This document shows positions 1 to 64,000 of a stretch of DNA of 64,000 bases, one piece after another. The notes under the pieces are model-generated. The model was not told the origin of the DNA. It searched no databases and worked only from the letters and a program-made list of their open reading frames with translations. The DNA is from Acidimicrobiales bacterium (GTDB lineage Bacteria > Actinomycetota > Acidimicrobiia > Acidimicrobiales > SHLQ01). The DNA lies in assembly GCA_020628865.1 (NCBI GenBank), contig JAHDEJ010000012.1, positions 62,001 through 126,000 of the forward strand, written 5' to 3'. The first letter of the stretch is position 1, and each line of letters begins with the position of its first letter. Made by a program: the position numbers and the translations under genes.

Positions 1-216
1 CCCGAAGACCCCGCGGGCCGGGTTCGTGCATCGGCTGCTCTCGTGCGGCACCTGCATCGCGTGGCAGCTGCTGGTGTGGATCGGCCTTCCGGCCGGCGCC
101 ATCACGGCTGTCTTGACTGCTGATGTCTCCCTGCCATCGTTGCTCGCCGCTACCCCCGTCGCATTCGCCGCCGCACGGATGGTTGCCCGCTAACCCCACA
201 GAAAGGACCACCCAAC

Positions 217-549
217 ATGACCGCCCCGTCACCTGACGCGCCCCCGGCGTCGATCTATCGCGTGACCCTCACCGAGACCCGCGAATTCACCTACGAAGTC
301 GACGGCCGCAACGGCTCTGCGGCTGCAATCGATCGGGCCCGGGAAACCCATGCCGAGATCGGCAGCTACGACCACGGCAACATCACGGATCTGACCACCG
401 TCAACTGTGTCCCCGTGGCAACCCCCGGCCAGCTGCTCGACGCCCGCCTCACCGAACTTGCCGAGCGTCACGGCTCCGACGTCGACATCGATGCGGCCGT
501 CCACCGGTTCATCGCTGGCCTCGACGCTGCGCTTGAGGAGCGAGGGTGA
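217..549 (+). CDS. hypothetical protein
   Basis: ORF with AGAAAGGACCA SD upstream; N-terminus TLTETREFTYEV resembles 10096..10353. Confidence 0.75.
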   Translation: MTAPSPDAPPASIYRVTLTETREFTYEVDGRNGSAAAIDRARETHAEIGSYDHGNITDLTTVNCVPVATPGQLLDARLTELAERHGSDVDIDAAVHRFIAGLDAALEERG

Positions 550-1046
550 GCGTCGACCCGGTCGGCCTGATCGAGCTGTCGCGCCGCCGGCAGGTCGCCA
601 AGGCCACCGCGCACGAGTGGTTCCGCAACCATCGGCTCCCTGAGCCGACGTATCCGTCGGTGAACGACCAGCCCGCCTGGGAATGGGCTGTGCTGGCGCC
701 GCTGTTCGACGACGACGCTCCGGTCCCGACCGAGATCGAAACGTGCGAACCGTACGGGATCGTCGAGACCGCAGCCTTGTTCGGCCTGAAGACCCGGACC
801 GTGCACACCTGGAAGACGGCCCGCAAGATCATGCCGCCATGCGACCACGATTCGGTCGCTGGCACCGGCGCATGGGAGCTTGACACGCTCTTCGAGTTCG
901 CCAACAAGCACGGCCGCATCTGGATGCTGCCTGAGTGGGCCCGCAAACGGATGCTGGCCGAGCACTACAACCACCATCGCCGCCTGTCCGCCGATTTCCG
1001 TGAAGAAGCCGAGACCGGTGTGCGCAGTGTGAGGCGCAGGAAATGA
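546..1046 (+). CDS. putative HTH DNA-binding protein
   Basis: GTG start overlapping previous stop; two HTH-like segments (RRRQVAKATAHEWFRNHRLP; ETAALFGLKTRTVHTWKTARK). Confidence 0.65.
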   Translation: MSVDPVGLIELSRRRQVAKATAHEWFRNHRLPEPTYPSVNDQPAWEWAVLAPLFDDDAPVPTEIETCEPYGIVETAALFGLKTRTVHTWKTARKIMPPCDHDSVAGTGAWELDTLFEFANKHGRIWMLPEWARKRMLAEHYNHHRRLSADFREEAETGVRSVRRRK

Positions 1047-1957
1047 GCGACGACATCGCACGCCTCGCCGTCCACCAGATTGCGCCCGGCGACAACGACC
1101 GCACCGAATTCAAGCAGGGCGACATCGACAACCTCGCTGCGTCGATGGCTCGTGTCGGCCTCATCCAACCGATCTCGGTGTTCCCGCTCGCTGAGGTGTC
1201 GACGCTGAACGACACGGGCGTCCGGTTCCGGCTGATCGCCGGTGAGCGCCGTTGGCGGGCCGCCTGCCAGCTCAAGTGGGACTACATCTCGGCTCGGGTC
1301 GTGAACGCCCCGGACGAGAAGGCCGCCGAAATGATGCTGGCCGAGAACCTGCTGCGCGTTGAGCTGAACCCGATCGACGAAGCGGTCGCCTACAAGTCGC
1401 GCCTCGACTCGGGCCTCGACGCCTCCGAGCTGTCCGCCGCGATCGGCAAGCCGGTCACCCAGATCCGGCGGATGACGTCGCTGCTCGACCTCGACGACAA
1501 GATCCGCCATCTGGTGCGGACCGGTCAGATGCCGGTCGGGATCGGTGTGCTCATGGCGCCCCTCGACCGGAACCGGCAGCACATCGCGTTCGCTGCGTGG
1601 CAGTCCAAGACCGACGGCATGCGCCACTCGGCAATGAAGGCGTTGTGCGCGCATCTGCTGATGGAGCAGAACCAGGAGTCGCTGCTCGACGCAGACGACT
1701 TCTTGCAGAACGAAGACGCGCTCGATGACCTGATCGAGTCCGCTGAGGCCGTCCGCAAGCTTCACTCGTCCGACCTGGTCTGGCTGGTCGACGACCTCGC
1801 TTCGATCATCGTCCACGAGTCCGAAACGCAGGGCCTGTCCATGGAGTCGCTGTGGCTGTGGGAGCTGGCCCGTCCGCTCGTTGATCGCATGACCGAACAG
1901 CGGGCCGGTGCGCTCGCAAGAAAGCAAGGAGGCGCCCGGTATGGCCGGACCGAATGA
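1043..1957 (+). CDS. ParB/Spo0J-like protein
   Basis: RLIAGERRWRAACQL and ENLLRVELNPIDEAVAYK, classic ParB N-domain motifs. Confidence 0.9.
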   Translation: MSDDIARLAVHQIAPGDNDRTEFKQGDIDNLAASMARVGLIQPISVFPLAEVSTLNDTGVRFRLIAGERRWRAACQLKWDYISARVVNAPDEKAAEMMLAENLLRVELNPIDEAVAYKSRLDSGLDASELSAAIGKPVTQIRRMTSLLDLDDKIRHLVRTGQMPVGIGVLMAPLDRNRQHIAFAAWQSKTDGMRHSAMKALCAHLLMEQNQESLLDADDFLQNEDALDDLIESAEAVRKLHSSDLVWLVDDLASIIVHESETQGLSMESLWLWELARPLVDRMTEQRAGALARKQGGARYGRTE

Positions 1958-2603
1958 GGAAATGAACGTCGAGCTGGTCGACATCGACAGTCTGGTGTTG
2001 GATCCGCGCAACGCCCGCCACAAGCACGACATCCCGGCGCTCGCCGATTCGTTGCGTGCCTTCGGGCAGCATCGCGCCGCGATCTGTCAGGTTTCGACTC
2101 GCAAGGTGATCGCCGGTAACGGCATGATCCTGGCCGCCCAGTCACTCGGCTGGACCACGATCAACGTGGTCTGGGTGGAGGACGACGACGAGAAGTCGAT
2201 CCGCCGCGGCATCGCCGACAACGCGACTGGCGATCAGTCGGCGTGGGACGACGACGTGTTGCGGTCGTTGCTCGACGAGGTCGGCATCGACATCCCTGGT
2301 GTCACCGACAAGATGATCGCCAGGCTCATGAAGGAAGAGGCGGACGAGGCCGAAGAGCCCCCGATCTATCCGCTGATCGCCCAACCCGGCGAGCGGTACA
2401 GCTACATGCTCGTCGTCGCGATGACGGAGATCGATGAGGTGTGGATGAAGTCGAACTTCGGTTTCCGCACCGAACAGGACCACAAGGCCGGAAAGAAGAT
2501 CGGGACGTGCCGCACGCTCACGATCGACCGTTTCCAGGGCCTGTTGGAAGAAATGGTTGAACGTCAGGTGCGGACGCGCCTGGCCGAACGAGAGGAAATC
2601 TGA
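1941..2603 (+). CDS. ParB-like domain protein
   Basis: IDSLVLDPRNARHKHDIPALADSLRAFGQHRAAI; KVIAGNGMILAAQSLG; DNATGDQSAWDDDVL. Confidence 0.85.
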   Translation: MAGPNEEMNVELVDIDSLVLDPRNARHKHDIPALADSLRAFGQHRAAICQVSTRKVIAGNGMILAAQSLGWTTINVVWVEDDDEKSIRRGIADNATGDQSAWDDDVLRSLLDEVGIDIPGVTDKMIARLMKEEADEAEEPPIYPLIAQPGERYSYMLVVAMTEIDEVWMKSNFGFRTEQDHKAGKKIGTCRTLTIDRFQGLLEEMVERQVRTRLAEREEI

Positions 2604-3106
2604 TGATCCCGTCCGAGCAACTTCGAGAACTGTTCGACGAACACCTTCCCGCCCAGCAAGCCAAGTGGCTTCGCGCCCGGCTCGATGAGGCCGACCGCAA
2701 CGAAGCCAAGGTCGCTGAGCTTGACAAGGTGGTGGAGCGGCTCACCGGTGAGGTGGAGGAGCTCCAGGAGGAAACCAGCCATCTGACTGTGCGCGCTGCG
2801 GAGAACAAGGCGAAGTACGACAACCTCGCCGACCGCGAAGCGGCCATCGCCAAGCAGGAAGCCGACCTCGCGCACCGAACCGAGATCGTCGACATCCGCG
2901 AGAAGCATGCGAAGGCCCGCGTCGAAGACCACCGGCACATGGTCGGCCTGGTGTTCCGCAACACCGAGCTCCGCCGCTCGATGACCGAGCCGCGCACCGT
3001 CCAGGACGCAGCGATCGTCTACAAGAACTCGGGCGATCAGGTGATGGAACCGGCCGGCGAGCACATCGAGTACGTGACCACCGAGACGGCCGAAGAGGCC
3101 AAGTGA
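2603..3106 (+). CDS. coiled-coil hypothetical protein
   Basis: ORF, heptad-rich Glu/Lys sequence, ATG overlap. Confidence 0.7.
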   Translation: MIPSEQLRELFDEHLPAQQAKWLRARLDEADRNEAKVAELDKVVERLTGEVEELQEETSHLTVRAAENKAKYDNLADREAAIAKQEADLAHRTEIVDIREKHAKARVEDHRHMVGLVFRNTELRRSMTEPRTVQDAAIVYKNSGDQVMEPAGEHIEYVTTETAEEAK

Positions 3107-3780
3107 TGTTCCAGCTCGACCCGGTCGATCGGCCCGGCGTCCTGCCGATGCCCCGGATCGACGTCGACAGCATCGACTGGCGGGCCGAACACGGCGTTCA
3201 CTCGTGGAGCCTCGATCATGTCATCCGCAAAGGCACCCCGACGGTGGCCAGGATGGCGGCCGATCTGATCAACGTCCGCGACCGGTTCCGTGACCTTCAT
3301 CCGGGTCTGTTCGATGTCTGCGACGTTCGGGTCCAACGGCTGATGCCCGGCATGTTCCCGTCGATCCCCGGCTGGCATTGCGACGACGTCCCTCGTAATG
3401 GCTACCACTCGCAACCCGACCTGGGGGCGGCCCGCAACGGCGTCGGCCATGTTGTCGGCACTCTGTCGTCGAGCGGGGAAGGCGTGTCGCGCACCGAGTT
3501 CGTCGCCGAGGAGATGGCGTCGTTCCGGCCGATCACCGACGAACCGGTGTGGCGTCAGCTCCACCGGCACGTCGAAGAGGGCGAACCCGCCACCTGGCGG
3601 GCGCCGGATGGCTGGTGGGTGCCGATCACCTGGCGCACCCCACATCGGGCGACCCCGGCGGTGCGGCGTGGCTTCCGGATCTTCTTCCGCATGTCGATGC
3701 GGCCGAGGCCGGCCCACGACGAGCCCCAAGACCGAACCGTCGAGCAGGTCTACCTGCTCACCGAAGAGAACGGCTGGTGA
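3106..3780 (+). CDS. TET/JBP-like 2-oxoglutarate/Fe(II) dioxygenase
   Basis: PSIPGWHCDDVPR (HxD) and distal PHRATPAVRRGFRIFFRMSM (H...R) double-stranded beta-helix motifs. Confidence 0.65.
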   Translation: MFQLDPVDRPGVLPMPRIDVDSIDWRAEHGVHSWSLDHVIRKGTPTVARMAADLINVRDRFRDLHPGLFDVCDVRVQRLMPGMFPSIPGWHCDDVPRNGYHSQPDLGAARNGVGHVVGTLSSSGEGVSRTEFVAEEMASFRPITDEPVWRQLHRHVEEGEPATWRAPDGWWVPITWRTPHRATPAVRRGFRIFFRMSMRPRPAHDEPQDRTVEQVYLLTEENGW

Positions 3781-3782
3781 CC

Positions 3783-4100
3783 ATGGCGTTCAACGACCCT
3801 GACAAGCAGGTGCCGGTGTCCGAGCTGCTCGAGGACGGCATCGTCGCCGAGGTCAACCGGATCATGCTCCACCCGCTCGGCCTGGCCCTGTGGGTGAACG
3901 GCGAGACGGGCGAGCTCGGCATCTACAAGGACGACGACCCGGCCGGAATCATCTTCCAACCGGGCATGGATCTGTCGCGCCGGCATCAGGCCTACGACTC
4001 CCGGTACCTCGAAGCATCCAGGCATCGCAACGAAGCGCACGACTTCATCGTGCAACCCCGCAACCAACTGATTGGAGAAATTGATGCTGACCCCTCGTGA
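3783..4100 (+). CDS. hypothetical protein
   Basis: ORF in operon, start MAFNDPDKQ. Confidence 0.65.
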   Translation: MAFNDPDKQVPVSELLEDGIVAEVNRIMLHPLGLALWVNGETGELGIYKDDDPAGIIFQPGMDLSRRHQAYDSRYLEASRHRNEAHDFIVQPRNQLIGEIDADPS

Positions 4101-4383
4101 AGCTGCCTGCTACCGGGCCGGAGCCGCTGCCGCCAAGGGCGACTACGACGAAGCGGCCGCTCTGATGCTCGACAACTTCGACGTCACCGAGGACGCTGAG
4201 CAGCCGGACCCGACCCTGGACCAGTACGACATCTACGTCGACATTCCCGCCGATCCGACCCTGATGCCGTGGGTGCACGCCATCAACCATGCGATGGGTG
4301 GCGCCGCTCCGACTGCGCTCGAGGCCGGCCACACCCGCTACCAGGTCACAGGCGTCAAGAAGATCTTCGAAAAGGAAGCCTGA
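4084..4383 (+). CDS. hypothetical protein
   Basis: ORF MLTPREAACYRAG, overlaps next ATG. Confidence 0.65.
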   Translation: MLTPREAACYRAGAAAAKGDYDEAAALMLDNFDVTEDAEQPDPTLDQYDIYVDIPADPTLMPWVHAINHAMGGAAPTALEAGHTRYQVTGVKKIFEKEA

Positions 4384-5222
4384 TGGACCGCGACGACATC
4401 ACGGCACCCGAACCGATCCCCGAGGAGCTGCAGGGCGGCTGGGTCCCGGGCGAGACCTACTGCCAGGTGGTCGTCCCGTCGCATCATCGGCCCGACAAGG
4501 TCGACGTGCTCGACTCCGGGCTGCTGCGCCCCGACCAGATCATCCTGTGCGTCGCCGATGACCAGGTCGACCAGTACCGCGATAAGTACCCCGACGTCGA
4601 ATACTCGGTGCACCCCGCCGACATGATCGGCCTGTCGCTCAAGCGCGGCTGGATCATGGAGCGGCACGGCAACGTGTGCATGCTCGACGACGACGCCCGG
4701 GTCGCCGTGAACTTCGAGTCGTACGCGTCGAACCCGAACGGCTACCCGATCACCGACCCCGATGAGGTGATGATGCTGATCCAGCGTCACGCCGCCTCGA
4801 TGCTCGAGCTCGGCGTCTACCTGGGTGGCCTCTCGTCGTACAACGACGTCCGCTCGTACTGTTCGCTGCGGCCGTTCAAGCTCGTCGGCTACGTCCGCGG
4901 CACCCCGATGTTCATCATGGCCGGCTCGAAGATCACCTTCACCCCCCGCATCGTAGGAAAAACCGACTACTGGGCATCAGCTATGAACGCATTCCATCAT
5001 CGGATGACGTTCGTCGACCTCCGCTACACCATCCACTCCGATGGGGGAGCGTTCGTGAACGAGGGCGGCACGGCCGGCCACCGCACCACCGCGTCGGAGA
5101 ACCGCGACAACAAGATCCTCCGGCGCACCTTCGGGTCGGACACGTTCCAGAAGAAGAAGCCCAAGGAGTTCGCCGGCACCTTCAACCAGGAAGGCGTGAC
5201 GTTCCGCGTCCCCTGGGGATGA
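4383..5222 (+). CDS. GT-A-fold glycosyltransferase-like protein, TAGT-like
   Basis: CQVVVPSHHRPDKV nucleotide-binding start, MERHGNVCMLDDDARV (DDD metal motif); lies between TET-like gene and thyX. Confidence 0.6.
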   Translation: MDRDDITAPEPIPEELQGGWVPGETYCQVVVPSHHRPDKVDVLDSGLLRPDQIILCVADDQVDQYRDKYPDVEYSVHPADMIGLSLKRGWIMERHGNVCMLDDDARVAVNFESYASNPNGYPITDPDEVMMLIQRHAASMLELGVYLGGLSSYNDVRSYCSLRPFKLVGYVRGTPMFIMAGSKITFTPRIVGKTDYWASAMNAFHHRMTFVDLRYTIHSDGGAFVNEGGTAGHRTTASENRDNKILRRTFGSDTFQKKKPKEFAGTFNQEGVTFRVPWG

Positions 5223-6079
5223 GCGAGTTCATCCGCCTCGACAACGGGACTCTCGACGTCGGCGCCATCTTCCACGACGGCACCGTCCGCACCTACCACG
5301 GCCCACCAGAGGACTTCCCCGAAGACTTCTGGCGCCCCAACGCTGAAAGGCACCCCATGCGCATTACCTCTGACCTCACGGTCGACCTGATCCAACATGT
5401 TGGCGGCGATGACGCCGTCCTCGACGCGATGCTCGTCTCCACGCTCACCGACCGGCTCGCCGGCAGCGACGCCGACCCTGGCCGTGACGCCGGCCGCATC
5501 AACTTCCTGATGGCCAACCGGCACGGCTCCCCGTTCGAGCACAACCTGATGACGTTCCGTGTCACCGCCCCGATCGCCGTGTTCCGCGAATGGCATCGGC
5601 ATCGCATCGGCTGGTCGTACAACGAACAGTCGGGCCGCTACACCAAGTTCGAACCGCACTTCTACCTTCCGGCAGCGAATAGGCCGATGGTCCAGGTCGG
5701 CAAACCGGGCGCCTACGAGTTCGAACCCATCGAGCAGGAGCACTACGACGCGATCGCTTCAGGGATGGTCGCCTCGTTCGCCGAGTCGTGGCGCAAGTAC
5801 GAGGAGCTGCTCGACATCGGCGCAGCGAAGGAGGTCGCCCGCGGTGTCCTCCCGGTCTATGTGATGTCGACGATGTATGCGACGTGCAACGCCCGGTCGT
5901 TGATGTCGTTCCTGTCGCTGCGCCGCAAGAAGAACCTCGAAGGCGGCCCGGAGCCGGTGTTCCCGTCGTTCCCGATGTGGGAGATCGACGAGTGCGCCGA
6001 GCAGTGCGAGCGCCTCTTCGCCGAGCTGTTCCCGCTCACCTACCAGGCGTACATCGCCAACGGCCGCGTCGCCCCCTGA
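5219..6079 (+). CDS. thyX: flavin-dependent thymidylate synthase (or homologous pyrimidine-modifying enzyme)
   Basis: RHGSPFEHNLMTFRVTAPIAVFREWHRHRIGWSYNEQSGRYTKF. Confidence 0.92.
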   Translation: MSEFIRLDNGTLDVGAIFHDGTVRTYHGPPEDFPEDFWRPNAERHPMRITSDLTVDLIQHVGGDDAVLDAMLVSTLTDRLAGSDADPGRDAGRINFLMANRHGSPFEHNLMTFRVTAPIAVFREWHRHRIGWSYNEQSGRYTKFEPHFYLPAANRPMVQVGKPGAYEFEPIEQEHYDAIASGMVASFAESWRKYEELLDIGAAKEVARGVLPVYVMSTMYATCNARSLMSFLSLRRKKNLEGGPEPVFPSFPMWEIDECAEQCERLFAELFPLTYQAYIANGRVAP

Positions 6080-6102
6080 CGCCCGGAATGTGTGTCACGG
6101 CT

Positions 6103-6384
6103 CTAGGACGGTGCGCCCAGCAGCGGCCGCTTGAAGTAATAGGCCAACTGTGCGTTCGACCGCCCGCCCATGACGTTCGAGTTGGGGCGGTCGGTTACGG
6201 AGACGAGCTCCCATCCGAGCTGCCCGACGTAGTTCAGGATCTCGTGGATGTGGTCGAAGTCCTTGTCGTCGAGCACCCACTTCTGTTTCGGGATGTCCCA
6301 GCAGGTGGCTGGGATCAAGGTGAAGTACTTCCATTGCTGCGCGACGGCCATTGTGCCTGTCGCTTTGTCCGGTGTCTGGTCCAT
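6103..6384 (-). CDS. DUF4177-like small protein
   Basis: WKYFTLIP...ILNYVGQLGWELVSVTD...AYYFKRP pattern; one of few minus-strand genes. Confidence 0.75.
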   Translation of the reverse strand: MDQTPDKATGTMAVAQQWKYFTLIPATCWDIPKQKWVLDDKDFDHIHEILNYVGQLGWELVSVTDRPNSNVMGGRSNAQLAYYFKRPLLGAPS

Positions 6385-6498
6385 GGGCTCCCTGTCTCGA
6401 CCTAGGCCTTCGACCCTATGAGATTCCGCTTCAGCACGCCCGGCTTGATACTTCGGGAGTATCTGCCACGCTCCGTTGACCCAACGGAAAGGACCACC

Positions 6499-6699
6499 AT
6501 GAGATCCCAACTCGAGCTGCGCGAAATGGCAGCCGCGTACCAACCGCCAGAGGGCGAACCCCATGCTCCGGTGCACTGCGGAGTCGAGGCTGCGCTGCTG
6601 TGGGCGGCTGGCGACATCACCGTCGACGACCTCCACAACATCGTCGAGGACGCATGGCGAGACGCCAACACCGACGACTGGATGGCGGCCCAGCTATGA
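6499..6699 (+). CDS. hypothetical protein
   Basis: SD GGAAAGGACCACC-ATG; overlaps methyltransferase start. Confidence 0.75.
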   Translation: MRSQLELREMAAAYQPPEGEPHAPVHCGVEAALLWAAGDITVDDLHNIVEDAWRDANTDDWMAAQL

Positions 6700-8153
6700 G
6701 CATCACAGTCATGGATCTCTTCTGCGGCGCTGGAGGTTCCAGCCTTGGCGCCGAGCGGGTGGCCGGCGTCGAGTTGCGGCTCGCGATGAACCATTGGCAG
6801 AAGGCCATCGACGTTCATCAGCAGCACTTCCCCGATGCCGGCCATGACTGCGCCGACATCTCCCAAGCCGATCCGCGCCGGTATGAGCGCACCGACATCC
6901 TGCTGGCGTCGCCTGAGTGCACGAACCACAGCCAAGCGAAGGGTGTGTCTCGCAAGAAGCAGCAGCAGTCGTTGTTCGACAAACCTGATCCGTCGGCCGA
7001 GCGGTCGAGGGCGACGATGTGGGATGTGCCTCGGTTCGCCGAGCAGATGTTCTACGACGCGATCGTCGTCGAGAACGTGGTTGAGGCCACCAAGTGGGTC
7101 GGTTGGCGCGCCTGGTGCATGTCGATGGAGGACCTCGGCTATCAGCGGACGGTCCTGTCGCAGAACTCGATGTTCCATGGTGTGCCCCAGTCCCGTGACC
7201 GGATCTACGTCGTGTTCACCCGCAACGGGTTGAACCCGGATCTCGAGTTCACTCAGCTGGCCCACTGCCCGATCTGTCCTGGGTCTCGTCGGCGTCGGTG
7301 CCGTCAGGTGTTCAAGAACGCTCAGCGCATCGGCAAGTACAAGACGCAGTGGTTCTGGGCGTGCACCGGCTGCGGCGGGCAGGTGCATCCGGAGGTGAAC
7401 GGCGCCGAGCAGATCATCGACTGGTCGCTCGAAGCGCCCCGCATCGGTGACCGGAAGAAGCCGCTGAAGCCGAACACCAGGAAACGGATCCTGGCCGGCC
7501 TCCAGCGGCACGGCTGGGTTCCCGTGGTCACGGCCGGCGCGGGGAACACCCATGAGCGGACACCGGGCAATCGGGCCCGGCCTCTCGATCAGCCGTTGGC
7601 CACCCAGCAGACGACGGCCACCCACGCTCTGGCGACGCCGCCGAGCTCGTTTCTGTTCCAGACGGCGCACGGCGGCCGGTTCCATGAGCTCGACGCCCCG
7701 CATCCGACGATCTGCGCTTCCGATGATCGGCTGTCGCTCATCGAGCCGTCCGAGGACGCGCTGCTCGTGTCCATGCGGAGAAACGGCACCGCTCAACCGC
7801 TCTCCAAGCCCGCAGGGGCCTTCACCGCGGGCGGGAACAACCATGCCCTCCTGGTCCGCAACCAGCGGCTCACACAGGGAGACAACGGCTGGATGACGAC
7901 GTCGACCGATGATCCGGTGCACACGCTCACCGGGAAGCAGTCCCAGTCGGTGCTCGACCCGGCCGAGGTCGTCGACGACTGCGGGTTCCGGATGCTCGAA
8001 CCGTACGAAGCGGCGGCAGCGATGGCGTTCCCGACCGGCTACATCCCGCGGGACCTGGACAAGAAGGACCAGATGAGGCTGGCAGGCAATGCCGTCACCC
8101 CGCCGGTCATGACGCCCATCGTCCGCCGGATCGTCGAAGCGATGGCCGCATGA
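6696..8153 (+). CDS. C5-cytosine DNA methyltransferase
   Basis: VMDLFCGAGGSSLGAERV (motif I), SPECTNHSQAKG (motif IV, PEC), VVENVVEA (VI), VPQSRDRIYVVF (VIII), MRLAGNAVTPPVM (X). Confidence 0.95.
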   Translation: MSITVMDLFCGAGGSSLGAERVAGVELRLAMNHWQKAIDVHQQHFPDAGHDCADISQADPRRYERTDILLASPECTNHSQAKGVSRKKQQQSLFDKPDPSAERSRATMWDVPRFAEQMFYDAIVVENVVEATKWVGWRAWCMSMEDLGYQRTVLSQNSMFHGVPQSRDRIYVVFTRNGLNPDLEFTQLAHCPICPGSRRRRCRQVFKNAQRIGKYKTQWFWACTGCGGQVHPEVNGAEQIIDWSLEAPRIGDRKKPLKPNTRKRILAGLQRHGWVPVVTAGAGNTHERTPGNRARPLDQPLATQQTTATHALATPPSSFLFQTAHGGRFHELDAPHPTICASDDRLSLIEPSEDALLVSMRRNGTAQPLSKPAGAFTAGGNNHALLVRNQRLTQGDNGWMTTSTDDPVHTLTGKQSQSVLDPAEVVDDCGFRMLEPYEAAAAMAFPTGYIPRDLDKKDQMRLAGNAVTPPVMTPIVRRIVEAMAA

Positions 8154-8359
8154 CCCCGATCCCGCGTTGGCTTCGGTATGCGGCCCGGACGGTCGTGTGG
8201 TCGTACGCACTGTCGGCTGCGCTGGCCGTGCCGTCGTTGATCATTCGGCTCGCCGCCGGCGAAGGGCTCCTGGCTGCGGTGCAGGCCTTCAAGCTGGCCG
8301 GCGCTCTCTATGTGGCCGTTGTCGTTCACCTACTCACCGCCCATCAGGAGGCAACATGA
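8150..8359 (+). CDS. small membrane protein
   Basis: ORF with hydrophobic segments, ATGA overlap. Confidence 0.65.
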   Translation: MTPIPRWLRYAARTVVWSYALSAALAVPSLIIRLAAGEGLLAAVQAFKLAGALYVAVVVHLLTAHQEAT

Positions 8360-8823
8360 AGCTGAAGTGCAGACCAGAAGGCCGCCCTCGGGCGTTCCTC
8401 GTTGACCCGGCCGACCTGGCCGTGTACGCCGAATGGTGGTTCAAGGACCGGTTCGATGTCGTGCACAACGTGAAGGCGCCGGGCCAGTTCCGGCTCGGCG
8501 CCGACTGGAGACGCCAAACGTTCTTCGACTACCTGGAGCGGCCGTTGGCGGACGACGACATGGGTTGGGCGGTCGTGCTCGACCCGTCCGGGTCGATCCC
8601 GAACCACCATCTGGTGTGTGCCCGCAACGACACGGGCGTCGAAGCGTTCGACATGGGCATCCGATCCGAGGACCAGCTCGACATCGGCGTCCCGAACCCT
8701 GTCGCCGTGGTCACCGTCCAGATCGGCGGCCACGCCTGGCAGTTCGAGGGCCGCGGTGACGAGGCCGTCGAGTTCGTGAAGAACACGGTGACCATGCCGC
8801 TCGAGGAGCTGTGCGATGGCTGA
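8356..8823 (+). CDS. hypothetical protein
   Basis: ORF MKLKCRPEGRPRAFL, ATG overlap. Confidence 0.7.
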   Translation: MKLKCRPEGRPRAFLVDPADLAVYAEWWFKDRFDVVHNVKAPGQFRLGADWRRQTFFDYLERPLADDDMGWAVVLDPSGSIPNHHLVCARNDTGVEAFDMGIRSEDQLDIGVPNPVAVVTVQIGGHAWQFEGRGDEAVEFVKNTVTMPLEELCDG

Positions 8824-9067
8824 CCCGGCGCCGGCATGGCTCACCCGACCGGAGATGGACCGGCTCGAACGAAAGGGCCTGCTCCCGGAGGACGTCGATC
8901 GAGTGTGGGTGTCCTCCTCAGGCCATCAGGCCACCGTGTTCTGGCCGATCGGCCGAGAGCAGTGGGTGCGCGCCACCACCGACCCGTTCCGTGAGTCCGA
9001 CGGCGGCCCGATCTGGTGGGCTGCGCTCGAAGAGATGCTCGGCCGATTCGATTGGAAGAACGCATGA
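8816..9067 (+). CDS. hypothetical protein
   Basis: ORF in operon. Confidence 0.65.
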   Translation: MADPAPAWLTRPEMDRLERKGLLPEDVDRVWVSSSGHQATVFWPIGREQWVRATTDPFRESDGGPIWWAALEEMLGRFDWKNA

Positions 9068-9375
9068 ACCATCACTTCTGGACGATGATCGCCGGGCTGT
9101 TCATGTTCGCCGGGATCGAGAACTGGAACGAGGGCGACCCGATCGGCGGGATCGCGCTCACCACACTCGCGACGGTCGTGCTCGTGCTCACGATCATCGA
9201 CCTGCTACGTGAGGAGCGCCGGGACATGGACGGCTTCATGGCCGACGTGCGGGCCCGACGGGCAGCGTCGCGCGCCGCCGATCTGGACCCAAACACGGTC
9301 TCAGACGCTGAAATCGTGCCTGAAGCACCCCGATCCGTGATACCGATTCCGGAAACCAGGGGCCCAAACCCCTGA
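9064..9375 (+). CDS. two-TM small membrane protein
   Basis: hydrophobic WTMIAGLFMFAGI / LTTLATVVLVLTIIDLL. Confidence 0.65.
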   Translation: MNHHFWTMIAGLFMFAGIENWNEGDPIGGIALTTLATVVLVLTIIDLLREERRDMDGFMADVRARRAASRAADLDPNTVSDAEIVPEAPRSVIPIPETRGPNP

Positions 9376-9437
9376 CAATTTGATACGACAGAAGAATCAC
9401 GATACGGTTGTTCGATACTTCACAACAGAAAGGACCA

Positions 9438-10103
9438 ATGCCCATGGGGTTTAGCTGGGGCTCGCAACGCACGATTCGAGGGTTCGCCCTCGGGGAAGTG
9501 TCGTCTGCGTTCCAGAAATCAGTTCGACGAGGCGAGGAGCAACAGGCAGTGTTCTGGGCCCTCGAAATGTCCCAATCCGGCCAAGCGCAGTACGTGTGGA
9601 ACCGGATCATGGTGATCGTCTCCGAGGACATCGGCATCGCCGAGCCCGGCGTCGCGACCGACGTTCGTGCCCTCTACGACAACTGGAAGGACACGATCAA
9701 GCGGAAGCCACCAGGGTTCTCCGAGCGGTTGATGCTCATCCACGCCACCCTGATCATCGTCCGGGCCCGCAAGTCCCGGCTGGTCGACAACATTCACTGG
9801 TCCATTTGCTCGGTCGAGGAGCCGCTCTTCGACGAGATCCCCGACTACGCGCTCGACGCTCACACGGCGCGAGGCCGACGGATGGGGCGCACCGGCAAGC
9901 CTGAGGACAAGGCGATCTCGTATCACCTCGAGAACGGCATCGGCGACGAGGACAACTGGGCCTATCAGCGCAAGGAAGCGATCGGCTACCAGGACGGCTG
10001 GCACAAGGCGCAGCAGGGCCGGGATGCCCGAGCGCAGGAGCCGCCGCGGACCACTCCGGTCGACGGCGCTCCCATCGAGGACGGGTTCGATTTCGATGGC
10101 TGA
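9438..10103 (+). CDS. MgsA/RarA C-terminal-domain-like (clamp-loader-type) protein
   Basis: AFQKSVRRGEEQQAVFWALEMSQSGQAQYVWNRIMVIVSEDIGIAEP; SD AGAAAGGACCA. Confidence 0.65.
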   Translation: MPMGFSWGSQRTIRGFALGEVSSAFQKSVRRGEEQQAVFWALEMSQSGQAQYVWNRIMVIVSEDIGIAEPGVATDVRALYDNWKDTIKRKPPGFSERLMLIHATLIIVRARKSRLVDNIHWSICSVEEPLFDEIPDYALDAHTARGRRMGRTGKPEDKAISYHLENGIGDEDNWAYQRKEAIGYQDGWHKAQQGRDARAQEPPRTTPVDGAPIEDGFDFDG

Positions 10104-10353
10104 GCCGAAGGAATACCACCTCACCCTCACCGAGACCGTGCACTTCCGCTACACCGTCATGGCCTCCAACCCGGTAGAGGCCGAGGACATGGTCTACCGG
10201 ATGCACAACAGCAGGATCACCGACACCACCGTCGCTCACATTGAGCCGGAGGTTGGAGAGGCCAACACATGCCATCTATGCAACCGAATGGTCCACTCCG
10301 ATGGCACTTGCTACGACTGCATGGTTATAGGGTTGGATGAACCCGCCTACTGA
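10096..10353 (+). CDS. zinc-ribbon small protein
   Basis: CHLCNRMVHSDGTCYDC; TLTETVHFRYTV N-terminus. Confidence 0.6.
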   Translation: MAEPKEYHLTLTETVHFRYTVMASNPVEAEDMVYRMHNSRITDTTVAHIEPEVGEANTCHLCNRMVHSDGTCYDCMVIGLDEPAY

Positions 10354-10365
10354 CAGGAACTACTC

Positions 10366-10698
10366 ATGAGTGATACAACCAACGACGCCCCGCAGATCGA
10401 CCTCGAGTCCGGCGCACCCCCGGCCCCAGCGCGGGCCAGCGATGCCCGAGGCAAGTACGAGGACATCTTCGACGCTGCGCGCAAGGCCCCCGATTGGATC
10501 TCGGTGACCTTCGCCGGCTGGGAGATCGAGCGTCTTCGCACGTTCGCCCAGAACGTCCGATCGGGCGGCTACAAGGGCGCAGCGAAGGGCGAGTTCGAGA
10601 CCGCGACCCGCGCTGGCCACGACAAGATCTGGCTGCGCACCACGGTCGTCGACGCCGAGATCATCGAGGAGGACGATGACGATGGTGTCCCCTTCTGA
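10366..10698 (+). CDS. small protein with SSB-like acidic C-terminal tip
   Basis: ORF ending EEDDDDGVPF. Confidence 0.65.
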   Translation: MSDTTNDAPQIDLESGAPPAPARASDARGKYEDIFDAARKAPDWISVTFAGWEIERLRTFAQNVRSGGYKGAAKGEFETATRAGHDKIWLRTTVVDAEIIEEDDDDGVPF

Positions 10699-10852
10699 AC
10701 CGGCACCGAAGCGAGTGCGTGACGTGCTCAAGGATGCGGCCGCTCAGCCCTGCCATCGCCTGGCTGGCACCGGCGACTGCTCCGTGGAAACCACCTGTGA
10801 CCCGTGCTCGCTTCGAGCGATCATGGCCGACGAACGAGTGAGGCTCGTATGA
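10676..10852 (+). CDS. small Cys-containing protein
   Basis: hand-translated MTMVSPSEPAPKRVRDVLKDAAAQPCHRLAGTGDCSVETTCDPCSLRAIMADERVRLV, overlaps upstream stop. Confidence 0.5.
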   Translation: MTMVSPSEPAPKRVRDVLKDAAAQPCHRLAGTGDCSVETTCDPCSLRAIMADERVRLV

Positions 10853-10925
10853 CCCAAACCCGCACTATTTTGCTGAGCTGGTTGATACTTTTGGCGTATC
10901 TGGTTGTGTTCTGGGGAGGTGCGGC

Positions 10926-11273
10926 ATGGCTGGTCCTGCGATGAAGACAGCTCGTGCCCGGAACAGCTGGCAGTGCGCTCGCATCGAGATCGCCAGGGCC
11001 AGCGCCCACATCTGGATCACCGACCAGCACGGCTTCGCTGCGGTGCATCACCGTCGTGTCGCCGCCGAGGTCGAACGGTCGCCGTCGACGGTCGCGCACC
11101 ATGCGTCGACCGACGAACTGCGGCGGATGGCTGCGCTCATCATCGTGGTCACGGTCGACGACGACCACATCGCCTACCGGGAAGCGGCCTGCTACCTGGA
11201 GCGGCGCAACGTGTCGATCGCCGACGCCCATCGGATCGCGGCGCTCGAGTTCCCCGGCATCGGCGATGGGTGA
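10926..11273 (+). CDS. putative HTH protein
   Basis: HRRVAAEVERSPSTVAHHASTDELRRM. Confidence 0.6.
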   Translation: MAGPAMKTARARNSWQCARIEIARASAHIWITDQHGFAAVHHRRVAAEVERSPSTVAHHASTDELRRMAALIIVVTVDDDHIAYREAACYLERRNVSIADAHRIAALEFPGIGDG

Positions 11274-11673
11274 GCTTCGCACCGTCGACCTTTCCGACGA
11301 AGCGCTCCAGGATCTGGAGATCTGGACGCCTGAGCAGGTGCGGCTCCGCTATCGGGCGGTCGCCGCTCGGCTGCTCGAGGTCGTGAACGAACGGCATCGG
11401 GCCGGCCGCGAGTATGCGCAGGCCCGGGCCGCTCACTCGAAAGCGGTCGCGATGTGCCGGATCGAACGGAAGAACAAGGCGCACAAGGAGGGCCACAAGC
11501 TCACCTCCGCCGACCTCGACGCCCTCGTCGACGCGCACACCAACGAGACGCTGCTGGCGATGGATCTGCTCGATGAGCAGCGGCGCGGCCTCGACTTGGA
11601 AGCCCGGGCGCTCGAATCGGTGCTCGGCATGCTCAGGAGTGTCGGCAAGGACGCCCGGCAGTTGGCGGGCTGA
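11266..11673 (+). CDS. coiled-coil hypothetical protein
   Basis: ORF MGELRTVDLSDEALQDLE. Confidence 0.6.
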   Translation: MGELRTVDLSDEALQDLEIWTPEQVRLRYRAVAARLLEVVNERHRAGREYAQARAAHSKAVAMCRIERKNKAHKEGHKLTSADLDALVDAHTNETLLAMDLLDEQRRGLDLEARALESVLGMLRSVGKDARQLAG

Positions 11674-11996
11674 TGCGGCTCACCGACCAGCAGGCCGACA
11701 AGGTCATCGCGAACATGGTGGCCGACTACAACTCGGACGCCCGCACCCTCTACCGGGCCCACGAGAAATGGTTCCGGCGTCGGGCCCGACAGCTTCAGGT
11801 CCACGACCCGGACGGCTTCTACAAGATCGTCGCCGGCCACGCCCTGCTGGTGTTCGGCACCCAGATCCGCCAGCAGGCAGCCAAAGAGCTCGGCGCCACA
11901 GACGACCGGCCATTCCTCGCCTACCGGGCGTTGCAGTTCGCGGCCCGCGATGTCCAAACCGCCCTGCACTCGCATCGGAACAGCCAGCTGGCTTGA
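11673..11996 (+). CDS. hypothetical protein
   Basis: ORF, ATG overlap. Confidence 0.6.
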   Translation: MRLTDQQADKVIANMVADYNSDARTLYRAHEKWFRRRARQLQVHDPDGFYKIVAGHALLVFGTQIRQQAAKELGATDDRPFLAYRALQFAARDVQTALHSHRNSQLA

Positions 11997-12049
11997 CCCG
12001 GCAGATAGGGACGATACGAAGACGCTCGACCCCCACAGAAAGGACCACG

Positions 12050-12277
12050 ATGACCCTCATCGACACCCCCGAAACCACCCCGACCTCCGTCTGGGTCTGG
12101 ACGCCGCTCGCCGAGATCAAGGCGGGTGACGTCATCCTCAACTCCGATCATCAGCACGAGTTCGTCGAGTCGGTCGAGACGGCGATGGGCATGGTTCAGG
12201 TGTTCCTGACCAACGGCCTGTCGTACATGAACGACGCCGGCAAGAAGCTCCGCATCTTCACGAAGCGGGACGCCTGA
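12050..12277 (+). CDS. hypothetical protein
   Basis: SD CAGAAAGGACCACG-ATG. Confidence 0.65.
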   Translation: MTLIDTPETTPTSVWVWTPLAEIKAGDVILNSDHQHEFVESVETAMGMVQVFLTNGLSYMNDAGKKLRIFTKRDA

Positions 12278-12867
12278 TGGGTTACTACTCCTATCTAGCT
12301 CCGATGGGCGAGTTCGTGATCTCGGATCCGTACGCTGCGCTCGCCGGGATCGAAGCGGACCGGAAGGCCGCCGAGGAGAAGTACCCGAACTCGACGTGGA
12401 TGTGGCCGCCGAAGATCGAAACGATCCAAGGCCTCAAGGACTTCCTGAGCGACAGCTGGCACTTCGGCGAGTGGGACTTCCCGCAGGAGGAAGGCCGGCC
12501 CGACGTGTGGGCCGAATGGGAGCACGGCGAGAACGCCAAGCTTCGCGACGAGATCGCGTTGCTCGACGCCATGGCACCCGGTGTCCGTGACGGTTCGGGC
12601 TACCAGTTCGACGGTGAGGACGGCGAAGACAACGGCCGCGCCTACTACAAGGGCGGCGAAGTCCGCACCGGCTACGCCAACCTGCCGACGATCGACGACC
12701 TGTTCCCACCAGACCCCGAACCGGCCCCACCGAACCCGTTGATCGGCCAGGAAGCGGTCGGCATCGATGGCGTCACTGCGCTGTTGGAGCAGGCGCTCGA
12801 GCAGCTCGGCCTGGTGCTGGTGATCGACCCGCGCGGCCAACGCAGCGTCGACGGCGGTGCAGCATGA
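12277..12867 (+). CDS. hypothetical protein
   Basis: ORF MGYYSYLAPMGEFVISDPYAAL. Confidence 0.7.
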   Translation: MGYYSYLAPMGEFVISDPYAALAGIEADRKAAEEKYPNSTWMWPPKIETIQGLKDFLSDSWHFGEWDFPQEEGRPDVWAEWEHGENAKLRDEIALLDAMAPGVRDGSGYQFDGEDGEDNGRAYYKGGEVRTGYANLPTIDDLFPPDPEPAPPNPLIGQEAVGIDGVTALLEQALEQLGLVLVIDPRGQRSVDGGAA

Positions 12868-13148
12868 ACGTGCTCCAGCAGTACGACGGCGCTGGCGTCT
12901 ACGCGATCGTGCGCTGCGCGGCCTACACGGCCTCGTATGGCGGCATCATCGAGTGCGACGAGTTCGGTGTCTGGCTCCACGCCTCCGAGGAGGGCGACGG
13001 CACGCTCGACGTCTACCCGGCCGACCGACTCTTCTCCGACCGGCCGCAGAAGCTGCGTCACACCCGATCGATGTTCTTCCCGTGGCAGGCCGGCCCGATC
13101 ATCGTGCATCCCGGCGCCACCGACTGGCCCCCGGAGGTCCCCCAATGA
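12864..13148 (+). CDS. hypothetical protein
   Basis: ORF, ATGA overlap. Confidence 0.65.
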   Translation: MNVLQQYDGAGVYAIVRCAAYTASYGGIIECDEFGVWLHASEEGDGTLDVYPADRLFSDRPQKLRHTRSMFFPWQAGPIIVHPGATDWPPEVPQ

Positions 13149-13408
13149 CCCAGCCCCACAACTCGACGGGCCTCGGCTTCGCCTATCCGACCAAGAAATC
13201 GGCCAGCTTCCCGCCTGGGTCGCCGATCGTCGACGTGTACGAAGTTGGCGGCAACACGCTCGTGTCGGTGAAGACCGGCCCGGCCGCTCATCAGATCTCC
13301 ACATTCGATCTCGAGTGCATCGTCCGCTCCGACGTCCCCGACGACCGGCGTGCGCTCGGTTGGGCCCACCAGCTGAACTGCCGCAACTGCGGAGCGCTCC
13401 AGCCATGA
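13145..13408 (+). CDS. hypothetical protein
   Basis: ORF, ATGA overlap. Confidence 0.6.
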   Translation: MTQPHNSTGLGFAYPTKKSASFPPGSPIVDVYEVGGNTLVSVKTGPAAHQISTFDLECIVRSDVPDDRRALGWAHQLNCRNCGALQP

Positions 13409-13578
13409 CCGCCGTCTGCCCTACGGAGCGCCGCTGGCCGGTCGACATCGTCGGCTGCGGATCGGCCGACGTCGTCTGGGACCCCGACGAGCAGATGTTC
13501 GACTGCCGCGACTGCGGCCTGTTCTTCACGGTCGCCGGCCTCGACTCTCAACCCGAATCAGAAAGGACCAGTCCATGA
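13405..13578 (+). CDS. zinc-ribbon small protein
   Basis: MTAVCPTERRWPVDIVGCG...FDCRDCGLFF. Confidence 0.55.
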   Translation: MTAVCPTERRWPVDIVGCGSADVVWDPDEQMFDCRDCGLFFTVAGLDSQPESERTSP

Positions 13579-14111
13579 CCTTCCCCGACGATGACCTCAA
13601 GGAGGTGACCGCAACCGTGCTCGGCATTCCGGGCCCGACCGGCACCCCGAAGGAGATCGCCGAGTTCGTGCGCCGCACCGTCCGCAACGAAACCCCGGGT
13701 CTGATCCACGACCAGGGCACCTGGATGTCCGGTGTGTGGGTGCCGTCCCGCGAGGACGACCCGATCAACTGGTGCGGCACGGCCTGCTGTGTCGCTGGCG
13801 CGGCGGTGATCGCCGCCGGCGCCGTCCCGCACTTCAGCTCGGACCTGTGGGACGCCGCGTTGGCCAACCCCGGCTACTCGTATCAGGGCACGTCGCTCGA
13901 CGAGTGCGTCGACGTGCACGGCACACCCTGGTACATCCCCTACTACGCCGGCGTTGTGCTGGGCCTCGACGGATCGGACTCGCAGCTCGCCGAGCTGAAG
14001 GACACGCTGTTCTCCGAGTACACCGGCCGACCAGAAGTCCTCGATCTGTTGGACGAGCTGATCGCCTTGGATCTTCCATCGATGCTCGCCCCGCAGACGG
14101 TGATCGGCTGA
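13575..14111 (+). CDS. hypothetical protein
   Basis: ORF, SD AGAAAGGACCA. Confidence 0.65.
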   Translation: MTFPDDDLKEVTATVLGIPGPTGTPKEIAEFVRRTVRNETPGLIHDQGTWMSGVWVPSREDDPINWCGTACCVAGAAVIAAGAVPHFSSDLWDAALANPGYSYQGTSLDECVDVHGTPWYIPYYAGVVLGLDGSDSQLAELKDTLFSEYTGRPEVLDLLDELIALDLPSMLAPQTVIG

Positions 14112-14641
14112 TGCGCGCGCTATCGGTGAAACCGCCGTGGGCCGCCGGGATCGCGTTCGCAGGCAAGCGGGTCGAGAACCGGCGCAAACCGTTCCCGTCC
14201 ACGGTGGAGCTCCCAGCCTGGGTGGCGTTGCATTCGTCGAAGGGCTACGACCATGCCGGGTTCGCCGAGATGCTGCCGTTGACGGTCGACAGCCCGTTGC
14301 CGCCGCACACGTTGCTGCTCGGCTCGTCAAACGATCCGGACACTCAGATGGCGGCAGGTCAGCCTCGCGGCCATCTGCTCGGCATCATGCGCATCACGGG
14401 CTGCCACCCCTCCACCTCCTGCATTGGTCGTGACGACGAAGGGCAGCTTGTGAACTGCTCGAAGTGGGCGCAGATCAACACCGAGGACGAGCGGGGCCTG
14501 TGGCATTGGGAGATCGACCAGGTGCGCCTGCTCGACGAAACGATCCCGGTGCGGGGTGCGCTCGGCTTGTGGCGGGTCCCTGATGAGCATGTCGAAGCCC
14601 TGAACAGTCTGATACCTGAGGAGGTTCCTGATGGCAAATGA
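14111..14641 (+). CDS. ASCH-domain (PUA-like) protein
   Basis: MRALSVKPPWAAGIAFAGKRVENRRKPFP; LGIMRITGCH. Confidence 0.8.
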   Translation: MRALSVKPPWAAGIAFAGKRVENRRKPFPSTVELPAWVALHSSKGYDHAGFAEMLPLTVDSPLPPHTLLLGSSNDPDTQMAAGQPRGHLLGIMRITGCHPSTSCIGRDDEGQLVNCSKWAQINTEDERGLWHWEIDQVRLLDETIPVRGALGLWRVPDEHVEALNSLIPEEVPDGK

Positions 14642-15008
14642 GATTGATCCGCGGCGGTCGTTGACCCGCGAACAGGTCGTGGAGATCTACACGACCGCGG
14701 TCCCGTCGGGTGTGCTCGCTGAGCGCTTCGGTGTGGCCGTGCACACGGTCAACGCAGTCCGGCACGACGACAGCTACCTCGACATCACGAAAGACCTCGA
14801 GCAGCCGCCGTTGATCGGCCACACCCGATACGGCCGCAAGGATGTCCAGTGGCGGACGGTCTGCACCGATCCCGACCATCCATCGACCCCGGCCGATGGC
14901 TGCACGGTGTGCCTGCTGTTGCATGACCGGGAGATCTCGGAGGGTTCCCGCCGGATCGTCGACGGTGTCCTTGCCCGCCGAAGCAGCCCTGCGGTGGTGA
15001 TGGCATGA
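14631..15008 (+). CDS. HTH-like hypothetical protein
   Basis: LTREQVVEIYTTAVPSGVLAERFGVAVHTVNAVRHD. Confidence 0.65.
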   Translation: MANEIDPRRSLTREQVVEIYTTAVPSGVLAERFGVAVHTVNAVRHDDSYLDITKDLEQPPLIGHTRYGRKDVQWRTVCTDPDHPSTPADGCTVCLLLHDREISEGSRRIVDGVLARRSSPAVVMA

Positions 15009-15712
15009 CGACGTTCGATCTGGGCGGCTCCGAGCTGCTCTGCCAGGGCATCGTCGGCTCGACCGCGTACGGGCTCGCCACCGAAGATTCCGACGTCGAC
15101 CGACTCGGCCTCTACATGGATCGACTGCCCGAGATCCTGGCGATGGGGTACAAGCCGCACAAGGCCTCGAAGGTGTTCCGGGACCCTGACGCCCAGTTCC
15201 ATGAGATCGGCAAGTTCTTGTCGCTGGTGTGCGGAGGGAACCCGACGGTCACCGAGCTGCTGTTCCTCGACGGCTGGGAACACCTCGACCCTCGACTGAG
15301 TCTGCTGGTCGACTCGAGGTTGAAGCTGCTGGGTGCCCGGCGGGTCCGCGACTCCTACATCGGGTATGCGACCGATCAGGCGAAACGGCTGCTGCGCCGC
15401 TCCCAATCGGGCGAGGACGGTTTCGACGTGAAGAAGAAGACCGGCAAGCATGGCCGGCATTGCTGGCGGCTGTTGCACCAAGGCGCCGATCTGTTGCGCA
15501 CCGGCAGCTTCGACGTGAACGTCGCCGAGCATCGCGACGAGATCTTCGCTGCCGGCCGCCTCGCTGAGGCTGACCCGCAGGACTTCTACGAGCTGTTCAA
15601 GATCAAACGGGCGATGCTCGATCAGATCGTTCCGGTGATCGACGACGAACCGGACTACCGGTGGGTGAACGACTGGCTGTTCGACCTGCGAATCGAAGCG
15701 TGGGGTGAGTGA
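15005..15712 (+). CDS. nucleotidyltransferase, RlaP/PF10127-like
   Basis: CQGIVGSTAYGLATEDSDVDRLGLY (GS..G...DxD), VCGGNPTVTELLF, YIGYATDQAKRL. Confidence 0.8.
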   Translation: MTTFDLGGSELLCQGIVGSTAYGLATEDSDVDRLGLYMDRLPEILAMGYKPHKASKVFRDPDAQFHEIGKFLSLVCGGNPTVTELLFLDGWEHLDPRLSLLVDSRLKLLGARRVRDSYIGYATDQAKRLLRRSQSGEDGFDVKKKTGKHGRHCWRLLHQGADLLRTGSFDVNVAEHRDEIFAAGRLAEADPQDFYELFKIKRAMLDQIVPVIDDEPDYRWVNDWLFDLRIEAWGE

Positions 15713-16059
15713 TGACCGACGTGCAGCTCCACCTGAGCTTGACGCTCCCGGTCGACACGGTCGAGCAGGTGTGGGCCGGCCAGCCCTTCGACGAGGAGAC
15801 GATCGACCGGATCGTCTCGTATGTGCACCTTGAGCTGATGCGCGCGGCGCCGAAACCGCCAGCGCATCGAGAGACCGTGCAGGCGCATTGGACGTGGCGG
15901 CGCACCAACCAGGACCGGGACTGTGCGATCTGCGGCCACACCATCTCGAAAGGCGACCGGTATGCCCGCTGCGACACGACGTTCGACGGCAAATGGCAGG
16001 GCACCGACTGCTTCCACATCGACTGCTCGCCACGAGCAGAAGGAGACACCGATGACTGA
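15712..16059 (+). CDS. zinc-binding hypothetical protein
   Basis: DCAICGHTISKGDRYARCD...CFHIDC. Confidence 0.6.
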   Translation: MTDVQLHLSLTLPVDTVEQVWAGQPFDEETIDRIVSYVHLELMRAAPKPPAHRETVQAHWTWRRTNQDRDCAICGHTISKGDRYARCDTTFDGKWQGTDCFHIDCSPRAEGDTDD

Positions 16060-16351
16060 CCTTCAGCCACCCCCGATCCCCGACGACGCAGCCTTCCGAG
16101 AGACAGCAGCAGCGTCAGGTTTCGATGCGTGGGGGCAACCCATCCCATCGAACCGGCGCGGCGCAGCCTATGAGTGGCTGCGCTCGATCGGCCTGACCCA
16201 GGAGGACGCCTGGTCGGTGACCGAAGCGTCGGTGCATGCGCTCGAGCAGGACCGGCCGTTGTCGGTGTTCGACGTGTGCCAGGGGAAGGTCGACCTGACC
16301 GGCGCGTATCGGCTTCTCGCGATCCTCTCGACGGAGCCGACCGATGCCTAG
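16052..16351 (+). CDS. hypothetical protein
   Basis: ORF, ATGA overlap. Confidence 0.6.
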   Translation: MTDLQPPPIPDDAAFRETAAASGFDAWGQPIPSNRRGAAYEWLRSIGLTQEDAWSVTEASVHALEQDRPLSVFDVCQGKVDLTGAYRLLAILSTEPTDA

Positions 16352-16523
16352 GCCCGGACCTCGCGACCCTTCGAAGCTGTGTGCGGCGTCCAACACTCGC
16401 CCCGAGTGGGATCCGCCGGCGCGCCGTGGTCTCTGCCATGAGTGCGGCCGGGTGGTCGGCATGATCGGCCGCCGTGGCGCTGTGCCACGCATGTCGGTGC
16501 ACTACCGGCCGGAGGTCCTCTGA
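16344..16523 (+). CDS. small zinc-finger-like protein
   Basis: 59-aa ORF MPRPGPRDPSKLCAASNTRPEWDPPARRGLCHECGRVVG. Confidence 0.5.
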   Translation: MPRPGPRDPSKLCAASNTRPEWDPPARRGLCHECGRVVGMIGRRGAVPRMSVHYRPEVL

Positions 16524-16846
16524 TGGCCGGCCCGATCACAGGCAGCTGCCACTGCGTCGATGTCGAACCAGGCACGTACGACAACCAGGTGTCGATGCTG
16601 GACGCGAACGAGAAGTGGGTGTGCATCGACACGTGCATCGCCACAGCGATCGGTTGGCTCTGGCACCATGACGTCGTCACCTTGAACTCGTGCTGCGGCC
16701 ACGGCCGGATGAACCCGACTGTGATCGTCGCCGAGGAGTCCATAGCTCGAATGCTCGAGCTCGGCTTCGTCCACGATGACACGCCCTGCGTGGTGCCCGA
16801 TCAGCTATTCCGCCTCGACCGGCCGCGCTGCGAGTGCACCGCATGA
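16523..16846 (+). CDS. Cys/His-rich hypothetical protein
   Basis: ORF MAGPITGSCHCVDVEPG...LNSCCGHGR. Confidence 0.65.
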   Translation: MAGPITGSCHCVDVEPGTYDNQVSMLDANEKWVCIDTCIATAIGWLWHHDVVTLNSCCGHGRMNPTVIVAEESIARMLELGFVHDDTPCVVPDQLFRLDRPRCECTA

Positions 16847-17175
16847 TCCTCACGCTCGCAGATCTGGTCTCCGATATCGGACCCGCCGGTGATCCAGCTG
16901 AACGCTGGGTGTTGGTCATTACCCCTGACCCAGCCGGTCATCCCGACGCTCTCGGCTCACCCGAACCGGCGGCTACAGCGGTCGCCCTCTCTGGTAGCCG
17001 GCTCGCGGTTGTGTCGAACTCGATCGATCACTGCTACTCCGCTTCTCATGAGATCGCCGAGGACCTAGACGGCTGGCGCGGTCACACCGACGAGATGTGG
17101 TCGTTGCAGGCAAACATTCTGGAGCACTGGTGTCGGCGGCTGGCTCACGTGAGGGGCACGCATGGCGAAGGGTGA
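16843..17175 (+). CDS. hypothetical protein
   Basis: ORF MILTLADLVSDIG, ATGA overlap. Confidence 0.55.
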   Translation: MILTLADLVSDIGPAGDPAERWVLVITPDPAGHPDALGSPEPAATAVALSGSRLAVVSNSIDHCYSASHEIAEDLDGWRGHTDEMWSLQANILEHWCRRLAHVRGTHGEG

Positions 17176-17632
17176 CATCCACTACGCGTGGTCGGGGTCG
17201 GTCGAAGCCGACGTCGGGATCACGTGGTGCCGTCTGCACTACAGACGGTTCCCGTTCTACGACGTCAGCCTGGTGTTCGGCGACACGGTCGATGGCGCGG
17301 ATCCGGTGTGCCGGTTCCTGTCCGATGGCCGTCGGCTCGCCGAGCACAACACCGCGAACCGGGCGTTGTGCCCGGAGTGCGAGAAGCGGCTCGACCTGTT
17401 GATCGATCCGGGCCTGCCGTTGCGCACGGCACGGCTCGCTGATGTGCACGGCGAGGAGTATCACCCTCACGGCCGGGTCCTGATCGGCTACCTGACCTGC
17501 TTCCTGAACGCCGAGCCCCATTGGCGCGGCTGGGTTCACGCCCCGGACTGGGGTGCGCTCATCCATCAGCCGTCGCAATGGGTGAAACGCTACAAGCTCC
17601 CGACAGTCGACAACGAGATAGTTCCGTTCTGA
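17162..17632 (+). CDS. hypothetical protein
   Basis: ORF MAKGDIHYAWSG. Confidence 0.65.
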   Translation: MAKGDIHYAWSGSVEADVGITWCRLHYRRFPFYDVSLVFGDTVDGADPVCRFLSDGRRLAEHNTANRALCPECEKRLDLLIDPGLPLRTARLADVHGEEYHPHGRVLIGYLTCFLNAEPHWRGWVHAPDWGALIHQPSQWVKRYKLPTVDNEIVPF

Positions 17633-18318
17633 TGATGCATCCCGACACACCTTGGCCCCATGCCAACCACTTCCACGCAGAGCTCACGCTGCCATCCGGT
17701 TTCATGGAGGCCCGACCTGTTCCACCTCCGGACCGTTGGCTGCTGTGGGACGACATCCGTGCCGTCTACAACGAGGTCAGCCTTTCGATCGTCGACCTTC
17801 AGATCACGGGCGGGTTGGCTGACGTGATGCGCACCCGCCTCTTCCTCGAGATCGTGACGGAGGAGCATCTGCCGTTGGGCAACTACATGTGGTCGTTCGA
17901 GTTCAACCCGATCAAGGGCGTGATCATGGAGGCGGCGTACGTGCCGATCCCGGCGTTCCCGGCCGAGTGGCGGTTGCCGAACCGGATCGATCTGATCACC
18001 GGTGGGCGTGGGGTGGGCCGCAGCCGGCTGATCGTTCAGCATCTGGTCCGGCATGCGTTGCGCGCCGGCAAACCGGCTGTGCTGTTCGTCGGGTCGGCTG
18101 AACGGGCCCGATTCAAGCGGGCCGAGCTCGCCGACCAGGGGCTGGCCGATTGGGTGTGGGTGACGTCAACGGACGGCCATTTCACGCAGGACCAGGACTG
18201 GTCGCAGTTCTGTGTGGCTGGCCTCGACCTCTACAACCGGGTTGTGGAACCGGATCGGGTTCCGGTGCCGGTCGCGGTGATGACGGTGCAGACGTCGGGC
18301 CCGCTGGAAATCCGCTGA
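17632..18318 (+). CDS. hypothetical protein with P-loop-like motif
   Basis: DLITGGRGVGRSRLIVQHLVRHALRAGKPAVLFVGS. Confidence 0.6.
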   Translation: MMHPDTPWPHANHFHAELTLPSGFMEARPVPPPDRWLLWDDIRAVYNEVSLSIVDLQITGGLADVMRTRLFLEIVTEEHLPLGNYMWSFEFNPIKGVIMEAAYVPIPAFPAEWRLPNRIDLITGGRGVGRSRLIVQHLVRHALRAGKPAVLFVGSAERARFKRAELADQGLADWVWVTSTDGHFTQDQDWSQFCVAGLDLYNRVVEPDRVPVPVAVMTVQTSGPLEIR

Positions 18319-18368
18319 TTTCTCATTCCAATACCGCGTTTGCCGTATCAAACTGCTATCGTACGCTG

Positions 18369-18550
18369 CTGTGTGTGGGGACACCCTGAGAGGTGCTCCC
18401 AAAGTGGGAGTCAACCGTATGCCTGGAGGCGTCCCGCATCTTGAACACACTGCTTGAATCGTCCGACTGAGAGCGGCTCGATCGCCAAGAACTCACTGCG
18501 TGGCCTACCCGCACAGTGATAGGGGGCTGCGCCGTTGTCCCCACACACAG
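18369..18550 (+). ncRNA. candidate structured noncoding RNA closed by a 14-bp helix
   Basis: CTGTGTGTGGGGAC (18369-18382) is exactly complementary to GTCCCCACACACAG (18537-18550); internal hairpins CTCCC/GGGAG and CACTG..CAGTG; promoter-like TTGCCG-N16-TACGCT upstream; no coding ORF. Confidence 0.5.
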
Positions 18551-18660
18551 GAACACTTCGGCGCGCCCCCGACCCACCGTTGACTCGGCAGAGAGTACAT
18601 GCAACTCGCCGGTCGGAGGTGTCTCACCTGACGTCGGATACGTCCGGCTTTGGGGGAGAT

Positions 18661-18745
18661 AGGTGGCCTTCGGGTCTGTCCCTGCCATCAGGTAGGTGAG
18701 GGGTTCCCGCACGAAACCCATGGCAGGCCCGAAGGTTCACCACCT
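18661..18745 (+). ncRNA. 85-nt bulged hairpin element
   Basis: nested pairings AGGTGG/CCACCT, CCTTCGGG/CCCGAAGG, CCTGCCAT/ATGGCAGG, GGGTT/AACCC; followed by TTTAAAATT. Confidence 0.55.
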
Positions 18746-18779
18746 TTAAAATTCCCGAATCAGAAAGGACCAAACCATC

Positions 18780-19721
18780 ATGAACAACCCGCCACCTCCG
18801 CCGCCGAATCCTTCGGCTGCGATCCCGCCTCCGGCTCCGACGCCGCCGTCGAAACCGGCTCGGCCGTTCTGGAAGAAGAAGCGGTTCGCGATCCCTGGGG
18901 CTGTTGTCGGCCTTGCCGTGATCGGAGGTGCGCTCGGGGGCGTCGAAGACCCGGAACCGGTCGACACGTCAGCGGCTCCGGTTGTCGAGGAAACCGCCAC
19001 CACGGTTCCGGCCGAGTCGGACGCCGAGATCGATACCGGCGCTGAAGCGGCCGAACCAGCGGAGACGACGACCACGACGACGGAACCGCCGGCCACGACC
19101 GAGGATCCGTTGGCCGGGTTCTCCGAGCAGGAGAAGAACGCGATCGAGACAGCCGACCGATATTTGAGCTCGGGCCTGTCGCAGTTCTCGGAACCGGGCC
19201 TGGTTCGCCAGCTCGAGTTCGAGGGCTACACGGCGGAGGACGCCGCGTTGGCGATCGGTTTCCTGCAACCGGATTGGGATGCGCAGGCTGCGGCTTCGGC
19301 GGACAGCTACTACACGTCGCCGATCCTGACGTTCTCCGAGGCCGGCCTGGTGAACCAGTTGGAGTTCGAAGGGTTCACTGATGAGCAGGTCGCGTTCGGG
19401 ATGGCGTCGCTGGCCGACCCAGATTGGAACGATCAGGCCGCCCGGACGGCCGAGAGCTATCTGGACTCGGACTTCTCGGCGTTCTCCGAGGAGAGTCTGG
19501 TCACCCAGCTCGAGTTCAAGGAGTTCACCGACGAGCAGGTGGCATTCGCCATGGCGTCGTTGGGTGACGTTGATTGGCTGGAGCAGGCAGTGAAGTCCGC
19601 CGAGCGGTATCTTGACTCGAGTTCGTTCTCGTGTTCTGGGCTTGTCGATCAGCTCGAGTTCGGTGGGTTCACCGCCGAGCAGGCCACACATGGTGCGACG
19701 GTGGTGGGCCTGTGCGAGTGA
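18780..19721 (+). CDS. Ltp-repeat membrane-anchored protein (superinfection-exclusion-like)
   Basis: four repeats of the type A.RYLSSGLSQFSEPGLVRQLEFEGYTAEDAALAIGFL; TM segment FAIPGAVVGLAVIGGALGG and Thr/Pro linker. Confidence 0.85.
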   Translation: MNNPPPPPPNPSAAIPPPAPTPPSKPARPFWKKKRFAIPGAVVGLAVIGGALGGVEDPEPVDTSAAPVVEETATTVPAESDAEIDTGAEAAEPAETTTTTTEPPATTEDPLAGFSEQEKNAIETADRYLSSGLSQFSEPGLVRQLEFEGYTAEDAALAIGFLQPDWDAQAAASADSYYTSPILTFSEAGLVNQLEFEGFTDEQVAFGMASLADPDWNDQAARTAESYLDSDFSAFSEESLVTQLEFKEFTDEQVAFAMASLGDVDWLEQAVKSAERYLDSSSFSCSGLVDQLEFGGFTAEQATHGATVVGLCE

Positions 19722-19731
19722 GAGGAATTCG

Positions 19732-20343
19732 ATGAAACGTTGGATGGCCGTGTTCGCGGTCGTGTTGGCTGGCTGCGGCGGGGGGACGGCCGATCTGGCG
19801 CAGGTGAATTGCCCGGACGGCGAGGTGCTGCAGATCGTTCGTGACGGTCGCAGCGACAGTGACCTGGCGGCGTTCTGTCCGGGTGGTGCGGTCGCGATTG
19901 ACGATCCGGCTGACGGCCGGTCGGTCGGCGAGCAGACCGCGACCACCACGACGACGACGACGACCACGGAGCCGGAACGAACGCACATGGAGGAGGTGCT
20001 GTTCACGACTTGGGTGGAGCCGACGAACGGCCAGTTGATCACGGCCCACGACTTCGGGTTGGACAACGACTGGTTCGATGCCACGGACGGCGATTCGAGC
20101 GTCGAGTGGGAAGCGACCGATGACTTCTTGCAGGTCGAGTTCGTTCGGGGCGGGTTGGCGTTCATGTCGGACGCGGAGACGATCATGGCCGACTTCGGGT
20201 TCTCGCCGGCGGTGTGGGCTCGGATGGAACGGACCCGACCGCTCGATGGTTTCCAGACGGCTGATTCGCCGGACGGGTACACGGTCACCTGGTCGTTCTC
20301 AGGAATGGACGATTCGTTCGACATCATCGTCGAACGGACGTGA
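19732..20343 (+). CDS. lipoprotein
   Basis: signal MKRWMAVFAVVLAGCGGG (lipobox LAGC), poly-Thr linker. Confidence 0.8.
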   Translation: MKRWMAVFAVVLAGCGGGTADLAQVNCPDGEVLQIVRDGRSDSDLAAFCPGGAVAIDDPADGRSVGEQTATTTTTTTTTEPERTHMEEVLFTTWVEPTNGQLITAHDFGLDNDWFDATDGDSSVEWEATDDFLQVEFVRGGLAFMSDAETIMADFGFSPAVWARMERTRPLDGFQTADSPDGYTVTWSFSGMDDSFDIIVERT

Positions 20344-20386
20344 CCGTCTGGTAGTTGCCCGGCGCTCAGTGGAGCATGCCGGTTGA

Positions 20387-20426
20387 AGAGGCCCCTTCGA
20401 GTCGCCGCTCGAGGGGCTTCTTCGCG
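20387..20426 (+). terminator. intrinsic-like terminator hairpin
   Basis: GAAGAGGCCCCTTCGAG TCGC CGCTCGAGGGGCTTCTTC. Confidence 0.5.
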
Positions 20427-20486
20427 TCGACTGTTATCGGCGGCAGGTATTGGGGGCAAGGGTAGCTGGCCGTCTACTATCGGGAC

Positions 20487-21158
20487 ATGGGCAAGTCGCG
20501 TGATGAGGCGGTCGACACGCTCCGTTCGGTGGCGGAGGAGCAGTGTGGGGTGTTGCGGACGGCGGCGATGGCGATCGAAGCCGAGATCAAGGACTATCCG
20601 TTCGAGTCCCGCCAGTTCTGGAACAACTACGTCGACCTGATGAGGGACGCGGCGGTCGAGTTGCACAAGGCGGCGTTCGCGGTGCAGCGGGCGTCGACGA
20701 AGAAGTGGCGGACGTTCGCGGGGGCGCTCGTCATTGCTGCGACGACGGGTGGCGCGGAGGGTGCGACGGGTGTGATCGGCGAGACGTTCTTCGAGCCGGG
20801 TACGCCGGTTGCCGAGTCGTTGGGTGCGGCAGCCATCGAGTTGGAGAGGCCGACCGAGGAGTTTCCGGCTGCGCCGCCGTTCCATCCGGAGCAGGAAATC
20901 GCTGTAAGCGAGCTGATCGATTTCTGGGATGCTGATATGGAAGGCGTCTTCCCCCCGAGGAAGATCACCCAGCTCGAGTTGGCTGACGCGGTGGTGGGCG
21001 AGCTGTCTTTGGATCAGGTTGAAGCCCTTCTTTCGGGTGAACTCTCGTATCCGAGCGTGAGCGAAGTGATTCAGCAAGGTTGGGTGGACGTCGGTCAGCT
21101 CTCGCTGGCGACCCTGGGCGACATCGAGCATCTGGTTGATCCCGACCCTGATGCTTAA
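20487..21158 (+). CDS. hypothetical protein
   Basis: ORF MGKSRDEAVDTLRSVAEEQ; central hydrophobic stretch. Confidence 0.65.
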   Translation: MGKSRDEAVDTLRSVAEEQCGVLRTAAMAIEAEIKDYPFESRQFWNNYVDLMRDAAVELHKAAFAVQRASTKKWRTFAGALVIAATTGGAEGATGVIGETFFEPGTPVAESLGAAAIELERPTEEFPAAPPFHPEQEIAVSELIDFWDADMEGVFPPRKITQLELADAVVGELSLDQVEALLSGELSYPSVSEVIQQGWVDVGQLSLATLGDIEHLVDPDPDA

Positions 21159-22384
21159 GGCGGTGGCTCAGGCAATAGGAGTTCCGGTGACTGCAGGCGA
21201 TAGGAGTTCGGTAGTCTCGCTTTCGACCGGTGCTGTTGGCGGCGACGGTACTGGTTCGACATAACCGTCGGTCTGCCCTGCTGTTCTGTCTTCGGTGGGG
21301 CAGACGGCGGCCATGTCGCCGCATGGTGGTGGCCGAGTGCTGGCATCCGCCGGCGCGATCCGGTGGTTCGGCCGGTGCATCCCGACTGCTCTCCGGTGGG
21401 GGAGCGGCATCCTTCCCGGAGACCCCGGTCGGCGCATCCTGGCGGCAGCAGCACTTGACTTCGGTGGGAGCAGGCTGTCGTCCCGGTAGCAGCAGGACGT
21501 CGGAGGTGGCTTTGTTGCTGCTGGTGGACGGTGGCTCCAGGGGAGGTCCAGGCTGATTCTCCAGGCTGGCTGAGCTCCAGGCGGTACGTCCCCCTTGACC
21601 CACCAGAATTCCGCTTCCGGCCGGGCCGCCCGCAGCTCCCAGTCCACGGGCCCCCTGTTGGAGTCAGCCCGCAGATCAAGGCCCAGCACAGCTAGATCCC
21701 GTGCAGAGCGCCCGGCCTCCTCCACCCACAAAGGGAACCCGACACACCCCGATGACAGGCCAGTTACTGCCAGTGCCAGCACCCGAAACCAGAAGAATCC
21801 GTCTGTGGGCCAAACAGCCCAGCACCCCGGCAAACAGGCTCGGCGCACCGTAGTAGACGCCTCCCAGACTCCCCCAGATCCCCCCATGGCAGCACACCCC
21901 GACACCTAGGGGGCTACACCCTCCCGGAGACCCACAGCGCTAGGCCAGGAATCAGTCCGGAGACCAGCGAAGATCCGAACACCGTCAGACTCCCCCTGAA
22001 ACTGCCAGAACCCCGACTTGCCACCAAACGATCCGATTCCCGTATCATGACCCAAACCCAGAAACGACCCCAAGGGCCCGTGCCGTGGATCTCAGAATCC
22101 TCTGAGTCCTTCTGGTTTGGCTCAGGTTGTGCGGAGAACGTTTCTGTGTGTTCGGATACTTTGAAGGGATTGGGATGGCTTAGAGGGGCAATGGTGGGGT
22201 CTCACAGGGTTCGTCCAGGCCGAACTTCCTGGTTTCTTCCTTGGAGGCGGTTTGACTTCTTGGAGAACGCCTGGGAGGCCTCAGGTCTGGGGTAGGGCAG
22301 GTTTCGGCCATCACGCGGCACCGATAGGGCTTACGGCCAACTCCCATTGGGTAGCCCAAGGCTCTAGGCAGGAGGCATTGGGAG

Positions 22385-22412
22385 TCCTCAGGGTTCACAT
22401 CCTGAGATTTCT
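22385..22412 (+). terminator. hairpin with T-rich tail
   Basis: CTCAGG GTTCACAT CCTGAG ATTTCTTCT. Confidence 0.4.
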
Positions 22413-22431
22413 TCTGGGATAAGGCTGTGGA

Positions 22432-22470
22432 CCCATTGCATCCCCGGTAGGGGTAGCCACGTTGTTGTCA
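22432..22470 (+). promoter_or_regulatory. class B promoter, leaderless
   Basis: TTGCAT-N16-CACGTT-N6-ATG. Confidence 0.5.
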
Positions 22471-22724
22471 TGAGCAATATTCAACTGATCGCCCGGACCA
22501 CTATTCAGAACCAGTGCGGCCACACAGTGGTTGAACGGATTCGGCTGGCCACCCCCTCGGGTCCGGTCGTGTACGTGCAGGCCACTGATGAGGAGGACAT
22601 GGTTGAGACCCTGACCTTCCCGGGTCGTGCACCGGTCGACATCATGGACATGCGTCCCTCCGATCATTGGTGGGGTCTCATGGGCAGTGTGAAGGACTTC
22701 ATCTTCGAGGAAGTCTGGGCATAG
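22470..22724 (+). CDS. hypothetical protein
   Basis: ORF MSNIQLIARTTIQNQCG. Confidence 0.65.
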   Translation: MSNIQLIARTTIQNQCGHTVVERIRLATPSGPVVYVQATDEEDMVETLTFPGRAPVDIMDMRPSDHWWGLMGSVKDFIFEEVWA

Positions 22725-22755
22725 CCCGAGTCAGTAGTTCGGATAAGTAGTTATA

Positions 22756-22788
22756 CCCATTGCAACTCAGGTTGGGGCAGCCACGTTG
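22756..22788 (+). promoter_or_regulatory. class B promoter
   Basis: CCCATTGCAA-N16-CACGTT, same as 22432 element. Confidence 0.5.
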
Positions 22789-22818
22789 ATGGTTGTACCC
22801 CAGGAAAGGACCAGATAG

Positions 22819-23049
22819 ATGACCCAGCACATTTCCGACCCCGTCAGCCAGCTGATGGCCGACGGCGACGTCTACGCGTTCGAGCTCGGCGAGTGGGAGA
22901 CCGACGAAGACGCCATCGACCAGATGGTGCACGACTGGATGCTCGACCAGATCTCGGACCGACGCATCGTGACGACGCGACTCGAGCGGTCGTACCTCGG
23001 GATTCCCGAAGAAGCCGCCGACCACCTCCCGAAGGCGGTGGCCCGATGA
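22819..23049 (+). CDS. hypothetical protein
   Basis: SD GGAAAGGACCA. Confidence 0.65.
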   Translation: MTQHISDPVSQLMADGDVYAFELGEWETDEDAIDQMVHDWMLDQISDRRIVTTRLERSYLGIPEEAADHLPKAVAR

Positions 23050-23252
23050 CGACGACGATGGAACTCGACCTCGATGAGCACCTCGAAATCATCGAAGCCA
23101 CGCTGAAGCTGGCCCGGTCGGAGCGTGAGGCCGGCCACGACATGGACGACCGCAAGCCGCTGTTCGAGCCGCTCTGGCAACACCTCCCCACCGAGCTGTA
23201 CGACACGGTGCACCAGATCTGGGAGACCGTGTGGCAAGCCGAAATGACCTGA
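23046..23252 (+). CDS. hypothetical protein
   Basis: ORF MTTTMELDLDEHLEII, ATGA overlap. Confidence 0.6.
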   Translation: MTTTMELDLDEHLEIIEATLKLARSEREAGHDMDDRKPLFEPLWQHLPTELYDTVHQIWETVWQAEMT

Positions 23253-23328
23253 GCTGATCCATTCAGCCCAGGACAGACCAGTCAGAACAGGTACGACGAC
23301 GCTCGTACCAAACGGAAAGGACCAGAAC

Positions 23329-23748
23329 ATGACGACAACGACTGCTGCTGAGGCTCGAGCTCGGGTGATCGGCTACGCCCGCACCTCGATCGATCGAGTG
23401 CTCGACGACAGCGAAGCCCGAAGCAAGATCGCCGACAGGATCCACGACGGCGGCTACCGGCTCGACAACCTGTGGGGACTCACCGATGACTTCACCAAGA
23501 TCGGTGAACGCGACGTGCTCCGCCAGTACGGATTCTCGTCCGGCCCGGCTGAGGCCGACGACGACTTCATCGCCCAGCTGACCGGCTGCCGCGACCGGAT
23601 CATGGAGAACCTGCTGGTGTACGGCACGTTCGACGGGAACTCGACGAACGTCCTGTCCCGAGCGTTCGAAGGTGTGGCCCGGGAGTCCGCTCGCCGGGTG
23701 CTGCGCCGCATCGAGTCGCTGCTCGCTTCGATCGACGAGGAGGGCTGA
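23329..23748 (+). CDS. hypothetical protein
   Basis: SD GGAAAGGACCA. Confidence 0.7.
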   Translation: MTTTTAAEARARVIGYARTSIDRVLDDSEARSKIADRIHDGGYRLDNLWGLTDDFTKIGERDVLRQYGFSSGPAEADDDFIAQLTGCRDRIMENLLVYGTFDGNSTNVLSRAFEGVARESARRVLRRIESLLASIDEEG

Positions 23749-24041
23749 TGCGAATCAAGACCGTGCACACGCTCTCGGCCTACACGCTCGCCTGCGCCTG
23801 CGTCCTCGAAGGGAGTCTTGACATCACGTGGGAGTCCGTCGACCGTGACGCCTCCGATCCGACCTGGAAGGCCGACCTGGCTGCCCTGACTCGGGGGCGG
23901 GTGAAGCGCATGGCCCGCTCGATGCTCCGGTATCGGGGCGAACAGTTCGACCAGACCGAACGCATCGAAGTCAACGACGACCTGGTGCAGCTGCTCGAAG
24001 ACCACATGCGTCGCATGTTCCCGGAGCTGGTCACCGGATAA
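23748..24041 (+). CDS. hypothetical protein
   Basis: ORF, ATG overlap. Confidence 0.65.
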   Translation: MRIKTVHTLSAYTLACACVLEGSLDITWESVDRDASDPTWKADLAALTRGRVKRMARSMLRYRGEQFDQTERIEVNDDLVQLLEDHMRRMFPELVTG

Positions 24042-24050
24042 GGCAGACAG

Positions 24051-24090
24051 CCCATTGCCCCTCCGGTAGGGGCAGCTACGAAGACGCTCA
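24051..24090 (+). promoter_or_regulatory. class B promoter, leaderless
   Basis: TTGCCC-N16-TACGAA-GACGCTC-ATG. Confidence 0.5.
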
Positions 24091-24296
24091 TGACCTACGA
24101 AAGGACCAACCAGATGACACTCGAGGAAGCCACCGGCGCCAACAACCTGACCCGCCGCCAGCTCGAGGACGACGTCGTCCACGCCCGCCGGATGATCGCT
24201 CTCGCCGAACGGCGTGGCCATCCGATCGACGAGTGGGAAGACCGACTCCACGATGCGCTCGCCGAGCTGGCCGAGTTCCAGGAGCTCGCTCGATGA
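24090..24296 (+). CDS. hypothetical protein (start 24090 or 24114)
   Basis: ORF MTYERTNQMTLEEATG; GAAAGGACCA precedes the second ATG. Confidence 0.6.
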   Translation: MTYERTNQMTLEEATGANNLTRRQLEDDVVHARRMIALAERRGHPIDEWEDRLHDALAELAEFQELAR

Positions 24297-24472
24297 GCGA
24301 GGACACGTTCACCCTGTCGATCCTGCTTGGCTCGGAAGCGATGGCCGACGCGTCCGACGTCGCTGAAGCCCTCGAGCATGTGGCTGGCCAGCTTCGTGCC
24401 GGCAAGACGACCGGGAAGATCCTCGATTGGAACGGGAACATCCGCGGCAGCTTCGAGCTGCCTGAGCTCTGA
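24293..24472 (+). CDS. small hypothetical protein
   Basis: ORF MSEDTFTLSILLGSEAMADASDVAEAL, ATGA overlap. Confidence 0.6.
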   Translation: MSEDTFTLSILLGSEAMADASDVAEALEHVAGQLRAGKTTGKILDWNGNIRGSFELPEL

Positions 24473-24502
24473 GCCCCTGACGGGTCATCGGTGGGCTCAT
24501 CA

Positions 24503-24531
24503 GCCTCGGCCCTGGCGGGTAGGGCCGAGGC
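24503..24531 (+). terminator. hairpin terminator
   Basis: GCCTCGGCCCT GGCGGGT AGGGCCGAGGC, 11-bp perfect stem. Confidence 0.6.
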
Positions 24532-24549
24532 ACACCTCTCCCTCTATGG

Positions 24550-24613
24550 AATAAGCCAAATTACCTAGTAGTGCCTCTTGCAACTGATGGTTGGTACCGC
24601 ACCGTACGTTGCA
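24550..24613 (+). promoter_or_regulatory. class B promoter with upstream repeat, leaderless
   Basis: AATAAGCCAAATTACCTAG-N9-TTGCAA-N16-CACCGT-N7-ATG. Confidence 0.5.
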
Positions 24614-24864
24614 TGAGCAACCAGGACCTCCCCAACTGCATCCACTACCAGAACCACATGTTCTACCGGACCGGTGACGTGATGACCGGAGACCCGTACG
24701 GCCACTTCAAGGGCCGGGACTTCCTGAATCCCCTTGAGTGCAAGATGGCCGTCATTGACAGGATCTCGCGCACCAACCCCCTCCGAGCTCAGAACCTGCT
24801 TGAAGAGCTGCAAATGGTGGAGCGCACCCTCTCCAACCTGGAGAACCAGGGATCCCTCTTCTAG
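24613..24864 (+). CDS. hypothetical protein
   Basis: ORF MSNQDLPNCIHYQNHMFY. Confidence 0.65.
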   Translation: MSNQDLPNCIHYQNHMFYRTGDVMTGDPYGHFKGRDFLNPLECKMAVIDRISRTNPLRAQNLLEELQMVERTLSNLENQGSLF

Positions 24865-24909
24865 ATCTAAGGCTTCCAGCCTATTGCAACCAAGTCTCGG
24901 AAAGGAAGC

Positions 24910-25095
24910 ATGAAGACTATGGAGAACAACAACAACACCAACCCACTTCACCACACCAACACCATCGGTGACTCGGAACAGTGGGATCGAGTAGCAGCCG
25001 CCAGCCAGGGCGGAGACCGAGATAGGCGCCGAGCTGAGGCCGCCCACCGAAACGCCCGAATGTTCGGCACCGACCCAAGCTGGTACGGCTTCTAG
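24910..25095 (+). CDS. small hypothetical protein
   Basis: SD GGAAAGGAAGC-ATG. Confidence 0.55.
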   Translation: MKTMENNNNTNPLHHTNTIGDSEQWDRVAAASQGGDRDRRRAEAAHRNARMFGTDPSWYGF

Positions 25096-25171
25096 ATAGG
25101 CGAGGTGGCTCGGGCCTCAATCGGGGCCTGAGCTTTCACGCGTCCAGTACCCAAGACCAATAGGGGAGGCC

Positions 25172-25235
25172 AATAAGCCAAATTACCTAGCAGACAGGGT
25201 TGCGCAAGGTGGAGGGGCAGCCACGTTGACGCTCA
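25172..25235 (+). promoter_or_regulatory. class B promoter with upstream repeat, leaderless
   Basis: AATAAGCCAAATTACCTAG-N9-TTGCGC-N16-CACGTT-GACGCTC-ATG. Confidence 0.5.
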
Positions 25236-25390
25236 TGAACACAACCACCCCAACCACCGCCAGGGAGCGCATCGAAGCCCGCAGAGCAGAGCTCGGCCGG
25301 CCCACCCGCTTCATCCACACCCCGCCCTGCAAGGCCCGCTTCCACCCGTGCAGCTGCCACCGCTGCGACACGATCCGGACGAGCCGATGA
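25235..25390 (+). CDS. 51-aa Cys-containing protein
   Basis: hand-translated MNTTTPTTARERIEARRAELGRPTRFIHTPPCKARFHPCSCHRCDTIRTSR. Confidence 0.5.
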   Translation: MNTTTPTTARERIEARRAELGRPTRFIHTPPCKARFHPCSCHRCDTIRTSR

Positions 25391-25542
25391 CCTGCCAGTG
25401 CCAAGAGCAGCCGCGCCGCCGACTCGCCGGCTGCCTGCCCGCCCCCGGCCGCCTGTTCTGGTCGCTCGTGATGATCATCGCCGCCGCTCGAGCGTGCGAA
25501 GGAACCGAAGCCGCCGAAGCCGCCCTCACCAGCCTCGGGTAA
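25387..25542 (+). CDS. small membrane-like protein
   Basis: MTCQCQEQPRRRLAGCLPAPGRLFWSLVMIIAAARACEG, ATGA overlap. Confidence 0.45.
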   Translation: MTCQCQEQPRRRLAGCLPAPGRLFWSLVMIIAAARACEGTEAAEAALTSLG

Positions 25543-25580
25543 GGCAAACAGCTCAGGACAGCCCAGTACGGAAAGCCACG

Positions 25581-25856
25581 ATGACGCACATGAACACAGC
25601 AACCACCGAAGACCACATCAACAAGCTCGAAGCCGACCTTTGGCGCCAGGAGCAGAAGCTGCGCACGGTCGAAGACGAACTCTGCGAGCTCGAAGCGATC
25701 ACCCGCGACCCCAGCATCGACCTGCCCGCCACGGAACGGGCCGCGATGCGCTCGAAGATCGACCGACTCGACTCCGAGGCCGACCGACTCGAGATGGTGA
25801 TCGAGTGCCTGCAAGACGACATCTGGCTCGAGCAGTCCGCCACGACGTTCGGCTGA
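25581..25856 (+). CDS. coiled-coil hypothetical protein (start 25581 or 25590)
   Basis: ORF MNTATTEDHINKLEADLWRQEQKLRTVEDEL. Confidence 0.6.
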   Translation: MTHMNTATTEDHINKLEADLWRQEQKLRTVEDELCELEAITRDPSIDLPATERAAMRSKIDRLDSEADRLEMVIECLQDDIWLEQSATTFG

Positions 25857-26008
25857 TGGCAGGAGCACCCGGCTACCGCAGCCGCAAACGACCCCCGCAG
25901 CCGGGAGCCCGGCACGCACGCCGCCAGTTGAAGCGCACGAAGACCCGACTGAAGCCGAAGCCGTTCCGACGCCGGCGCGCACGCAAGATCCGACGCCTGT
26001 TCGGCTGA
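25856..26008 (+). CDS. 50-aa highly basic protein
   Basis: MAGAPGYRSRKRPPQPGARHARRQLKRTKTRLKPKPFRRRRARKIRRLFG. Confidence 0.45.
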   Translation: MAGAPGYRSRKRPPQPGARHARRQLKRTKTRLKPKPFRRRRARKIRRLFG

Positions 26009-26076
26009 AGCCAGCCAGCCCGGTCTGATGCTGTCAGCCCATACCCACATCGACCGACGAAAGGCACGATGAAGAC

Positions 26077-26544
26077 ATGACCACAAAGCCCGCCACCGCC
26101 CTCACCATCATCCTCACCCTCCTGATCGGCCTCGCCGCCCCGGCAGCCGCCCAGAACGACGGCACCATGGCCGACCCGATCACCCCGAACCCGGCAGACG
26201 GCCACACGCTGATCATCGTCACCAACGCCAGCCAGTACCACGAGATGCTCGACACCCCGGGCACCCACTACTTCGAACTCCGCTCGAAGACCAAGGCCGA
26301 GCGCAAGGCCAACCGCCAGTACCGGCAGGCCCGCCGTGCGATCGCTCAAGCCCGCAGGGAAGGCGTGAAGCGCCCGATCATGCTTCAACTCGTCCGCACA
26401 CGCAACGCCTGGCGCACCGAAGTCCAATTCCACCAAGAAGCAGCCAAGCATGAGCGTTGGGCCAACACGGTCACCGGTGAGCCCTTCCGCATGATCTGCA
26501 CAGTCCACACCGATGGAGGCAACACCTGCCAGGGAGCCAACTAA
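26077..26544 (+). CDS. secreted protein
   Basis: signal peptide TALTIILTLLIGLAAPAAAQ. Confidence 0.65.
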   Translation: MTTKPATALTIILTLLIGLAAPAAAQNDGTMADPITPNPADGHTLIIVTNASQYHEMLDTPGTHYFELRSKTKAERKANRQYRQARRAIAQARREGVKRPIMLQLVRTRNAWRTEVQFHQEAAKHERWANTVTGEPFRMICTVHTDGGNTCQGAN

Positions 26545-26990
26545 CCACACCAGCAGCCGCAAGGCTCCGCCAGACCCCCGACAGGCCCAACACACGACAT
26601 CACCCCACACCACCACCACACGACCAGCCGACACCACAGGAAGACCCCGCAAGCCACACGCTGAACAGGAGTTTCAAACCCCCAACCCAGCCGGCCGGTC
26701 CGGCCCACCTATTCACGTTCGGTGGTTCGGAGTACCTTATCCACAGTGTGGTAGTCGTTTCCCTCCTTCCGTTCGGTAGTCAGTATGGGTATTGGGGTTG
26801 ATTGTCTACGCCACGACCAAGATGGATCCCTCGAGAGTCCGCCCGGCCCGATTTTTTCGCCGCTTTTTCCTGGTCCTCGCTTCACGGGTCCGCCCCGGCC
26901 CTCGCATCGGCTGCTGACCCCGCTTTTTGCGCCTGCGGCGCATTCAGGGCGTCTGCGCCTCGGGTCCGCCGGCCGTTCCGATTCGCCCTG

Positions 26991-27010
26991 CTGATACGTT
27001 TCGCGTATCA
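26991..27010 (+). promoter_or_regulatory. class A promoter/operator
   Basis: CTGATACGTTTCGCGTATCAT. Confidence 0.45.
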
Positions 27011-27206
27011 TGGCTGTGTCGGGGGCGGTGCGGACTGCCGGCCTCGAACCTTGCGGCTCCCTGCGCTGCAACGGATGGCACAGAGATTCGGGCCCGGGCT
27101 TCGCATCGTTTGTTGACCTGCGATTCGGATCTTCCGGCTCGGATCTCTTGCCTTCCCGGTAGCTCCTGCCACGCTGCCGCCGACCCCCTCAGAAAGGACC
27201 AACACC

Positions 27207-27494
27207 ATGAGCCAACTTCCCGACGATCTCGCCTTCCAGCTTCTCTGGGAGCAGGTGTGCGTCTCCGGCGCCAACGCCCGCGCGGCGATCCGTTCCCGCC
27301 GCAAGGACGACGTCAACCACGTCCACATGTTCGCCGTCTACGGATCCGCCCGCCTCAACGGCGAAGACATGACCTACGACCGGCTCATGGAACAGGCCGA
27401 GCTCGCCTCCGCCCAGACCGGCCGATCGGTCGACTCGTTCCTTCGCCACTACGACGCTGCTGCGTTCAAGCTCGCCGAACTGGTCGCCTCATGA
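27207..27494 (+). CDS. hypothetical protein
   Basis: SD AGAAAGGACCAACACC-ATG. Confidence 0.7.
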   Translation: MSQLPDDLAFQLLWEQVCVSGANARAAIRSRRKDDVNHVHMFAVYGSARLNGEDMTYDRLMEQAELASAQTGRSVDSFLRHYDAAAFKLAELVAS

Positions 27495-27610
27495 ACCGGC
27501 TCGGCACCTACAACCCGTGGCCGCCCCACCGGCCCCTCGACCCCGAACCGACACTGCGCACCGAACTGCGCCTGCTCGTCGAAGCGCTGCGCGCTCGCCT
27601 GAGCCGATGA
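27491..27610 (+). CDS. 39-aa hypothetical protein
   Basis: MNRLGTYNPWPPHRPLDPEPTLRTELRLLVEALRARLSR, ATGA overlap. Confidence 0.4.
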   Translation: MNRLGTYNPWPPHRPLDPEPTLRTELRLLVEALRARLSR

Positions 27611-27648
27611 CCTCCAGTACAATGGGGAACCCGCCGATGGGAGACACC

Positions 27649-27891
27649 ATGAACGACAAGATCGCAGAGACCGCGACCGGTCAGGTAACCAACAGCGTCG
27701 TCTTCGAGTCCGAGATCGTCCCCGCGTCCGAAGCCGGCATCGAAGTCACCGACGAAATGCGCACCCGCATCGAAGCACGGGTGCATGAAGCCAACCACGA
27801 CATCAAGACGATCGCCCCCGAGGAACTCGTCGCATTCAGACTCCGGAACGCGCCCGAACAGCGCCGTCGCCGCGGCGGACCCGCCAGCTGA
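27649..27891 (+). CDS. hypothetical protein
   Basis: ORF MNDKIAETATGQVTNS. Confidence 0.6.
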   Translation: MNDKIAETATGQVTNSVVFESEIVPASEAGIEVTDEMRTRIEARVHEANHDIKTIAPEELVAFRLRNAPEQRRRRGGPAS

Positions 27892-28178
27892 TGCTCTCTC
27901 TCGACAACACGTCACGCAAGATCTGGCAGGACTGGGAATCCACGGCACGCGGCCCTGGAGGCTGCACCACGCTCACCGTGCTGGCTGTCGACACGGCGAT
28001 CCAACAGGCCCTCGTCAACTCGGACGCCACGCTCGCCATGGTCGCATCCGACCCTGACCTCGTCGGCACGATCCGCGTGTTTGGCACGAACGTCCGGATC
28101 ACGATCGCTGTCCGATCCCCGTGGCTGATCATCTTGGCCATCGACCCGCAACCGTTCTTCGTCCTCTCCGACTACTGA
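27891..28178 (+). CDS. hypothetical protein
   Basis: ORF, ATG overlap. Confidence 0.55.
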   Translation: MLSLDNTSRKIWQDWESTARGPGGCTTLTVLAVDTAIQQALVNSDATLAMVASDPDLVGTIRVFGTNVRITIAVRSPWLIILAIDPQPFFVLSDY

Positions 28179-28307
28179 ACGGCCCACCGCACCGACATAA
28201 ATCTTTGGAATACCTCTTGCCTTCTACTGCAGAGCAATATACGTAAGAAGTATCCAAACACGGCCCCTGACCAAACGAAGGAGCCAACAGAAAGGACCAA
28301 CAACACC

Positions 28308-28637
28308 ATGAGCACCGCAACCGAAACCACCGACATGACCGACACCCCCGCCGCCGACAAGTGGAACCTCCTCGAGCTCGGCTTCGTCAAGCCCCGCAAC
28401 TACAAGGGCCTCCGCTCCGAGCGCATCGCCCTCAACTCGGGTGCGACCTGCCGCATCTCCGTCATGGTCGCCGCCGACGACACGGCCAACCACGAGATCA
28501 TCCTCGATGGCGTCTCCGCCGACGGCGAGAACCGGGAGGACATCGTCACGCTCCCCGGGACGCTCCCGATCTCCGCCCTCTACGTCACGACGAAAGCGCT
28601 GATGGGACGTCGGCGCGCGATCGCCCGCAACTGGTGA
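28308..28637 (+). CDS. hypothetical protein
   Basis: SD AGAAAGGACCA. Confidence 0.7.
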   Translation: MSTATETTDMTDTPAADKWNLLELGFVKPRNYKGLRSERIALNSGATCRISVMVAADDTANHEIILDGVSADGENREDIVTLPGTLPISALYVTTKALMGRRRAIARNW

Positions 28638-28752
28638 TCACAAGAACCGGCCCACCCGCATTCGGGTGAGTCAAGGCCGGGGATGGATGCAACAGTCCTC
28701 CCTCCGGCCGCCGATCTGACCGTCAATCCTGTCCGCCCAGGAGGTCAGAACC

Positions 28753-28836
28753 AGAAGCCCTCGGGCCCAGCAGAAATTCAACTTCACCTATCAATCCGCC
28801 GGGTGTAGTGGCTACCGCTGGAACCCGAGGGCTTCT
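28753..28836. terminator. bidirectional hairpin between convergent genes
   Basis: AGAAGCCCTCGGG / CCCGAGGGCTTCT, 13-bp arms, 58-nt loop. Confidence 0.45.
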
Positions 28837-29098
28837 ACGCGTCTCGCCCCCAATTCGGGTATTCGATCAGGCCCGCCGGCGCCGTCACCATCGGCAGCAT
28901 CTCGAGGAACGGTCGGGTCGATCGGCCTCGGACCTTCACGAACAGGCGCGGGTCGTCCCAGTGCTCGGCGCACTCCCACTCGATCTCGTCGGCGTCGACG
29001 TGTGCCGGGGCTCGGCCTTCGAGCCGTTCCCACATGAGCGGATCGTGCCCGTCCCACTCGGTGACCCGCCAGCAGACCGGGCACCAGCACTCACGCAT
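28835..29098 (-). CDS. hypothetical protein
   Basis: MRECWCPVCWRVTEWDGHDPLMWERLEG. Confidence 0.6.
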   Translation of the reverse strand: MRECWCPVCWRVTEWDGHDPLMWERLEGRAPAHVDADEIEWECAEHWDDPRLFVKVRGRSTRPFLEMLPMVTAPAGLIEYPNWGRDA

Positions 29099-29996
29099 CA
29101 ACCGTGTCCCAGTTCTCCACGACCGTCCTGCGATAGCGGACACCGTCCGGCCACACCACCCCACCTGCGGGTGGTTTCGGCATGTCGGCGCCGGTTGCGA
29201 CGTCGATCGAGTGAGCGAACACCGGGATGCCGCACCGTTCGGCCATCGCGATCGACGGTGACATGCGCGGGTTGACCTCGGTGATCGTCACCTTCCCCGC
29301 TGGCGTGATGAACCCCTGCACGTTGTGCGGGCCGATCACCCGACACGCCTTCACGGCCCGGCCGGCCGCATCGGCGATGTTCGGATGGAACCTCGAAACG
29401 CCTTCGATGGTGAGGCCGCCGAGTGTGCGGCGCCGTTCGTAGGCGACCATGCACACGAGCTCGTGCTCGTCGTTGGCGAACCCCTCCGTGTTGAACTCGA
29501 CCCCCTCCGCGTGCGCTTGGATGAACGGGCCGCCGTTCGCCGGGCCGATCAGGTCGATCGCCGCGGTCGCCGCCGTCAAGCTCCGGCAGTAGAACACGTC
29601 CCGGCTTCCCCGGCCGTCATCGGGTTTGATCACGATCCGCTTCGCATCCCAGGCGTCCTGCCCCCACTTCGGTGACGGCACCTGGTGCTTGTCGAACTGG
29701 ACCGCCATCTTCGTCTTCGACCGGCAGATCTCGACCGCCCGCATGTTGAACGGCACCGACGGCAGACCCGCCTTCTCCACCGCCCACATCTCCTCGATCA
29801 TCCCCGGGATCACGACATCGGGTTTCCAGGCTTCCAACCATTGAGGGAGGGAGTGGTCACCGGCTTTCGGGATCTTCAGATCGCCGTCAAACGCATGGTC
29901 CACCCCGATGGGTCGGTGACCGTTGGCGGCGGCGACACGGCAGATCACCTCGCCTCCCATCGCAGCAGTGGTGACCAGGACACGGTGGCTTTGCAT
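29091..29996 (-). CDS. ATP-grasp domain protein (CarB-like)
   Basis: VLVTTAAMGGEVICRVAAANG; RIVIKPDDGRGSRDVFY; GGPFIQAHAEGVEFNTEGFAN; GKVTITEVNPRMSPSIAMAE. Confidence 0.85.
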   Translation of the reverse strand: MQSHRVLVTTAAMGGEVICRVAAANGHRPIGVDHAFDGDLKIPKAGDHSLPQWLEAWKPDVVIPGMIEEMWAVEKAGLPSVPFNMRAVEICRSKTKMAVQFDKHQVPSPKWGQDAWDAKRIVIKPDDGRGSRDVFYCRSLTAATAAIDLIGPANGGPFIQAHAEGVEFNTEGFANDEHELVCMVAYERRRTLGGLTIEGVSRFHPNIADAAGRAVKACRVIGPHNVQGFITPAGKVTITEVNPRMSPSIAMAERCGIPVFAHSIDVATGADMPKPPAGGVVWPDGVRYRRTVVENWDTVDA

Positions 29997-30046
29997 AGGG
30001 CGCGATGCTATACCAGTATCATGATCCGCTCTTGTTGGAGGTGTTG

Positions 30047-31201
30047 GTGAAGGATCTGCGAATCGCTGTTGTTGGGCTCGGCTATGTCGGACTGCCGTTG
30101 CTGATCGGCCTGAAGAAGGCCGGATTCCGGAATCTCGTCGGCGTCGACGTCGACGAAGGCAAGATCGCCGACATCCGTGCTGGAGGCCGGCAGGGCTACG
30201 ACTCATTCGGCCGCGACGAAGACATGCAGGCCTACGTCCGAGGCGTCCAGAGCACGCCAGTTTCGACCCCCGCCGAGCTGGACCCGGTCGACATCGCGAT
30301 CATCTGCGTGCCAACGCCGCTCGAGAAGGGCTCCACATACCCGGACCACAGCTACGTGCTTGCTGCGGTCGAGTCGATGGCCAGCAAGGCCAACCTGATC
30401 ATCCTGGAATCGACCGTGGCCCCCGGGTTCACCGAGTCCCTGCAGGACATGTACCCGCTGGTGAAGTTCGCGTTCGCCCCCGAACGCGTCTCGCCGGGCA
30501 CCGGCCGGGACCCGAAGGAATGCGCCAAGGTCGTCTCGGCCACCGACCCCGTCGCCCTCGTCGCTGTCCAGGCCCTCTACGGCGAGCTGCATGAAGAGGT
30601 GCACGCCGCGTCGTCCACGACCGTGGCTGAGTTGACGAAGCTGCTCGAGAACTGCTTCCGAGCGGTGAACATCGCGTTCGCCAACGAGTTCGCCGACCTC
30701 GCCCGCTACACCGGCGTCGACCCCCGAGAAGTCGTCGAGCTCGCCTCCACGAAACCGTGGGGGTTCATGCCGTTCTGGCCGTCGGCCGGGCCGGGCGGAC
30801 ATTGCATTCCCGTCGACCCGTTCTTCGCGCTCTCCGCCGCCCCAGGCCGCAGTCTGATGCGGGTCCTCCACCAGGCCGTTGCCTCGAACCGCGACCGCGT
30901 CCACCAGATCGCCGAAATCGTCCTCGCCGCCTTCGACGCTCGACCCGAAGAGTTCGCCGAGAAGAACATCCTGATCGCCGGCATGGGCTACAAGCCCGGC
31001 GTCGACGACCGCCGCGAATCCCGAGGCGAAGCGCTCGCCGAGATCCTCCGAAACAAGGGCCTGCCGGTGGCGACGCTCGAGTTCGGTGACCGCGACCTGC
31101 ACGAACGGATCGGCGACGCCGCCGTGATCGTCGACATGCACGGTCAGGTCATCGGCTTCGACGAGCCCGGCTGGCCGGCGAAGGTGGATTGCACGGCGTG
31201 A
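30047..31201 (+). CDS. NDP-sugar 6-dehydrogenase (UDP-GlcNAc/ManNAc dehydrogenase family)
   Basis: LRIAVVGLGYVGLPLLIGL; ICVPTPLEKGSTYPD; LESTVAPGFTE; SAGPGGHCIPVDPFF; VDDRRESRG. Confidence 0.93.
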   Translation: MKDLRIAVVGLGYVGLPLLIGLKKAGFRNLVGVDVDEGKIADIRAGGRQGYDSFGRDEDMQAYVRGVQSTPVSTPAELDPVDIAIICVPTPLEKGSTYPDHSYVLAAVESMASKANLIILESTVAPGFTESLQDMYPLVKFAFAPERVSPGTGRDPKECAKVVSATDPVALVAVQALYGELHEEVHAASSTTVAELTKLLENCFRAVNIAFANEFADLARYTGVDPREVVELASTKPWGFMPFWPSAGPGGHCIPVDPFFALSAAPGRSLMRVLHQAVASNRDRVHQIAEIVLAAFDARPEEFAEKNILIAGMGYKPGVDDRRESRGEALAEILRNKGLPVATLEFGDRDLHERIGDAAVIVDMHGQVIGFDEPGWPAKVDCTA

Positions 31202-31851
31202 ACGTCGACGGCGCCCGCCTTCTCGTTGTCGCCCCACATGCGGACGACGAATCGATCGGCTCCGGCGGTCTGATCGCGCGGGCGATCCGAACCGGCGGGT
31301 CGTGTCGGGTGTTCACGATGCGCATCGAGCACGACCGGCGCCGCGACGAACTCGGCGACGCCGCCCACCAGCTCGGCTTCCAATCGTGGATCTCGCAACG
31401 TTCCCGAACCCCGGTCGATGAACGCGACTCGTTCGAGATGGTCGCCGAAATCGAACAGGTCATCGGCGTCGACGAACCAGACATCGTCGTCATGCCCCAC
31501 TACGGGCACGCCCACCAGGAACATCGGGCGACCGCGAACGCGGTGTTGGCGGCGTGCCGCCCGAACAGCGGATCGGACCGGTTCCGTCCGCCGGTCGTGC
31601 TCGTCGCCGAACAACCGAACGACGTGTGGTCGTTGGGGGAGCGGCCCCGAATCCAATGGTCGATCGAGCTGACCCCCGAAGATCTCCAGGCGAAGATCGA
31701 CGCCGTACTCTGCCACTCGTCGCAGGTCCGGCCCGCCCCATCCGAACGGTCGATCGACGCAATCCGGTCGCTGGCTGCGCTGCGCGGCTCGCAGGTCGGT
31801 TCCCCGCTCGCCGAAGCGTACGAAGTGGTGCGCTGGCATCAGGCGGCCTGA
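31198..31851 (+). CDS. PIG-L/LmbE-family deacetylase
   Basis: LLVVAPHADDESIGSGGLI; VVMPHYGHAHQEHRATANAVLAA; GTG start overlapping upstream stop. Confidence 0.9.
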   Translation: MNVDGARLLVVAPHADDESIGSGGLIARAIRTGGSCRVFTMRIEHDRRRDELGDAAHQLGFQSWISQRSRTPVDERDSFEMVAEIEQVIGVDEPDIVVMPHYGHAHQEHRATANAVLAACRPNSGSDRFRPPVVLVAEQPNDVWSLGERPRIQWSIELTPEDLQAKIDAVLCHSSQVRPAPSERSIDAIRSLAALRGSQVGSPLAEAYEVVRWHQAA

Positions 31852-32529
31852 ATGCCGACCCCTGACGCACCCGGGAACACCGGGCAACGGCCGCCCGGCC
31901 ACAACCAGGGCACCAACCGCCGTACCGGTCCGGGCCGCGCCGCCATCTTGGAGAAGGGTTGGCTCGGCGTCGAAGCGTACGACCCCGAAATCGACGACTG
32001 GCCGTGGGACGAAGACTCGCCGGCCGAACGATTCCTGCGCGCGACCGTGGCGTCGAACCCGCGTCGGACGTGCTGTGCGTGGGCGGGGATCGCCATGTCG
32101 ACGTTGAAGTCGTGGCTGACCCGGGCCCGCACCGTGCTCGACAACGCCGGTCTCGACGAGCTGATGCCCCGCGAGATGGTGCCGTGGCATCTGATCCCCG
32201 CCGAAGACCACATCTACGTCGACTTCTACCTCGCCTACCTGAAAGCCATGGCGAGAGATGAGACGTCGCTGGTGCTCAACATTCGCAAAGCCGCCCGAGA
32301 CGACTGGAAGGCGTCGGCGTGGCTGTTGCAGCGTCGACATGGCGACGAATGGCAGGACCCCGACAAGCGGGTCACCGTCTCCGGTGATGCCGACAATCCG
32401 CTCGTTGTCGAGAAGCGCACCAAGTCGCTCGACGCGATGCTCGCCGAAGCAGCCACCGCCCAGGCTGAAATCGTCCCCTCGGCTCCCGAACTCGAACCAG
32501 CCGCAGAAAGCGATGTGCCTGACGGCTGA
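31852..32529 (+). CDS. terminase small subunit (putative)
   Basis: immediately upstream of TerL; Gly/Pro-rich N-terminus then HTH-like CCAWAGIAMSTLKSWLTRA. Confidence 0.6.
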   Translation: MPTPDAPGNTGQRPPGHNQGTNRRTGPGRAAILEKGWLGVEAYDPEIDDWPWDEDSPAERFLRATVASNPRRTCCAWAGIAMSTLKSWLTRARTVLDNAGLDELMPREMVPWHLIPAEDHIYVDFYLAYLKAMARDETSLVLNIRKAARDDWKASAWLLQRRHGDEWQDPDKRVTVSGDADNPLVVEKRTKSLDAMLAEAATAQAEIVPSAPELEPAAESDVPDG

Positions 32530-35360
32530 TGTCACCCCGCAAACCACCCGGACTTGTACTTCCAGGTGATCAAGAACCCGAGCCGATCCCGCAGGTGTTG
32601 CGGCTCGAAGACGGAACCCTTCATCCGTCCTGCCCGGTCGCGGACGTGCTGCGCAACGAGCTCGCCGTGATGAACAAGATCGGTGTCGAGCTCGGCATCG
32701 GCTCCAACGAGTTCGTCACCAAACGGGCCGAGATCCTCCGCGCCGCGTTGGACATCGGCTGGTGGGAACTCTGGCTGAAAGGCATTGCGACGTCGTGGGT
32801 GTCGAAGCCGTTCGCCGGCTGGCACTACCGGCTGTGGCAGTGGGCGATGGCCATCGAACCCGGCGTCCGACCGTCCCCGCTCGTCGTGTGCGCGCCCCGT
32901 GGCTCCGGCAAGGCGTTGCCTCTCGACACGCCGATCCCGACACCGGACGGCTGGACCACGATGGGCGAACTCGCCGTCGGCGACCCGGTACTGGGACCAA
33001 ACGGGTGTTCGACTACGGTCAGTGCTGTGACCGAAACCATGCACCACCGCGTGTGGCGCGTCACGTTCGATGATGGCGCCGAGATCATCGCCGACAGCGA
33101 CCACCAGTGGACAGTCATCGACCAGGCCGCCGAGGACCGCGAATGGGCAGGCCGCACCAACGGCAAGGCCAACAAGCGCGCCCGGATCCGCAAGTGGGGG
33201 CCGCAATGGTGGGCGCACCCGGCAGCGCGCACCATGACCACCCTCGACCTCGTCGAAGCCGGCCTTCACTACGACGACAGGCCCGGCCATCGGGCCCGAC
33301 GATGGGGGATCGGCCTCGGAGTCCGCGACGGCGCTGAAGCCGACCTTCCGATCGACCCGTACCTGTTCGGCTACTGGCTCGGCGACGGCGACCGCAACGG
33401 GGCACGGATCACCGTCGGCGACGAAGACCTCGGCCCGCTCCAGGTGGCGCTATTCGCGTTAGACGAGCCGGTGTCGTCCACGTACACCGACCCTCGCACC
33501 GGCGCGCACACCCTGCAGCTCGGGCCCGGCCGCCGCGGGCCGGTCGCTGGCCGGTTCCGCACACGCCTTCGACATCTCGGCGTGCTCGGCGACAAGCGCA
33601 TCCCGGCCGCCTACCTGACGGCGTCGATCGAGCAACGCAAGGCGCTGTTGTCGGGGCTCGCCGATTCTGACGGCTCCCATGCCTCAGGTGCCTCCGTTGA
33701 GATCACGCAGATGAAGAAGGACCTGGCCGACGACATCGTGGAGCTCGCCGACGGGCTCGGCTACAAGACGACCATTTCGGCGTCCGACGCAAAGCTCAAC
33801 GGCCGTGTCGTCGGCACCCGCCATCGGATCCGGATCCGCTGCCAGGAGAACCCGTTCCGGCTCGAACGCAAGGCCGAACGGTGGTCGGCGCCGAAGTTCG
33901 GTGCGGCCCGGTTCATCGAGTCGATCGAACCGCTCGAGGACCCGATCGATGTGCGGTGCATCACGGTCGACAATGACGCCGAGCTGTATCAGGCTGGCCG
34001 CCGCCACATCGTCACCCACAACACCGCGATGCTCCAGCTCGTCACGTTGGCGCTCGCTGCCCGCCGGACCCGCAACTATGCGATCTACGTCGGCGCCACC
34101 CAATCCGCAGTGGAGGACAAGGTCGCCGGCATCGGCGAACTCATCCAATCCGAGGTGATGGCGCAGGCCTACCCGGAGGTCTCGAGGATCTACACGACCA
34201 ACACCGGATCCCGCCGCGACTGGCGCAAGTCCCGTATCCGCACCAACTCCGGGTTCACGCTCGACGCCTTCGGTCTCGATCAGGCGATTCGTGGTGCTCG
34301 TGTCGACGACGACCGTCCCGGCTTCATCTGCGCGGACGACATCGAATCGCAGACCGACACCGCCTACATGACGCAGAAACGGCAGGACGCGTTGACGAAG
34401 GCCGTCCTCCCGTCCGGCTCGGACGATGCGGCGATCGTGTTCATCCAGAACAAGATTCATCAGGCGTCGCTGATGGCGCAGCTCCTCGACGGGACCGCCG
34501 AGTTCATGGCCGACCGGGTCGCCATCGGCCCGATCCGCCAGGTCGACAACCTCACCTACGTCGAACGCGAACCGACCCCCGGCGACGGCCGACGGTACGT
34601 GATCACCGGCGGCACCCCCACCTGGGAAGGCTTGGACCTGAAGACGTCAGAGCAGGAGATGAACGACCTCGGCCTCTCCGCGTTCATGACCGAGAAGCAG
34701 CAGGAGGACTGGGAACCGGAAGGCAACATGTTCCCGTCCCGATACTGGCGACACGACACGACCGACCCGACCCGACGGCGCTGGCTGTCGATGTGTCGGG
34801 CATGGGACCTCGCCGGCACCGAAGCCAAGGACGCCGACTACACGGTCGGCGCGTTGATGGGGATCATCGATGTCAACGACGAGCTCCAGGTCCACGTCCT
34901 GCACGTCGAACGGTTCCAGCTCGAGGTCGCCGGCGTCGAGCAGATGGTGAAGCACACTGCCCAGCTCGACCGGCTCGACTTCGGCCGGCACATCCCGATC
35001 GTCCTCGAAGAACAGCCCGGCGCTGCGGGCAAGGCGTGGAAGCGGCAGTGGTCCAAGCACCTGTTCGGCCATTCCGTCTGGTTCGTCCCACCACAAGGGT
35101 CGAAGACGATTCGCGCCGAACCCGGCGCCTCGGTGCTCCAGCAGGGGCTGGCGTATCTGAACGGCGGGAAGTGGATGAACCGGTTCATGCGCGAGCTCGG
35201 CGCGTTCCCGACCGGCCGCAACGACGACCAGGTCGACGCCTACGCGCTTGGCTACAACTGGATGGCTGACCGGCTCGGCGTCAACAAGAAGGGTTCGCTG
35301 CACCGCAGGTCCGCCCAGGTTCGGGTCGAGCATCGTGCAGCGCTGCCGCCCGCCTCCTAA
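32529..35360 (+). CDS. terminase large subunit containing an intein
   Basis: Walker A CAPRGSGK^T split by intein; GFICADDIESQ Walker B-like; RDTTDP...CRAWDLAGTEAKDADYTVG nuclease domain. Confidence 0.9.
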   Translation: MSPRKPPGLVLPGDQEPEPIPQVLRLEDGTLHPSCPVADVLRNELAVMNKIGVELGIGSNEFVTKRAEILRAALDIGWWELWLKGIATSWVSKPFAGWHYRLWQWAMAIEPGVRPSPLVVCAPRGSGKALPLDTPIPTPDGWTTMGELAVGDPVLGPNGCSTTVSAVTETMHHRVWRVTFDDGAEIIADSDHQWTVIDQAAEDREWAGRTNGKANKRARIRKWGPQWWAHPAARTMTTLDLVEAGLHYDDRPGHRARRWGIGLGVRDGAEADLPIDPYLFGYWLGDGDRNGARITVGDEDLGPLQVALFALDEPVSSTYTDPRTGAHTLQLGPGRRGPVAGRFRTRLRHLGVLGDKRIPAAYLTASIEQRKALLSGLADSDGSHASGASVEITQMKKDLADDIVELADGLGYKTTISASDAKLNGRVVGTRHRIRIRCQENPFRLERKAERWSAPKFGAARFIESIEPLEDPIDVRCITVDNDAELYQAGRRHIVTHNTAMLQLVTLALAARRTRNYAIYVGATQSAVEDKVAGIGELIQSEVMAQAYPEVSRIYTTNTGSRRDWRKSRIRTNSGFTLDAFGLDQAIRGARVDDDRPGFICADDIESQTDTAYMTQKRQDALTKAVLPSGSDDAAIVFIQNKIHQASLMAQLLDGTAEFMADRVAIGPIRQVDNLTYVEREPTPGDGRRYVITGGTPTWEGLDLKTSEQEMNDLGLSAFMTEKQQEDWEPEGNMFPSRYWRHDTTDPTRRRWLSMCRAWDLAGTEAKDADYTVGALMGIIDVNDELQVHVLHVERFQLEVAGVEQMVKHTAQLDRLDFGRHIPIVLEEQPGAAGKAWKRQWSKHLFGHSVWFVPPQGSKTIRAEPGASVLQQGLAYLNGGKWMNRFMRELGAFPTGRNDDQVDAYALGYNWMADRLGVNKKGSLHRRSAQVRVEHRAALPPAS
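32913..34022 (+). other. intein (370 aa) with LAGLIDADG endonuclease, class 3-like
   Basis: starts ALPLDTPIPTPDGWTTMGEL, ends RCITVDN...YQAGRRHIVTHN^T; LAGLIDADG blocks LFGYWLGDGD and LLSGLADSDG. Confidence 0.93.
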
Positions 35361-35416
35361 GCTGACGCACACAGGCGACTTGATACGAATGTCTGCTATC
35401 AGGCATACTTGAGGCC

Positions 35417-35690
35417 GTGTGTGGGGACGGTGAGTGACCCTTGGTGGGGAAGGCATATTCACCCCGAATGAGGACAACTGAACCGTGGGGAGATCCAGCA
35501 GCAGCGGGGCTGATCCTGTGCAGCCCCCTGGCCGGCACGTCAAGCCGGTTGATACGCGAGACGAGCTTTCCCGCGCGCGGATGCTCGGCTTGCGGTACTC
35601 ACTGAGTTCGGTCCCCCTCTTCGAGACGATCGGTAGACGGCACCGCTGCCTGTTCGTCAGCCTGGTCCTGACCCGGCTTTTTCGCCAGTG
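35417..35690 (+). ncRNA. candidate noncoding RNA / long structured leader
   Basis: promoter-like TTGATA-N18-CATACT upstream, 5' motif GTGTGTGGGGAC, hairpins GGGGCTG/CAGCCCC (35506-35527) and CCGGC/GCCGG, GTCAG/CTGAC then CTTTTTC near the end. Confidence 0.4.
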
Positions 35691-35699
35691 GGATGTGAA

Positions 35700-36554
35700 A
35701 TGAATGACCGCCGCGCTGACCTCATGAACTTCATGAACTGCACCAGGCTTGTAACCCTCGACACCCTCGGCGATTGGTTCTGCACTTCTTGGCCGACGTG
35801 GGAGCGGCTGGTCGCAGCCGTCATCTACTACGACGAGCAGCCCGTCTACATCGGGTCGGCCGCGATGCCAATCCTTGATGCCCAGCATCGGCTCGACCTC
35901 GTGGCCGCACCCAAGTTCGGGAGCCGACTCCCCCAGCTCAACGAGGACTACCCGCCGGGCTGGCAAACCTCAGGTCGCTGGGCGATGGCCTACCTGGGCG
36001 AGTTCGACTACCCGGTTCCGATTCAGCCTCTCACCGATGACGAGGCGCTCGCCCTGTTCCCCTCCGGCTACCAGCTCGCCCGCCTCATACTCACCGGCTG
36101 GGAAATGATCCTGCGATTCGGTCGGCAAATGTTCGTCAACTACCACCTGCCAACCGGCCGGTTCGGTCTCCAGCCCGAGCACACCGCTGTCGCATTGGGC
36201 TACGAACGCTGCGACTGGACGTGGTGGCCGGAGTCATGGCGGCAACCCTTTCCGTTCGGCCAATACCGCGAGGGCTTCCAGTCGGTTCACACCGCTGACG
36301 GGGAAGCGGTTTGGCTGCGGGCGGTCACCCTCCGTCTCGACGAGACCGCCAACGGCTACATGATCCAACCTTGGTTTGGGGATGTGCCCAACGATCTCGA
36401 CGGCCAAGGATTCCGGTTGATGACTGGCCGTCTCCTTGACTCGTCTCACCCGATCGACTCGACCCGTCCGACCTGGCTGGACGAGGTCAACCTCGTGTCG
36501 GGATTCCGGATGCGCGCCGTCTCGGCGGTCGTCTCGACCCGCATCCGTTCCTGA
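35700..36554 (+). CDS. hypothetical protein
   Basis: long ORF MNDRRADLMNFMNCTRLV. Confidence 0.7.
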   Translation: MNDRRADLMNFMNCTRLVTLDTLGDWFCTSWPTWERLVAAVIYYDEQPVYIGSAAMPILDAQHRLDLVAAPKFGSRLPQLNEDYPPGWQTSGRWAMAYLGEFDYPVPIQPLTDDEALALFPSGYQLARLILTGWEMILRFGRQMFVNYHLPTGRFGLQPEHTAVALGYERCDWTWWPESWRQPFPFGQYREGFQSVHTADGEAVWLRAVTLRLDETANGYMIQPWFGDVPNDLDGQGFRLMTGRLLDSSHPIDSTRPTWLDEVNLVSGFRMRAVSAVVSTRIRS

Positions 36555-36570
36555 CCGGAATCCGCAGAAC

Positions 36571-36598
36571 CTATACGCGAGAAGTATCGTATGTGAGA
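36571..36598 (+). promoter_or_regulatory. class A promoter, leaderless
   Basis: CTATACGCGAGAAGTATCGT-N7-ATG. Confidence 0.5.
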
Positions 36599-36918
36599 TG
36601 AAGTTGTGGCCGGCAATCCCGCTCGTCTTGTTCGTCGTCGCTGTCGTGTGGGTGGCCGCAGTTGTCGCTGCCAGCTGGATGGCAGGCCGGGCTCTCGGCC
36701 CGACGCCGACCGAGCCTGAGCCGGCACGCACCGGTCGCCCGTACGCCTTGGTGCCAATGGACATGAGCCGTCGAACCCGCACGTTCGCCAGCCTCGCCGC
36801 GGCACAGGCGGCACTCGATGCGGGTGAGCCCGGTGAGTACAAGGTCCTCTGGAACCGCCACGACCTGACCACCTACTGGCACTGCGACTCCGATGAAGGA
36901 ACAGAAACTCGGCTCTGA
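36598..36918 (+). CDS. single-TM membrane protein
   Basis: MKLWPAIPLVLFVVAVVWVAAVVAASWMAG. Confidence 0.65.
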   Translation: MKLWPAIPLVLFVVAVVWVAAVVAASWMAGRALGPTPTEPEPARTGRPYALVPMDMSRRTRTFASLAAAQAALDAGEPGEYKVLWNRHDLTTYWHCDSDEGTETRL

Positions 36919-36958
36919 TACTTTCAAAGCATTCAGATCCGACAGGAAGTAGTAGAGA

Positions 36959-37462
36959 ATGAGCAGATTCGACCTCGGCAAGGTAGACGGCGAAGACGTC
37001 CTCAACGGGACGATCAAGGTCGGCAGCTTCGAGATCATCCAGCCGAAGAAGTACATGCACGGCGACAAGATCCAGATCACCCTCGAGGTCGAAGTCGACC
37101 CGAAGAAGGGGTTCTCGCACGTCGTCAAGGACTCGACGCTCACCCGAGTCCACCACGCCCGCGCGATCCGCGCCGCGGTCGTCGAAGAGGGTGACCTGAT
37201 GGACGCCGTCCTCGACTTCTGGCTGAACCGGCCCGACGAAGTCGGCACCGAACCCATGGAGTTCCCGGCCCACAACGACGAGGGCGAAGACGCCGAGATC
37301 GTCGACCTGTCCACCCACCTCGACGACATGCCGCCCCTCGAAACCACCGAAGACGTCGCCGAAGCCGAGGAGGCAGAAGTCGAAGCAGACGACGCCGAGG
37401 AAGCTCCGGCAGCTGAAGATGACGCCGAGTTCGTGATCAACGAAACCGACCATCCGTTCTGA
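36959..37462 (+). CDS. hypothetical protein with acidic tail ending DHPF
   Basis: ORF MSRFDLGKVDGEDVLNG; very acidic C-terminus. Confidence 0.7.
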   Translation: MSRFDLGKVDGEDVLNGTIKVGSFEIIQPKKYMHGDKIQITLEVEVDPKKGFSHVVKDSTLTRVHHARAIRAAVVEEGDLMDAVLDFWLNRPDEVGTEPMEFPAHNDEGEDAEIVDLSTHLDDMPPLETTEDVAEAEEAEVEADDAEEAPAAEDDAEFVINETDHPF

Positions 37463-38403
37463 TGACCGAACTGGACCCTGCGACCCGAACCCTCCTCGAC
37501 GCCACCGGCGTCACGTGGGAACTGTGGCCTTCCGAACCATTGGATCGGATCGACATCGACGGGTCGCAGGGATTCCAGGTTCGCCGCGACGGCGTGAACC
37601 GCGAGGTCGTCGACCGGTACGTCGCCGCCATGGAGAACGGCGACGTGTTCCCGCCGCTCATCGTCGCCCGACTCGACGACGACACCCGCATCGTGCTCGG
37701 CGGCAACCACCGGTATCACGCCGCCAACAAAGCCAACCTCGACGAGTTCGACCAGATCATCGTCGAAGCCCCGACGCCGGCCCAGTGCGCCCGCATCGCA
37801 TTCGGTGACAACGCCAACCACGGCGTCCCCACCACCGAACTCGAACGCATCGACCACGTCCTGTGGCTGTGCGACAACGACGGCATGACCCGGGCCGAAG
37901 CCTGCCGGCTCGTCGGCATCTCGACCGCGAAGGTCGCCCGCGAGCTCGAGACTCGCAACGCCCGCGACCGGGCCAAGTCGCTCGGCGTGGCCCCCAACAT
38001 GATGAGCGTCCTGAAAGCGACGACGATCTGGCGGGCCGCCGCGCTTTCCGACGACACCGTGTTCGTCGCCTACCTCGAGGCCGTCGCCACATGGGGCATC
38101 GCATCGAAGGTCGCGTTCGAACTCGTGTCGTCCCTGAACCGGCTCGACACCGTCGAAGAGCAGCTCGACCGAATCGAGCAGACCATCGAAACCCAGATGA
38201 TGTCGTCAGGGTCGTCCCGCTCCGGGCATCGCAGCGTCCTCGACAACCTGACGAACGCCCTGTTCGCCGTCGGCGACATGAAGGTTGAGGACTTCGTCAA
38301 GGCCGCGAACCCGGGCGACTTCGAGATCTGGGACCGGCGCCTCAAAGACGGTGCAAAGAAACTGTTCGCCCTCGCTCAAGCCGCCCCCCGGAGGCCCCAA
38401 TGA
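37462..38403 (+). CDS. ParB-like protein
   Basis: VVDRYVAAMENGDVFPPLIVARLDDDTRIVLGGNHRYHAANKA; HTH MTRAEACRLVGISTAKVARELE. Confidence 0.85.
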   Translation: MTELDPATRTLLDATGVTWELWPSEPLDRIDIDGSQGFQVRRDGVNREVVDRYVAAMENGDVFPPLIVARLDDDTRIVLGGNHRYHAANKANLDEFDQIIVEAPTPAQCARIAFGDNANHGVPTTELERIDHVLWLCDNDGMTRAEACRLVGISTAKVARELETRNARDRAKSLGVAPNMMSVLKATTIWRAAALSDDTVFVAYLEAVATWGIASKVAFELVSSLNRLDTVEEQLDRIEQTIETQMMSSGSSRSGHRSVLDNLTNALFAVGDMKVEDFVKAANPGDFEIWDRRLKDGAKKLFALAQAAPRRPQ

Positions 38404-38555
38404 ACGGTGCTGTCACCGTCGCCGCGATCGACACGGCCATCGCCGCTGCCCGCAAACGGCGTGTCCTGAAGTCCGGAGAGGTCGTGGACATGCTCCTCGA
38501 CGTCCGCAACGCCGCCAAACCACCAATCAAGGAGAACGTCGATGACGCTTCGTGA
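38400..38555 (+). CDS. 51-aa hypothetical protein
   Basis: hand-translated MNGAVTVAAIDTAIAAARKRRVLKSGEVVDMLLDVRNAAKPPIKENVDDAS. Confidence 0.5.
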   Translation: MNGAVTVAAIDTAIAAARKRRVLKSGEVVDMLLDVRNAAKPPIKENVDDAS

Positions 38556-39294
38556 CCTTCGCCAGATCGGCCGTTCCGGCCTCCTCGCCATCGCGCTCGC
38601 CCTCGGTGTGCTCGCCGTCGTCGCCGGCCAGGGCGACACCGACGACGCCATCGCGCAACGGCCCGAACCGTTGCGCGTCGCCGATCTCGGCTCGACATCG
38701 ATCTGTGTCGAATGGGACGGCGTCCGGCTCCTCGCCGAAACCGGCCGCGACTCGTCACCGTGGCAGCCGTTCAACCTTCCGGCCGGTCACTACGACTGGC
38801 AGGTCATCGCTGCGGACCCGGCCCACGCCGAACCGTCCGACATCCCCCAAGAGCACGAAGCGTTCCACCTCGTCGACGGCACCGGCCGGATCCTCGCAAC
38901 GTCGGACGAGCTGCCCGACGACGTCCTCGAGAACAAGGCGACCGGCAGCATCGTGGTCGGCGCCCCCGCCGAAGAGATCATGGCCCGCCACGTCGGACCG
39001 CTCGACACCGGCAACGCCCACTCGATCGACCCGCAGCAGGCATGTTTCACCCCGATCCCTCCTCCCTCGACCACCACCACGACGACGCAGGCACCGACGA
39101 CCACGACAACGGCGGATGCCACGACAACGACGACGCTGGTGGTGGTCGAAACCATTCCGTCAACATCGGTGCCTCAGCCCGCGATGCTGGCCGTCACCGG
39201 CCCCATCGATGACCAGTGGCGGGTCGTGCTCGCCGCCATCGCCGCCGTGATCCTCGGCGGGCTGGCCGTCACCCACCGGCCGCTCGAATCATGA
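38542..39294 (+). CDS. secreted cell-wall-anchored protein (LAXTG sortase signal)
   Basis: signal LLAIALALGVLAVVAGQG; poly-Thr stalk; C-terminal LAVTG + hydrophobic segment + THRPLES. Confidence 0.6.
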   Translation: MTLRDLRQIGRSGLLAIALALGVLAVVAGQGDTDDAIAQRPEPLRVADLGSTSICVEWDGVRLLAETGRDSSPWQPFNLPAGHYDWQVIAADPAHAEPSDIPQEHEAFHLVDGTGRILATSDELPDDVLENKATGSIVVGAPAEEIMARHVGPLDTGNAHSIDPQQACFTPIPPPSTTTTTTQAPTTTTTADATTTTTLVVVETIPSTSVPQPAMLAVTGPIDDQWRVVLAAIAAVILGGLAVTHRPLES

Positions 39295-39440
39295 ACCGCG
39301 CCGACGCCTCCGACAAGGCCGCCATGGGCTGCGCGTTCCTCGCCATTGCGGTGCTGGTCATCTTCGGTGCCGTCATCGGCATCCTCGCCGGCGCCTGGAT
39401 CGTCAAGGGCATCTGGTGGCTGTGGGGAGTGACGTTCTGA
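39291..39440 (+). CDS. small membrane protein
   Basis: MNRADASDKAAMGCAFLAIAVLVIFGAVIGILAGAWIVKGIWWLWGVTF. Confidence 0.6.
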   Translation: MNRADASDKAAMGCAFLAIAVLVIFGAVIGILAGAWIVKGIWWLWGVTF

Positions 39441-39625
39441 TGGACGACCTGTTCTGCTGCTACATCCCCGAGTCCGGCCCAGATTGTGCGAACTATGCGC
39501 TCTACGAGCTGCGCTGGGGGCCGACGCCCGACGACTACACCCACAGCTGCGGCCGGCACCTGAACGAAATGGTCGACGCCGAGATCTCCGACGCCGAGGT
39601 CACGGTCAGCCTGGTGTCGACCTGA
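39440..39625 (+). CDS. small Cys-containing protein
   Basis: MDDLFCCYIPESGPDCANY, TGATGG overlap. Confidence 0.55.
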   Translation: MDDLFCCYIPESGPDCANYALYELRWGPTPDDYTHSCGRHLNEMVDAEISDAEVTVSLVST

Positions 39626-39735
39626 TGGGGGAGCGCGGGCAGGACGCCATCGGTCTCGCGATCCTGGTTGCGATCAACGTCGCTCTGTGGCGGATGGGCC
39701 CCGCAATTTGGCAGAGCGTGATACTTCCAAAGTAA
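39625..39735 (+). CDS. small hydrophobic protein
   Basis: MGERGQDAIGLAILVAINVALWRMGPAIWQSVILPK. Confidence 0.4.
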   Translation: MGERGQDAIGLAILVAINVALWRMGPAIWQSVILPK

Positions 39736-39771
39736 TCTGATTCTCTGCGCTCGAGTCTGGAGGTGAGAGCG

Positions 39772-40563
39772 ATGCTGGTACAACAGAACCCCGACGGCCG
39801 ATGGACTGCGTCGCAAACTCGCCGCCGTGCATCCGGCAAGAACGCCACCGTCGTGGCCACCGGACGCTCCCGCCACACCGCCGTGCTCGCCCTGCGCCTC
39901 ACCGTGCTCTTCGACCGCTGCGAGCGGGGCACCTGGCGCAACCAGCTCTCCATCATCGTTCTCTTGATCTTCGGTGCGTCAGCCATCGCTGCCGTCGCCT
40001 GGCCAGGGCAACTGCCCGCCGCACCGAATGTCGTGGTGACCGCCACCGAAGTCTCGCCGCCTCGCGCGGCGGTCGCCACGACCACCACTGCAGCACCAAC
40101 CACCACCACCGAGCCGTACGCGGACGTCGCTCCGTCTCTGGCTGCCCAGCTTGATACTTTCAACCCATCATCTTGGGCGGAGTTCCAATCGGTCGTCCCC
40201 GAACTCACACCGCTCGAAGAAGCCCAACAGCTGTGGGAACAGGGGTATCTCGACTCCGGCGCCGACCCCGAATGGCTCGACGCCTTCTGGCGGCCCGGCG
40301 GGATCGTCGAGTGCGAAACTAACTACCGCAACGTCCACTCCGACACCGGCGACTCAGGCTGGGCCCAGAACAACCAGATCCACCGCGAGTGGTTCAACAG
40401 CCTCACCGGCCAGAACCTCGCCTACTGGCCGTACCGCGAGCAGATGCTCGACACCTACTGGAACGGGTTTCTCGCCGGGCACCTTGTGAAGCGCCGCGAC
40501 GACCGCGGCTCCAACCCGTACGGCGACTGGTTCCGGTCGGGGCACTGCCATGGCCTCGCATAG
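39772..40563 (+). CDS. membrane-anchored protein, possible lysozyme/transglycosylase-like domain
   Basis: TM LSIIVLLIFGASAIAAVAW, poly-Thr linker, then GGIVECETNYRNVHSDTGDSGWAQNNQIHREWF. Confidence 0.6.
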   Translation: MLVQQNPDGRWTASQTRRRASGKNATVVATGRSRHTAVLALRLTVLFDRCERGTWRNQLSIIVLLIFGASAIAAVAWPGQLPAAPNVVVTATEVSPPRAAVATTTTAAPTTTTEPYADVAPSLAAQLDTFNPSSWAEFQSVVPELTPLEEAQQLWEQGYLDSGADPEWLDAFWRPGGIVECETNYRNVHSDTGDSGWAQNNQIHREWFNSLTGQNLAYWPYREQMLDTYWNGFLAGHLVKRRDDRGSNPYGDWFRSGHCHGLA

Positions 40564-40807
40564 CAACAGCTGCCGATCGTGTGGCGCCGACATCGTGTGG
40601 GCGATCACCAAGGGCGGCAAGCGCATGCCCGTCGACGCCGAACCGAACCCGGCCGGCAACGTCGAGCTCACCGTCGGCCGCTCCGACTCGATCCCGTGGG
40701 CGACCGTCCACTCCCAGCCGCCCGGCATGTTCGACGACTGGGTCGACCGGGCGCACATGCCGCACTTCGCGACCTGCCCCGACGGCGAATCGTGGAGGAA
40801 GTCCTGA
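40550..40807 (+). CDS. zinc-ribbon protein
   Basis: SCRSCGADIVWAITKGGKRMPVDAEPN. Confidence 0.7.
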   Translation: MASHSNSCRSCGADIVWAITKGGKRMPVDAEPNPAGNVELTVGRSDSIPWATVHSQPPGMFDDWVDRAHMPHFATCPDGESWRKS

Positions 40808-41307
40808 TGGCGACCTGCCCCGAATGCCTCGCCGACGACGTCCAGCTCGACCGCGACTGGGGATGGTGCTTCCTGTGCGTCCCCTGCTACTGCGGGCACG
40901 GCTGCGGCCTGTCTCCGACCGGCCTCGGGTCGCTCGGGATCCGCGAATGCGAGGAGCGCGTCTCGCAGCCGCGCATCGACCGTCGCAACACCGCTCGCCT
41001 GCGGGCGTTGCGCGAAGCAGAGGAGGCCCATGACGGCCGAAATCACCCGAATCCAGCTCGACCATCCGCACCACGGGCCCCTGAAGCTCGTGGCGTTGGA
41101 CTGGCCGGAAGCACCGATGAACGACCTGCTCGAGACCCTCAATGGCGTCGGTTCGGTATCGACGGATCGCTTCGCTCGAGTGACGGGCGGTCACAAATTG
41201 TCGACGCCCACATCGAAGACGCCGAGATCGTTTCGGTCGTCGAAGCCGAACAAGCGTGGCAAGGCCGGAGGCACCTCCGGGTCGTCACGGAAGGAGAAGC
41301 GTCGTGA
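40807..41307 (+). CDS. Cys-rich protein; possible frameshift region downstream of about 41030
   Basis: MATCPECLADDVQLDRDWGWCFLC...; stop overlaps next GTG. Confidence 0.55.
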   Translation: MATCPECLADDVQLDRDWGWCFLCVPCYCGHGCGLSPTGLGSLGIRECEERVSQPRIDRRNTARLRALREAEEAHDGRNHPNPARPSAPRAPEARGVGLAGSTDERPARDPQWRRFGIDGSLRSSDGRSQIVDAHIEDAEIVSVVEAEQAWQGRRHLRVVTEGEAS

Positions 41308-41320
41308 CCGACGGACCTGA
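41030..41320 (+). CDS. hypothetical protein overlapping 40807..41307
   Basis: coding-like start MTAEITRIQLDHPHHGPLKLVALDWPEAPMNDLLETL. Confidence 0.4.
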   Translation: MTAEITRIQLDHPHHGPLKLVALDWPEAPMNDLLETLNGVGSVSTDRFARVTGGHKLSTPTSKTPRSFRSSKPNKRGKAGGTSGSSRKEKRRDRRT

Positions 41321-42134
41321 GAAGAAGAACGAGCCGATGGGGACGCCGTTCGGTGACATCTGGAAGGGCCTCGATCGGAGCGGCGCGTTCTCGTTCGGCA
41401 TCGACCCGGGAACACCCCAGTACGAGGAGCTGATGAAGATGATCGCTCCGCCACCGCCGCCGGATCCGTCGACGGAAATGAACACCGAGATGCTCGTGTT
41501 CTGCGACCTCGAAACCACCGGCCTCGACCCGCGGCGTCACCAGATCCTCGAGATGTGCCTGCTGATCGTTGACGAGGACCTCACCGAGATCGACTGCAAG
41601 ACGTGGCTGATCGACGCCGGCATGATGCCTCGGTATCCGTCGATGCTCGACGCCGGCATGATGCCTCGGTATCCGTCGATGCTTGACCCGGTCGTCTACT
41701 ACATGCACTCCGAGAACGGCCTGTGGAGCGACCTCTCCAAGGACGGCCATCCACCCGTGCACGTCGTCGAACGTCAGGCCATGGAGTTCCTCGAAGGCCA
41801 CCAGGCGCTCGACACTCCGCTGTGCGGCAACGGCGTCCACTTCGACCGGGCGTTCATCCGGGCGCAGATGCCGAAGCTCCACGAGCTGTTCCACTACCGG
41901 AACTTCGACGTCTCGTCGGTGCACAACATGGCGTCGCTGTGGGCCCCGAACGCCCAAGCCCTGCTCCCGACCGACCCGAAGGTGCACCGAGCCACCGACG
42001 ACACGTACGCAGCACTGCACCGGCTCCGCTACTACCGGGACTCGCTGTTCAGCATCGCCGAGAACGCCATCCAGAACCGGTCCGATGCCATGCTGAGCCG
42101 CTTCGGCAAGAGAGGTGCCCGATGGGGAGCCTGA
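41304..42134 (+). CDS. DEDDh 3'-5' exonuclease (oligoribonuclease-like)
   Basis: LVFCDLETTGLDPRRHQILEMCLLIVDEDL; PLCGNGVHFDRAFI; HRATDDTYAAL. Confidence 0.88.
   Translation: MTDGPEKKNEPMGTPFGDIWKGLDRSGAFSFGIDPGTPQYEELMKMIAPPPPPDPSTEMNTEMLVFCDLETTGLDPRRHQILEMCLLIVDEDLTEIDCKTWLIDAGMMPRYPSMLDAGMMPRYPSMLDPVVYYMHSENGLWSDLSKDGHPPVHVVERQAMEFLEGHQALDTPLCGNGVHFDRAFIRAQMPKLHELFHYRNFDVSSVHNMASLWAPNAQALLPTDPKVHRATDDTYAALHRLRYYRDSLFSIAENAIQNRSDAMLSRFGKRGARWGA
41611..41682 (+). repeat. 36-bp perfect tandem duplication within the exonuclease gene
   Basis: TCGACGCCGGCATGATGCCTCGGTATCCGTCGATGC x2. Confidence 0.97.
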
Positions 42135-42352
42135 ACCGACGTCTCCTCCGCGCCGCCGTCTGGCTCGGCCTGCCCGTCGCCGGCCTCGTCTACTTCCTGG
42201 TCAACCAGGACTCCGACGAAACCGCCGGCGACGGCCCCGCGAACGTGTTGAGCACCGGGTCGGGGGGCGGCCTGTACGCCGCGACCTTGACCGACGACGG
42301 CACCTTCCGGGGAGTCATCGATGCCGAAGCCCAGTGGGGGAGTCACCGATGA
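42122..42352 (+). CDS. small membrane protein
   Basis: MGSLNRRLLRAAVWLGLPVAGLVYFLVNQ. Confidence 0.6.
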   Translation: MGSLNRRLLRAAVWLGLPVAGLVYFLVNQDSDETAGDGPANVLSTGSGGGLYAATLTDDGTFRGVIDAEAQWGSHR

Positions 42353-42621
42353 GCGACACGACCATCGCTGTCCTGATCATGCTCGTCATCGTCGCCGCCG
42401 CGGCCGCCACGGTGGCCGTGATCCTGGCGTCGCGGCTGACCAAGCTCGAGGACCGGACCACCCGCATCGAACGGCGCATCACGCCGCCACCGGTGCCGAC
42501 GTATCAGCCGACCCGCTGGCAAGAACCCGACGAAGAAGACACCGACGACGACGTCGAAGAGGCCGAGGTGATCGAGATGCCCAAAGCCAAGACCGTCGAC
42601 TCCGATCGGTTCCGGCTGTGA
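42349..42621 (+). CDS. single-TM protein with acidic tail
   Basis: MSDTTIAVLIMLVIVAAAAATVAVILASR, ATGA overlap. Confidence 0.65.
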   Translation: MSDTTIAVLIMLVIVAAAAATVAVILASRLTKLEDRTTRIERRITPPPVPTYQPTRWQEPDEEDTDDDVEEAEVIEMPKAKTVDSDRFRL

Positions 42622-42842
42622 CCGTGTGGGGCGATGCCGTCACGCATCTCCTGACGGCCCCTCCCGGCACGCCAGTGCTGTTCCCGGCCGGGACCCTCTG
42701 GATCATCGCCGATGAGCTGCTCGTGTCCGCTGACGGCACTCAGGCGATCATGCTCGACGACGTCCAGCCAGTCCTGCCGGCTCCCGACCTGAACGTCGGT
42801 GAACGGGTGTGGTTGCAGCGCGAGATCCTGACGCTCGAGTGA
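42618..42842 (+). CDS. hypothetical protein
   Basis: GTGA overlap start, VTVWGDAVTHLLTAPP. Confidence 0.55.
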   Translation: MTVWGDAVTHLLTAPPGTPVLFPAGTLWIIADELLVSADGTQAIMLDDVQPVLPAPDLNVGERVWLQREILTLE

Positions 42843-43330
42843 AACGGTCTGGCCCACCGAAACGAAAGACGCCTCTCAAGCCCGGCAACAAGGGCTTGAA
42901 GCGCACCGGACCTCTGCGTAACGCCAGTGCGCAGGGTGGGACCGGCCCGACCGGGAGCCCCAAGCCTTCAGCTTCCCGGTCGGGTCGGATCCGTCAACGC
43001 TCCGACAAGACCGCAGCCCGCGACCGCCTCTACAACGCCGTCCGCGAACGGTTCATGGCCGGCAAGCGGTGCGAGCTCGGCTGGGAGGGCTGCAAGGGCG
43101 AAGCCCACCAGTGCGACCACATCGTGAACCGGTCGTTGGCGCCCGAACTGGTCGTCGACCCCCGGAACTTCCAGGCCCTGTGCTGGTCGTGCCATGACCT
43201 CAAGACGAACGATCCCGGCCGTGCCCGGGCGGCTGGCGTGTACGGCCGGGAGCTGATTCCAGGTATCAAAGCGGCGCCGATGCCCCCCGGGTATGAGGAT
43301 CTGCTCCCCGACCTCTACTTGACACTTTGA
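42839..43330 (+). CDS. HNH endonuclease
   Basis: CELGWEGCKGEAHQCDHIVNRSLAPELVVDPRNFQALCWSCHDLKT. Confidence 0.85.
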   Translation: MKRSGPPKRKTPLKPGNKGLKRTGPLRNASAQGGTGPTGSPKPSASRSGRIRQRSDKTAARDRLYNAVRERFMAGKRCELGWEGCKGEAHQCDHIVNRSLAPELVVDPRNFQALCWSCHDLKTNDPGRARAAGVYGRELIPGIKAAPMPPGYEDLLPDLYLTL

Positions 43331-43347
43331 TACCTTAAATGTATCGT
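43319..43347 (+). promoter_or_regulatory. class A promoter
   Basis: TTGACA-N17-TATCGT with embedded GATAC-N7-GTATC-type dyad. Confidence 0.6.
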
Positions 43348-43440
43348 CCGTAGCAGACGGCACCAGCCACAGCATCACCGCCACCGCCGTCTACGGGCAG
43401 CCACAGAGACCCCCGACCTACCCCCTTGGGTCGGGGTCTC
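43348..43440 (+). ncRNA. candidate small RNA: hairpin plus terminator
   Basis: CCGT..AGACGGC/GCCGTCT ACGG then GAGACCCCCGACC/GGTCGGGGTCTC, directly after the promoter, no ORF. Confidence 0.4.
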
Positions 43441-43504
43441 GCCTGCCCGGTTTGACACTCGCACGGTATCTGGAACCGTGCGGATGACAGAAAGGACCAC
43501 CCCG

Positions 43505-43783
43505 ATGCAACTGCATTCCGACCACCCCAACTTCGACGTGCTCCCGACCCTGCTCGAGGAGTTCCCGATGGAGTTCCTCTCCGAGCGGGACTACGCCGTC
43601 GTCCGGACGGCCCGCCGGCTTGTCGCCGAACGCGACCCGGGCTTCGACTCCAGCCTCTGGTGCTACCACTGCGACACCGGCTGGCACATCCCCCGCGACT
43701 GTCCGACGCTCGCCGCCATCGACTCCGAAGCGGTCGCCGCGTTCTTCGGCATCCGAGGCGGCGAACTGCCGCTCGCCTCCTGA
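43505..43783 (+). CDS. hypothetical protein
   Basis: SD AGAAAGGACCACCCCG-ATG; CYHCDTGWHIPRDC. Confidence 0.7.
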   Translation: MQLHSDHPNFDVLPTLLEEFPMEFLSERDYAVVRTARRLVAERDPGFDSSLWCYHCDTGWHIPRDCPTLAAIDSEAVAAFFGIRGGELPLAS

Positions 43784-43812
43784 CCCTCAACAGAAAGGAC
43801 CACACCAACCCA

Positions 43813-44313
43813 ATGGACATCGACGAATATCTGCGCGAGGTCGACGACACCGTCGCCCTGCACGGCAGATTCCTTCAGGCGGTCTTCGACCCGTCCGGAG
43901 AGCTGCCACCGTTCACGTACACGGTCGGCGAAGCTGACCACGACCGGCGTGAGCTGATCACGCTCGGCGATCATCAGGCCGAGTGGCTCAACCAGGTCTG
44001 CTACCTGATCGAGAACAACCTGCTCGAACCCGGCCGGGCGTTCCCGCTCGGCGACAGCCTGGTCATCGCGCTCAAGCCGATCCCCCGAACGATCCCGCTC
44101 GACGACGACTTCATGACGTTCGCTCGCCGCCGGAACCCCGGCTACGAGGCGTACCTCGTGCACTTCGTCGGCCAGAACGGCCTGTGGATCTGGGAGCGCG
44201 AAGACCTCGCCCCGCAGGTCCGGGCCCGCTACGACTTCGGTGACCTCGAGTGGCGTCCCGAGATCCCGGCCGACGCTGCCGAAGCCATCGCCCGGATCAA
44301 GGAGCGGGCATGA
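43813..44313 (+). CDS. DUF4262-like protein
   Basis: PPFTYTVGEADHDRRELITLGDHQAEWLNQV. Confidence 0.65.
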   Translation: MDIDEYLREVDDTVALHGRFLQAVFDPSGELPPFTYTVGEADHDRRELITLGDHQAEWLNQVCYLIENNLLEPGRAFPLGDSLVIALKPIPRTIPLDDDFMTFARRRNPGYEAYLVHFVGQNGLWIWEREDLAPQVRARYDFGDLEWRPEIPADAAEAIARIKERA

Positions 44314-44795
44314 GTCTCGACGTGTTCCCTGCCGAGTTCCCGTGCATCCGCGCGTGCACCAGCATCCCGACCCCGAACAACCCCGACGTCGTCAGCTGCA
44401 CGGCCACCCAGGCCGCGGGCGGCTGCCCGTGGAAGACGGCGGTCGAGAAGTCCCCGTTCGCTGACGGCCGCCTGATCGGCATGCTCGGCTCGCCGTGCTC
44501 GCTGCACCCCGACACCGAGTGGATCGAACGGCTCGAAGCCGAAACCGACGCCGTCTGCCCCGGCGGTTCGTTCCCGTTCTACGGCGACGACCCGCACCCG
44601 ACCGACGTCACCGGCTCCATCCGCCACGCCCATCGGCTGGCCGGCTTCATGGAAGACCACGCCGAGCTGTGGGCCAGTCTCGAACACGCCAAGCCCGAAG
44701 AGGCCATCGCCGAGTGGGGGTACGCCGCCTGGTGGCTCCGGTTCACCGCCGAGCACGGCCACGACGGCTGTGCGGCGTTCGTGGGGTCGTACTGA
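44310..44795 (+). CDS. hypothetical protein
   Basis: ORF MSLDVFPAEFPCIRACTS, ATGA overlap. Confidence 0.65.
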   Translation: MSLDVFPAEFPCIRACTSIPTPNNPDVVSCTATQAAGGCPWKTAVEKSPFADGRLIGMLGSPCSLHPDTEWIERLEAETDAVCPGGSFPFYGDDPHPTDVTGSIRHAHRLAGFMEDHAELWASLEHAKPEEAIAEWGYAAWWLRFTAEHGHDGCAAFVGSY

Positions 44796-45091
44796 TGGCC
44801 GAATACCGAGTGTTCATCGGCTTCGTTGAGCAGGCCGACACCCCCGAGAAGGCGGCCATCCAAGGCATTGACGACATCCGCGACCTGCTCGCCGAGTCCG
44901 ACGAGATCCGTGTCGTCGTCTTCGGTGAAGGCAAGGGTGACGTGCTGACCATGTTCGACTCCGGCGCCCGCGCCGAGGACTGGTCGGCGGCGGGCGGCTT
45001 CGAGCTCGACCCGAACGACTGGATGGACAATCTGATACGTCCAAACGATGATGATGCTCACCCAACAGGAAGGACCACACCATGCCCATGA
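44795..45091 (+). CDS. hypothetical protein
   Basis: ORF MAEYRVFIGFVEQADTPEKAA. Confidence 0.65.
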   Translation: MAEYRVFIGFVEQADTPEKAAIQGIDDIRDLLAESDEIRVVVFGEGKGDVLTMFDSGARAEDWSAAGGFELDPNDWMDNLIRPNDDDAHPTGRTTPCP

Positions 45092-45285
45092 CCATCTACG
45101 ACGTCGTTGACAGCGACGGCGCCTATGTCACGACCCAGCGAGATCTCGGTGATGCCATCGGCTACCTCTCCGCCTTCCCCGGCGGGAAGGTGATCGAGCA
45201 GACCGTGAAGGTGCTCGCTGAACGCCAGGTGCATCCCGAGCCCGGCGCCGACATGCCCGACGACTTCGACGAGGACATGAACTGA
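45082..45285 (+). CDS. hypothetical protein
   Basis: SD AGGAAGGACCACACC-ATG. Confidence 0.65.
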   Translation: MPMTIYDVVDSDGAYVTTQRDLGDAIGYLSAFPGGKVIEQTVKVLAERQVHPEPGADMPDDFDEDMN

Positions 45286-45797
45286 TGGGCGCCGATTGGA
45301 TCTGCACGGTCGTCCCGTGCTGCGACGACGTCGACCCCGACCTGTTCAAGTCGCTGATCGACTGCAACGACTGGACCGACTTCCGCAAGAGCATCTGGAA
45401 CATCGAGTTCCCCGAGTTCATCGGCGCCGACGACCCCGAAGTCGATCAGCTGACCGATGAGCAGCTCGCCGCCTACGTCAAGGCGCTGTTCGCCAAGTTC
45501 AACGAAGGCGCGTTCGGCCGGTACACGCCGCCCGTGCACGAGATCGCCGGCCGCTCCTACTGGGTGATGGGCGAGCTCTCGCACGGCGACCTGACCCAAG
45601 AGCACCACGCCCTCTGCGAGCTGGTGCTCGTCGACGCCTTCTGGCACGACCCGATCATCGACCGGCGCGTCGGCTCCGGCGACGACGAACGCGACCTGCT
45701 CGCCGAGCTGCTCAACGACCGCGGCCTCGAACTCGAGTACGTCGATGGCGTCGGCGACGAACTGGTTCGCCCCAAAGACACCAAGGAGGCAGCGTGA
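45285..45797 (+). CDS. hypothetical protein
   Basis: ORF MGADWICTVVPCCDDVD. Confidence 0.7.
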   Translation: MGADWICTVVPCCDDVDPDLFKSLIDCNDWTDFRKSIWNIEFPEFIGADDPEVDQLTDEQLAAYVKALFAKFNEGAFGRYTPPVHEIAGRSYWVMGELSHGDLTQEHHALCELVLVDAFWHDPIIDRRVGSGDDERDLLAELLNDRGLELEYVDGVGDELVRPKDTKEAA

Positions 45798-46060
45798 CCA
45801 CCGATACCCGACGGCGGGCCGAAACCCGATGGGACCCCACGATGAAGGGCGACGTGCTCTTCGTGAAGCCCGAACCCGAACAGGTCTGGTGGGCGAACGA
45901 CGGCAACATCGCCGTCATCGAACAGGGCAAGGAGTTCTTCCCCGTGCACCTCGCTGAGGTCACGCCGCGCCGATACGAACTGTCGGCCTCGTACCCGTTC
46001 GCCAGCTTCGACTCGTGTGTCCAGGCTGCTGTTGCTGCATGGGATCACCGATGGGCGTGA
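45794..46060 (+). CDS. hypothetical protein
   Basis: GTGA overlap. Confidence 0.55.
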   Translation: MTTDTRRRAETRWDPTMKGDVLFVKPEPEQVWWANDGNIAVIEQGKEFFPVHLAEVTPRRYELSASYPFASFDSCVQAAVAAWDHRWA

Positions 46061-46524
46061 GCGAAACCGAAATCGTCGACTCGATCACCAACGCCATGCT
46101 CGAAGCCCGCGACCGCGGCCTCGACGCCGAGAAGCTCCTCGAGATCGCGCACGAGACGTACCGCGAAGAGATCGAAGGCCCCGATTGGGCGATGCCCGAA
46201 TGGCAGGCGCATCCGTGCTCACCGGCCCCGACCACGACCGAACACCAGCCGATCGCCTCGTGGCGGCCTCGGCTGGCCATGGAGCTCGACGCCGCGGATC
46301 AGGCCACCGGCCGAATCTGGCTCGAAGACATCGTCGGCGAGATGTGCGAGGGCATTTGGCGTCCCGGCGCCGATGAGTTCGACCTCGGTGAGGATGCGCG
46401 CAACGCCATCGACGGCAGCGCCACGAAGGTGCTCGACCAGTTCCTGAAAGAGTTCGGGATGCGCCGCCGTCATGAGCAGATGCTGCCCTTGCGCGGCCTG
46501 TTCAGGGAGCACTCGTCAATTTGA
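46051..46524 (+). CDS. hypothetical protein
   Basis: ORF MGVSETEIVDSITNAMLEARDRGLDAEKLLEIA. Confidence 0.65.
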   Translation: MGVSETEIVDSITNAMLEARDRGLDAEKLLEIAHETYREEIEGPDWAMPEWQAHPCSPAPTTTEHQPIASWRPRLAMELDAADQATGRIWLEDIVGEMCEGIWRPGADEFDLGEDARNAIDGSATKVLDQFLKEFGMRRRHEQMLPLRGLFREHSSI

Positions 46525-46580
46525 CAATCTGATACTGCAAACCCATCATGATGATGCAAACGGAAAGGACCAACTGAGAC

Positions 46581-47303
46581 ATGAGCGAAGAATCCGATCA
46601 GCGAATGATCGACAAGATCAAGGGGCTGCTCGCCAAGGCGAACGGCACCGACAACGAGAGCGAAGCCGCAGCGTTCCACGAGAAGGCCGGCGCTCTCATC
46701 GCCAAGCATCGCATCGACGAGTCCGAACTCGAAGACCAGCCCGACCTCGAAACCCGAGTCGTGATGGCCACCGAACTGTGGGGCAAGCGGCCCTACGGCA
46801 TGGCCCGCGTCGCCATGCTCGGCCAGATCGCCGAGACGTTCGGCGTGTTCACCTACTACCGGCCGGTGCCCCGCTCCCGGAAGCCGTACTCGATCACCAT
46901 GATCGGGGTCACGTCGTCGATCGACGCCGTCCTGGCCTCGTTCGCGCTGATCCAGGCGCAAGCCGATCGGGCTGCGCTCAACTCCCGCCCCAACGGCGGC
47001 TACACCGGCAAGCAGCTGCGCACGTACCGCCAGTCGGTGTTCATCGGGTTCGGTGACACCGTCGCTGAGCGGCTCCGTGCTGGCATCGCCGACGAAGAAC
47101 CGTCCGCCGGACTGATCCTGCTGTCGGACTTCGAAAAGGCCAAGGCCGAAGGCCCCGACAGGCTCACCAACAAATCGGTTGGCACGTCGAGCGCCGGTAT
47201 CGCTGCCGGCGCGCAGGCCGGCGAGCTGGCCGACCTCGGCCAGACCCGAGTCGGCGGCGACGCCCGCCCTTCCTCGAGCGCGCCCCGCGAGCTGAACGCA
47301 TGA
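46581..47303 (+). CDS. DUF2786-like protein
   Basis: MIDKIKGLLAKANGTDNESEAAAFHEKAGALIAKHRIDES. Confidence 0.8.
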   Translation: MSEESDQRMIDKIKGLLAKANGTDNESEAAAFHEKAGALIAKHRIDESELEDQPDLETRVVMATELWGKRPYGMARVAMLGQIAETFGVFTYYRPVPRSRKPYSITMIGVTSSIDAVLASFALIQAQADRAALNSRPNGGYTGKQLRTYRQSVFIGFGDTVAERLRAGIADEEPSAGLILLSDFEKAKAEGPDRLTNKSVGTSSAGIAAGAQAGELADLGQTRVGGDARPSSSAPRELNA

Positions 47304-47746
47304 GCATCGTGCGAGCCGACGACAAACTCCTGATCGCCTACGCGATCCTGCACCGGGCCGGCGGTTGGATGTCCACCACCGAACTGCGCCGCTCGATGGG
47401 CATTTCGTCGTCCATCTGGACGCGGATCGCCCGTGACCTTGAAGCCGAACAGCTCCTCGAATGCGAGGGCAAGACTCGCAACCGTCGGGCCCGCCTCACC
47501 GCGGCCGGCTTCGCTCATCCGCTCGCCGCTCAGGCGTTGGAGCACACCGACTTCGGGGCGGCAACCCGCGCGCCTGTCCCGTTGGAGGGAGAGCCGGTGA
47601 CTGGGAACCCACCGTCCCAGTCGCCGGCTGAACCTGTCGTCGGTGTCGATGTCCCGGCGATGACCATCGAAGTGTTCAACGACCATGCCCGAATCAGTCA
47701 CGGTGACGCCGCGAACCTGCTGCGCGCCCTCGGAGGACCCTCATGA
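47300..47746 (+). CDS. winged-helix DNA-binding-like protein
   Basis: LLIAYAILHRAGGWMSTTELRRSMGISSSIWTRIARDLEAEQLLE. Confidence 0.6.
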   Translation: MSIVRADDKLLIAYAILHRAGGWMSTTELRRSMGISSSIWTRIARDLEAEQLLECEGKTRNRRARLTAAGFAHPLAAQALEHTDFGAATRAPVPLEGEPVTGNPPSQSPAEPVVGVDVPAMTIEVFNDHARISHGDAANLLRALGGPS

Positions 47747-48102
47747 GTGACCTGACCGTCAACTGGCTGTCGGAGATCCCGGCCGCCTACGTCCGCTGCC
47801 GCAGCCTCGGCCACGCCTGGATCGAAGGCGGAGACATGCGTTTCCGTCTCGCCCGCGGCCATGTCGGCCGGGCGCTCACCTGCGAACGCTGCCAGATGGT
47901 CCGAGTCGACCTGTACGACTCGAACAGCATGGAGCTGATCAAGCGCCGCTACTCCCGGCCGCTCGACTACGACAAGCCAAAGGGCCTCGAACGGCCGATG
48001 GGCGTCGAGATCACCGCCGAGTTCTTCGCTCGTGCTGCCACGGCGAAGGCCGCGGACCTGCCCGAAGTTCTCAAGCAGCTGTCGCTGGCCCAAGCCGCCT
48101 GA
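47743..48102 (+). CDS. hypothetical protein
   Basis: ORF, ATGA overlap. Confidence 0.6.
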   Translation: MSDLTVNWLSEIPAAYVRCRSLGHAWIEGGDMRFRLARGHVGRALTCERCQMVRVDLYDSNSMELIKRRYSRPLDYDKPKGLERPMGVEITAEFFARAATAKAADLPEVLKQLSLAQAA

Positions 48103-48103
48103 C

Positions 48104-48316
48104 GTGCCCGCTCGACGCAAGCGTGTCGTCCGGTTGCCGACGCCGCCCTCGTGCTCGTGTGAACCGCCGCAACCCCCGCCCTCGAAGGGGCGGGAACACG
48201 CATGTCCGCACGGCCGAGTGTGGAAGGTGTTCAGGGTGAAGGGGCAGCCCCGGCACTGGGCCCAACTCTCCCATCCGGAAGCGCTGAGAGCGCTGAACAG
48301 GGGAATAGGGCAGTGA
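48104..48316 (+). CDS. small basic protein
   Basis: GTG start VPARRKRVVRLPTPPSCSCEPPQ. Confidence 0.4.
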   Translation: MPARRKRVVRLPTPPSCSCEPPQPPPSKGREHACPHGRVWKVFRVKGQPRHWAQLSHPEALRALNRGIGQ

Positions 48317-48552
48317 GCAAAGGTCCGCTGACCGTGCAACCCAAAGTCGTGCGGTCCATGACGGTCGACGCCTTCGACATGCTCAAGTCCGGCCGCTACA
48401 ACCGGCGCCACATCCTCACCTTCAACATGTCCGAAGCCGTCGCAGTTCGCGACGAAGCGCACAAGCTCGGCCTGTGGGCCCGAGTCGCCGAACACCCCGA
48501 GGGCGGCCAGATCGTCACCCTCACCCTCGACAGGAGCAAGAAATGCATGTGA
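48313..48552 (+). CDS. hypothetical protein
   Basis: GTGA overlap, VSKGPLTVQPKVVRSMTVDAFDML. Confidence 0.55.
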   Translation: MSKGPLTVQPKVVRSMTVDAFDMLKSGRYNRRHILTFNMSEAVAVRDEAHKLGLWARVAEHPEGGQIVTLTLDRSKKCM

Positions 48553-49151
48553 TCAACGAATCCCTCGCCCACTCCAAGGCGGCCGAGCTCGTCAAGGCGG
48601 TGACCAGCCTGGCCCACGACCTGAACGAGCGCGAGTCCGACATCGACGACCTGTCCCGGGCTGCGGTGATGGCGGGCGCCCACCAGGTCGACCCGATCTA
48701 CGTCGACTGGGACACGCTCGTCGCTGGCGACTACCCGATGGAAGACCCCGACATCCCCGCTGCGTTCGCCCAGATCACGAGCCTCGACCGGGCGGTCATC
48801 TCCCTCTCTGGTGACGCCCCGTTCTCCGGGATCGTCGCATGGCAGCCCCCCGAAGACTGGGCCCCGGAGATGGACGGCCCCGTGCTGCTGCTCCAAGCCT
48901 GGTTCGGGACTCCGCTCGAACCCATGCCGGCAGGGATCATCGGCTCGAACCGGCAGACCCACTGGGTCCCGAACGACGCCATCGACGAGGCCATGATGAA
49001 GCAGATCCTCGATGGCATGTCGACGATCCTGCTGGCCATGTCTCACGAAGGCCACACCCTCACCCCAGCGAAGCCGTCCCGGCAGATTCGCCGCTCCACT
49101 GCGCTCCCGGCCGACGTCACGGTGAACGTCTGGAGACCCCCGACCATTTGA
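48543..49151 (+). CDS. hypothetical protein
   Basis: ORF MHVINESLAHSKAAELVKA. Confidence 0.65.
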   Translation: MHVINESLAHSKAAELVKAVTSLAHDLNERESDIDDLSRAAVMAGAHQVDPIYVDWDTLVAGDYPMEDPDIPAAFAQITSLDRAVISLSGDAPFSGIVAWQPPEDWAPEMDGPVLLLQAWFGTPLEPMPAGIIGSNRQTHWVPNDAIDEAMMKQILDGMSTILLAMSHEGHTLTPAKPSRQIRRSTALPADVTVNVWRPPTI

Positions 49152-49185
49152 CATCTTGATACGTGAAACGTATCGTCCGATGTCA
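49148..49185 (+). promoter_or_regulatory. class A promoter, leaderless
   Basis: TTGACA-N17-TATCGT-N8-ATG with TTGATACGTGAAACGTATC dyad. Confidence 0.65.
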
Positions 49186-49427
49186 TGAAGGACCAGCACT
49201 CAGAACCAACCACCACCGAATCCGGCGCCGGGCAACTCGTCGCCGGTGACCATTGGGTCGAATGGCGTGTCACCTCCGGATTCGCCGGATGGGGCGTCGC
49301 CAACACGGATCTCCCCGCCATGAAGAAGCGGAGCGATGCCGTCAAGCAGCTCCTCCAGCTCGCCGACGAACAGGGCCTCGAGGTTCGGGTCGAAGACCCC
49401 CTCGATCTCCTTTCGCGCCCCGCCTGA
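49185..49427 (+). CDS. hypothetical protein
   Basis: ORF MKDQHSEPTTTESGAGQL. Confidence 0.6.
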   Translation: MKDQHSEPTTTESGAGQLVAGDHWVEWRVTSGFAGWGVANTDLPAMKKRSDAVKQLLQLADEQGLEVRVEDPLDLLSRPA

Positions 49428-49445
49428 TACTCAGAAAGGATCACC

Positions 49446-49862
49446 ATGCAGACCATGGAAATTCATCGGGACCTCGAAACCCGAATGGTCCCCTCCGCCG
49501 AACAGGAACGGCTCGTCACCGAAGCCTTCCAGGCGTTCCGAGCCGAACACGGCCGAGACCCCTACGGCATCTACGCCGGCCTCGCCCTCCCCGGCAAGGA
49601 GTACGGCATCTGGGAGTTCGGCCAGCCGGTCGAGCACAACCTCCAGCTCTACGTCGCCGCCACCGCCGCCGATCACGGCGACTGCACCCTCGGCGCCACC
49701 TACCAGGCCGCCCGCCAGCTCGGCGAACGGCCCGGCGTCACCGTCTGGGGCGTCTGGCATCAGCCCGGCCGCTGCGCCCTGTTCGAAGAAATCCTCGACC
49801 CGCTCACGCTCCTCGACTTCGGAGCACGACGGCTTGACACCATCGCCCGGCTCGCTACGTAG
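49446..49862 (+). CDS. hypothetical protein
   Basis: SD AGAAAGGATCACC-ATG. Confidence 0.65.
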   Translation: MQTMEIHRDLETRMVPSAEQERLVTEAFQAFRAEHGRDPYGIYAGLALPGKEYGIWEFGQPVEHNLQLYVAATAADHGDCTLGATYQAARQLGERPGVTVWGVWHQPGRCALFEEILDPLTLLDFGARRLDTIARLAT

Positions 49863-49895
49863 CCGACGAACACAAACCACAGAAAGGACCACCCC

Positions 49896-50357
49896 ATGCC
49901 CAAACAGATCGGAATCGTCGTCCATCACGACGACGTCGAATCCCACCGTCACGGCGACATCACGCTCCTGACGTTCAGCCCAGGACAGAGCCTCGCCGCG
50001 ATGCAGCACGTCGTCGGCGGCCTCGTCGAATGCGTGTCGCTCTACGACTCGTGGGTCTACGGCCAGCAGCCGTCGTCCGACTTCATCGCCGACGCCTGGT
50101 GCAACGAGGAAGGCCTGCTGCATCGGCTCCCGCCGAACGGCCGTGCCCGAGAGATCTTCGAGCTCCACGCCGGCTGGGCCCCGTTCCAGATCCCGGTCGG
50201 CAACGTCATCATCGCCGGCATGGATCCCGAATCGGGAGACACCAGCGGCGTCGACGTCCACACGCTCGACCGGCTGTTCTCCCGCTACTCGTTCCACGAG
50301 TCGCTGCGCACGCTGTTCATCGAGACCGAGCAGCGCCTCGCCAAGGAGGCCGCGTGA
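49896..50357 (+). CDS. hypothetical protein
   Basis: SD AGAAAGGACCACCCC-ATG. Confidence 0.7.
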   Translation: MPKQIGIVVHHDDVESHRHGDITLLTFSPGQSLAAMQHVVGGLVECVSLYDSWVYGQQPSSDFIADAWCNEEGLLHRLPPNGRAREIFELHAGWAPFQIPVGNVIIAGMDPESGDTSGVDVHTLDRLFSRYSFHESLRTLFIETEQRLAKEAA

Positions 50358-50767
50358 ACGCCGACACCTACGACGTCGACGAGTGGTATCTCGTCCGGAT
50401 CCAAGGCGACCACACGCCCGAGCACGAGCATCGCTACGAGTTCGATGCCGGGTCGATCGCCGAGGACCTGTTCGAAGCGAACCCGAGGCCCGACGGCTGG
50501 GATGACGAAGGCCCCCTGATCACGGCTCGGCCGGTGTCCGGGCTGAACCTGTACGTCATCGAGGTCACGGTCGGCCCTGAGATCCATCAGGACACCGGCA
50601 TCTGCTGGGCCCCGACCGGCGCCGCCGCCGTCACCTGGTGGACGAACGAGCAGCTCGCCGAGCAGTGGATGCGCGACGAGTGGACGGTCGCCGCCTTCCA
50701 GATCGATCACCGCCAATACGTGACCGAGACCGGTTCCGCTTCAGTATCGGCGCACCGCGATGGCTGA
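50354..50767 (+). CDS. hypothetical protein
   Basis: GTGA overlap, VNADTYDVDEWYLVRIQGDH. Confidence 0.6.
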   Translation: MNADTYDVDEWYLVRIQGDHTPEHEHRYEFDAGSIAEDLFEANPRPDGWDDEGPLITARPVSGLNLYVIEVTVGPEIHQDTGICWAPTGAAAVTWWTNEQLAEQWMRDEWTVAAFQIDHRQYVTETGSASVSAHRDG

Positions 50768-51032
50768 ACCGAAGAAGCGCAAGGCGATCGAGCTGATCAT
50801 GGCCGTCGAGGTTCGTATCGACTCCGTCACCGGCGAACTGCTGCGAGCAGAACCGACCGCCGGCGGCCTGTTCTACGACGCCGAGGCCCGGGTCTGGGAC
50901 CCGCAGCGGTCCGAATGGCGCGACTGCGAGTCCGGCGAAGAACTCGAAGGCTGCCGCGAGGCCCGAGCCGAGTTCACCGACCTGATCCACGACTGGTCCA
51001 GCAACATCGGCGCCCGGCTGGTGACCGCATGA
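50760..51032 (+). CDS. hypothetical protein
   Basis: ORF MAEPKKRKAIELIMAVEVRID. Confidence 0.6.
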   Translation: MAEPKKRKAIELIMAVEVRIDSVTGELLRAEPTAGGLFYDAEARVWDPQRSEWRDCESGEELEGCREARAEFTDLIHDWSSNIGARLVTA

Positions 51033-51505
51033 ACGAACCCACACGAGGCAAGAACCTTGGTGTCGGCGAGCTGTGCGCAGCCTGCCCGTGGCGCACCACC
51101 AACCACGGCCGCCGCCATCCCGATGGCTGGTACACCAAAGCCAACCTGAAGCGGCTCTGGGCTGGTCTCCGCACCGGCGAAGCGACCGGCATGACGTGCC
51201 ATCCGACCGACCCGGTCAACCCGGCCCCCACCGGCCGGCCCTTGGCCAAGGCTCCCGACGGTGCCGACTTCTACGAGTGCGCAGGCGCGCACGCGATCCG
51301 CCAAGTCGAGATCCGGCTGCTCGAGGAGTGCGACTCGTTCGAGGAGTACCGGCGCAGGTCCCAGGCCCCGCCGATGACGCAGGAAGGCCTCTACATCTAC
51401 GTGATGGACACCCAGACGTCCGGCCCGGGCGCCGGCATCCTCGGCCTGTCACCGACCCAAATTCCCGACGTCACCCACCTGGCTCCGGAGGTGAGCCGAC
51501 CATGA
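51029..51505 (+). CDS. Cys-containing hypothetical protein (DUF6283-like)
   Basis: LCAACPWRTTNHGRRHPDGWYTKANLKRLWAGLRTGEATGMTCHPTDP. Confidence 0.65.
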   Translation: MNEPTRGKNLGVGELCAACPWRTTNHGRRHPDGWYTKANLKRLWAGLRTGEATGMTCHPTDPVNPAPTGRPLAKAPDGADFYECAGAHAIRQVEIRLLEECDSFEEYRRRSQAPPMTQEGLYIYVMDTQTSGPGAGILGLSPTQIPDVTHLAPEVSRP

Positions 51506-51717
51506 ACGAAGTGATCAACGCTGCCGCGACCCATCGGGTCCGCCGCGCCCTCAACGCCGCCGCCGAAACCTCGGCCCAAGCCGAGGAGCCCGTGGCGAAT
51601 CGGTTCAATGACTTGCTGGTCGACATGATGCACTTCGCAGACGAGCAGTGCCTCGACTTCGATGCCGAACTCGAGCGGGCCCGGATGCATCACGGCGCCG
51701 AAAAGGTGGGTGACTGA
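51502..51717 (+). CDS. hypothetical protein
   Basis: ORF, ATGA overlap. Confidence 0.55.
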   Translation: MNEVINAAATHRVRRALNAAAETSAQAEEPVANRFNDLLVDMMHFADEQCLDFDAELERARMHHGAEKVGD

Positions 51718-52049
51718 TGGGCCTCGACATCACCTCCGGGGACCTGTCGACCAAGATCGGCTACGGCGGCTACACGGTGTGGGCTGACCGGCTGATCGCC
51801 CTCGACGCTGATCTCGCCGGCCTCGCCCCAGTGTTCGACGCCGCGGCCTTCGATGGCGACGACATGGTTCTCCCGGGCGACCCCGGCGACATGGCGGCCC
51901 GCATCCGCAAGTGCCGGCCCACCGACCCGTCCGCTGACCCGGACTGGTTCGACGCCTCGGTCGGCCGCAGCTTCGACGGGTTCACCGACGAGATGCTCGC
52001 TCTGCTGGATCGCGCTCACACGAACAGCCACGACGTGCTGCTGTTCTGA
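51717..52049 (+). CDS. hypothetical protein
   Basis: ORF MGLDITSGDLSTKIGYGGYTVW. Confidence 0.65.
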   Translation: MGLDITSGDLSTKIGYGGYTVWADRLIALDADLAGLAPVFDAAAFDGDDMVLPGDPGDMAARIRKCRPTDPSADPDWFDASVGRSFDGFTDEMLALLDRAHTNSHDVLLF

Positions 52050-52079
52050 CCCCCAACACCCTCTACAGAAAGGACCAAC

Positions 52080-52598
52080 ATGAACACGATTCTCGAATCG
52101 ACCCTGATGTATGTCTGCCACGAGTTCGACACCTGTCATCCTGACAACCTGCTCGAGTTCGCCAACCGGGCAGGCTCTGGCCACGGGGTCGGCTGCGACG
52201 TTGACGTCGAGCCGGGCTGGTGGGGGCTGCGCACGTTCAACGAGTGGACGGGCTGCGACTACCTCGTCGGCTCGTTCGCGACGATGGGTGAGCTGCTCGA
52301 ATCGTCCGCTGCGGAAGACGCTGGTGGCGCCGAAGATGGCCGGGTGCTCTGGATGGTGATCCACGTCGACGAGCGCTACGACCGCCGAGCATGGCCAAAC
52401 TCGAAATGGACCGAGATCACATGGAACGATGTGACGAGGGCGTTGTGGCACTCGATCCACACCGGCACCGCCGGCGAACTCGAGCTGGAAGCCGTCCGCA
52501 AGTGGACCGGCGAGAGCCCGGTCAACTACTTCGGCACCGCCCCCGACAACTGGCCCGGGTACATGCGCCACAGCCTCCGACAGAAAGGACTCCTCTGA
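52080..52598 (+). CDS. hypothetical protein
   Basis: SD AGAAAGGACCAAC-ATG. Confidence 0.65.
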   Translation: MNTILESTLMYVCHEFDTCHPDNLLEFANRAGSGHGVGCDVDVEPGWWGLRTFNEWTGCDYLVGSFATMGELLESSAAEDAGGAEDGRVLWMVIHVDERYDRRAWPNSKWTEITWNDVTRALWHSIHTGTAGELELEAVRKWTGESPVNYFGTAPDNWPGYMRHSLRQKGLL

Positions 52599-53275
52599 TG
52601 GGCTACTCCCACGGCATCCAGATCTTCCACGGCATCCCCGCGAATGTGATCGCCAAGACCGCCATGGACGCGCAGCAGATCGTCTCCGACTTCACTGCGC
52701 GCACCGGGCACAAGATCCACGACTGGGCCGGCATCCCCGAAGGCCACGTCGTCAAGGGGCATCCGTGGGGCCGCCACTGGGACGACCATGTGGGTGAAGC
52801 GTGGCTGACCGAGAAGGGGATCAACCTGAACGGCGACAGCCTCAACGAGCCCGACCTGTCTTGCGAGAACCTGCGCCTCGACCTCGACACGATCAACCTC
52901 GAGACCGCCGAAGACTACGAGCTGCCGCCGGTGCAGCCGGGCAACACCCGATACCGGCTGATGTACGTCAAGACCCGCCGGGAGCCCTACGACACGGTCG
53001 TGTGCGCGATCCTGCTCCGGTTCGTGCACCACGCCGCCGGGTTCGCCGAGATCCCGCGATCGGACGGCTCATGGGTCGTCGAGTGGAAGCACGGCGCGCA
53101 GGCGTGGACCCCCGATCTGATCAAGGCATCGGATCCGAACATGTCGCCTCGGCGCATCGTGCACCGGTTGTTCGACCAGGTCACCGACGATGACTTCCCG
53201 GTGATCGGCCAGGACCTGTCGTTCCTGCGCGGCACCCCTCCCACCATTGGACATTCTGATACTGGAAAATCATGA
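52598..53275 (+). CDS. hypothetical protein
   Basis: ORF MGYSHGIQIFHGIPANVIAK. Confidence 0.65.
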   Translation: MGYSHGIQIFHGIPANVIAKTAMDAQQIVSDFTARTGHKIHDWAGIPEGHVVKGHPWGRHWDDHVGEAWLTEKGINLNGDSLNEPDLSCENLRLDLDTINLETAEDYELPPVQPGNTRYRLMYVKTRREPYDTVVCAILLRFVHHAAGFAEIPRSDGSWVVEWKHGAQAWTPDLIKASDPNMSPRRIVHRLFDQVTDDDFPVIGQDLSFLRGTPPTIGHSDTGKS

Positions 53276-53312
53276 TGATGTTGTGCCGGAAGGGCACAAC
53301 AGAAAGGACCAC

Positions 53313-54971
53313 ATGACTCTGAAACCAACCGCCGAGCAGGCTGAGGCCATCCGGCTCGCCCTCCTTGGCGACGACCTACGAATCGACGCAGCCGCGGGCT
53401 CTGGGAAGAGCTCGACGCTGAAGATGATCGCCGAGGAGATGACCGATCGCACCGGCATCTACACGGCGTTCAACTCGGCGATCGTCAAGGAGATCGCCGC
53501 TGAACTCCCCTCGAACTTCGACGGCCGCACCCTCCACAGCCTCGCGTTCCGCACCGAAGGCGCCCGGCTCAAGCACAAGCTCAACGGCCCCCGAATGAAG
53601 GGCCAGGAGATCGCCCGCAAGATGGGCGTCAAGGAGCTGACCGTCACCACCAAGAACGGCCGCCGCACGTTTGCTGCCGGCTGGTGCGCCTCGCAAGCTG
53701 TCGCGTCCATCCGGCGCTTCACCAACTCCGACCGGTCCGCCCCCGGCGCGTTCGACGTCCCGATTCCTCGGGCGGCCCAGTTCGACGAAGAGATGGCCGA
53801 GATGATGGACGAGATCCGCGACCACATCGCCCAGTACCTCCCGGCGTTCTGGGACGACCTGACCTCGGTCGATGGCGTCCTGCCGATGGACCACAACGTG
53901 TACCTCGCCTCGGCTGTGATCAACGGCCTCGTCGCCAACTCCGACGTCCTGATGATCGATGAGTGCCAAGACCTCACTCGTCGCACGATTCAGTTCTGCA
54001 TGCAGTCCCGAGCCGCAGGTTCTCAGATCATCGCTGTTGGCGACCAGAATCAGGCCATCTACGGCTGGATGGGGGCAACCAACCTCGCCCCGTACCTGCC
54101 CGACGCCAACGTCACCCAGCTGACCAACAGCTTCCGATTCGGCCCCCCAATCGCAGACGTCGCCAACTCGATCCTGACCAAGCTCGGCACCGACATGCGG
54201 ATCATCGGCGCAGGGGGACCTTCCGAAGTCCGGGCCGAGGCTGAGCCCGATTGCATCCTGTCACGCACCAACGCCACCGCCGTCCGCGGTGCGTTCGCTG
54301 CAATGGAACAGGGCCGCTCCTTCCACATCATCGGCGGAGCAGACGACGTTGTTCGGTTCTGCGAGGCCGCCCGCGAGCTGATGGCCGGCAAGACCGTCTT
54401 CCACCCAGACCTCGTCTGCTTCTCCAGCTGGCCCGAGGTTGAGCGGTACGTGAAGGAAGACCCGCTTGGCGGCGATCTCGCTCTGCTGGTTCGGCTGATC
54501 GCCGACTTCGGGATCGACAAGATCATTTCGGTCCTGCGTGATCAGGAACGCCAGGATCGAGCCGACGTCGTTCTGGCCACTGGCCACAAAACAAAGGGCC
54601 TTGCTTGGCCCAAGGTCCGACTCGCTCAGGACTTCTCCCGCCACCCCGACTCGTACGAAGACGGCGAAGCATCCCCCGAAGAGCTGCGCCTGCTGTATGT
54701 CGCCTGCACCCGAGCCAAGACCGTCCTCGACGTGTCGTTACTCGAGCAGTTCAGCACCCGATCCGGCGTCGCTTCCGCAACGGCCGAGGTCGTCGAGGCC
54801 CCGGTGCCCGAGCTCGCTCCGGCCCCGAAGGCGCTCCCGCAGGCCGATCTCGACGAAATGGCCGGGCCTGATCTCGATGAGATGGCGAAGCGCACGGACC
54901 GCGAAGGGTTCTACGCCCGGATCGCACGCGACAAAGCCAAGGCCGCTGCTGCGGCTGCTGAAGACCAGTGA
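53313..54971 (+). CDS. UvrD/PcrA-like superfamily 1 helicase
   Basis: LRIDAAAGSGKSSTLKMIA; VLMIDECQDLTRRT; IIAVGDQNQAIYGWMGA; GHKTKGLAWPKV; LLYVACTRAK. Confidence 0.92.
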   Translation: MTLKPTAEQAEAIRLALLGDDLRIDAAAGSGKSSTLKMIAEEMTDRTGIYTAFNSAIVKEIAAELPSNFDGRTLHSLAFRTEGARLKHKLNGPRMKGQEIARKMGVKELTVTTKNGRRTFAAGWCASQAVASIRRFTNSDRSAPGAFDVPIPRAAQFDEEMAEMMDEIRDHIAQYLPAFWDDLTSVDGVLPMDHNVYLASAVINGLVANSDVLMIDECQDLTRRTIQFCMQSRAAGSQIIAVGDQNQAIYGWMGATNLAPYLPDANVTQLTNSFRFGPPIADVANSILTKLGTDMRIIGAGGPSEVRAEAEPDCILSRTNATAVRGAFAAMEQGRSFHIIGGADDVVRFCEAARELMAGKTVFHPDLVCFSSWPEVERYVKEDPLGGDLALLVRLIADFGIDKIISVLRDQERQDRADVVLATGHKTKGLAWPKVRLAQDFSRHPDSYEDGEASPEELRLLYVACTRAKTVLDVSLLEQFSTRSGVASATAEVVEAPVPELAPAPKALPQADLDEMAGPDLDEMAKRTDREGFYARIARDKAKAAAAAAEDQ

Positions 54972-54986
54972 TCAGGAGGATCATCG

Positions 54987-55208
54987 ATGACGCACTACGG
55001 CCCTTCCGGGAGCGAACAGTTCAGAGCGAAGAAACGCGAGCCGGTGACGGCCGCGCAGCGCCTCGCCCAACGCCAGCACGACCGCGAAATGCGGATGCAG
55101 CAAGCGCGGCCAACCCGCCCCGGCGCTCGGCCAGGGCCGGCCGGGTCGATGATCGACCAGGGGGTCCCGAAGAAGGCCGCTCCCAAGCCCAAGGACCGAA
55201 AATCATGA
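54987..55208 (+). CDS. small basic protein
   Basis: MTHYGPSGSEQFRAKKREPVTAAQRLAQRQHDREMRMQQA, SD AGGAGG. Confidence 0.55.
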   Translation: MTHYGPSGSEQFRAKKREPVTAAQRLAQRQHDREMRMQQARPTRPGARPGPAGSMIDQGVPKKAAPKPKDRKS

Positions 55209-55525
55209 GCGGCTCCAAACATGGGCCCATCGGTCTGCTGGCACTGAAGTTTCCAGGTTGCGAGATCTGGGTCGACGAGGGAGATGCCGACATCATGCTT
55301 CTGGCTGTTGTCGGTTCCCAGACGGCCCGCGTGGTGGCGGTGAACAGGAAGGAGTGGTCGCCTGATGTCACCGCCGCCGCGATTCTTCAGGCCGGTCGCC
55401 TCTACTGGGGTGACGGCGAGTTCTGTGATGCGCTGGTCCGCCCGGACCCGCGTGAGCACTTCCCGACCATGCTCGCCGACCGTGCCGAAGCACCATTGAA
55501 GGGGCTGACCCGCCGCTACCTCTGA
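55205..55525 (+). CDS. hypothetical protein
   Basis: ORF MSGSKHGPIGLLALKFPGCEIWV, ATGA overlap. Confidence 0.6.
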   Translation: MSGSKHGPIGLLALKFPGCEIWVDEGDADIMLLAVVGSQTARVVAVNRKEWSPDVTAAAILQAGRLYWGDGEFCDALVRPDPREHFPTMLADRAEAPLKGLTRRYL

Positions 55526-55574
55526 ACCGGAAGAATCATTATGATACGCAATCGCGGTCTATGGTCCGGAGGGT

Positions 55575-57674
55575 ATGGCACGAGGCAAGCCCGAACAGTT
55601 CGCGCGTATCAACCACCACGGACACCGAACCGTGCACCACAACGCTGGAGCATTCCGGCGAGAAGAGTGGTGCAAGGAGGCGTACTACTACACCGACCGC
55701 ATCGGTGAACTCGGCTACATCGCTCACCTCGTCGCCAACACAGGGGCGCGAGGTGAGTTGCGCGTCCAGCGCATGGCCGAACTGGACGAGAACAACAACC
55801 CCAAGCCAAAGCTCATCTCCGGTGAACTGGCCGAGAACAAGAAGTACGGCTGGGTCAATTGCCATCGGCCAACAACCAAGAAGGCGATGCGCGAGTTCAC
55901 CGGCCGGACCGGTGGGCAGCGTGAGCTGAAGCGACGCGCGTTCCTCGGCCTGTTCATCGCCGGCGAAACGCATCTGGTCGGCATCCCCGACCCCAAGGAC
56001 GGCATCAAGAAAGACCGGATCTGGTACGAGTTCCTCTCGTCGATGGAGCTCGAGAAGGACTCCGAGACCGGAGGCCTCAAGCGGATCGGTGTCCGCAAGA
56101 AGCGGCAGGACGGCCTGCCCGAAGACCTCACCGGCTCCGGCGGCGAACCGCTCCCGAAGAAGGCGTTCCTGCAGCGGCTCCACCGGCCGCACCACGCCAT
56201 CTCCGGAGACCCGGACTCCCCGGTGCGCCGTGTCATCGACATCTGCAAGGAACTGCTGCTCCTCACCCAGATGATCGAAGCGCAGGCCAAGTCCCGCCTG
56301 TCGGCCGGGATCCTGTACGTCCCGCACGAGATCTCGTTCGGGCCCGACGACAAGTTCGAAGGCGGCGCCGGCAACGACGACGAACTCGACGAGGTCGAAG
56401 AAGCCCTCATCGAGCACATGTCGGCCCCGGTCCAGGACCGCACCTCGACGGCGGGAATGGTGCCGCTGGTGTTCCGCGGCCCCGCCGACCAGAAAGACAA
56501 CATCCACCTGATCGACGTGACCCGTCCGATCTCGGCCGAGACATCTGCCCTGCGCCAAGAGCTGCTTCAGCGGCTTGCGCAGGGCATTGACGTTCCGCCC
56601 GAGTACGTCAACGGCAAGGGCAACTCCAACCACTGGGGTCAGGTGTCGCTCGACAAGGACCTGATCCTCAAGCACGTCGTCCCGACCGGTGACCTGTTCG
56701 CCGACTTCGTGCTCGAGTCGTACTTCCAACCGGCGATCATCGCCGATGGTGTCACCCAGGCTGAAGCGGCCTGGTATCGGATCGTCTACGACGTTTCGAC
56801 CCTGATCGGCCGTGAAGACGCCGGCCCGTCGTCTCGTGCCCTGTTCGATCGCGACGCCCTCTCCGAGGAAGCGATGATGCGCGCCAACGGCTACGACCCC
56901 GAAGTCGACCTGGCCGACGAGGACGAAAAGCGCATCCGGTTCCGTCAGCGGCTCATTGAGCGCAAGACGGCCGACGATGCCCGCAAGGCGATCCTGCTCC
57001 TCGACGAGATGGGCTACTGGGAGGGCCTCGACCTGGAGATGCCTGAGCCGCTCCCCGAAGAGGAGAGCGACAACTCGGCGAAGAACGCGGTCGACGACTC
57101 GAACGAAGACATCGCCGATCGGGAGAAGGTCGACGGCGACCCGGCCGACGACACGCAGACCCGCGAAGAACCTGACCAGCCCGACACGACTGCGTCCATC
57201 GTGCTCGAGCAGCTCCATGCAGCCGCTGAAATGGCCATGGGTCAAGCCCTGGAGCGGGCGGCCAACCGGCTCTTCAGCCAGGCCGACAAAGCGAAGTACG
57301 AGGCCCGCGCCGGCTGGCGTCAGATGACATTCCCCGAAGCGCTCGCCGATTGCGGCCGAGCCGGCCTGGCTGACATGAACATCGACGGTGGCCGCCTCTT
57401 CGACGGCGCCTGGAACGAGCTGTCTCGCAAGGGCCGACGGTGGGTGCGCGACGTGCTCGAAGCGTCCGGCGTGGACCGAGTCACGGCCGACTCCGACGCC
57501 GTGTTCATCGTCAACGAGATCTGCATGAGCCTCGAAGTGTTGGCTCAAGCCGCCTTCGAGTCGCCCCTCAACGAAGACCCGGCAACCGGCTATCGGGTGC
57601 CGCGGGCACTGGTCGAGAACTCGCTTGGCGTCGCGAACGTCGGGCCGCTCACTGATCGGGGAGTGCTCCTGTGA
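55575..57674 (+). CDS. portal protein
   Basis: 699-aa ORF before morphogenesis/protease and MCP; LLQRLAQGIDVPPEYVNGKGNSNHWGQVSLDKDLI. Confidence 0.75.
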   Translation: MARGKPEQFARINHHGHRTVHHNAGAFRREEWCKEAYYYTDRIGELGYIAHLVANTGARGELRVQRMAELDENNNPKPKLISGELAENKKYGWVNCHRPTTKKAMREFTGRTGGQRELKRRAFLGLFIAGETHLVGIPDPKDGIKKDRIWYEFLSSMELEKDSETGGLKRIGVRKKRQDGLPEDLTGSGGEPLPKKAFLQRLHRPHHAISGDPDSPVRRVIDICKELLLLTQMIEAQAKSRLSAGILYVPHEISFGPDDKFEGGAGNDDELDEVEEALIEHMSAPVQDRTSTAGMVPLVFRGPADQKDNIHLIDVTRPISAETSALRQELLQRLAQGIDVPPEYVNGKGNSNHWGQVSLDKDLILKHVVPTGDLFADFVLESYFQPAIIADGVTQAEAAWYRIVYDVSTLIGREDAGPSSRALFDRDALSEEAMMRANGYDPEVDLADEDEKRIRFRQRLIERKTADDARKAILLLDEMGYWEGLDLEMPEPLPEEESDNSAKNAVDDSNEDIADREKVDGDPADDTQTREEPDQPDTTASIVLEQLHAAAEMAMGQALERAANRLFSQADKAKYEARAGWRQMTFPEALADCGRAGLADMNIDGGRLFDGAWNELSRKGRRWVRDVLEASGVDRVTADSDAVFIVNEICMSLEVLAQAAFESPLNEDPATGYRVPRALVENSLGVANVGPLTDRGVLL

Positions 57675-59833
57675 CGCTCCTCGAAGCCCTCAATGCTGCC
57701 GTCGACTCTGTGGTCGACGGCATTGTCGCGTCGGTCGACTCCGGCCATTCGCTCCTCATCGACGAGCGCGCCTTCGGCACCATGCTCGACCAGGTCGACG
57801 AGCTGAACCGCGAAATCATCACCGAAGCGGGCAACTTCTCCACCGAGGGCGACGACGTCGACTTCATGTTCGACACGGCGTCGGCGTTCCTGACTCCGTG
57901 GCAGAACTTCCTCGCCACGGTGCGCAAACACATCTTCGACACGATCACCGACCTCGAAGCTGAAACCGGCCAAGAGCTCGCCGCAGCGCTCCGCTCCGGT
58001 GTCCTATCGGCCGAGAACCTCGAAGCCTTCGTCGCCCGTGAAACCGTCGCGCTCGAACAGGGCGCCCAGTGGGCCCGAGCGTTCGCCGATGGCGAAGAGC
58101 TGACCTGGAACACGATCCTCGACGATCGGACCCGCGACGAGCACGCCGCGTCCCCACCGAACGGGCAGACCATCCGGCCCGCTGACGACGAGATGTTCGA
58201 CGTCGCCGGCCACCAGGCCCGCTTCCCCCTGGACCCGAACCTTCCGGTCGGGCTCCGGATCCACTGCCGCTGCTTCGTCGAGTCCTCGACCGAAGCGTCC
58301 ACGACCGCAACAGGCCTGCGGGCCGAACGAAAGGATCCAGAAATGGATGACACCATCACCGAGCCCGCGACCGACGGCAACACCCTCTCCGAGGGATCCG
58401 GCGGCCCGGTCGTCTCCGGGACCCTCGACGGCATCACGATCGACACGGCCGAGCTGGCCAAGCAGGTCGCTGCCGAGCTGAGCCAGACGGCCGAGTTCGC
58501 CGAGATCAAGGACTCCGCCGACGGCACCGGCCCGAACGAGGACTACGAATGGTCGGGCCCGATCGTCTACCAGGGCATCACGACCGGCGACGGCCGCATC
58601 ATCGACGACAACGCGCTCGGCTGGCGCGACCTGCCGATCACGTTGATGGCGTCGTTCCAGAACATGGGCGGCCACTACGGATCGGTCCCCGCCGGCAAGA
58701 TCACCCGACTCGAGCCGCGCACCGACGGTTCGGTGTGGGGATACGGCTACTTCGACTCGGGCACCAACGGTCAGGAAGCCAAGCGGATGCTCGCCGAGCA
58801 GACGATGCGCGGCATCTCGGTCGACCTGTCCGACGTCGAATACTCCTACGACTTCGAGGAGGGCCTGTTCCGGATCCACAAGGCCAAGATCATGGCGGCC
58901 ACCGTCACCCCGATGCCTGCGTTCGAGAAGGCGATCATCGACGTGCACAAGGGCGACGAAGCCCTCGCTGCGGCCGGTGCGCTCCGCTCGATCTCGGTGT
59001 CGTTCGGCATGCCCGTCGAGGCGGTCGAGGATGGCTGGCGCACCGTCCCGGTCGAAGAGGTGCCTGGTCTCGTGGCGTCGGGTGGCAAGGTCCGCTCGAT
59101 CTCGCCGTGGGATCTCAAGCCCGACCCGGAGGTGTTCGCCTGCAAGAACACGACCGAACCGTTCCGGGTCGACGAGAACGGTGTCCTGTCTGGTCTCGTG
59201 ACCACGTGGGATGCCGTGCACCTGTCGTTCATCGGTCAGCGCATCCATCCGCCCCGCTCGAAGACCAACTACGCGATGCTGCACGAGCCCGGCACGGTGC
59301 TGTGCTCGGACGGCTCGGTCGTGTCGGTCGGCCGAGTGTTCGGCGACATGGACCACGTCCCGACCGACGAGTACATCCCTCCGGCCGATGTCGCCGCCGC
59401 CTATGCGGACACGGGCAAGCTGCTCGCTGGCGCCCGGTTCTACGACACCGAGCACGGCATCGAGGTCGCCGGCATCATGGCGCCGGGCACCACCGAGGAA
59501 GACGCTGCCCGTCTCCGCATGTGCGACATCTCCCCGGACTGGCGCCCGATGGAGTCGCTGCCGTACGGCGACCAGCTCGAGTGCGTCGCCATGCTCGCTG
59601 TCAACATGTCGGGCTTCAACCTGGGCCTCGTCGCGTCGGGCGCACCGAAGGGCAACCTCAAGGTGTCGTGGGACGCCAACGGCAACATCGCGGCGATGAC
59701 CGGCCTGCCGGTCGCGACCCCGAAGGCCACGGCCGAGCACGCCGAGATGTCGGAGCTCCGCGAGATGGTCGACGTGCTGATGGCCGACTACACCGAGCGT
59801 CGCAAGGAAAAGGCGATGGCCGCGTTCTCCTGA
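57671..59833 (+). CDS. head morphogenesis (Mu F-like) / prohead protease fusion
   Basis: TWNTILDDRTRDEHAASPPNGQTI...LRIHCRCFVE, then IVYQGITTGDGRIIDDNALGWRDLPITLMASFQN...GKITRLE (HK97-type protease-like). Confidence 0.75.
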   Translation: MTLLEALNAAVDSVVDGIVASVDSGHSLLIDERAFGTMLDQVDELNREIITEAGNFSTEGDDVDFMFDTASAFLTPWQNFLATVRKHIFDTITDLEAETGQELAAALRSGVLSAENLEAFVARETVALEQGAQWARAFADGEELTWNTILDDRTRDEHAASPPNGQTIRPADDEMFDVAGHQARFPLDPNLPVGLRIHCRCFVESSTEASTTATGLRAERKDPEMDDTITEPATDGNTLSEGSGGPVVSGTLDGITIDTAELAKQVAAELSQTAEFAEIKDSADGTGPNEDYEWSGPIVYQGITTGDGRIIDDNALGWRDLPITLMASFQNMGGHYGSVPAGKITRLEPRTDGSVWGYGYFDSGTNGQEAKRMLAEQTMRGISVDLSDVEYSYDFEEGLFRIHKAKIMAATVTPMPAFEKAIIDVHKGDEALAAAGALRSISVSFGMPVEAVEDGWRTVPVEEVPGLVASGGKVRSISPWDLKPDPEVFACKNTTEPFRVDENGVLSGLVTTWDAVHLSFIGQRIHPPRSKTNYAMLHEPGTVLCSDGSVVSVGRVFGDMDHVPTDEYIPPADVAAAYADTGKLLAGARFYDTEHGIEVAGIMAPGTTEEDAARLRMCDISPDWRPMESLPYGDQLECVAMLAVNMSGFNLGLVASGAPKGNLKVSWDANGNIAAMTGLPVATPKATAEHAEMSELREMVDVLMADYTERRKEKAMAAFS

Positions 59834-59847
59834 CGGGCGGTCAGGAC

Positions 59848-59889
59848 AGCCCCGGGCAGACCCCAATGCGGCGTGGGTCTCCCGGGGCT
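59848..59889 (+). terminator. strong hairpin terminator
   Basis: AGCCCCGGG-C-AGACCC ... GGGTCT-CCCGGGGCT. Confidence 0.65.
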
Positions 59890-59913
59890 CCTTCGCGTCC
59901 CGACTCGAACACT

Positions 59914-59942
59914 CTGATACGAACGCAGTATCTTGATCCGTA
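59914..59942 (+). promoter_or_regulatory. class A promoter, leaderless
   Basis: CTGATACGAACGCAGTATCTT-N7-ATG. Confidence 0.5.
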
Positions 59943-60391
59943 TGGATCGGAAGAACCGTTTCGGGCCCAGCGACGACGATGACGACCTGGCGATGCCGGT
60001 CGACGAACTCGACCTCGAAGCCGAGGCCGTCACCGCGATGCCCGAGCTCGACTGGGAAGCCCCGCTCGTCCTTCGGGAGATGGCACGGCTGATCGTTGAG
60101 CTGCCGCCCGGGTCGGTCGTCACGATCCTCGACAGCTGGACCGGCACCCGAGAGCTCGATCCGTTCACGACTCAGCTGTACGCCTGGATCTGGGACAAGT
60201 CCGAGACCGACGACCTCGCCCGCAAGGCATGGCACGCGATGGACGCCTACTGGGAGAACCGGATCCGGCATCACCGAGTCGCCGAGCAGCGCATGAACCG
60301 GCGGCCGGGAAAGAACCCGTGGCGCGCGTCGGGCGGCGATCTGAACGCCCGCTGGGCCACCCCAACCCCAGGAGAGACCCCTGATGGCTGA
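59942..60391 (+). CDS. hypothetical protein
   Basis: ORF MDRKNRFGPSDDDDDLAMP. Confidence 0.65.
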   Translation: MDRKNRFGPSDDDDDLAMPVDELDLEAEAVTAMPELDWEAPLVLREMARLIVELPPGSVVTILDSWTGTRELDPFTTQLYAWIWDKSETDDLARKAWHAMDAYWENRIRHHRVAEQRMNRRPGKNPWRASGGDLNARWATPTPGETPDG

Positions 60392-60839
60392 AGACCCACC
60401 GTGGTTCGTCGAAGACGACGTCCCCGAACTGGTTGGCCGCATCGGCCGCATGACCATGCACATCGAAGGCTCCCTGTCGGGGGTCGAAGCCAACCACAAC
60501 CTGTCGATCGAGGGCCGGCCGGTCGTCCCGGAGGACTTTGGGCTGATCCTGAAGTCCACGAAGGCCGCCCTGGACCCGTCCGACATTCTTGACGTCGAGT
60601 GGGACCATGACGCAGGCCATGTGCACGTGTCGACGGTCGTGTCGCTCGAGGTGCCGGTCGGGCTTCAGCCGATGATGGGCCGGTTCCGGCGCATCCGGCT
60701 CCCGCGCGAGGAGCTCGACAGTGGGGGAGAGGTGTCGGGGACGATCTCGTTCCCGGAGGAGTTCCTGTCGGCTCCGTACGCCCAGACCCGCTGGTTTCCG
60801 GGCTTCGTTGAGCTGTTGTGGTTCGAAAAGGTCCTCTGA
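60384..60839 (+). CDS. hypothetical protein
   Basis: ORF MAEDPPWFVEDDVPELVG. Confidence 0.65.
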   Translation: MAEDPPWFVEDDVPELVGRIGRMTMHIEGSLSGVEANHNLSIEGRPVVPEDFGLILKSTKAALDPSDILDVEWDHDAGHVHVSTVVSLEVPVGLQPMMGRFRRIRLPREELDSGGEVSGTISFPEEFLSAPYAQTRWFPGFVELLWFEKVL

Positions 60840-61036
60840 TGCTCGGCACGATCACGTCCCGCCCCGAGGGTGGGATTACGTGGCGCTGCCGGCTGTGCGC
60901 CCGCAAGTTCGACGTCGCGCAGGTGTCTGCGAATGAGCTGAATCGGGTGTTCGTGCACTACTCGTCGATCCATCCGGTCGAGTGGGCCGAATCGATGCGC
61001 CGCGCCCGCGCCTCACGGAAGGCGGCCGGGCTGTGA
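60839..61036 (+). CDS. small zinc-finger-like protein
   Basis: ITWRCRLCARKFDVAQVS...RVFVHYSSIH. Confidence 0.55.
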   Translation: MLGTITSRPEGGITWRCRLCARKFDVAQVSANELNRVFVHYSSIHPVEWAESMRRARASRKAAGL

Positions 61037-61635
61037 CGGATGTGCTCGCCGCTGGGGGCTGGCGCAACAACGCCGAGATGATCGCCGACATCGCCCGCCT
61101 CGGCTGGATCGACTCTCCGGTGCTCGACCTGACGTACGGGCTCGGCAAGTTCTGGGACAAGCATCGGCCGGCCGAGCTCGTGGCCAACGATCTCGACCCG
61201 AAGCGTGGCGATTTCACCGAGGACGCCCGTCAGCCGCCGCATCAGTGGTGGGACCGTTTCCAGGCAGTGGTCTACGACCCGCCCTACCGGCTCGCTGGTC
61301 GACGTGACCAGGGCTTCGATGACCGGTACGGGCTGCTCGAGCCGACGACCCGAGCGGAGATGCTGGAACTGATCGTGCGCGGCTCGCAGGGCGCTGCCCG
61401 CTGCACGGCGGTCGGTGGCCGCTGCTTCGTCAAGTGCCAGGCGATGATCAATGGCGGCACCTACACCGATCAGCCACGGATCGTGCAGGACGCCATCGAA
61501 GCATTGCCTGACGAGAAGTTCGTGCTCGAAGGCCGCTTCTACCTCATCACTCGACCCCGCAAGCAACCGGCTGGTCGGGTGCAACGGACGCCACGGAACA
61601 ACGTCTCTCAGCTCGTGGCATTCAGGAGAGTCTGA
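61033..61635 (+). CDS. DNA methyltransferase-like protein (DPPY motif)
   Basis: VLDLTYGLGKFW...VANDLDPKRGDFTEDAR...FQAVVYDPPYRLAG; GTGA overlap start. Confidence 0.8.
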   Translation: MTDVLAAGGWRNNAEMIADIARLGWIDSPVLDLTYGLGKFWDKHRPAELVANDLDPKRGDFTEDARQPPHQWWDRFQAVVYDPPYRLAGRRDQGFDDRYGLLEPTTRAEMLELIVRGSQGAARCTAVGGRCFVKCQAMINGGTYTDQPRIVQDAIEALPDEKFVLEGRFYLITRPRKQPAGRVQRTPRNNVSQLVAFRRV

Positions 61636-61652
61636 GCGAAGAAACACCATCG

Positions 61653-61787
61653 CTGATACTTTCGGCGTATGGTGACTCTGTCTACCGGTGTAGCTGGTGG
61701 AAAGCGGAACGGGTGGAGCCCACCGCGGAACAACACCTCATCCGTCGCGGCCCTGTGCGGCCGCTGTTCCGCAAAGGACTCCACCAG
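61653..61787 (+). promoter_or_regulatory. class A promoter-like site and structured MCP leader
   Basis: CTGATACTTTCGGCGTATGGT, then CTGGTGGA-AA-GCGGAAC ... GTTCCGC-AAAGGAC-TCCACCAG enclosing two hairpins, SD in internal loop. Confidence 0.5.
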
Positions 61788-61789
61788 CC

Positions 61790-62155
61790 ATGTTCGATCT
61801 TCCCGAACTCGATCAGTTCCCCACCGATTTCTCGGCCACCATGACCGACGCCCTCGCTTCGTGAGCCGACCAGATCCGCGAGCGGGCCGAAGGCCTCTCC
61901 GTCGACAACGACGACGAGCTCGCTGAGCTCGAAACCCTCGGCGGTCACCTGTCCGCCATCGAAACCGAACTCGCCGACCGCAAGGCCAAGGCCGAGGCCT
62001 CCGCCGAGCGCAAGGCCCGCGTCGCTGCCGCCTTCGAATCCAGCGAAGAGGAAGTCGCCGACGACGAGGCCGCCGACGACGCCGACGAGGAACTCTCCGA
62101 CGACGACGAAGCCGACGACGACGCCGACTTCAAGGGCAAGAAGAACAAGAAGAAG
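61790..62155 (+). other. 5' part of MCP reading frame, interrupted by in-frame TGA (61862-61864)
   Basis: MFDLPELDQFPTDFSATMTDALAS*ADQIRERAEGLSVDNDDELAELETLGGHLSAIETELADRKAKAEASAERKARVAAAFES..., same frame as 62156 ORF. Confidence 0.8.
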
Positions 62156-63637
62156 ATGGCCGACGAGGACGCCGACGACGACAAGTCGGAGGCCTCCAAC
62201 GAGACCGACACCGTCGACGAAGACGTCGACACCGACGACGAGTCGCTCGGCGATCACGGCGACAAGGCCCACACGAGCCTCTCGGCCGCCCAGCGCGCCG
62301 CCCAGATGCAGGCCAATGCCCCCGGCGACCGCGACAACACCGGCAACGGTGGCGGTGCCGGCATCGACCACGTCAACTTCGTGGCCACCAACCAGATGCA
62401 GGGCTTCTCCGGTGGCGACATGCTCACCATCGACCAGCTCGCCGAAGGCCTCACCAAGACCCGCCTCGGCCTCTCCAAGATCAAGGCTGGCGGCGACGAC
62501 GTCGTGCTCGCCACGTCGACCATCGACGACGACTCGCTCCCGAGCCTCGGCGCCGACGAGTTCGCCAACTTCGAGACGCTGCTCAACCTGCAGCGTGAAG
62601 CCCAGGAAGCGCACAACGGCCCGACCGGCCTGATCGCATCCGGTGCGGTGTGTCTCCCCGAGACCACCGACTACAGCTTCTTCCGGCTCGCCAAGGCGCA
62701 CCGTCCGGTCGAAGCGAACCTGCCGCGTGTCTCTGCCCCGCAGGGTCAGATCCGCTACGTGGTCCCGCCGGACTGGGCGTACCTCTCCGGTGGCGTCAGC
62801 TCCCGCGACTGCGCTCAGGAAGCCGAGCCGTCGGCCACGTACCCGGACAAGGCCGTCATCGAGGTCACCTGCCCGGCGCTCGCCCAGTGCTGCGTGTCCT
62901 CGATCTCGAGGATCATCCAGTTCTCGAACCTCACCTACCGGGCATGGCCTGGTTTCACCCGCGAGGCGATCTACCAGCTCGGTGTTGCGTACACCGAGGC
63001 CAAGGAGATCATGTACCTCAACGACATCGATGCCGGCTCCACCGCGATCACCGGCATGGCTGCCGCCGACATCTTCTCGGCCCAGTCCGACATGGTGTCC
63101 CGGGTCCTCACCGCCGCGTACGGCTACCGCAAGCGCCATCGGATGAACATGGACGACCCGCTGACCTTCATGGTCAACGACGTCGTCCAGTACCTGAACG
63201 CGATCGACGCGTTCCGTGGTGGCGAGCGGCACTTCGGCCGTGACCCCGAAGGCGCTCTCCGTGCCGTCTTCGCGAAGCACCGGATCAACCTGGTGTTCTT
63301 CTACAACCTCCCGACCTCGGCCACCGTGGCCCAGGGTCAGGAGTCGGCACCTGGCGCCAACGACGGCATCTTCGGCCCGCAGGCCGCTGGTGCGCTCAAC
63401 GATCTCCCGACCGAGGTCGCTGGCTACCTGTTCGCACCGGGCACCTTCATCCGCCTCGACGGCGGAACCCTCGATCTCGGCATCGTCCGCGATTCGATCC
63501 TCAACACCAAGAACGACCTCCACATCTTTGCTGAGCAGTGGACCAAGGTCTGCAAGATCGGGTACGAGAGCGTCAAGCTCCCCATCGCTCAGTGCCCGCG
63601 TGGTGTCAAGGCCGGCGAAATCGTCCTCGCCTGCTAG
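62156..63637 (+). CDS. major capsid protein (HK97-fold, putative)
   Basis: large ORF after portal/protease; acidic N-terminus then conserved-looking body AVCLPETTDYSFFRLAKAHRPVEANLPRVSAPQGQIRYVVPP...SGVSSRDC. Confidence 0.75.
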   Translation: MADEDADDDKSEASNETDTVDEDVDTDDESLGDHGDKAHTSLSAAQRAAQMQANAPGDRDNTGNGGGAGIDHVNFVATNQMQGFSGGDMLTIDQLAEGLTKTRLGLSKIKAGGDDVVLATSTIDDDSLPSLGADEFANFETLLNLQREAQEAHNGPTGLIASGAVCLPETTDYSFFRLAKAHRPVEANLPRVSAPQGQIRYVVPPDWAYLSGGVSSRDCAQEAEPSATYPDKAVIEVTCPALAQCCVSSISRIIQFSNLTYRAWPGFTREAIYQLGVAYTEAKEIMYLNDIDAGSTAITGMAAADIFSAQSDMVSRVLTAAYGYRKRHRMNMDDPLTFMVNDVVQYLNAIDAFRGGERHFGRDPEGALRAVFAKHRINLVFFYNLPTSATVAQGQESAPGANDGIFGPQAAGALNDLPTEVAGYLFAPGTFIRLDGGTLDLGIVRDSILNTKNDLHIFAEQWTKVCKIGYESVKLPIAQCPRGVKAGEIVLAC

Positions 63638-63654
63638 CCGATCGGCGGCCGGTC

Positions 63655-63700
63655 GGGGGTCCTTCGGGGCCCCCGGTGGGTCCCAGCCTTCGGGCTGGGG
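63655..63700 (+). terminator. tandem UUCG-tetraloop hairpins after MCP
   Basis: GGGGGTCCTTCGGGGCCCCC and CCCAGCCTTCGGGCTGGG. Confidence 0.65.
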
Positions 63701-63810
63701 TCTCGGCTCATCGGGGGTAGCAGGTGGTACTGCGTCCCAAGTCCCCGGCCGGCTCCGAACCCTCGTCCCTGCCCCTTCGATTCTCTCTTCCCTGACGCAC
63801 TGGAGCCGAA

Positions 63811-64000
63811 ATGCCCGCTGGTCCCGCTTTCCCAGTTGAAGCGCCACCCCTCATCCCGCGCAAGACCTCCCTGCTCCAGTCCCAGTTCAAGGCCGACTTC
63901 ACCAGCCCCGAGTGGCAGAACGCCGTCCAGTTCGTACCGAACCCGACGCACGACGCCCTCACCTACGCGATGCGCTGCGCGCCGAACGGCCCGGACAAAG
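63811..64000 (+). CDS. structural-region protein, truncated at window end
   Basis: MPAGPAFPVEAPPLIPRKTSLLQSQFKADFTSPEWQNAVQF, open to window edge. Confidence 0.6.
   Translation, partial: MPAGPAFPVEAPPLIPRKTSLLQSQFKADFTSPEWQNAVQFVPNPTHDALTYAMRCAPNGPDK

Follow-up and report, generated by a model that had tools for sequence, protein, structure and literature searches.

Does a prophage of an Acidimicrobiales bacterium carry a cytosine hypermodification pathway of the kind known from phages? Clusters that combine TET (Tet_JBP, PF12851) with a C5-cytosine methyltransferase (C5-MTase) and a TAGT glycosyltransferase are the phage precedent (Burke et al., 2021, PNAS, as cited in PMC12730594). The original prediction for this locus was a three-step route in phage DNA, from C through 5mC and 5hmC to glycosyl-hmC, encoded at 3106-3780, 4383-5222 and 6696-8153. 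We analyzed the whole 64,000-nt stretch of DNA (the window) and found all three open reading frames at these coordinates, with a codon-position GC pattern typical of genes here (GC3 0.83-0.86). The locus is best explained as the early region of a prophage with a TAGT-family glycosyltransferase and a separate, intact C5-MTase. The relevant features are as follows.

1043-1957, + strand: ParB-like protein (ParB_N and HTH_ParB; PF02195, E 6.7e-15; PF17762, E 2.9e-9; phrog_3264)
1941-2603, + strand: second ParB-like protein (phrog_620, E 1.2e-26; PF02195 sub-threshold, 0.0018)
2603-3106, + strand: coiled-coil-like protein between the ParB genes and the oxygenase (coding GC3 pattern; coiled-coil matches weak)
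3106-3780, + strand: predicted 2OG-Fe(II) oxygenase of phage family phrog_1843, not TET/JBP (phrog_1843, E 5.6e-30)
4072-4383, + strand: small protein directly upstream of the glycosyltransferase (coding GC3 pattern; without a family match)
4383-5222, + strand: predicted TAGT-family glycosyltransferase with DDD motif (PF20691, E 3.7e-12; phrog_842, E 1.8e-11)
5219-6079, + strand: ThyX flavin-dependent thymidylate synthase of the ordinary phage type (TIGR02170, E 3.2e-48)
6696-8153, + strand: predicted C5-cytosine DNA methyltransferase with SPEC-type motif IV and a CxxC...CxxC insert (PF00145, E 2.6e-29; phrog_116, E 1.2e-63)
30005-31201, + strand: UDP-glucose/GDP-mannose dehydrogenase family, possible donor-sugar enzyme (PF03721, E 1.2e-22; PF00984, E 1e-21)
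31189-31851, + strand: PIG-L family deacetylase, possible sugar-tailoring enzyme (PF02585, E 2.7e-14)

The genes of the locus form a single co-directional, overlapping run, in which the start of ThyX overlaps the stop of TAGT. No near-identical DNA was found among the phage records searched. The prophage resembles phage TET clusters in the closeness of its C5-MTase to TAGT, in the ParB-like genes upstream and in having an oxygenase in the same run, but its oxygenase belongs to phrog_1843 rather than Tet_JBP, ThyX intervenes, and neither a kinase nor a second glycosyltransferase was recognized nearby. ThyX, which lies between the glycosyltransferase and the methyltransferase, was absent from the original prediction. 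Its RHR motif seemed one residue longer than the usual form. ThyX was rejected as a candidate hydroxymethylase, since it is of the ordinary type: a Gordonia phage ThyX is 50% identical and has the same RHR spacing. Also absent from that prediction were the UDP-sugar dehydrogenase and the PIG-L deacetylase at 30.0-31.9 kb, whose genes overlap.

The outer two enzymes of the predicted route held up. The product of 6696-8153 is, judged by its Pfam match and motifs, an intact C5-cytosine DNA methyltransferase, with FCGAGG (motif I), SPEC (motif IV), ENV, QSRDR and GNAVTPPV all present in the sequence (motifs I, IV, VI, VIII and X). Its relatives L014 (39% identical) and L015 (35%), which are actinophage-type phrog_116 enzymes, come from phages without a TET seen nearby; L014 has the same SPEC variant of motif IV. 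Neither L014 nor L015 has TET or TAGT near it, whereas 6696-8153 has TAGT close by.

The product of 4383-5222 is, by family profile, a TAGT-type (PF20691) glycosyltransferase with predicted activity on DNA bases, as had been proposed from its resemblance to TET-associated glycosyltransferases. It scored 47.1 bits against a curated cut-off of 27.5, and contains CMLDDDARV. All six TAGT-like proteins aligned share the DDD, and D195, GG228-229 and R234 are likewise invariant in the alignment. With T6-type TAGT it shares the Pfam and PHROG families (PF20691/phrog_842), the DDD and the invariant D, GG and R, although identity to the aligned TAGT relatives is 19-26%. An AF2 model built from 6 sequences had a pLDDT of 46, too low for the fold to be read. 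TAGT homologues of T6-like phages have been assigned to second-glucose addition (PMC13390438). T6-type TAGT adds this second glucose to glucosyl-hmC, whereas the prophage genome has no detected hmC-making enzyme. Indeed, neither Tet_JBP nor a thymidylate-synthase-type hydroxymethylase (PF00303) was found in the whole genome, and TAGT is thus left with no recognized maker of its hydroxyl group. A viral-contig search with TAGT alone as query gave no confirmed match. The complete Microbacterium phage Gina has a TAGT-like gene without a detected TET or C5-MTase, and a UDP-sugar dehydrogenase homologue adjoins it. The Gina cassette (gp88-90) reads ParB-TAGT-UDP-glucose dehydrogenase, and the prophage genome also has all three kinds of gene, but its dehydrogenase lies 25 kb from TAGT, and the prophage carries a C5-MTase and an oxygenase in addition.

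The middle enzyme had been predicted to be a TET/JBP-like dioxygenase, of which the oxygenase part was supported and the TET/JBP part was not. GWHCDD and HRATPAVRRGFRIFFR are both present in the 3106-3780 protein, and the HxD...H...R pattern is intact in 51/51 aligned phrog_1843 members; with H91, D93, H180 and R191 invariant in this alignment, the motif is far beyond chance. The AlphaFold (AF2) model reached a pLDDT of 87 and a pTM of 0.86, and its top Foldseek matches were mostly 2OG enzymes, though weak; the best recognizable PDB matches were KanJ, HygX, an amino-acid dioxygenase, P4H and FIH (E ~1e-3, TM ~0.4). TET was absent among the 50 best PDB matches, which were themselves weak. The protein is very probably a 2-oxoglutarate/Fe(II) oxygenase with a predicted double-stranded beta-helix fold. 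By profile match it is a member of phrog_1843, a widespread phage family distinct from TET that occurs in >400 phage records and includes RB69 ORF132c. It aligns near full-length, with all catalytic residues kept, to RB69 ORF132c, Cronobacter phage CR3_049 and Mycobacterium phage Nanosmite gp132. The relatives examined have NAMPT, nudix, endolysin, RtcB or replication genes in their vicinity rather than TAGT and C5-MTase, near which 3106-3780 lies.

Since HxD...H...R is common to the whole 2OG-Fe(II) superfamily, it is not diagnostic of TET. TET/JBP identity was rejected on the Tet_JBP HMM, the hhalign profile, active-site spacing and gene context. The Tet_JBP profile matched neither the 3106-3780 protein nor the 51 phrog_1843 members at E up to 1, while it matched the real phage TET of G794, a genome that carries both TET and phrog_1843 families, at 4.2e-22. 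An hhalign comparison of phrog_1843 with six phage TETs found no similarity (probability 0.1-0.4%). In phrog_1843, H to H spans 78-102 residues and H to R 11 (51/51 members), vs. 53 and 17 in the G794 TET, and the TET-type G...GG...P block between HxD and the distal His, seen in the phage TET alignment, is absent from the phrog_1843 alignment. One phage has a genuine TET-kinase-TAGT cluster and a separate phrog_1843 gene 97 kb distant. Five phages that carry TET-like genes (Ottawa, P12024L, HTVC112P, Cr30 and S-CBWM1) all lack phrog_1843. The name TET-like has also been given to Mycobacterium phage Cooper gp2 (PMC12730594). RB69, which carries a phrog_1843 member, has a modified cytosine without a methyl group, produced by a TS-superfamily enzyme (PMC13390438). 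That 3106-3780 encodes a genuine TET/JBP enzyme that has diverged very far, as its HxD...H...R pattern and predicted oxygenase fold might suggest, is very improbable against the failed profile matches, the missing block, the unlike spacing and the genome that holds both phrog_1843 and a true TET.

Two ParB-like genes do lie upstream of the oxygenase, as originally described; they do not adjoin it directly, as the coiled-coil-like gene intervenes. That ParB genes accompany phage TET loci, a link put forward in support of the prediction, was borne out by Arthrobacter phage Ottawa (gp72-74) and Pelagibacter phage HTVC112P (gp17-18), and the prophage order ParB-ParB-x-oxygenase resembles the ParB-ParB-TET order of Ottawa. 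However, ParB is found alongside TAGT in phages where no TET was detected as well, and its proximity is therefore no proof of TET for 3106-3780. For phrog_1843 itself, neighbor counts were taken from Pfam searches of whole records because phmmer and small custom HMMs gave too few ParB and C5-MTase genes around the family (phmmer overlooked the L093 ParB, and the custom MTase HMM one MTase in G787). NAMPT lay within 4 kb of phrog_1843 in 8 of 14 NAMPT-bearing records (expected 1.2, P = 3.6e-6), whereas TAGT (0/5 records) and C5-MTase (1/4) matched chance expectation. NAMPT is thus its strongest genomic neighbor, a link suggestive of an auxiliary function in connection with NAD or small-molecule metabolism. 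The window proteins scanned showed no NAMPT, so the association is not directly applicable to this prophage.

Taken together, we consider the best explanation, at a probability of about 0.6, to be a prophage with TAGT and C5-MTase, a non-TET phrog_1843 oxygenase and another source of the hydroxyl group. TAGT would move a sugar from a nucleotide-sugar donor onto a hydroxylated pyrimidine in phage DNA, the C5-MTase would make 5mC at its own sites, and both modifications may shield phage DNA from host nucleases. The oxygenase most likely performs no 5mC oxidation; the hydroxyl acceptor would come from an enzyme not yet recognized, or from one lost at the contig end, and ThyX would supply dTMP. 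The three-step cytosine pathway is possible in this prophage, with methyltransferase and glycosyltransferase both present, but its middle step is unsupported because the linking oxygenase belongs to a non-TET phage family.

A TET-like substitution would complete that pathway neatly, since the genome has neither Tet_JBP nor a PF00303 hydroxymethylase and phrog_1843 is the only recognized oxygenase near TAGT. Such a non-orthologous replacement, in which the methyltransferase makes 5mC, phrog_1843 or its branch here converts it to 5hmC and TAGT glycosylates the product, appears rather unlikely. The co-directional, overlapping gene run and the Ottawa-like gene order favor it, as does a virus record (G760) with TAGT, two C5-MTase genes and phrog_1843 but without Tet_JBP; in that record, however, phrog_1843 is 22 kb from TAGT, which is adjoined by a TS-superfamily gene. 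The HMM, the profile comparison, the spacing and the gene context all speak against TET for the family, its members occur in T4-like phages whose modified cytosine arises by other routes, and TAGT and the nearest methyltransferase relatives are found without phrog_1843 nearby. We regard as unlikely the fuller claim that phrog_1843 replaced TET here by a second, independently evolved route, oxidizing 5mC (or thymine) for TAGT. It is quite unlikely, though conceivable, that the TAGT acceptor is something other than 5hmC, e.g., a thymine-derived 5hmU, an already glycosylated base or a non-DNA acceptor, with a uronic or deacetylated sugar made via the 30-32 kb dehydrogenase and PIG-L enzymes. The closest phage TAGT relatives (the Gina group) neighbor ParB and UDP-glucose dehydrogenase without Tet_JBP or C5-MTase, the prophage has genes for both sugar enzymes, and the second-glucose role of T6-like homologues agrees with such an acceptor; the distant dehydrogenase could, however, serve another pathway.

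TAGT-bearing prophages are rare in the host's class: PF20691 occurred in 1 of the 395 genomes searched, this one, and in no other. The locus indicates that an HxD...H...R oxygenase is not necessarily a TET even when TAGT and a methyltransferase lie beside it, and phrog_1843 emerges as a putative oxygenase family whose link to phage NAD salvage genes is non-random. Should the oxygenase have taken the place of TET here, it would provide a second enzymatic path to hydroxymethylated DNA and serve as a new tool enzyme.

The original prediction took cytosine to 5mC, 5hmC and glycosyl-hmC through a C5-cytosine methyltransferase, a TET/JBP-like dioxygenase and a glycosyltransferase. The three genes are real, judging by coordinates, codon-position GC and homology:

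3106-3780, putative oxygenase
4383-5222, TET-associated glycosyltransferase (TAGT)
6696-8153, C5-cytosine methyltransferase (C5-MTase)

The glycosyltransferase was rightly recognized as TAGT-like with a DDD motif: its match to PF20691 exceeds the curated cut-off, it also belongs to phrog_842, and its DDD, D195, GG and R234 are invariant among six TAGT-like proteins from different phages. The methyltransferase, by our own reading of its sequence, has the complete C5 motif set, motif IV occurring as a PEC variant, and contains a CxxC...CxxC insert. Its nearest relatives found in viral contigs share 39% and 35% identity, and no TET or TAGT lies near either of them. An ordinary phage ThyX sits between the TAGT and methyltransferase genes.

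The product of 3106-3780 matches no Pfam or NCBIfam model and is assigned by PHROGs to phrog_1843, a family of unknown function. Using tblastn, relatives were found in 420 phage records, including RB69 ORF132c, other T4-like phages, Certrevirus, and Mycobacterium and Gordonia phages, mostly annotated as hypothetical and in a few cases as 2OG-Fe(II) oxygenase; in IMG/VR, 83 loci were retrieved, which fall into 50 clusters at 80% identity. Catalytic H91, D93, H180 and R191 are kept in 51/51 aligned members. AlphaFold models the protein well (pLDDT 87, pTM 0.86), and the best recognizable PDB matches of this model, all weak, are 2OG enzymes with small-molecule or protein substrates (KanJ, HygX, an N-substituted amino-acid dioxygenase, prolyl hydroxylase and FIH), with TET absent from the best 50 matches shown. 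The protein is therefore very probably an oxygenase, of the 2OG-Fe dioxygenase type originally predicted, without pointing to TET. Homologues also occur in bacterial genome contigs of Paraburkholderia, Desertivirga and a Bdellovibrionaceae MAG (L116-L118); a C5-MTase lies ~4 kb downstream in L117, and the neighbors in L118 look chromosomal.

A TET/JBP identity for this protein was not borne out. None of the 51 phrog_1843 members matches Tet_JBP (PF12851) at E up to 1; the same model finds one true TET, in virus record G794 (4.2e-22), among the 50 virus records searched. For comparison, TET-like proteins were drawn from Arthrobacter phage Ottawa, P12024L, HTVC112P, Cr30 and S-CBWM1. Alignment of the phrog_1843 profile to a six-TET profile by hhalign gave a probability of 0.4%, and phrog_1843 is present in 0/5 of these TET-bearing phage records. 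In phage TETs, HxD and the distal histidine flank a G...GG...P block, which phrog_1843 lacks, and the spacing differs (H-to-H 78-102 and H-to-R exactly 11 in phrog_1843; 53 and 17 in the G794 TET). In G794, consecutive genes encode TET, a P-loop-kinase-like protein (our own reading), phrog_3271 and TAGT (L111 4820-8510, in a 167 kb phage contig), and a separate phrog_1843 gene lies 97 kb from this hypermodification cluster, beside NAMPT (NadV), a NAD salvage enzyme. Phages Cr30 and DLP6 have related TETs that carry the annotation SNF2 DNA repair protein.

Among 47 phrog_1843 viral records searched for both TAGT and C5-MTase, TAGT occurs in five (one sub-threshold), at 7, 22, 25, 41 and 97 kb from phrog_1843, and C5-MTase in four, within 4 kb in one, in line with chance. 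NAMPT occurs in 14 of 50 records and lies within 4 kb of phrog_1843 in eight, vs. 1.2 expected (P = 3.6e-6, under a uniform-placement null that ignores modular phage genome layout and residual relatedness). Since NadV/NAMPT is a common gene among phages of medium and large size (PMC9503650), it is its nearness to phrog_1843, not its presence, that is unusual. The IMG/VR loci where NAMPT adjoins phrog_1843 are:

L001 (record G756)
L002 (G799)
L003 (G801)
L038 (G764)
L046 (G771)
L064 (G769)
L067 (G794)
L084 (G788)

A NadM-like gene is also near the oxygenase in L001. No oxygenase is mentioned in the main text of a 2022 survey of phage NAD systems (PMC9503650).

RB69-type phages carry phrog_1843; their modified base is arabinosyl-5-hydroxycytosine, which arises by a methyl-free route at the nucleotide stage through a thymidylate-synthase-superfamily enzyme (PMC13390438). 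In T6-like phages, a TAGT is assigned to second-glucose addition and hydroxymethylcytosine arises at the nucleotide stage (PMC13390438), so that the presence of TAGT is not evidence of TET. The partner of TAGT is TET in G794, a directly adjoining thymidylate-synthase-superfamily gene in G760 and G776, and a ParB-like gene in Microbacterium phage Gina and its relatives and in locus L093. In L112 (5685-7285) and L114 (5886-7453), TAGT adjoins and overlaps such a superfamily gene (phrog_160), which suggests that these phages generate the hydroxyl acceptor at the nucleotide level. Tet_JBP, C5-MTase and phrog_1843 are all absent from the complete genome of Gina, and a UDP-glucose dehydrogenase homologue also adjoins its TAGT. 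The window prophage likewise has a UDP-sugar dehydrogenase, there followed by a PIG-L deacetylase, in a set of possible sugar-nucleotide tailoring genes just before the small terminase:

29091-31851, ATP-grasp gene (minus strand), UDP-sugar dehydrogenase, PIG-L deacetylase

Given this dehydrogenase and deacetylase, the window TAGT might use an unusual donor sugar.

The window spans bases 62001-126000 of the 127,442-bp contig C73, in a genome of 5.36 Mb and 113 contigs. Because gene content is bacterial-chromosome-like across the left 57.6 kb of C73 and phage-like from ~57.9 kb up to the contig end, the region is probably a prophage with an unassembled right end. Its phage nature is backed by a large terminase (32529-35360) and the small terminase; a tyrosine integrase (PF00589) was not found on C73. 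The large terminase carries an inserted LAGLIDADG/Hom_end region in an intein-like arrangement. Also in the window are an RlaP-type nucleotidyltransferase of an RNA repair family (15005-15712, PF10127) and a gene (18780-19721) whose product matches superinfection-exclusion-annotated PHROG families (2.8e-48).

Of the proposed pathway, the methyltransferase and TAGT stand and the TET step is unsupported, the 3106-3780 product being a phrog_1843 protein. Neither Tet_JBP nor a PF00303 (thymidylate-synthase-type) hydroxymethylase was found in the whole genome, leaving no recognized enzyme for TAGT's hydroxyl. This absence, together with a ParB-ParB-x-oxygenase order resembling the ParB-ParB-TET of phage Ottawa, is why we still entertain replacement of TET by the phrog_1843 protein; with the profile, block and spacing results on the other side, we consider it unlikely. 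We favor instead a reading in which TAGT and the methyltransferase would be genuine DNA-modification enzymes and the oxygenase would serve some other purpose, the hydroxyl for TAGT coming from an unrecognized enzyme or from one that may be encoded beyond the contig end.
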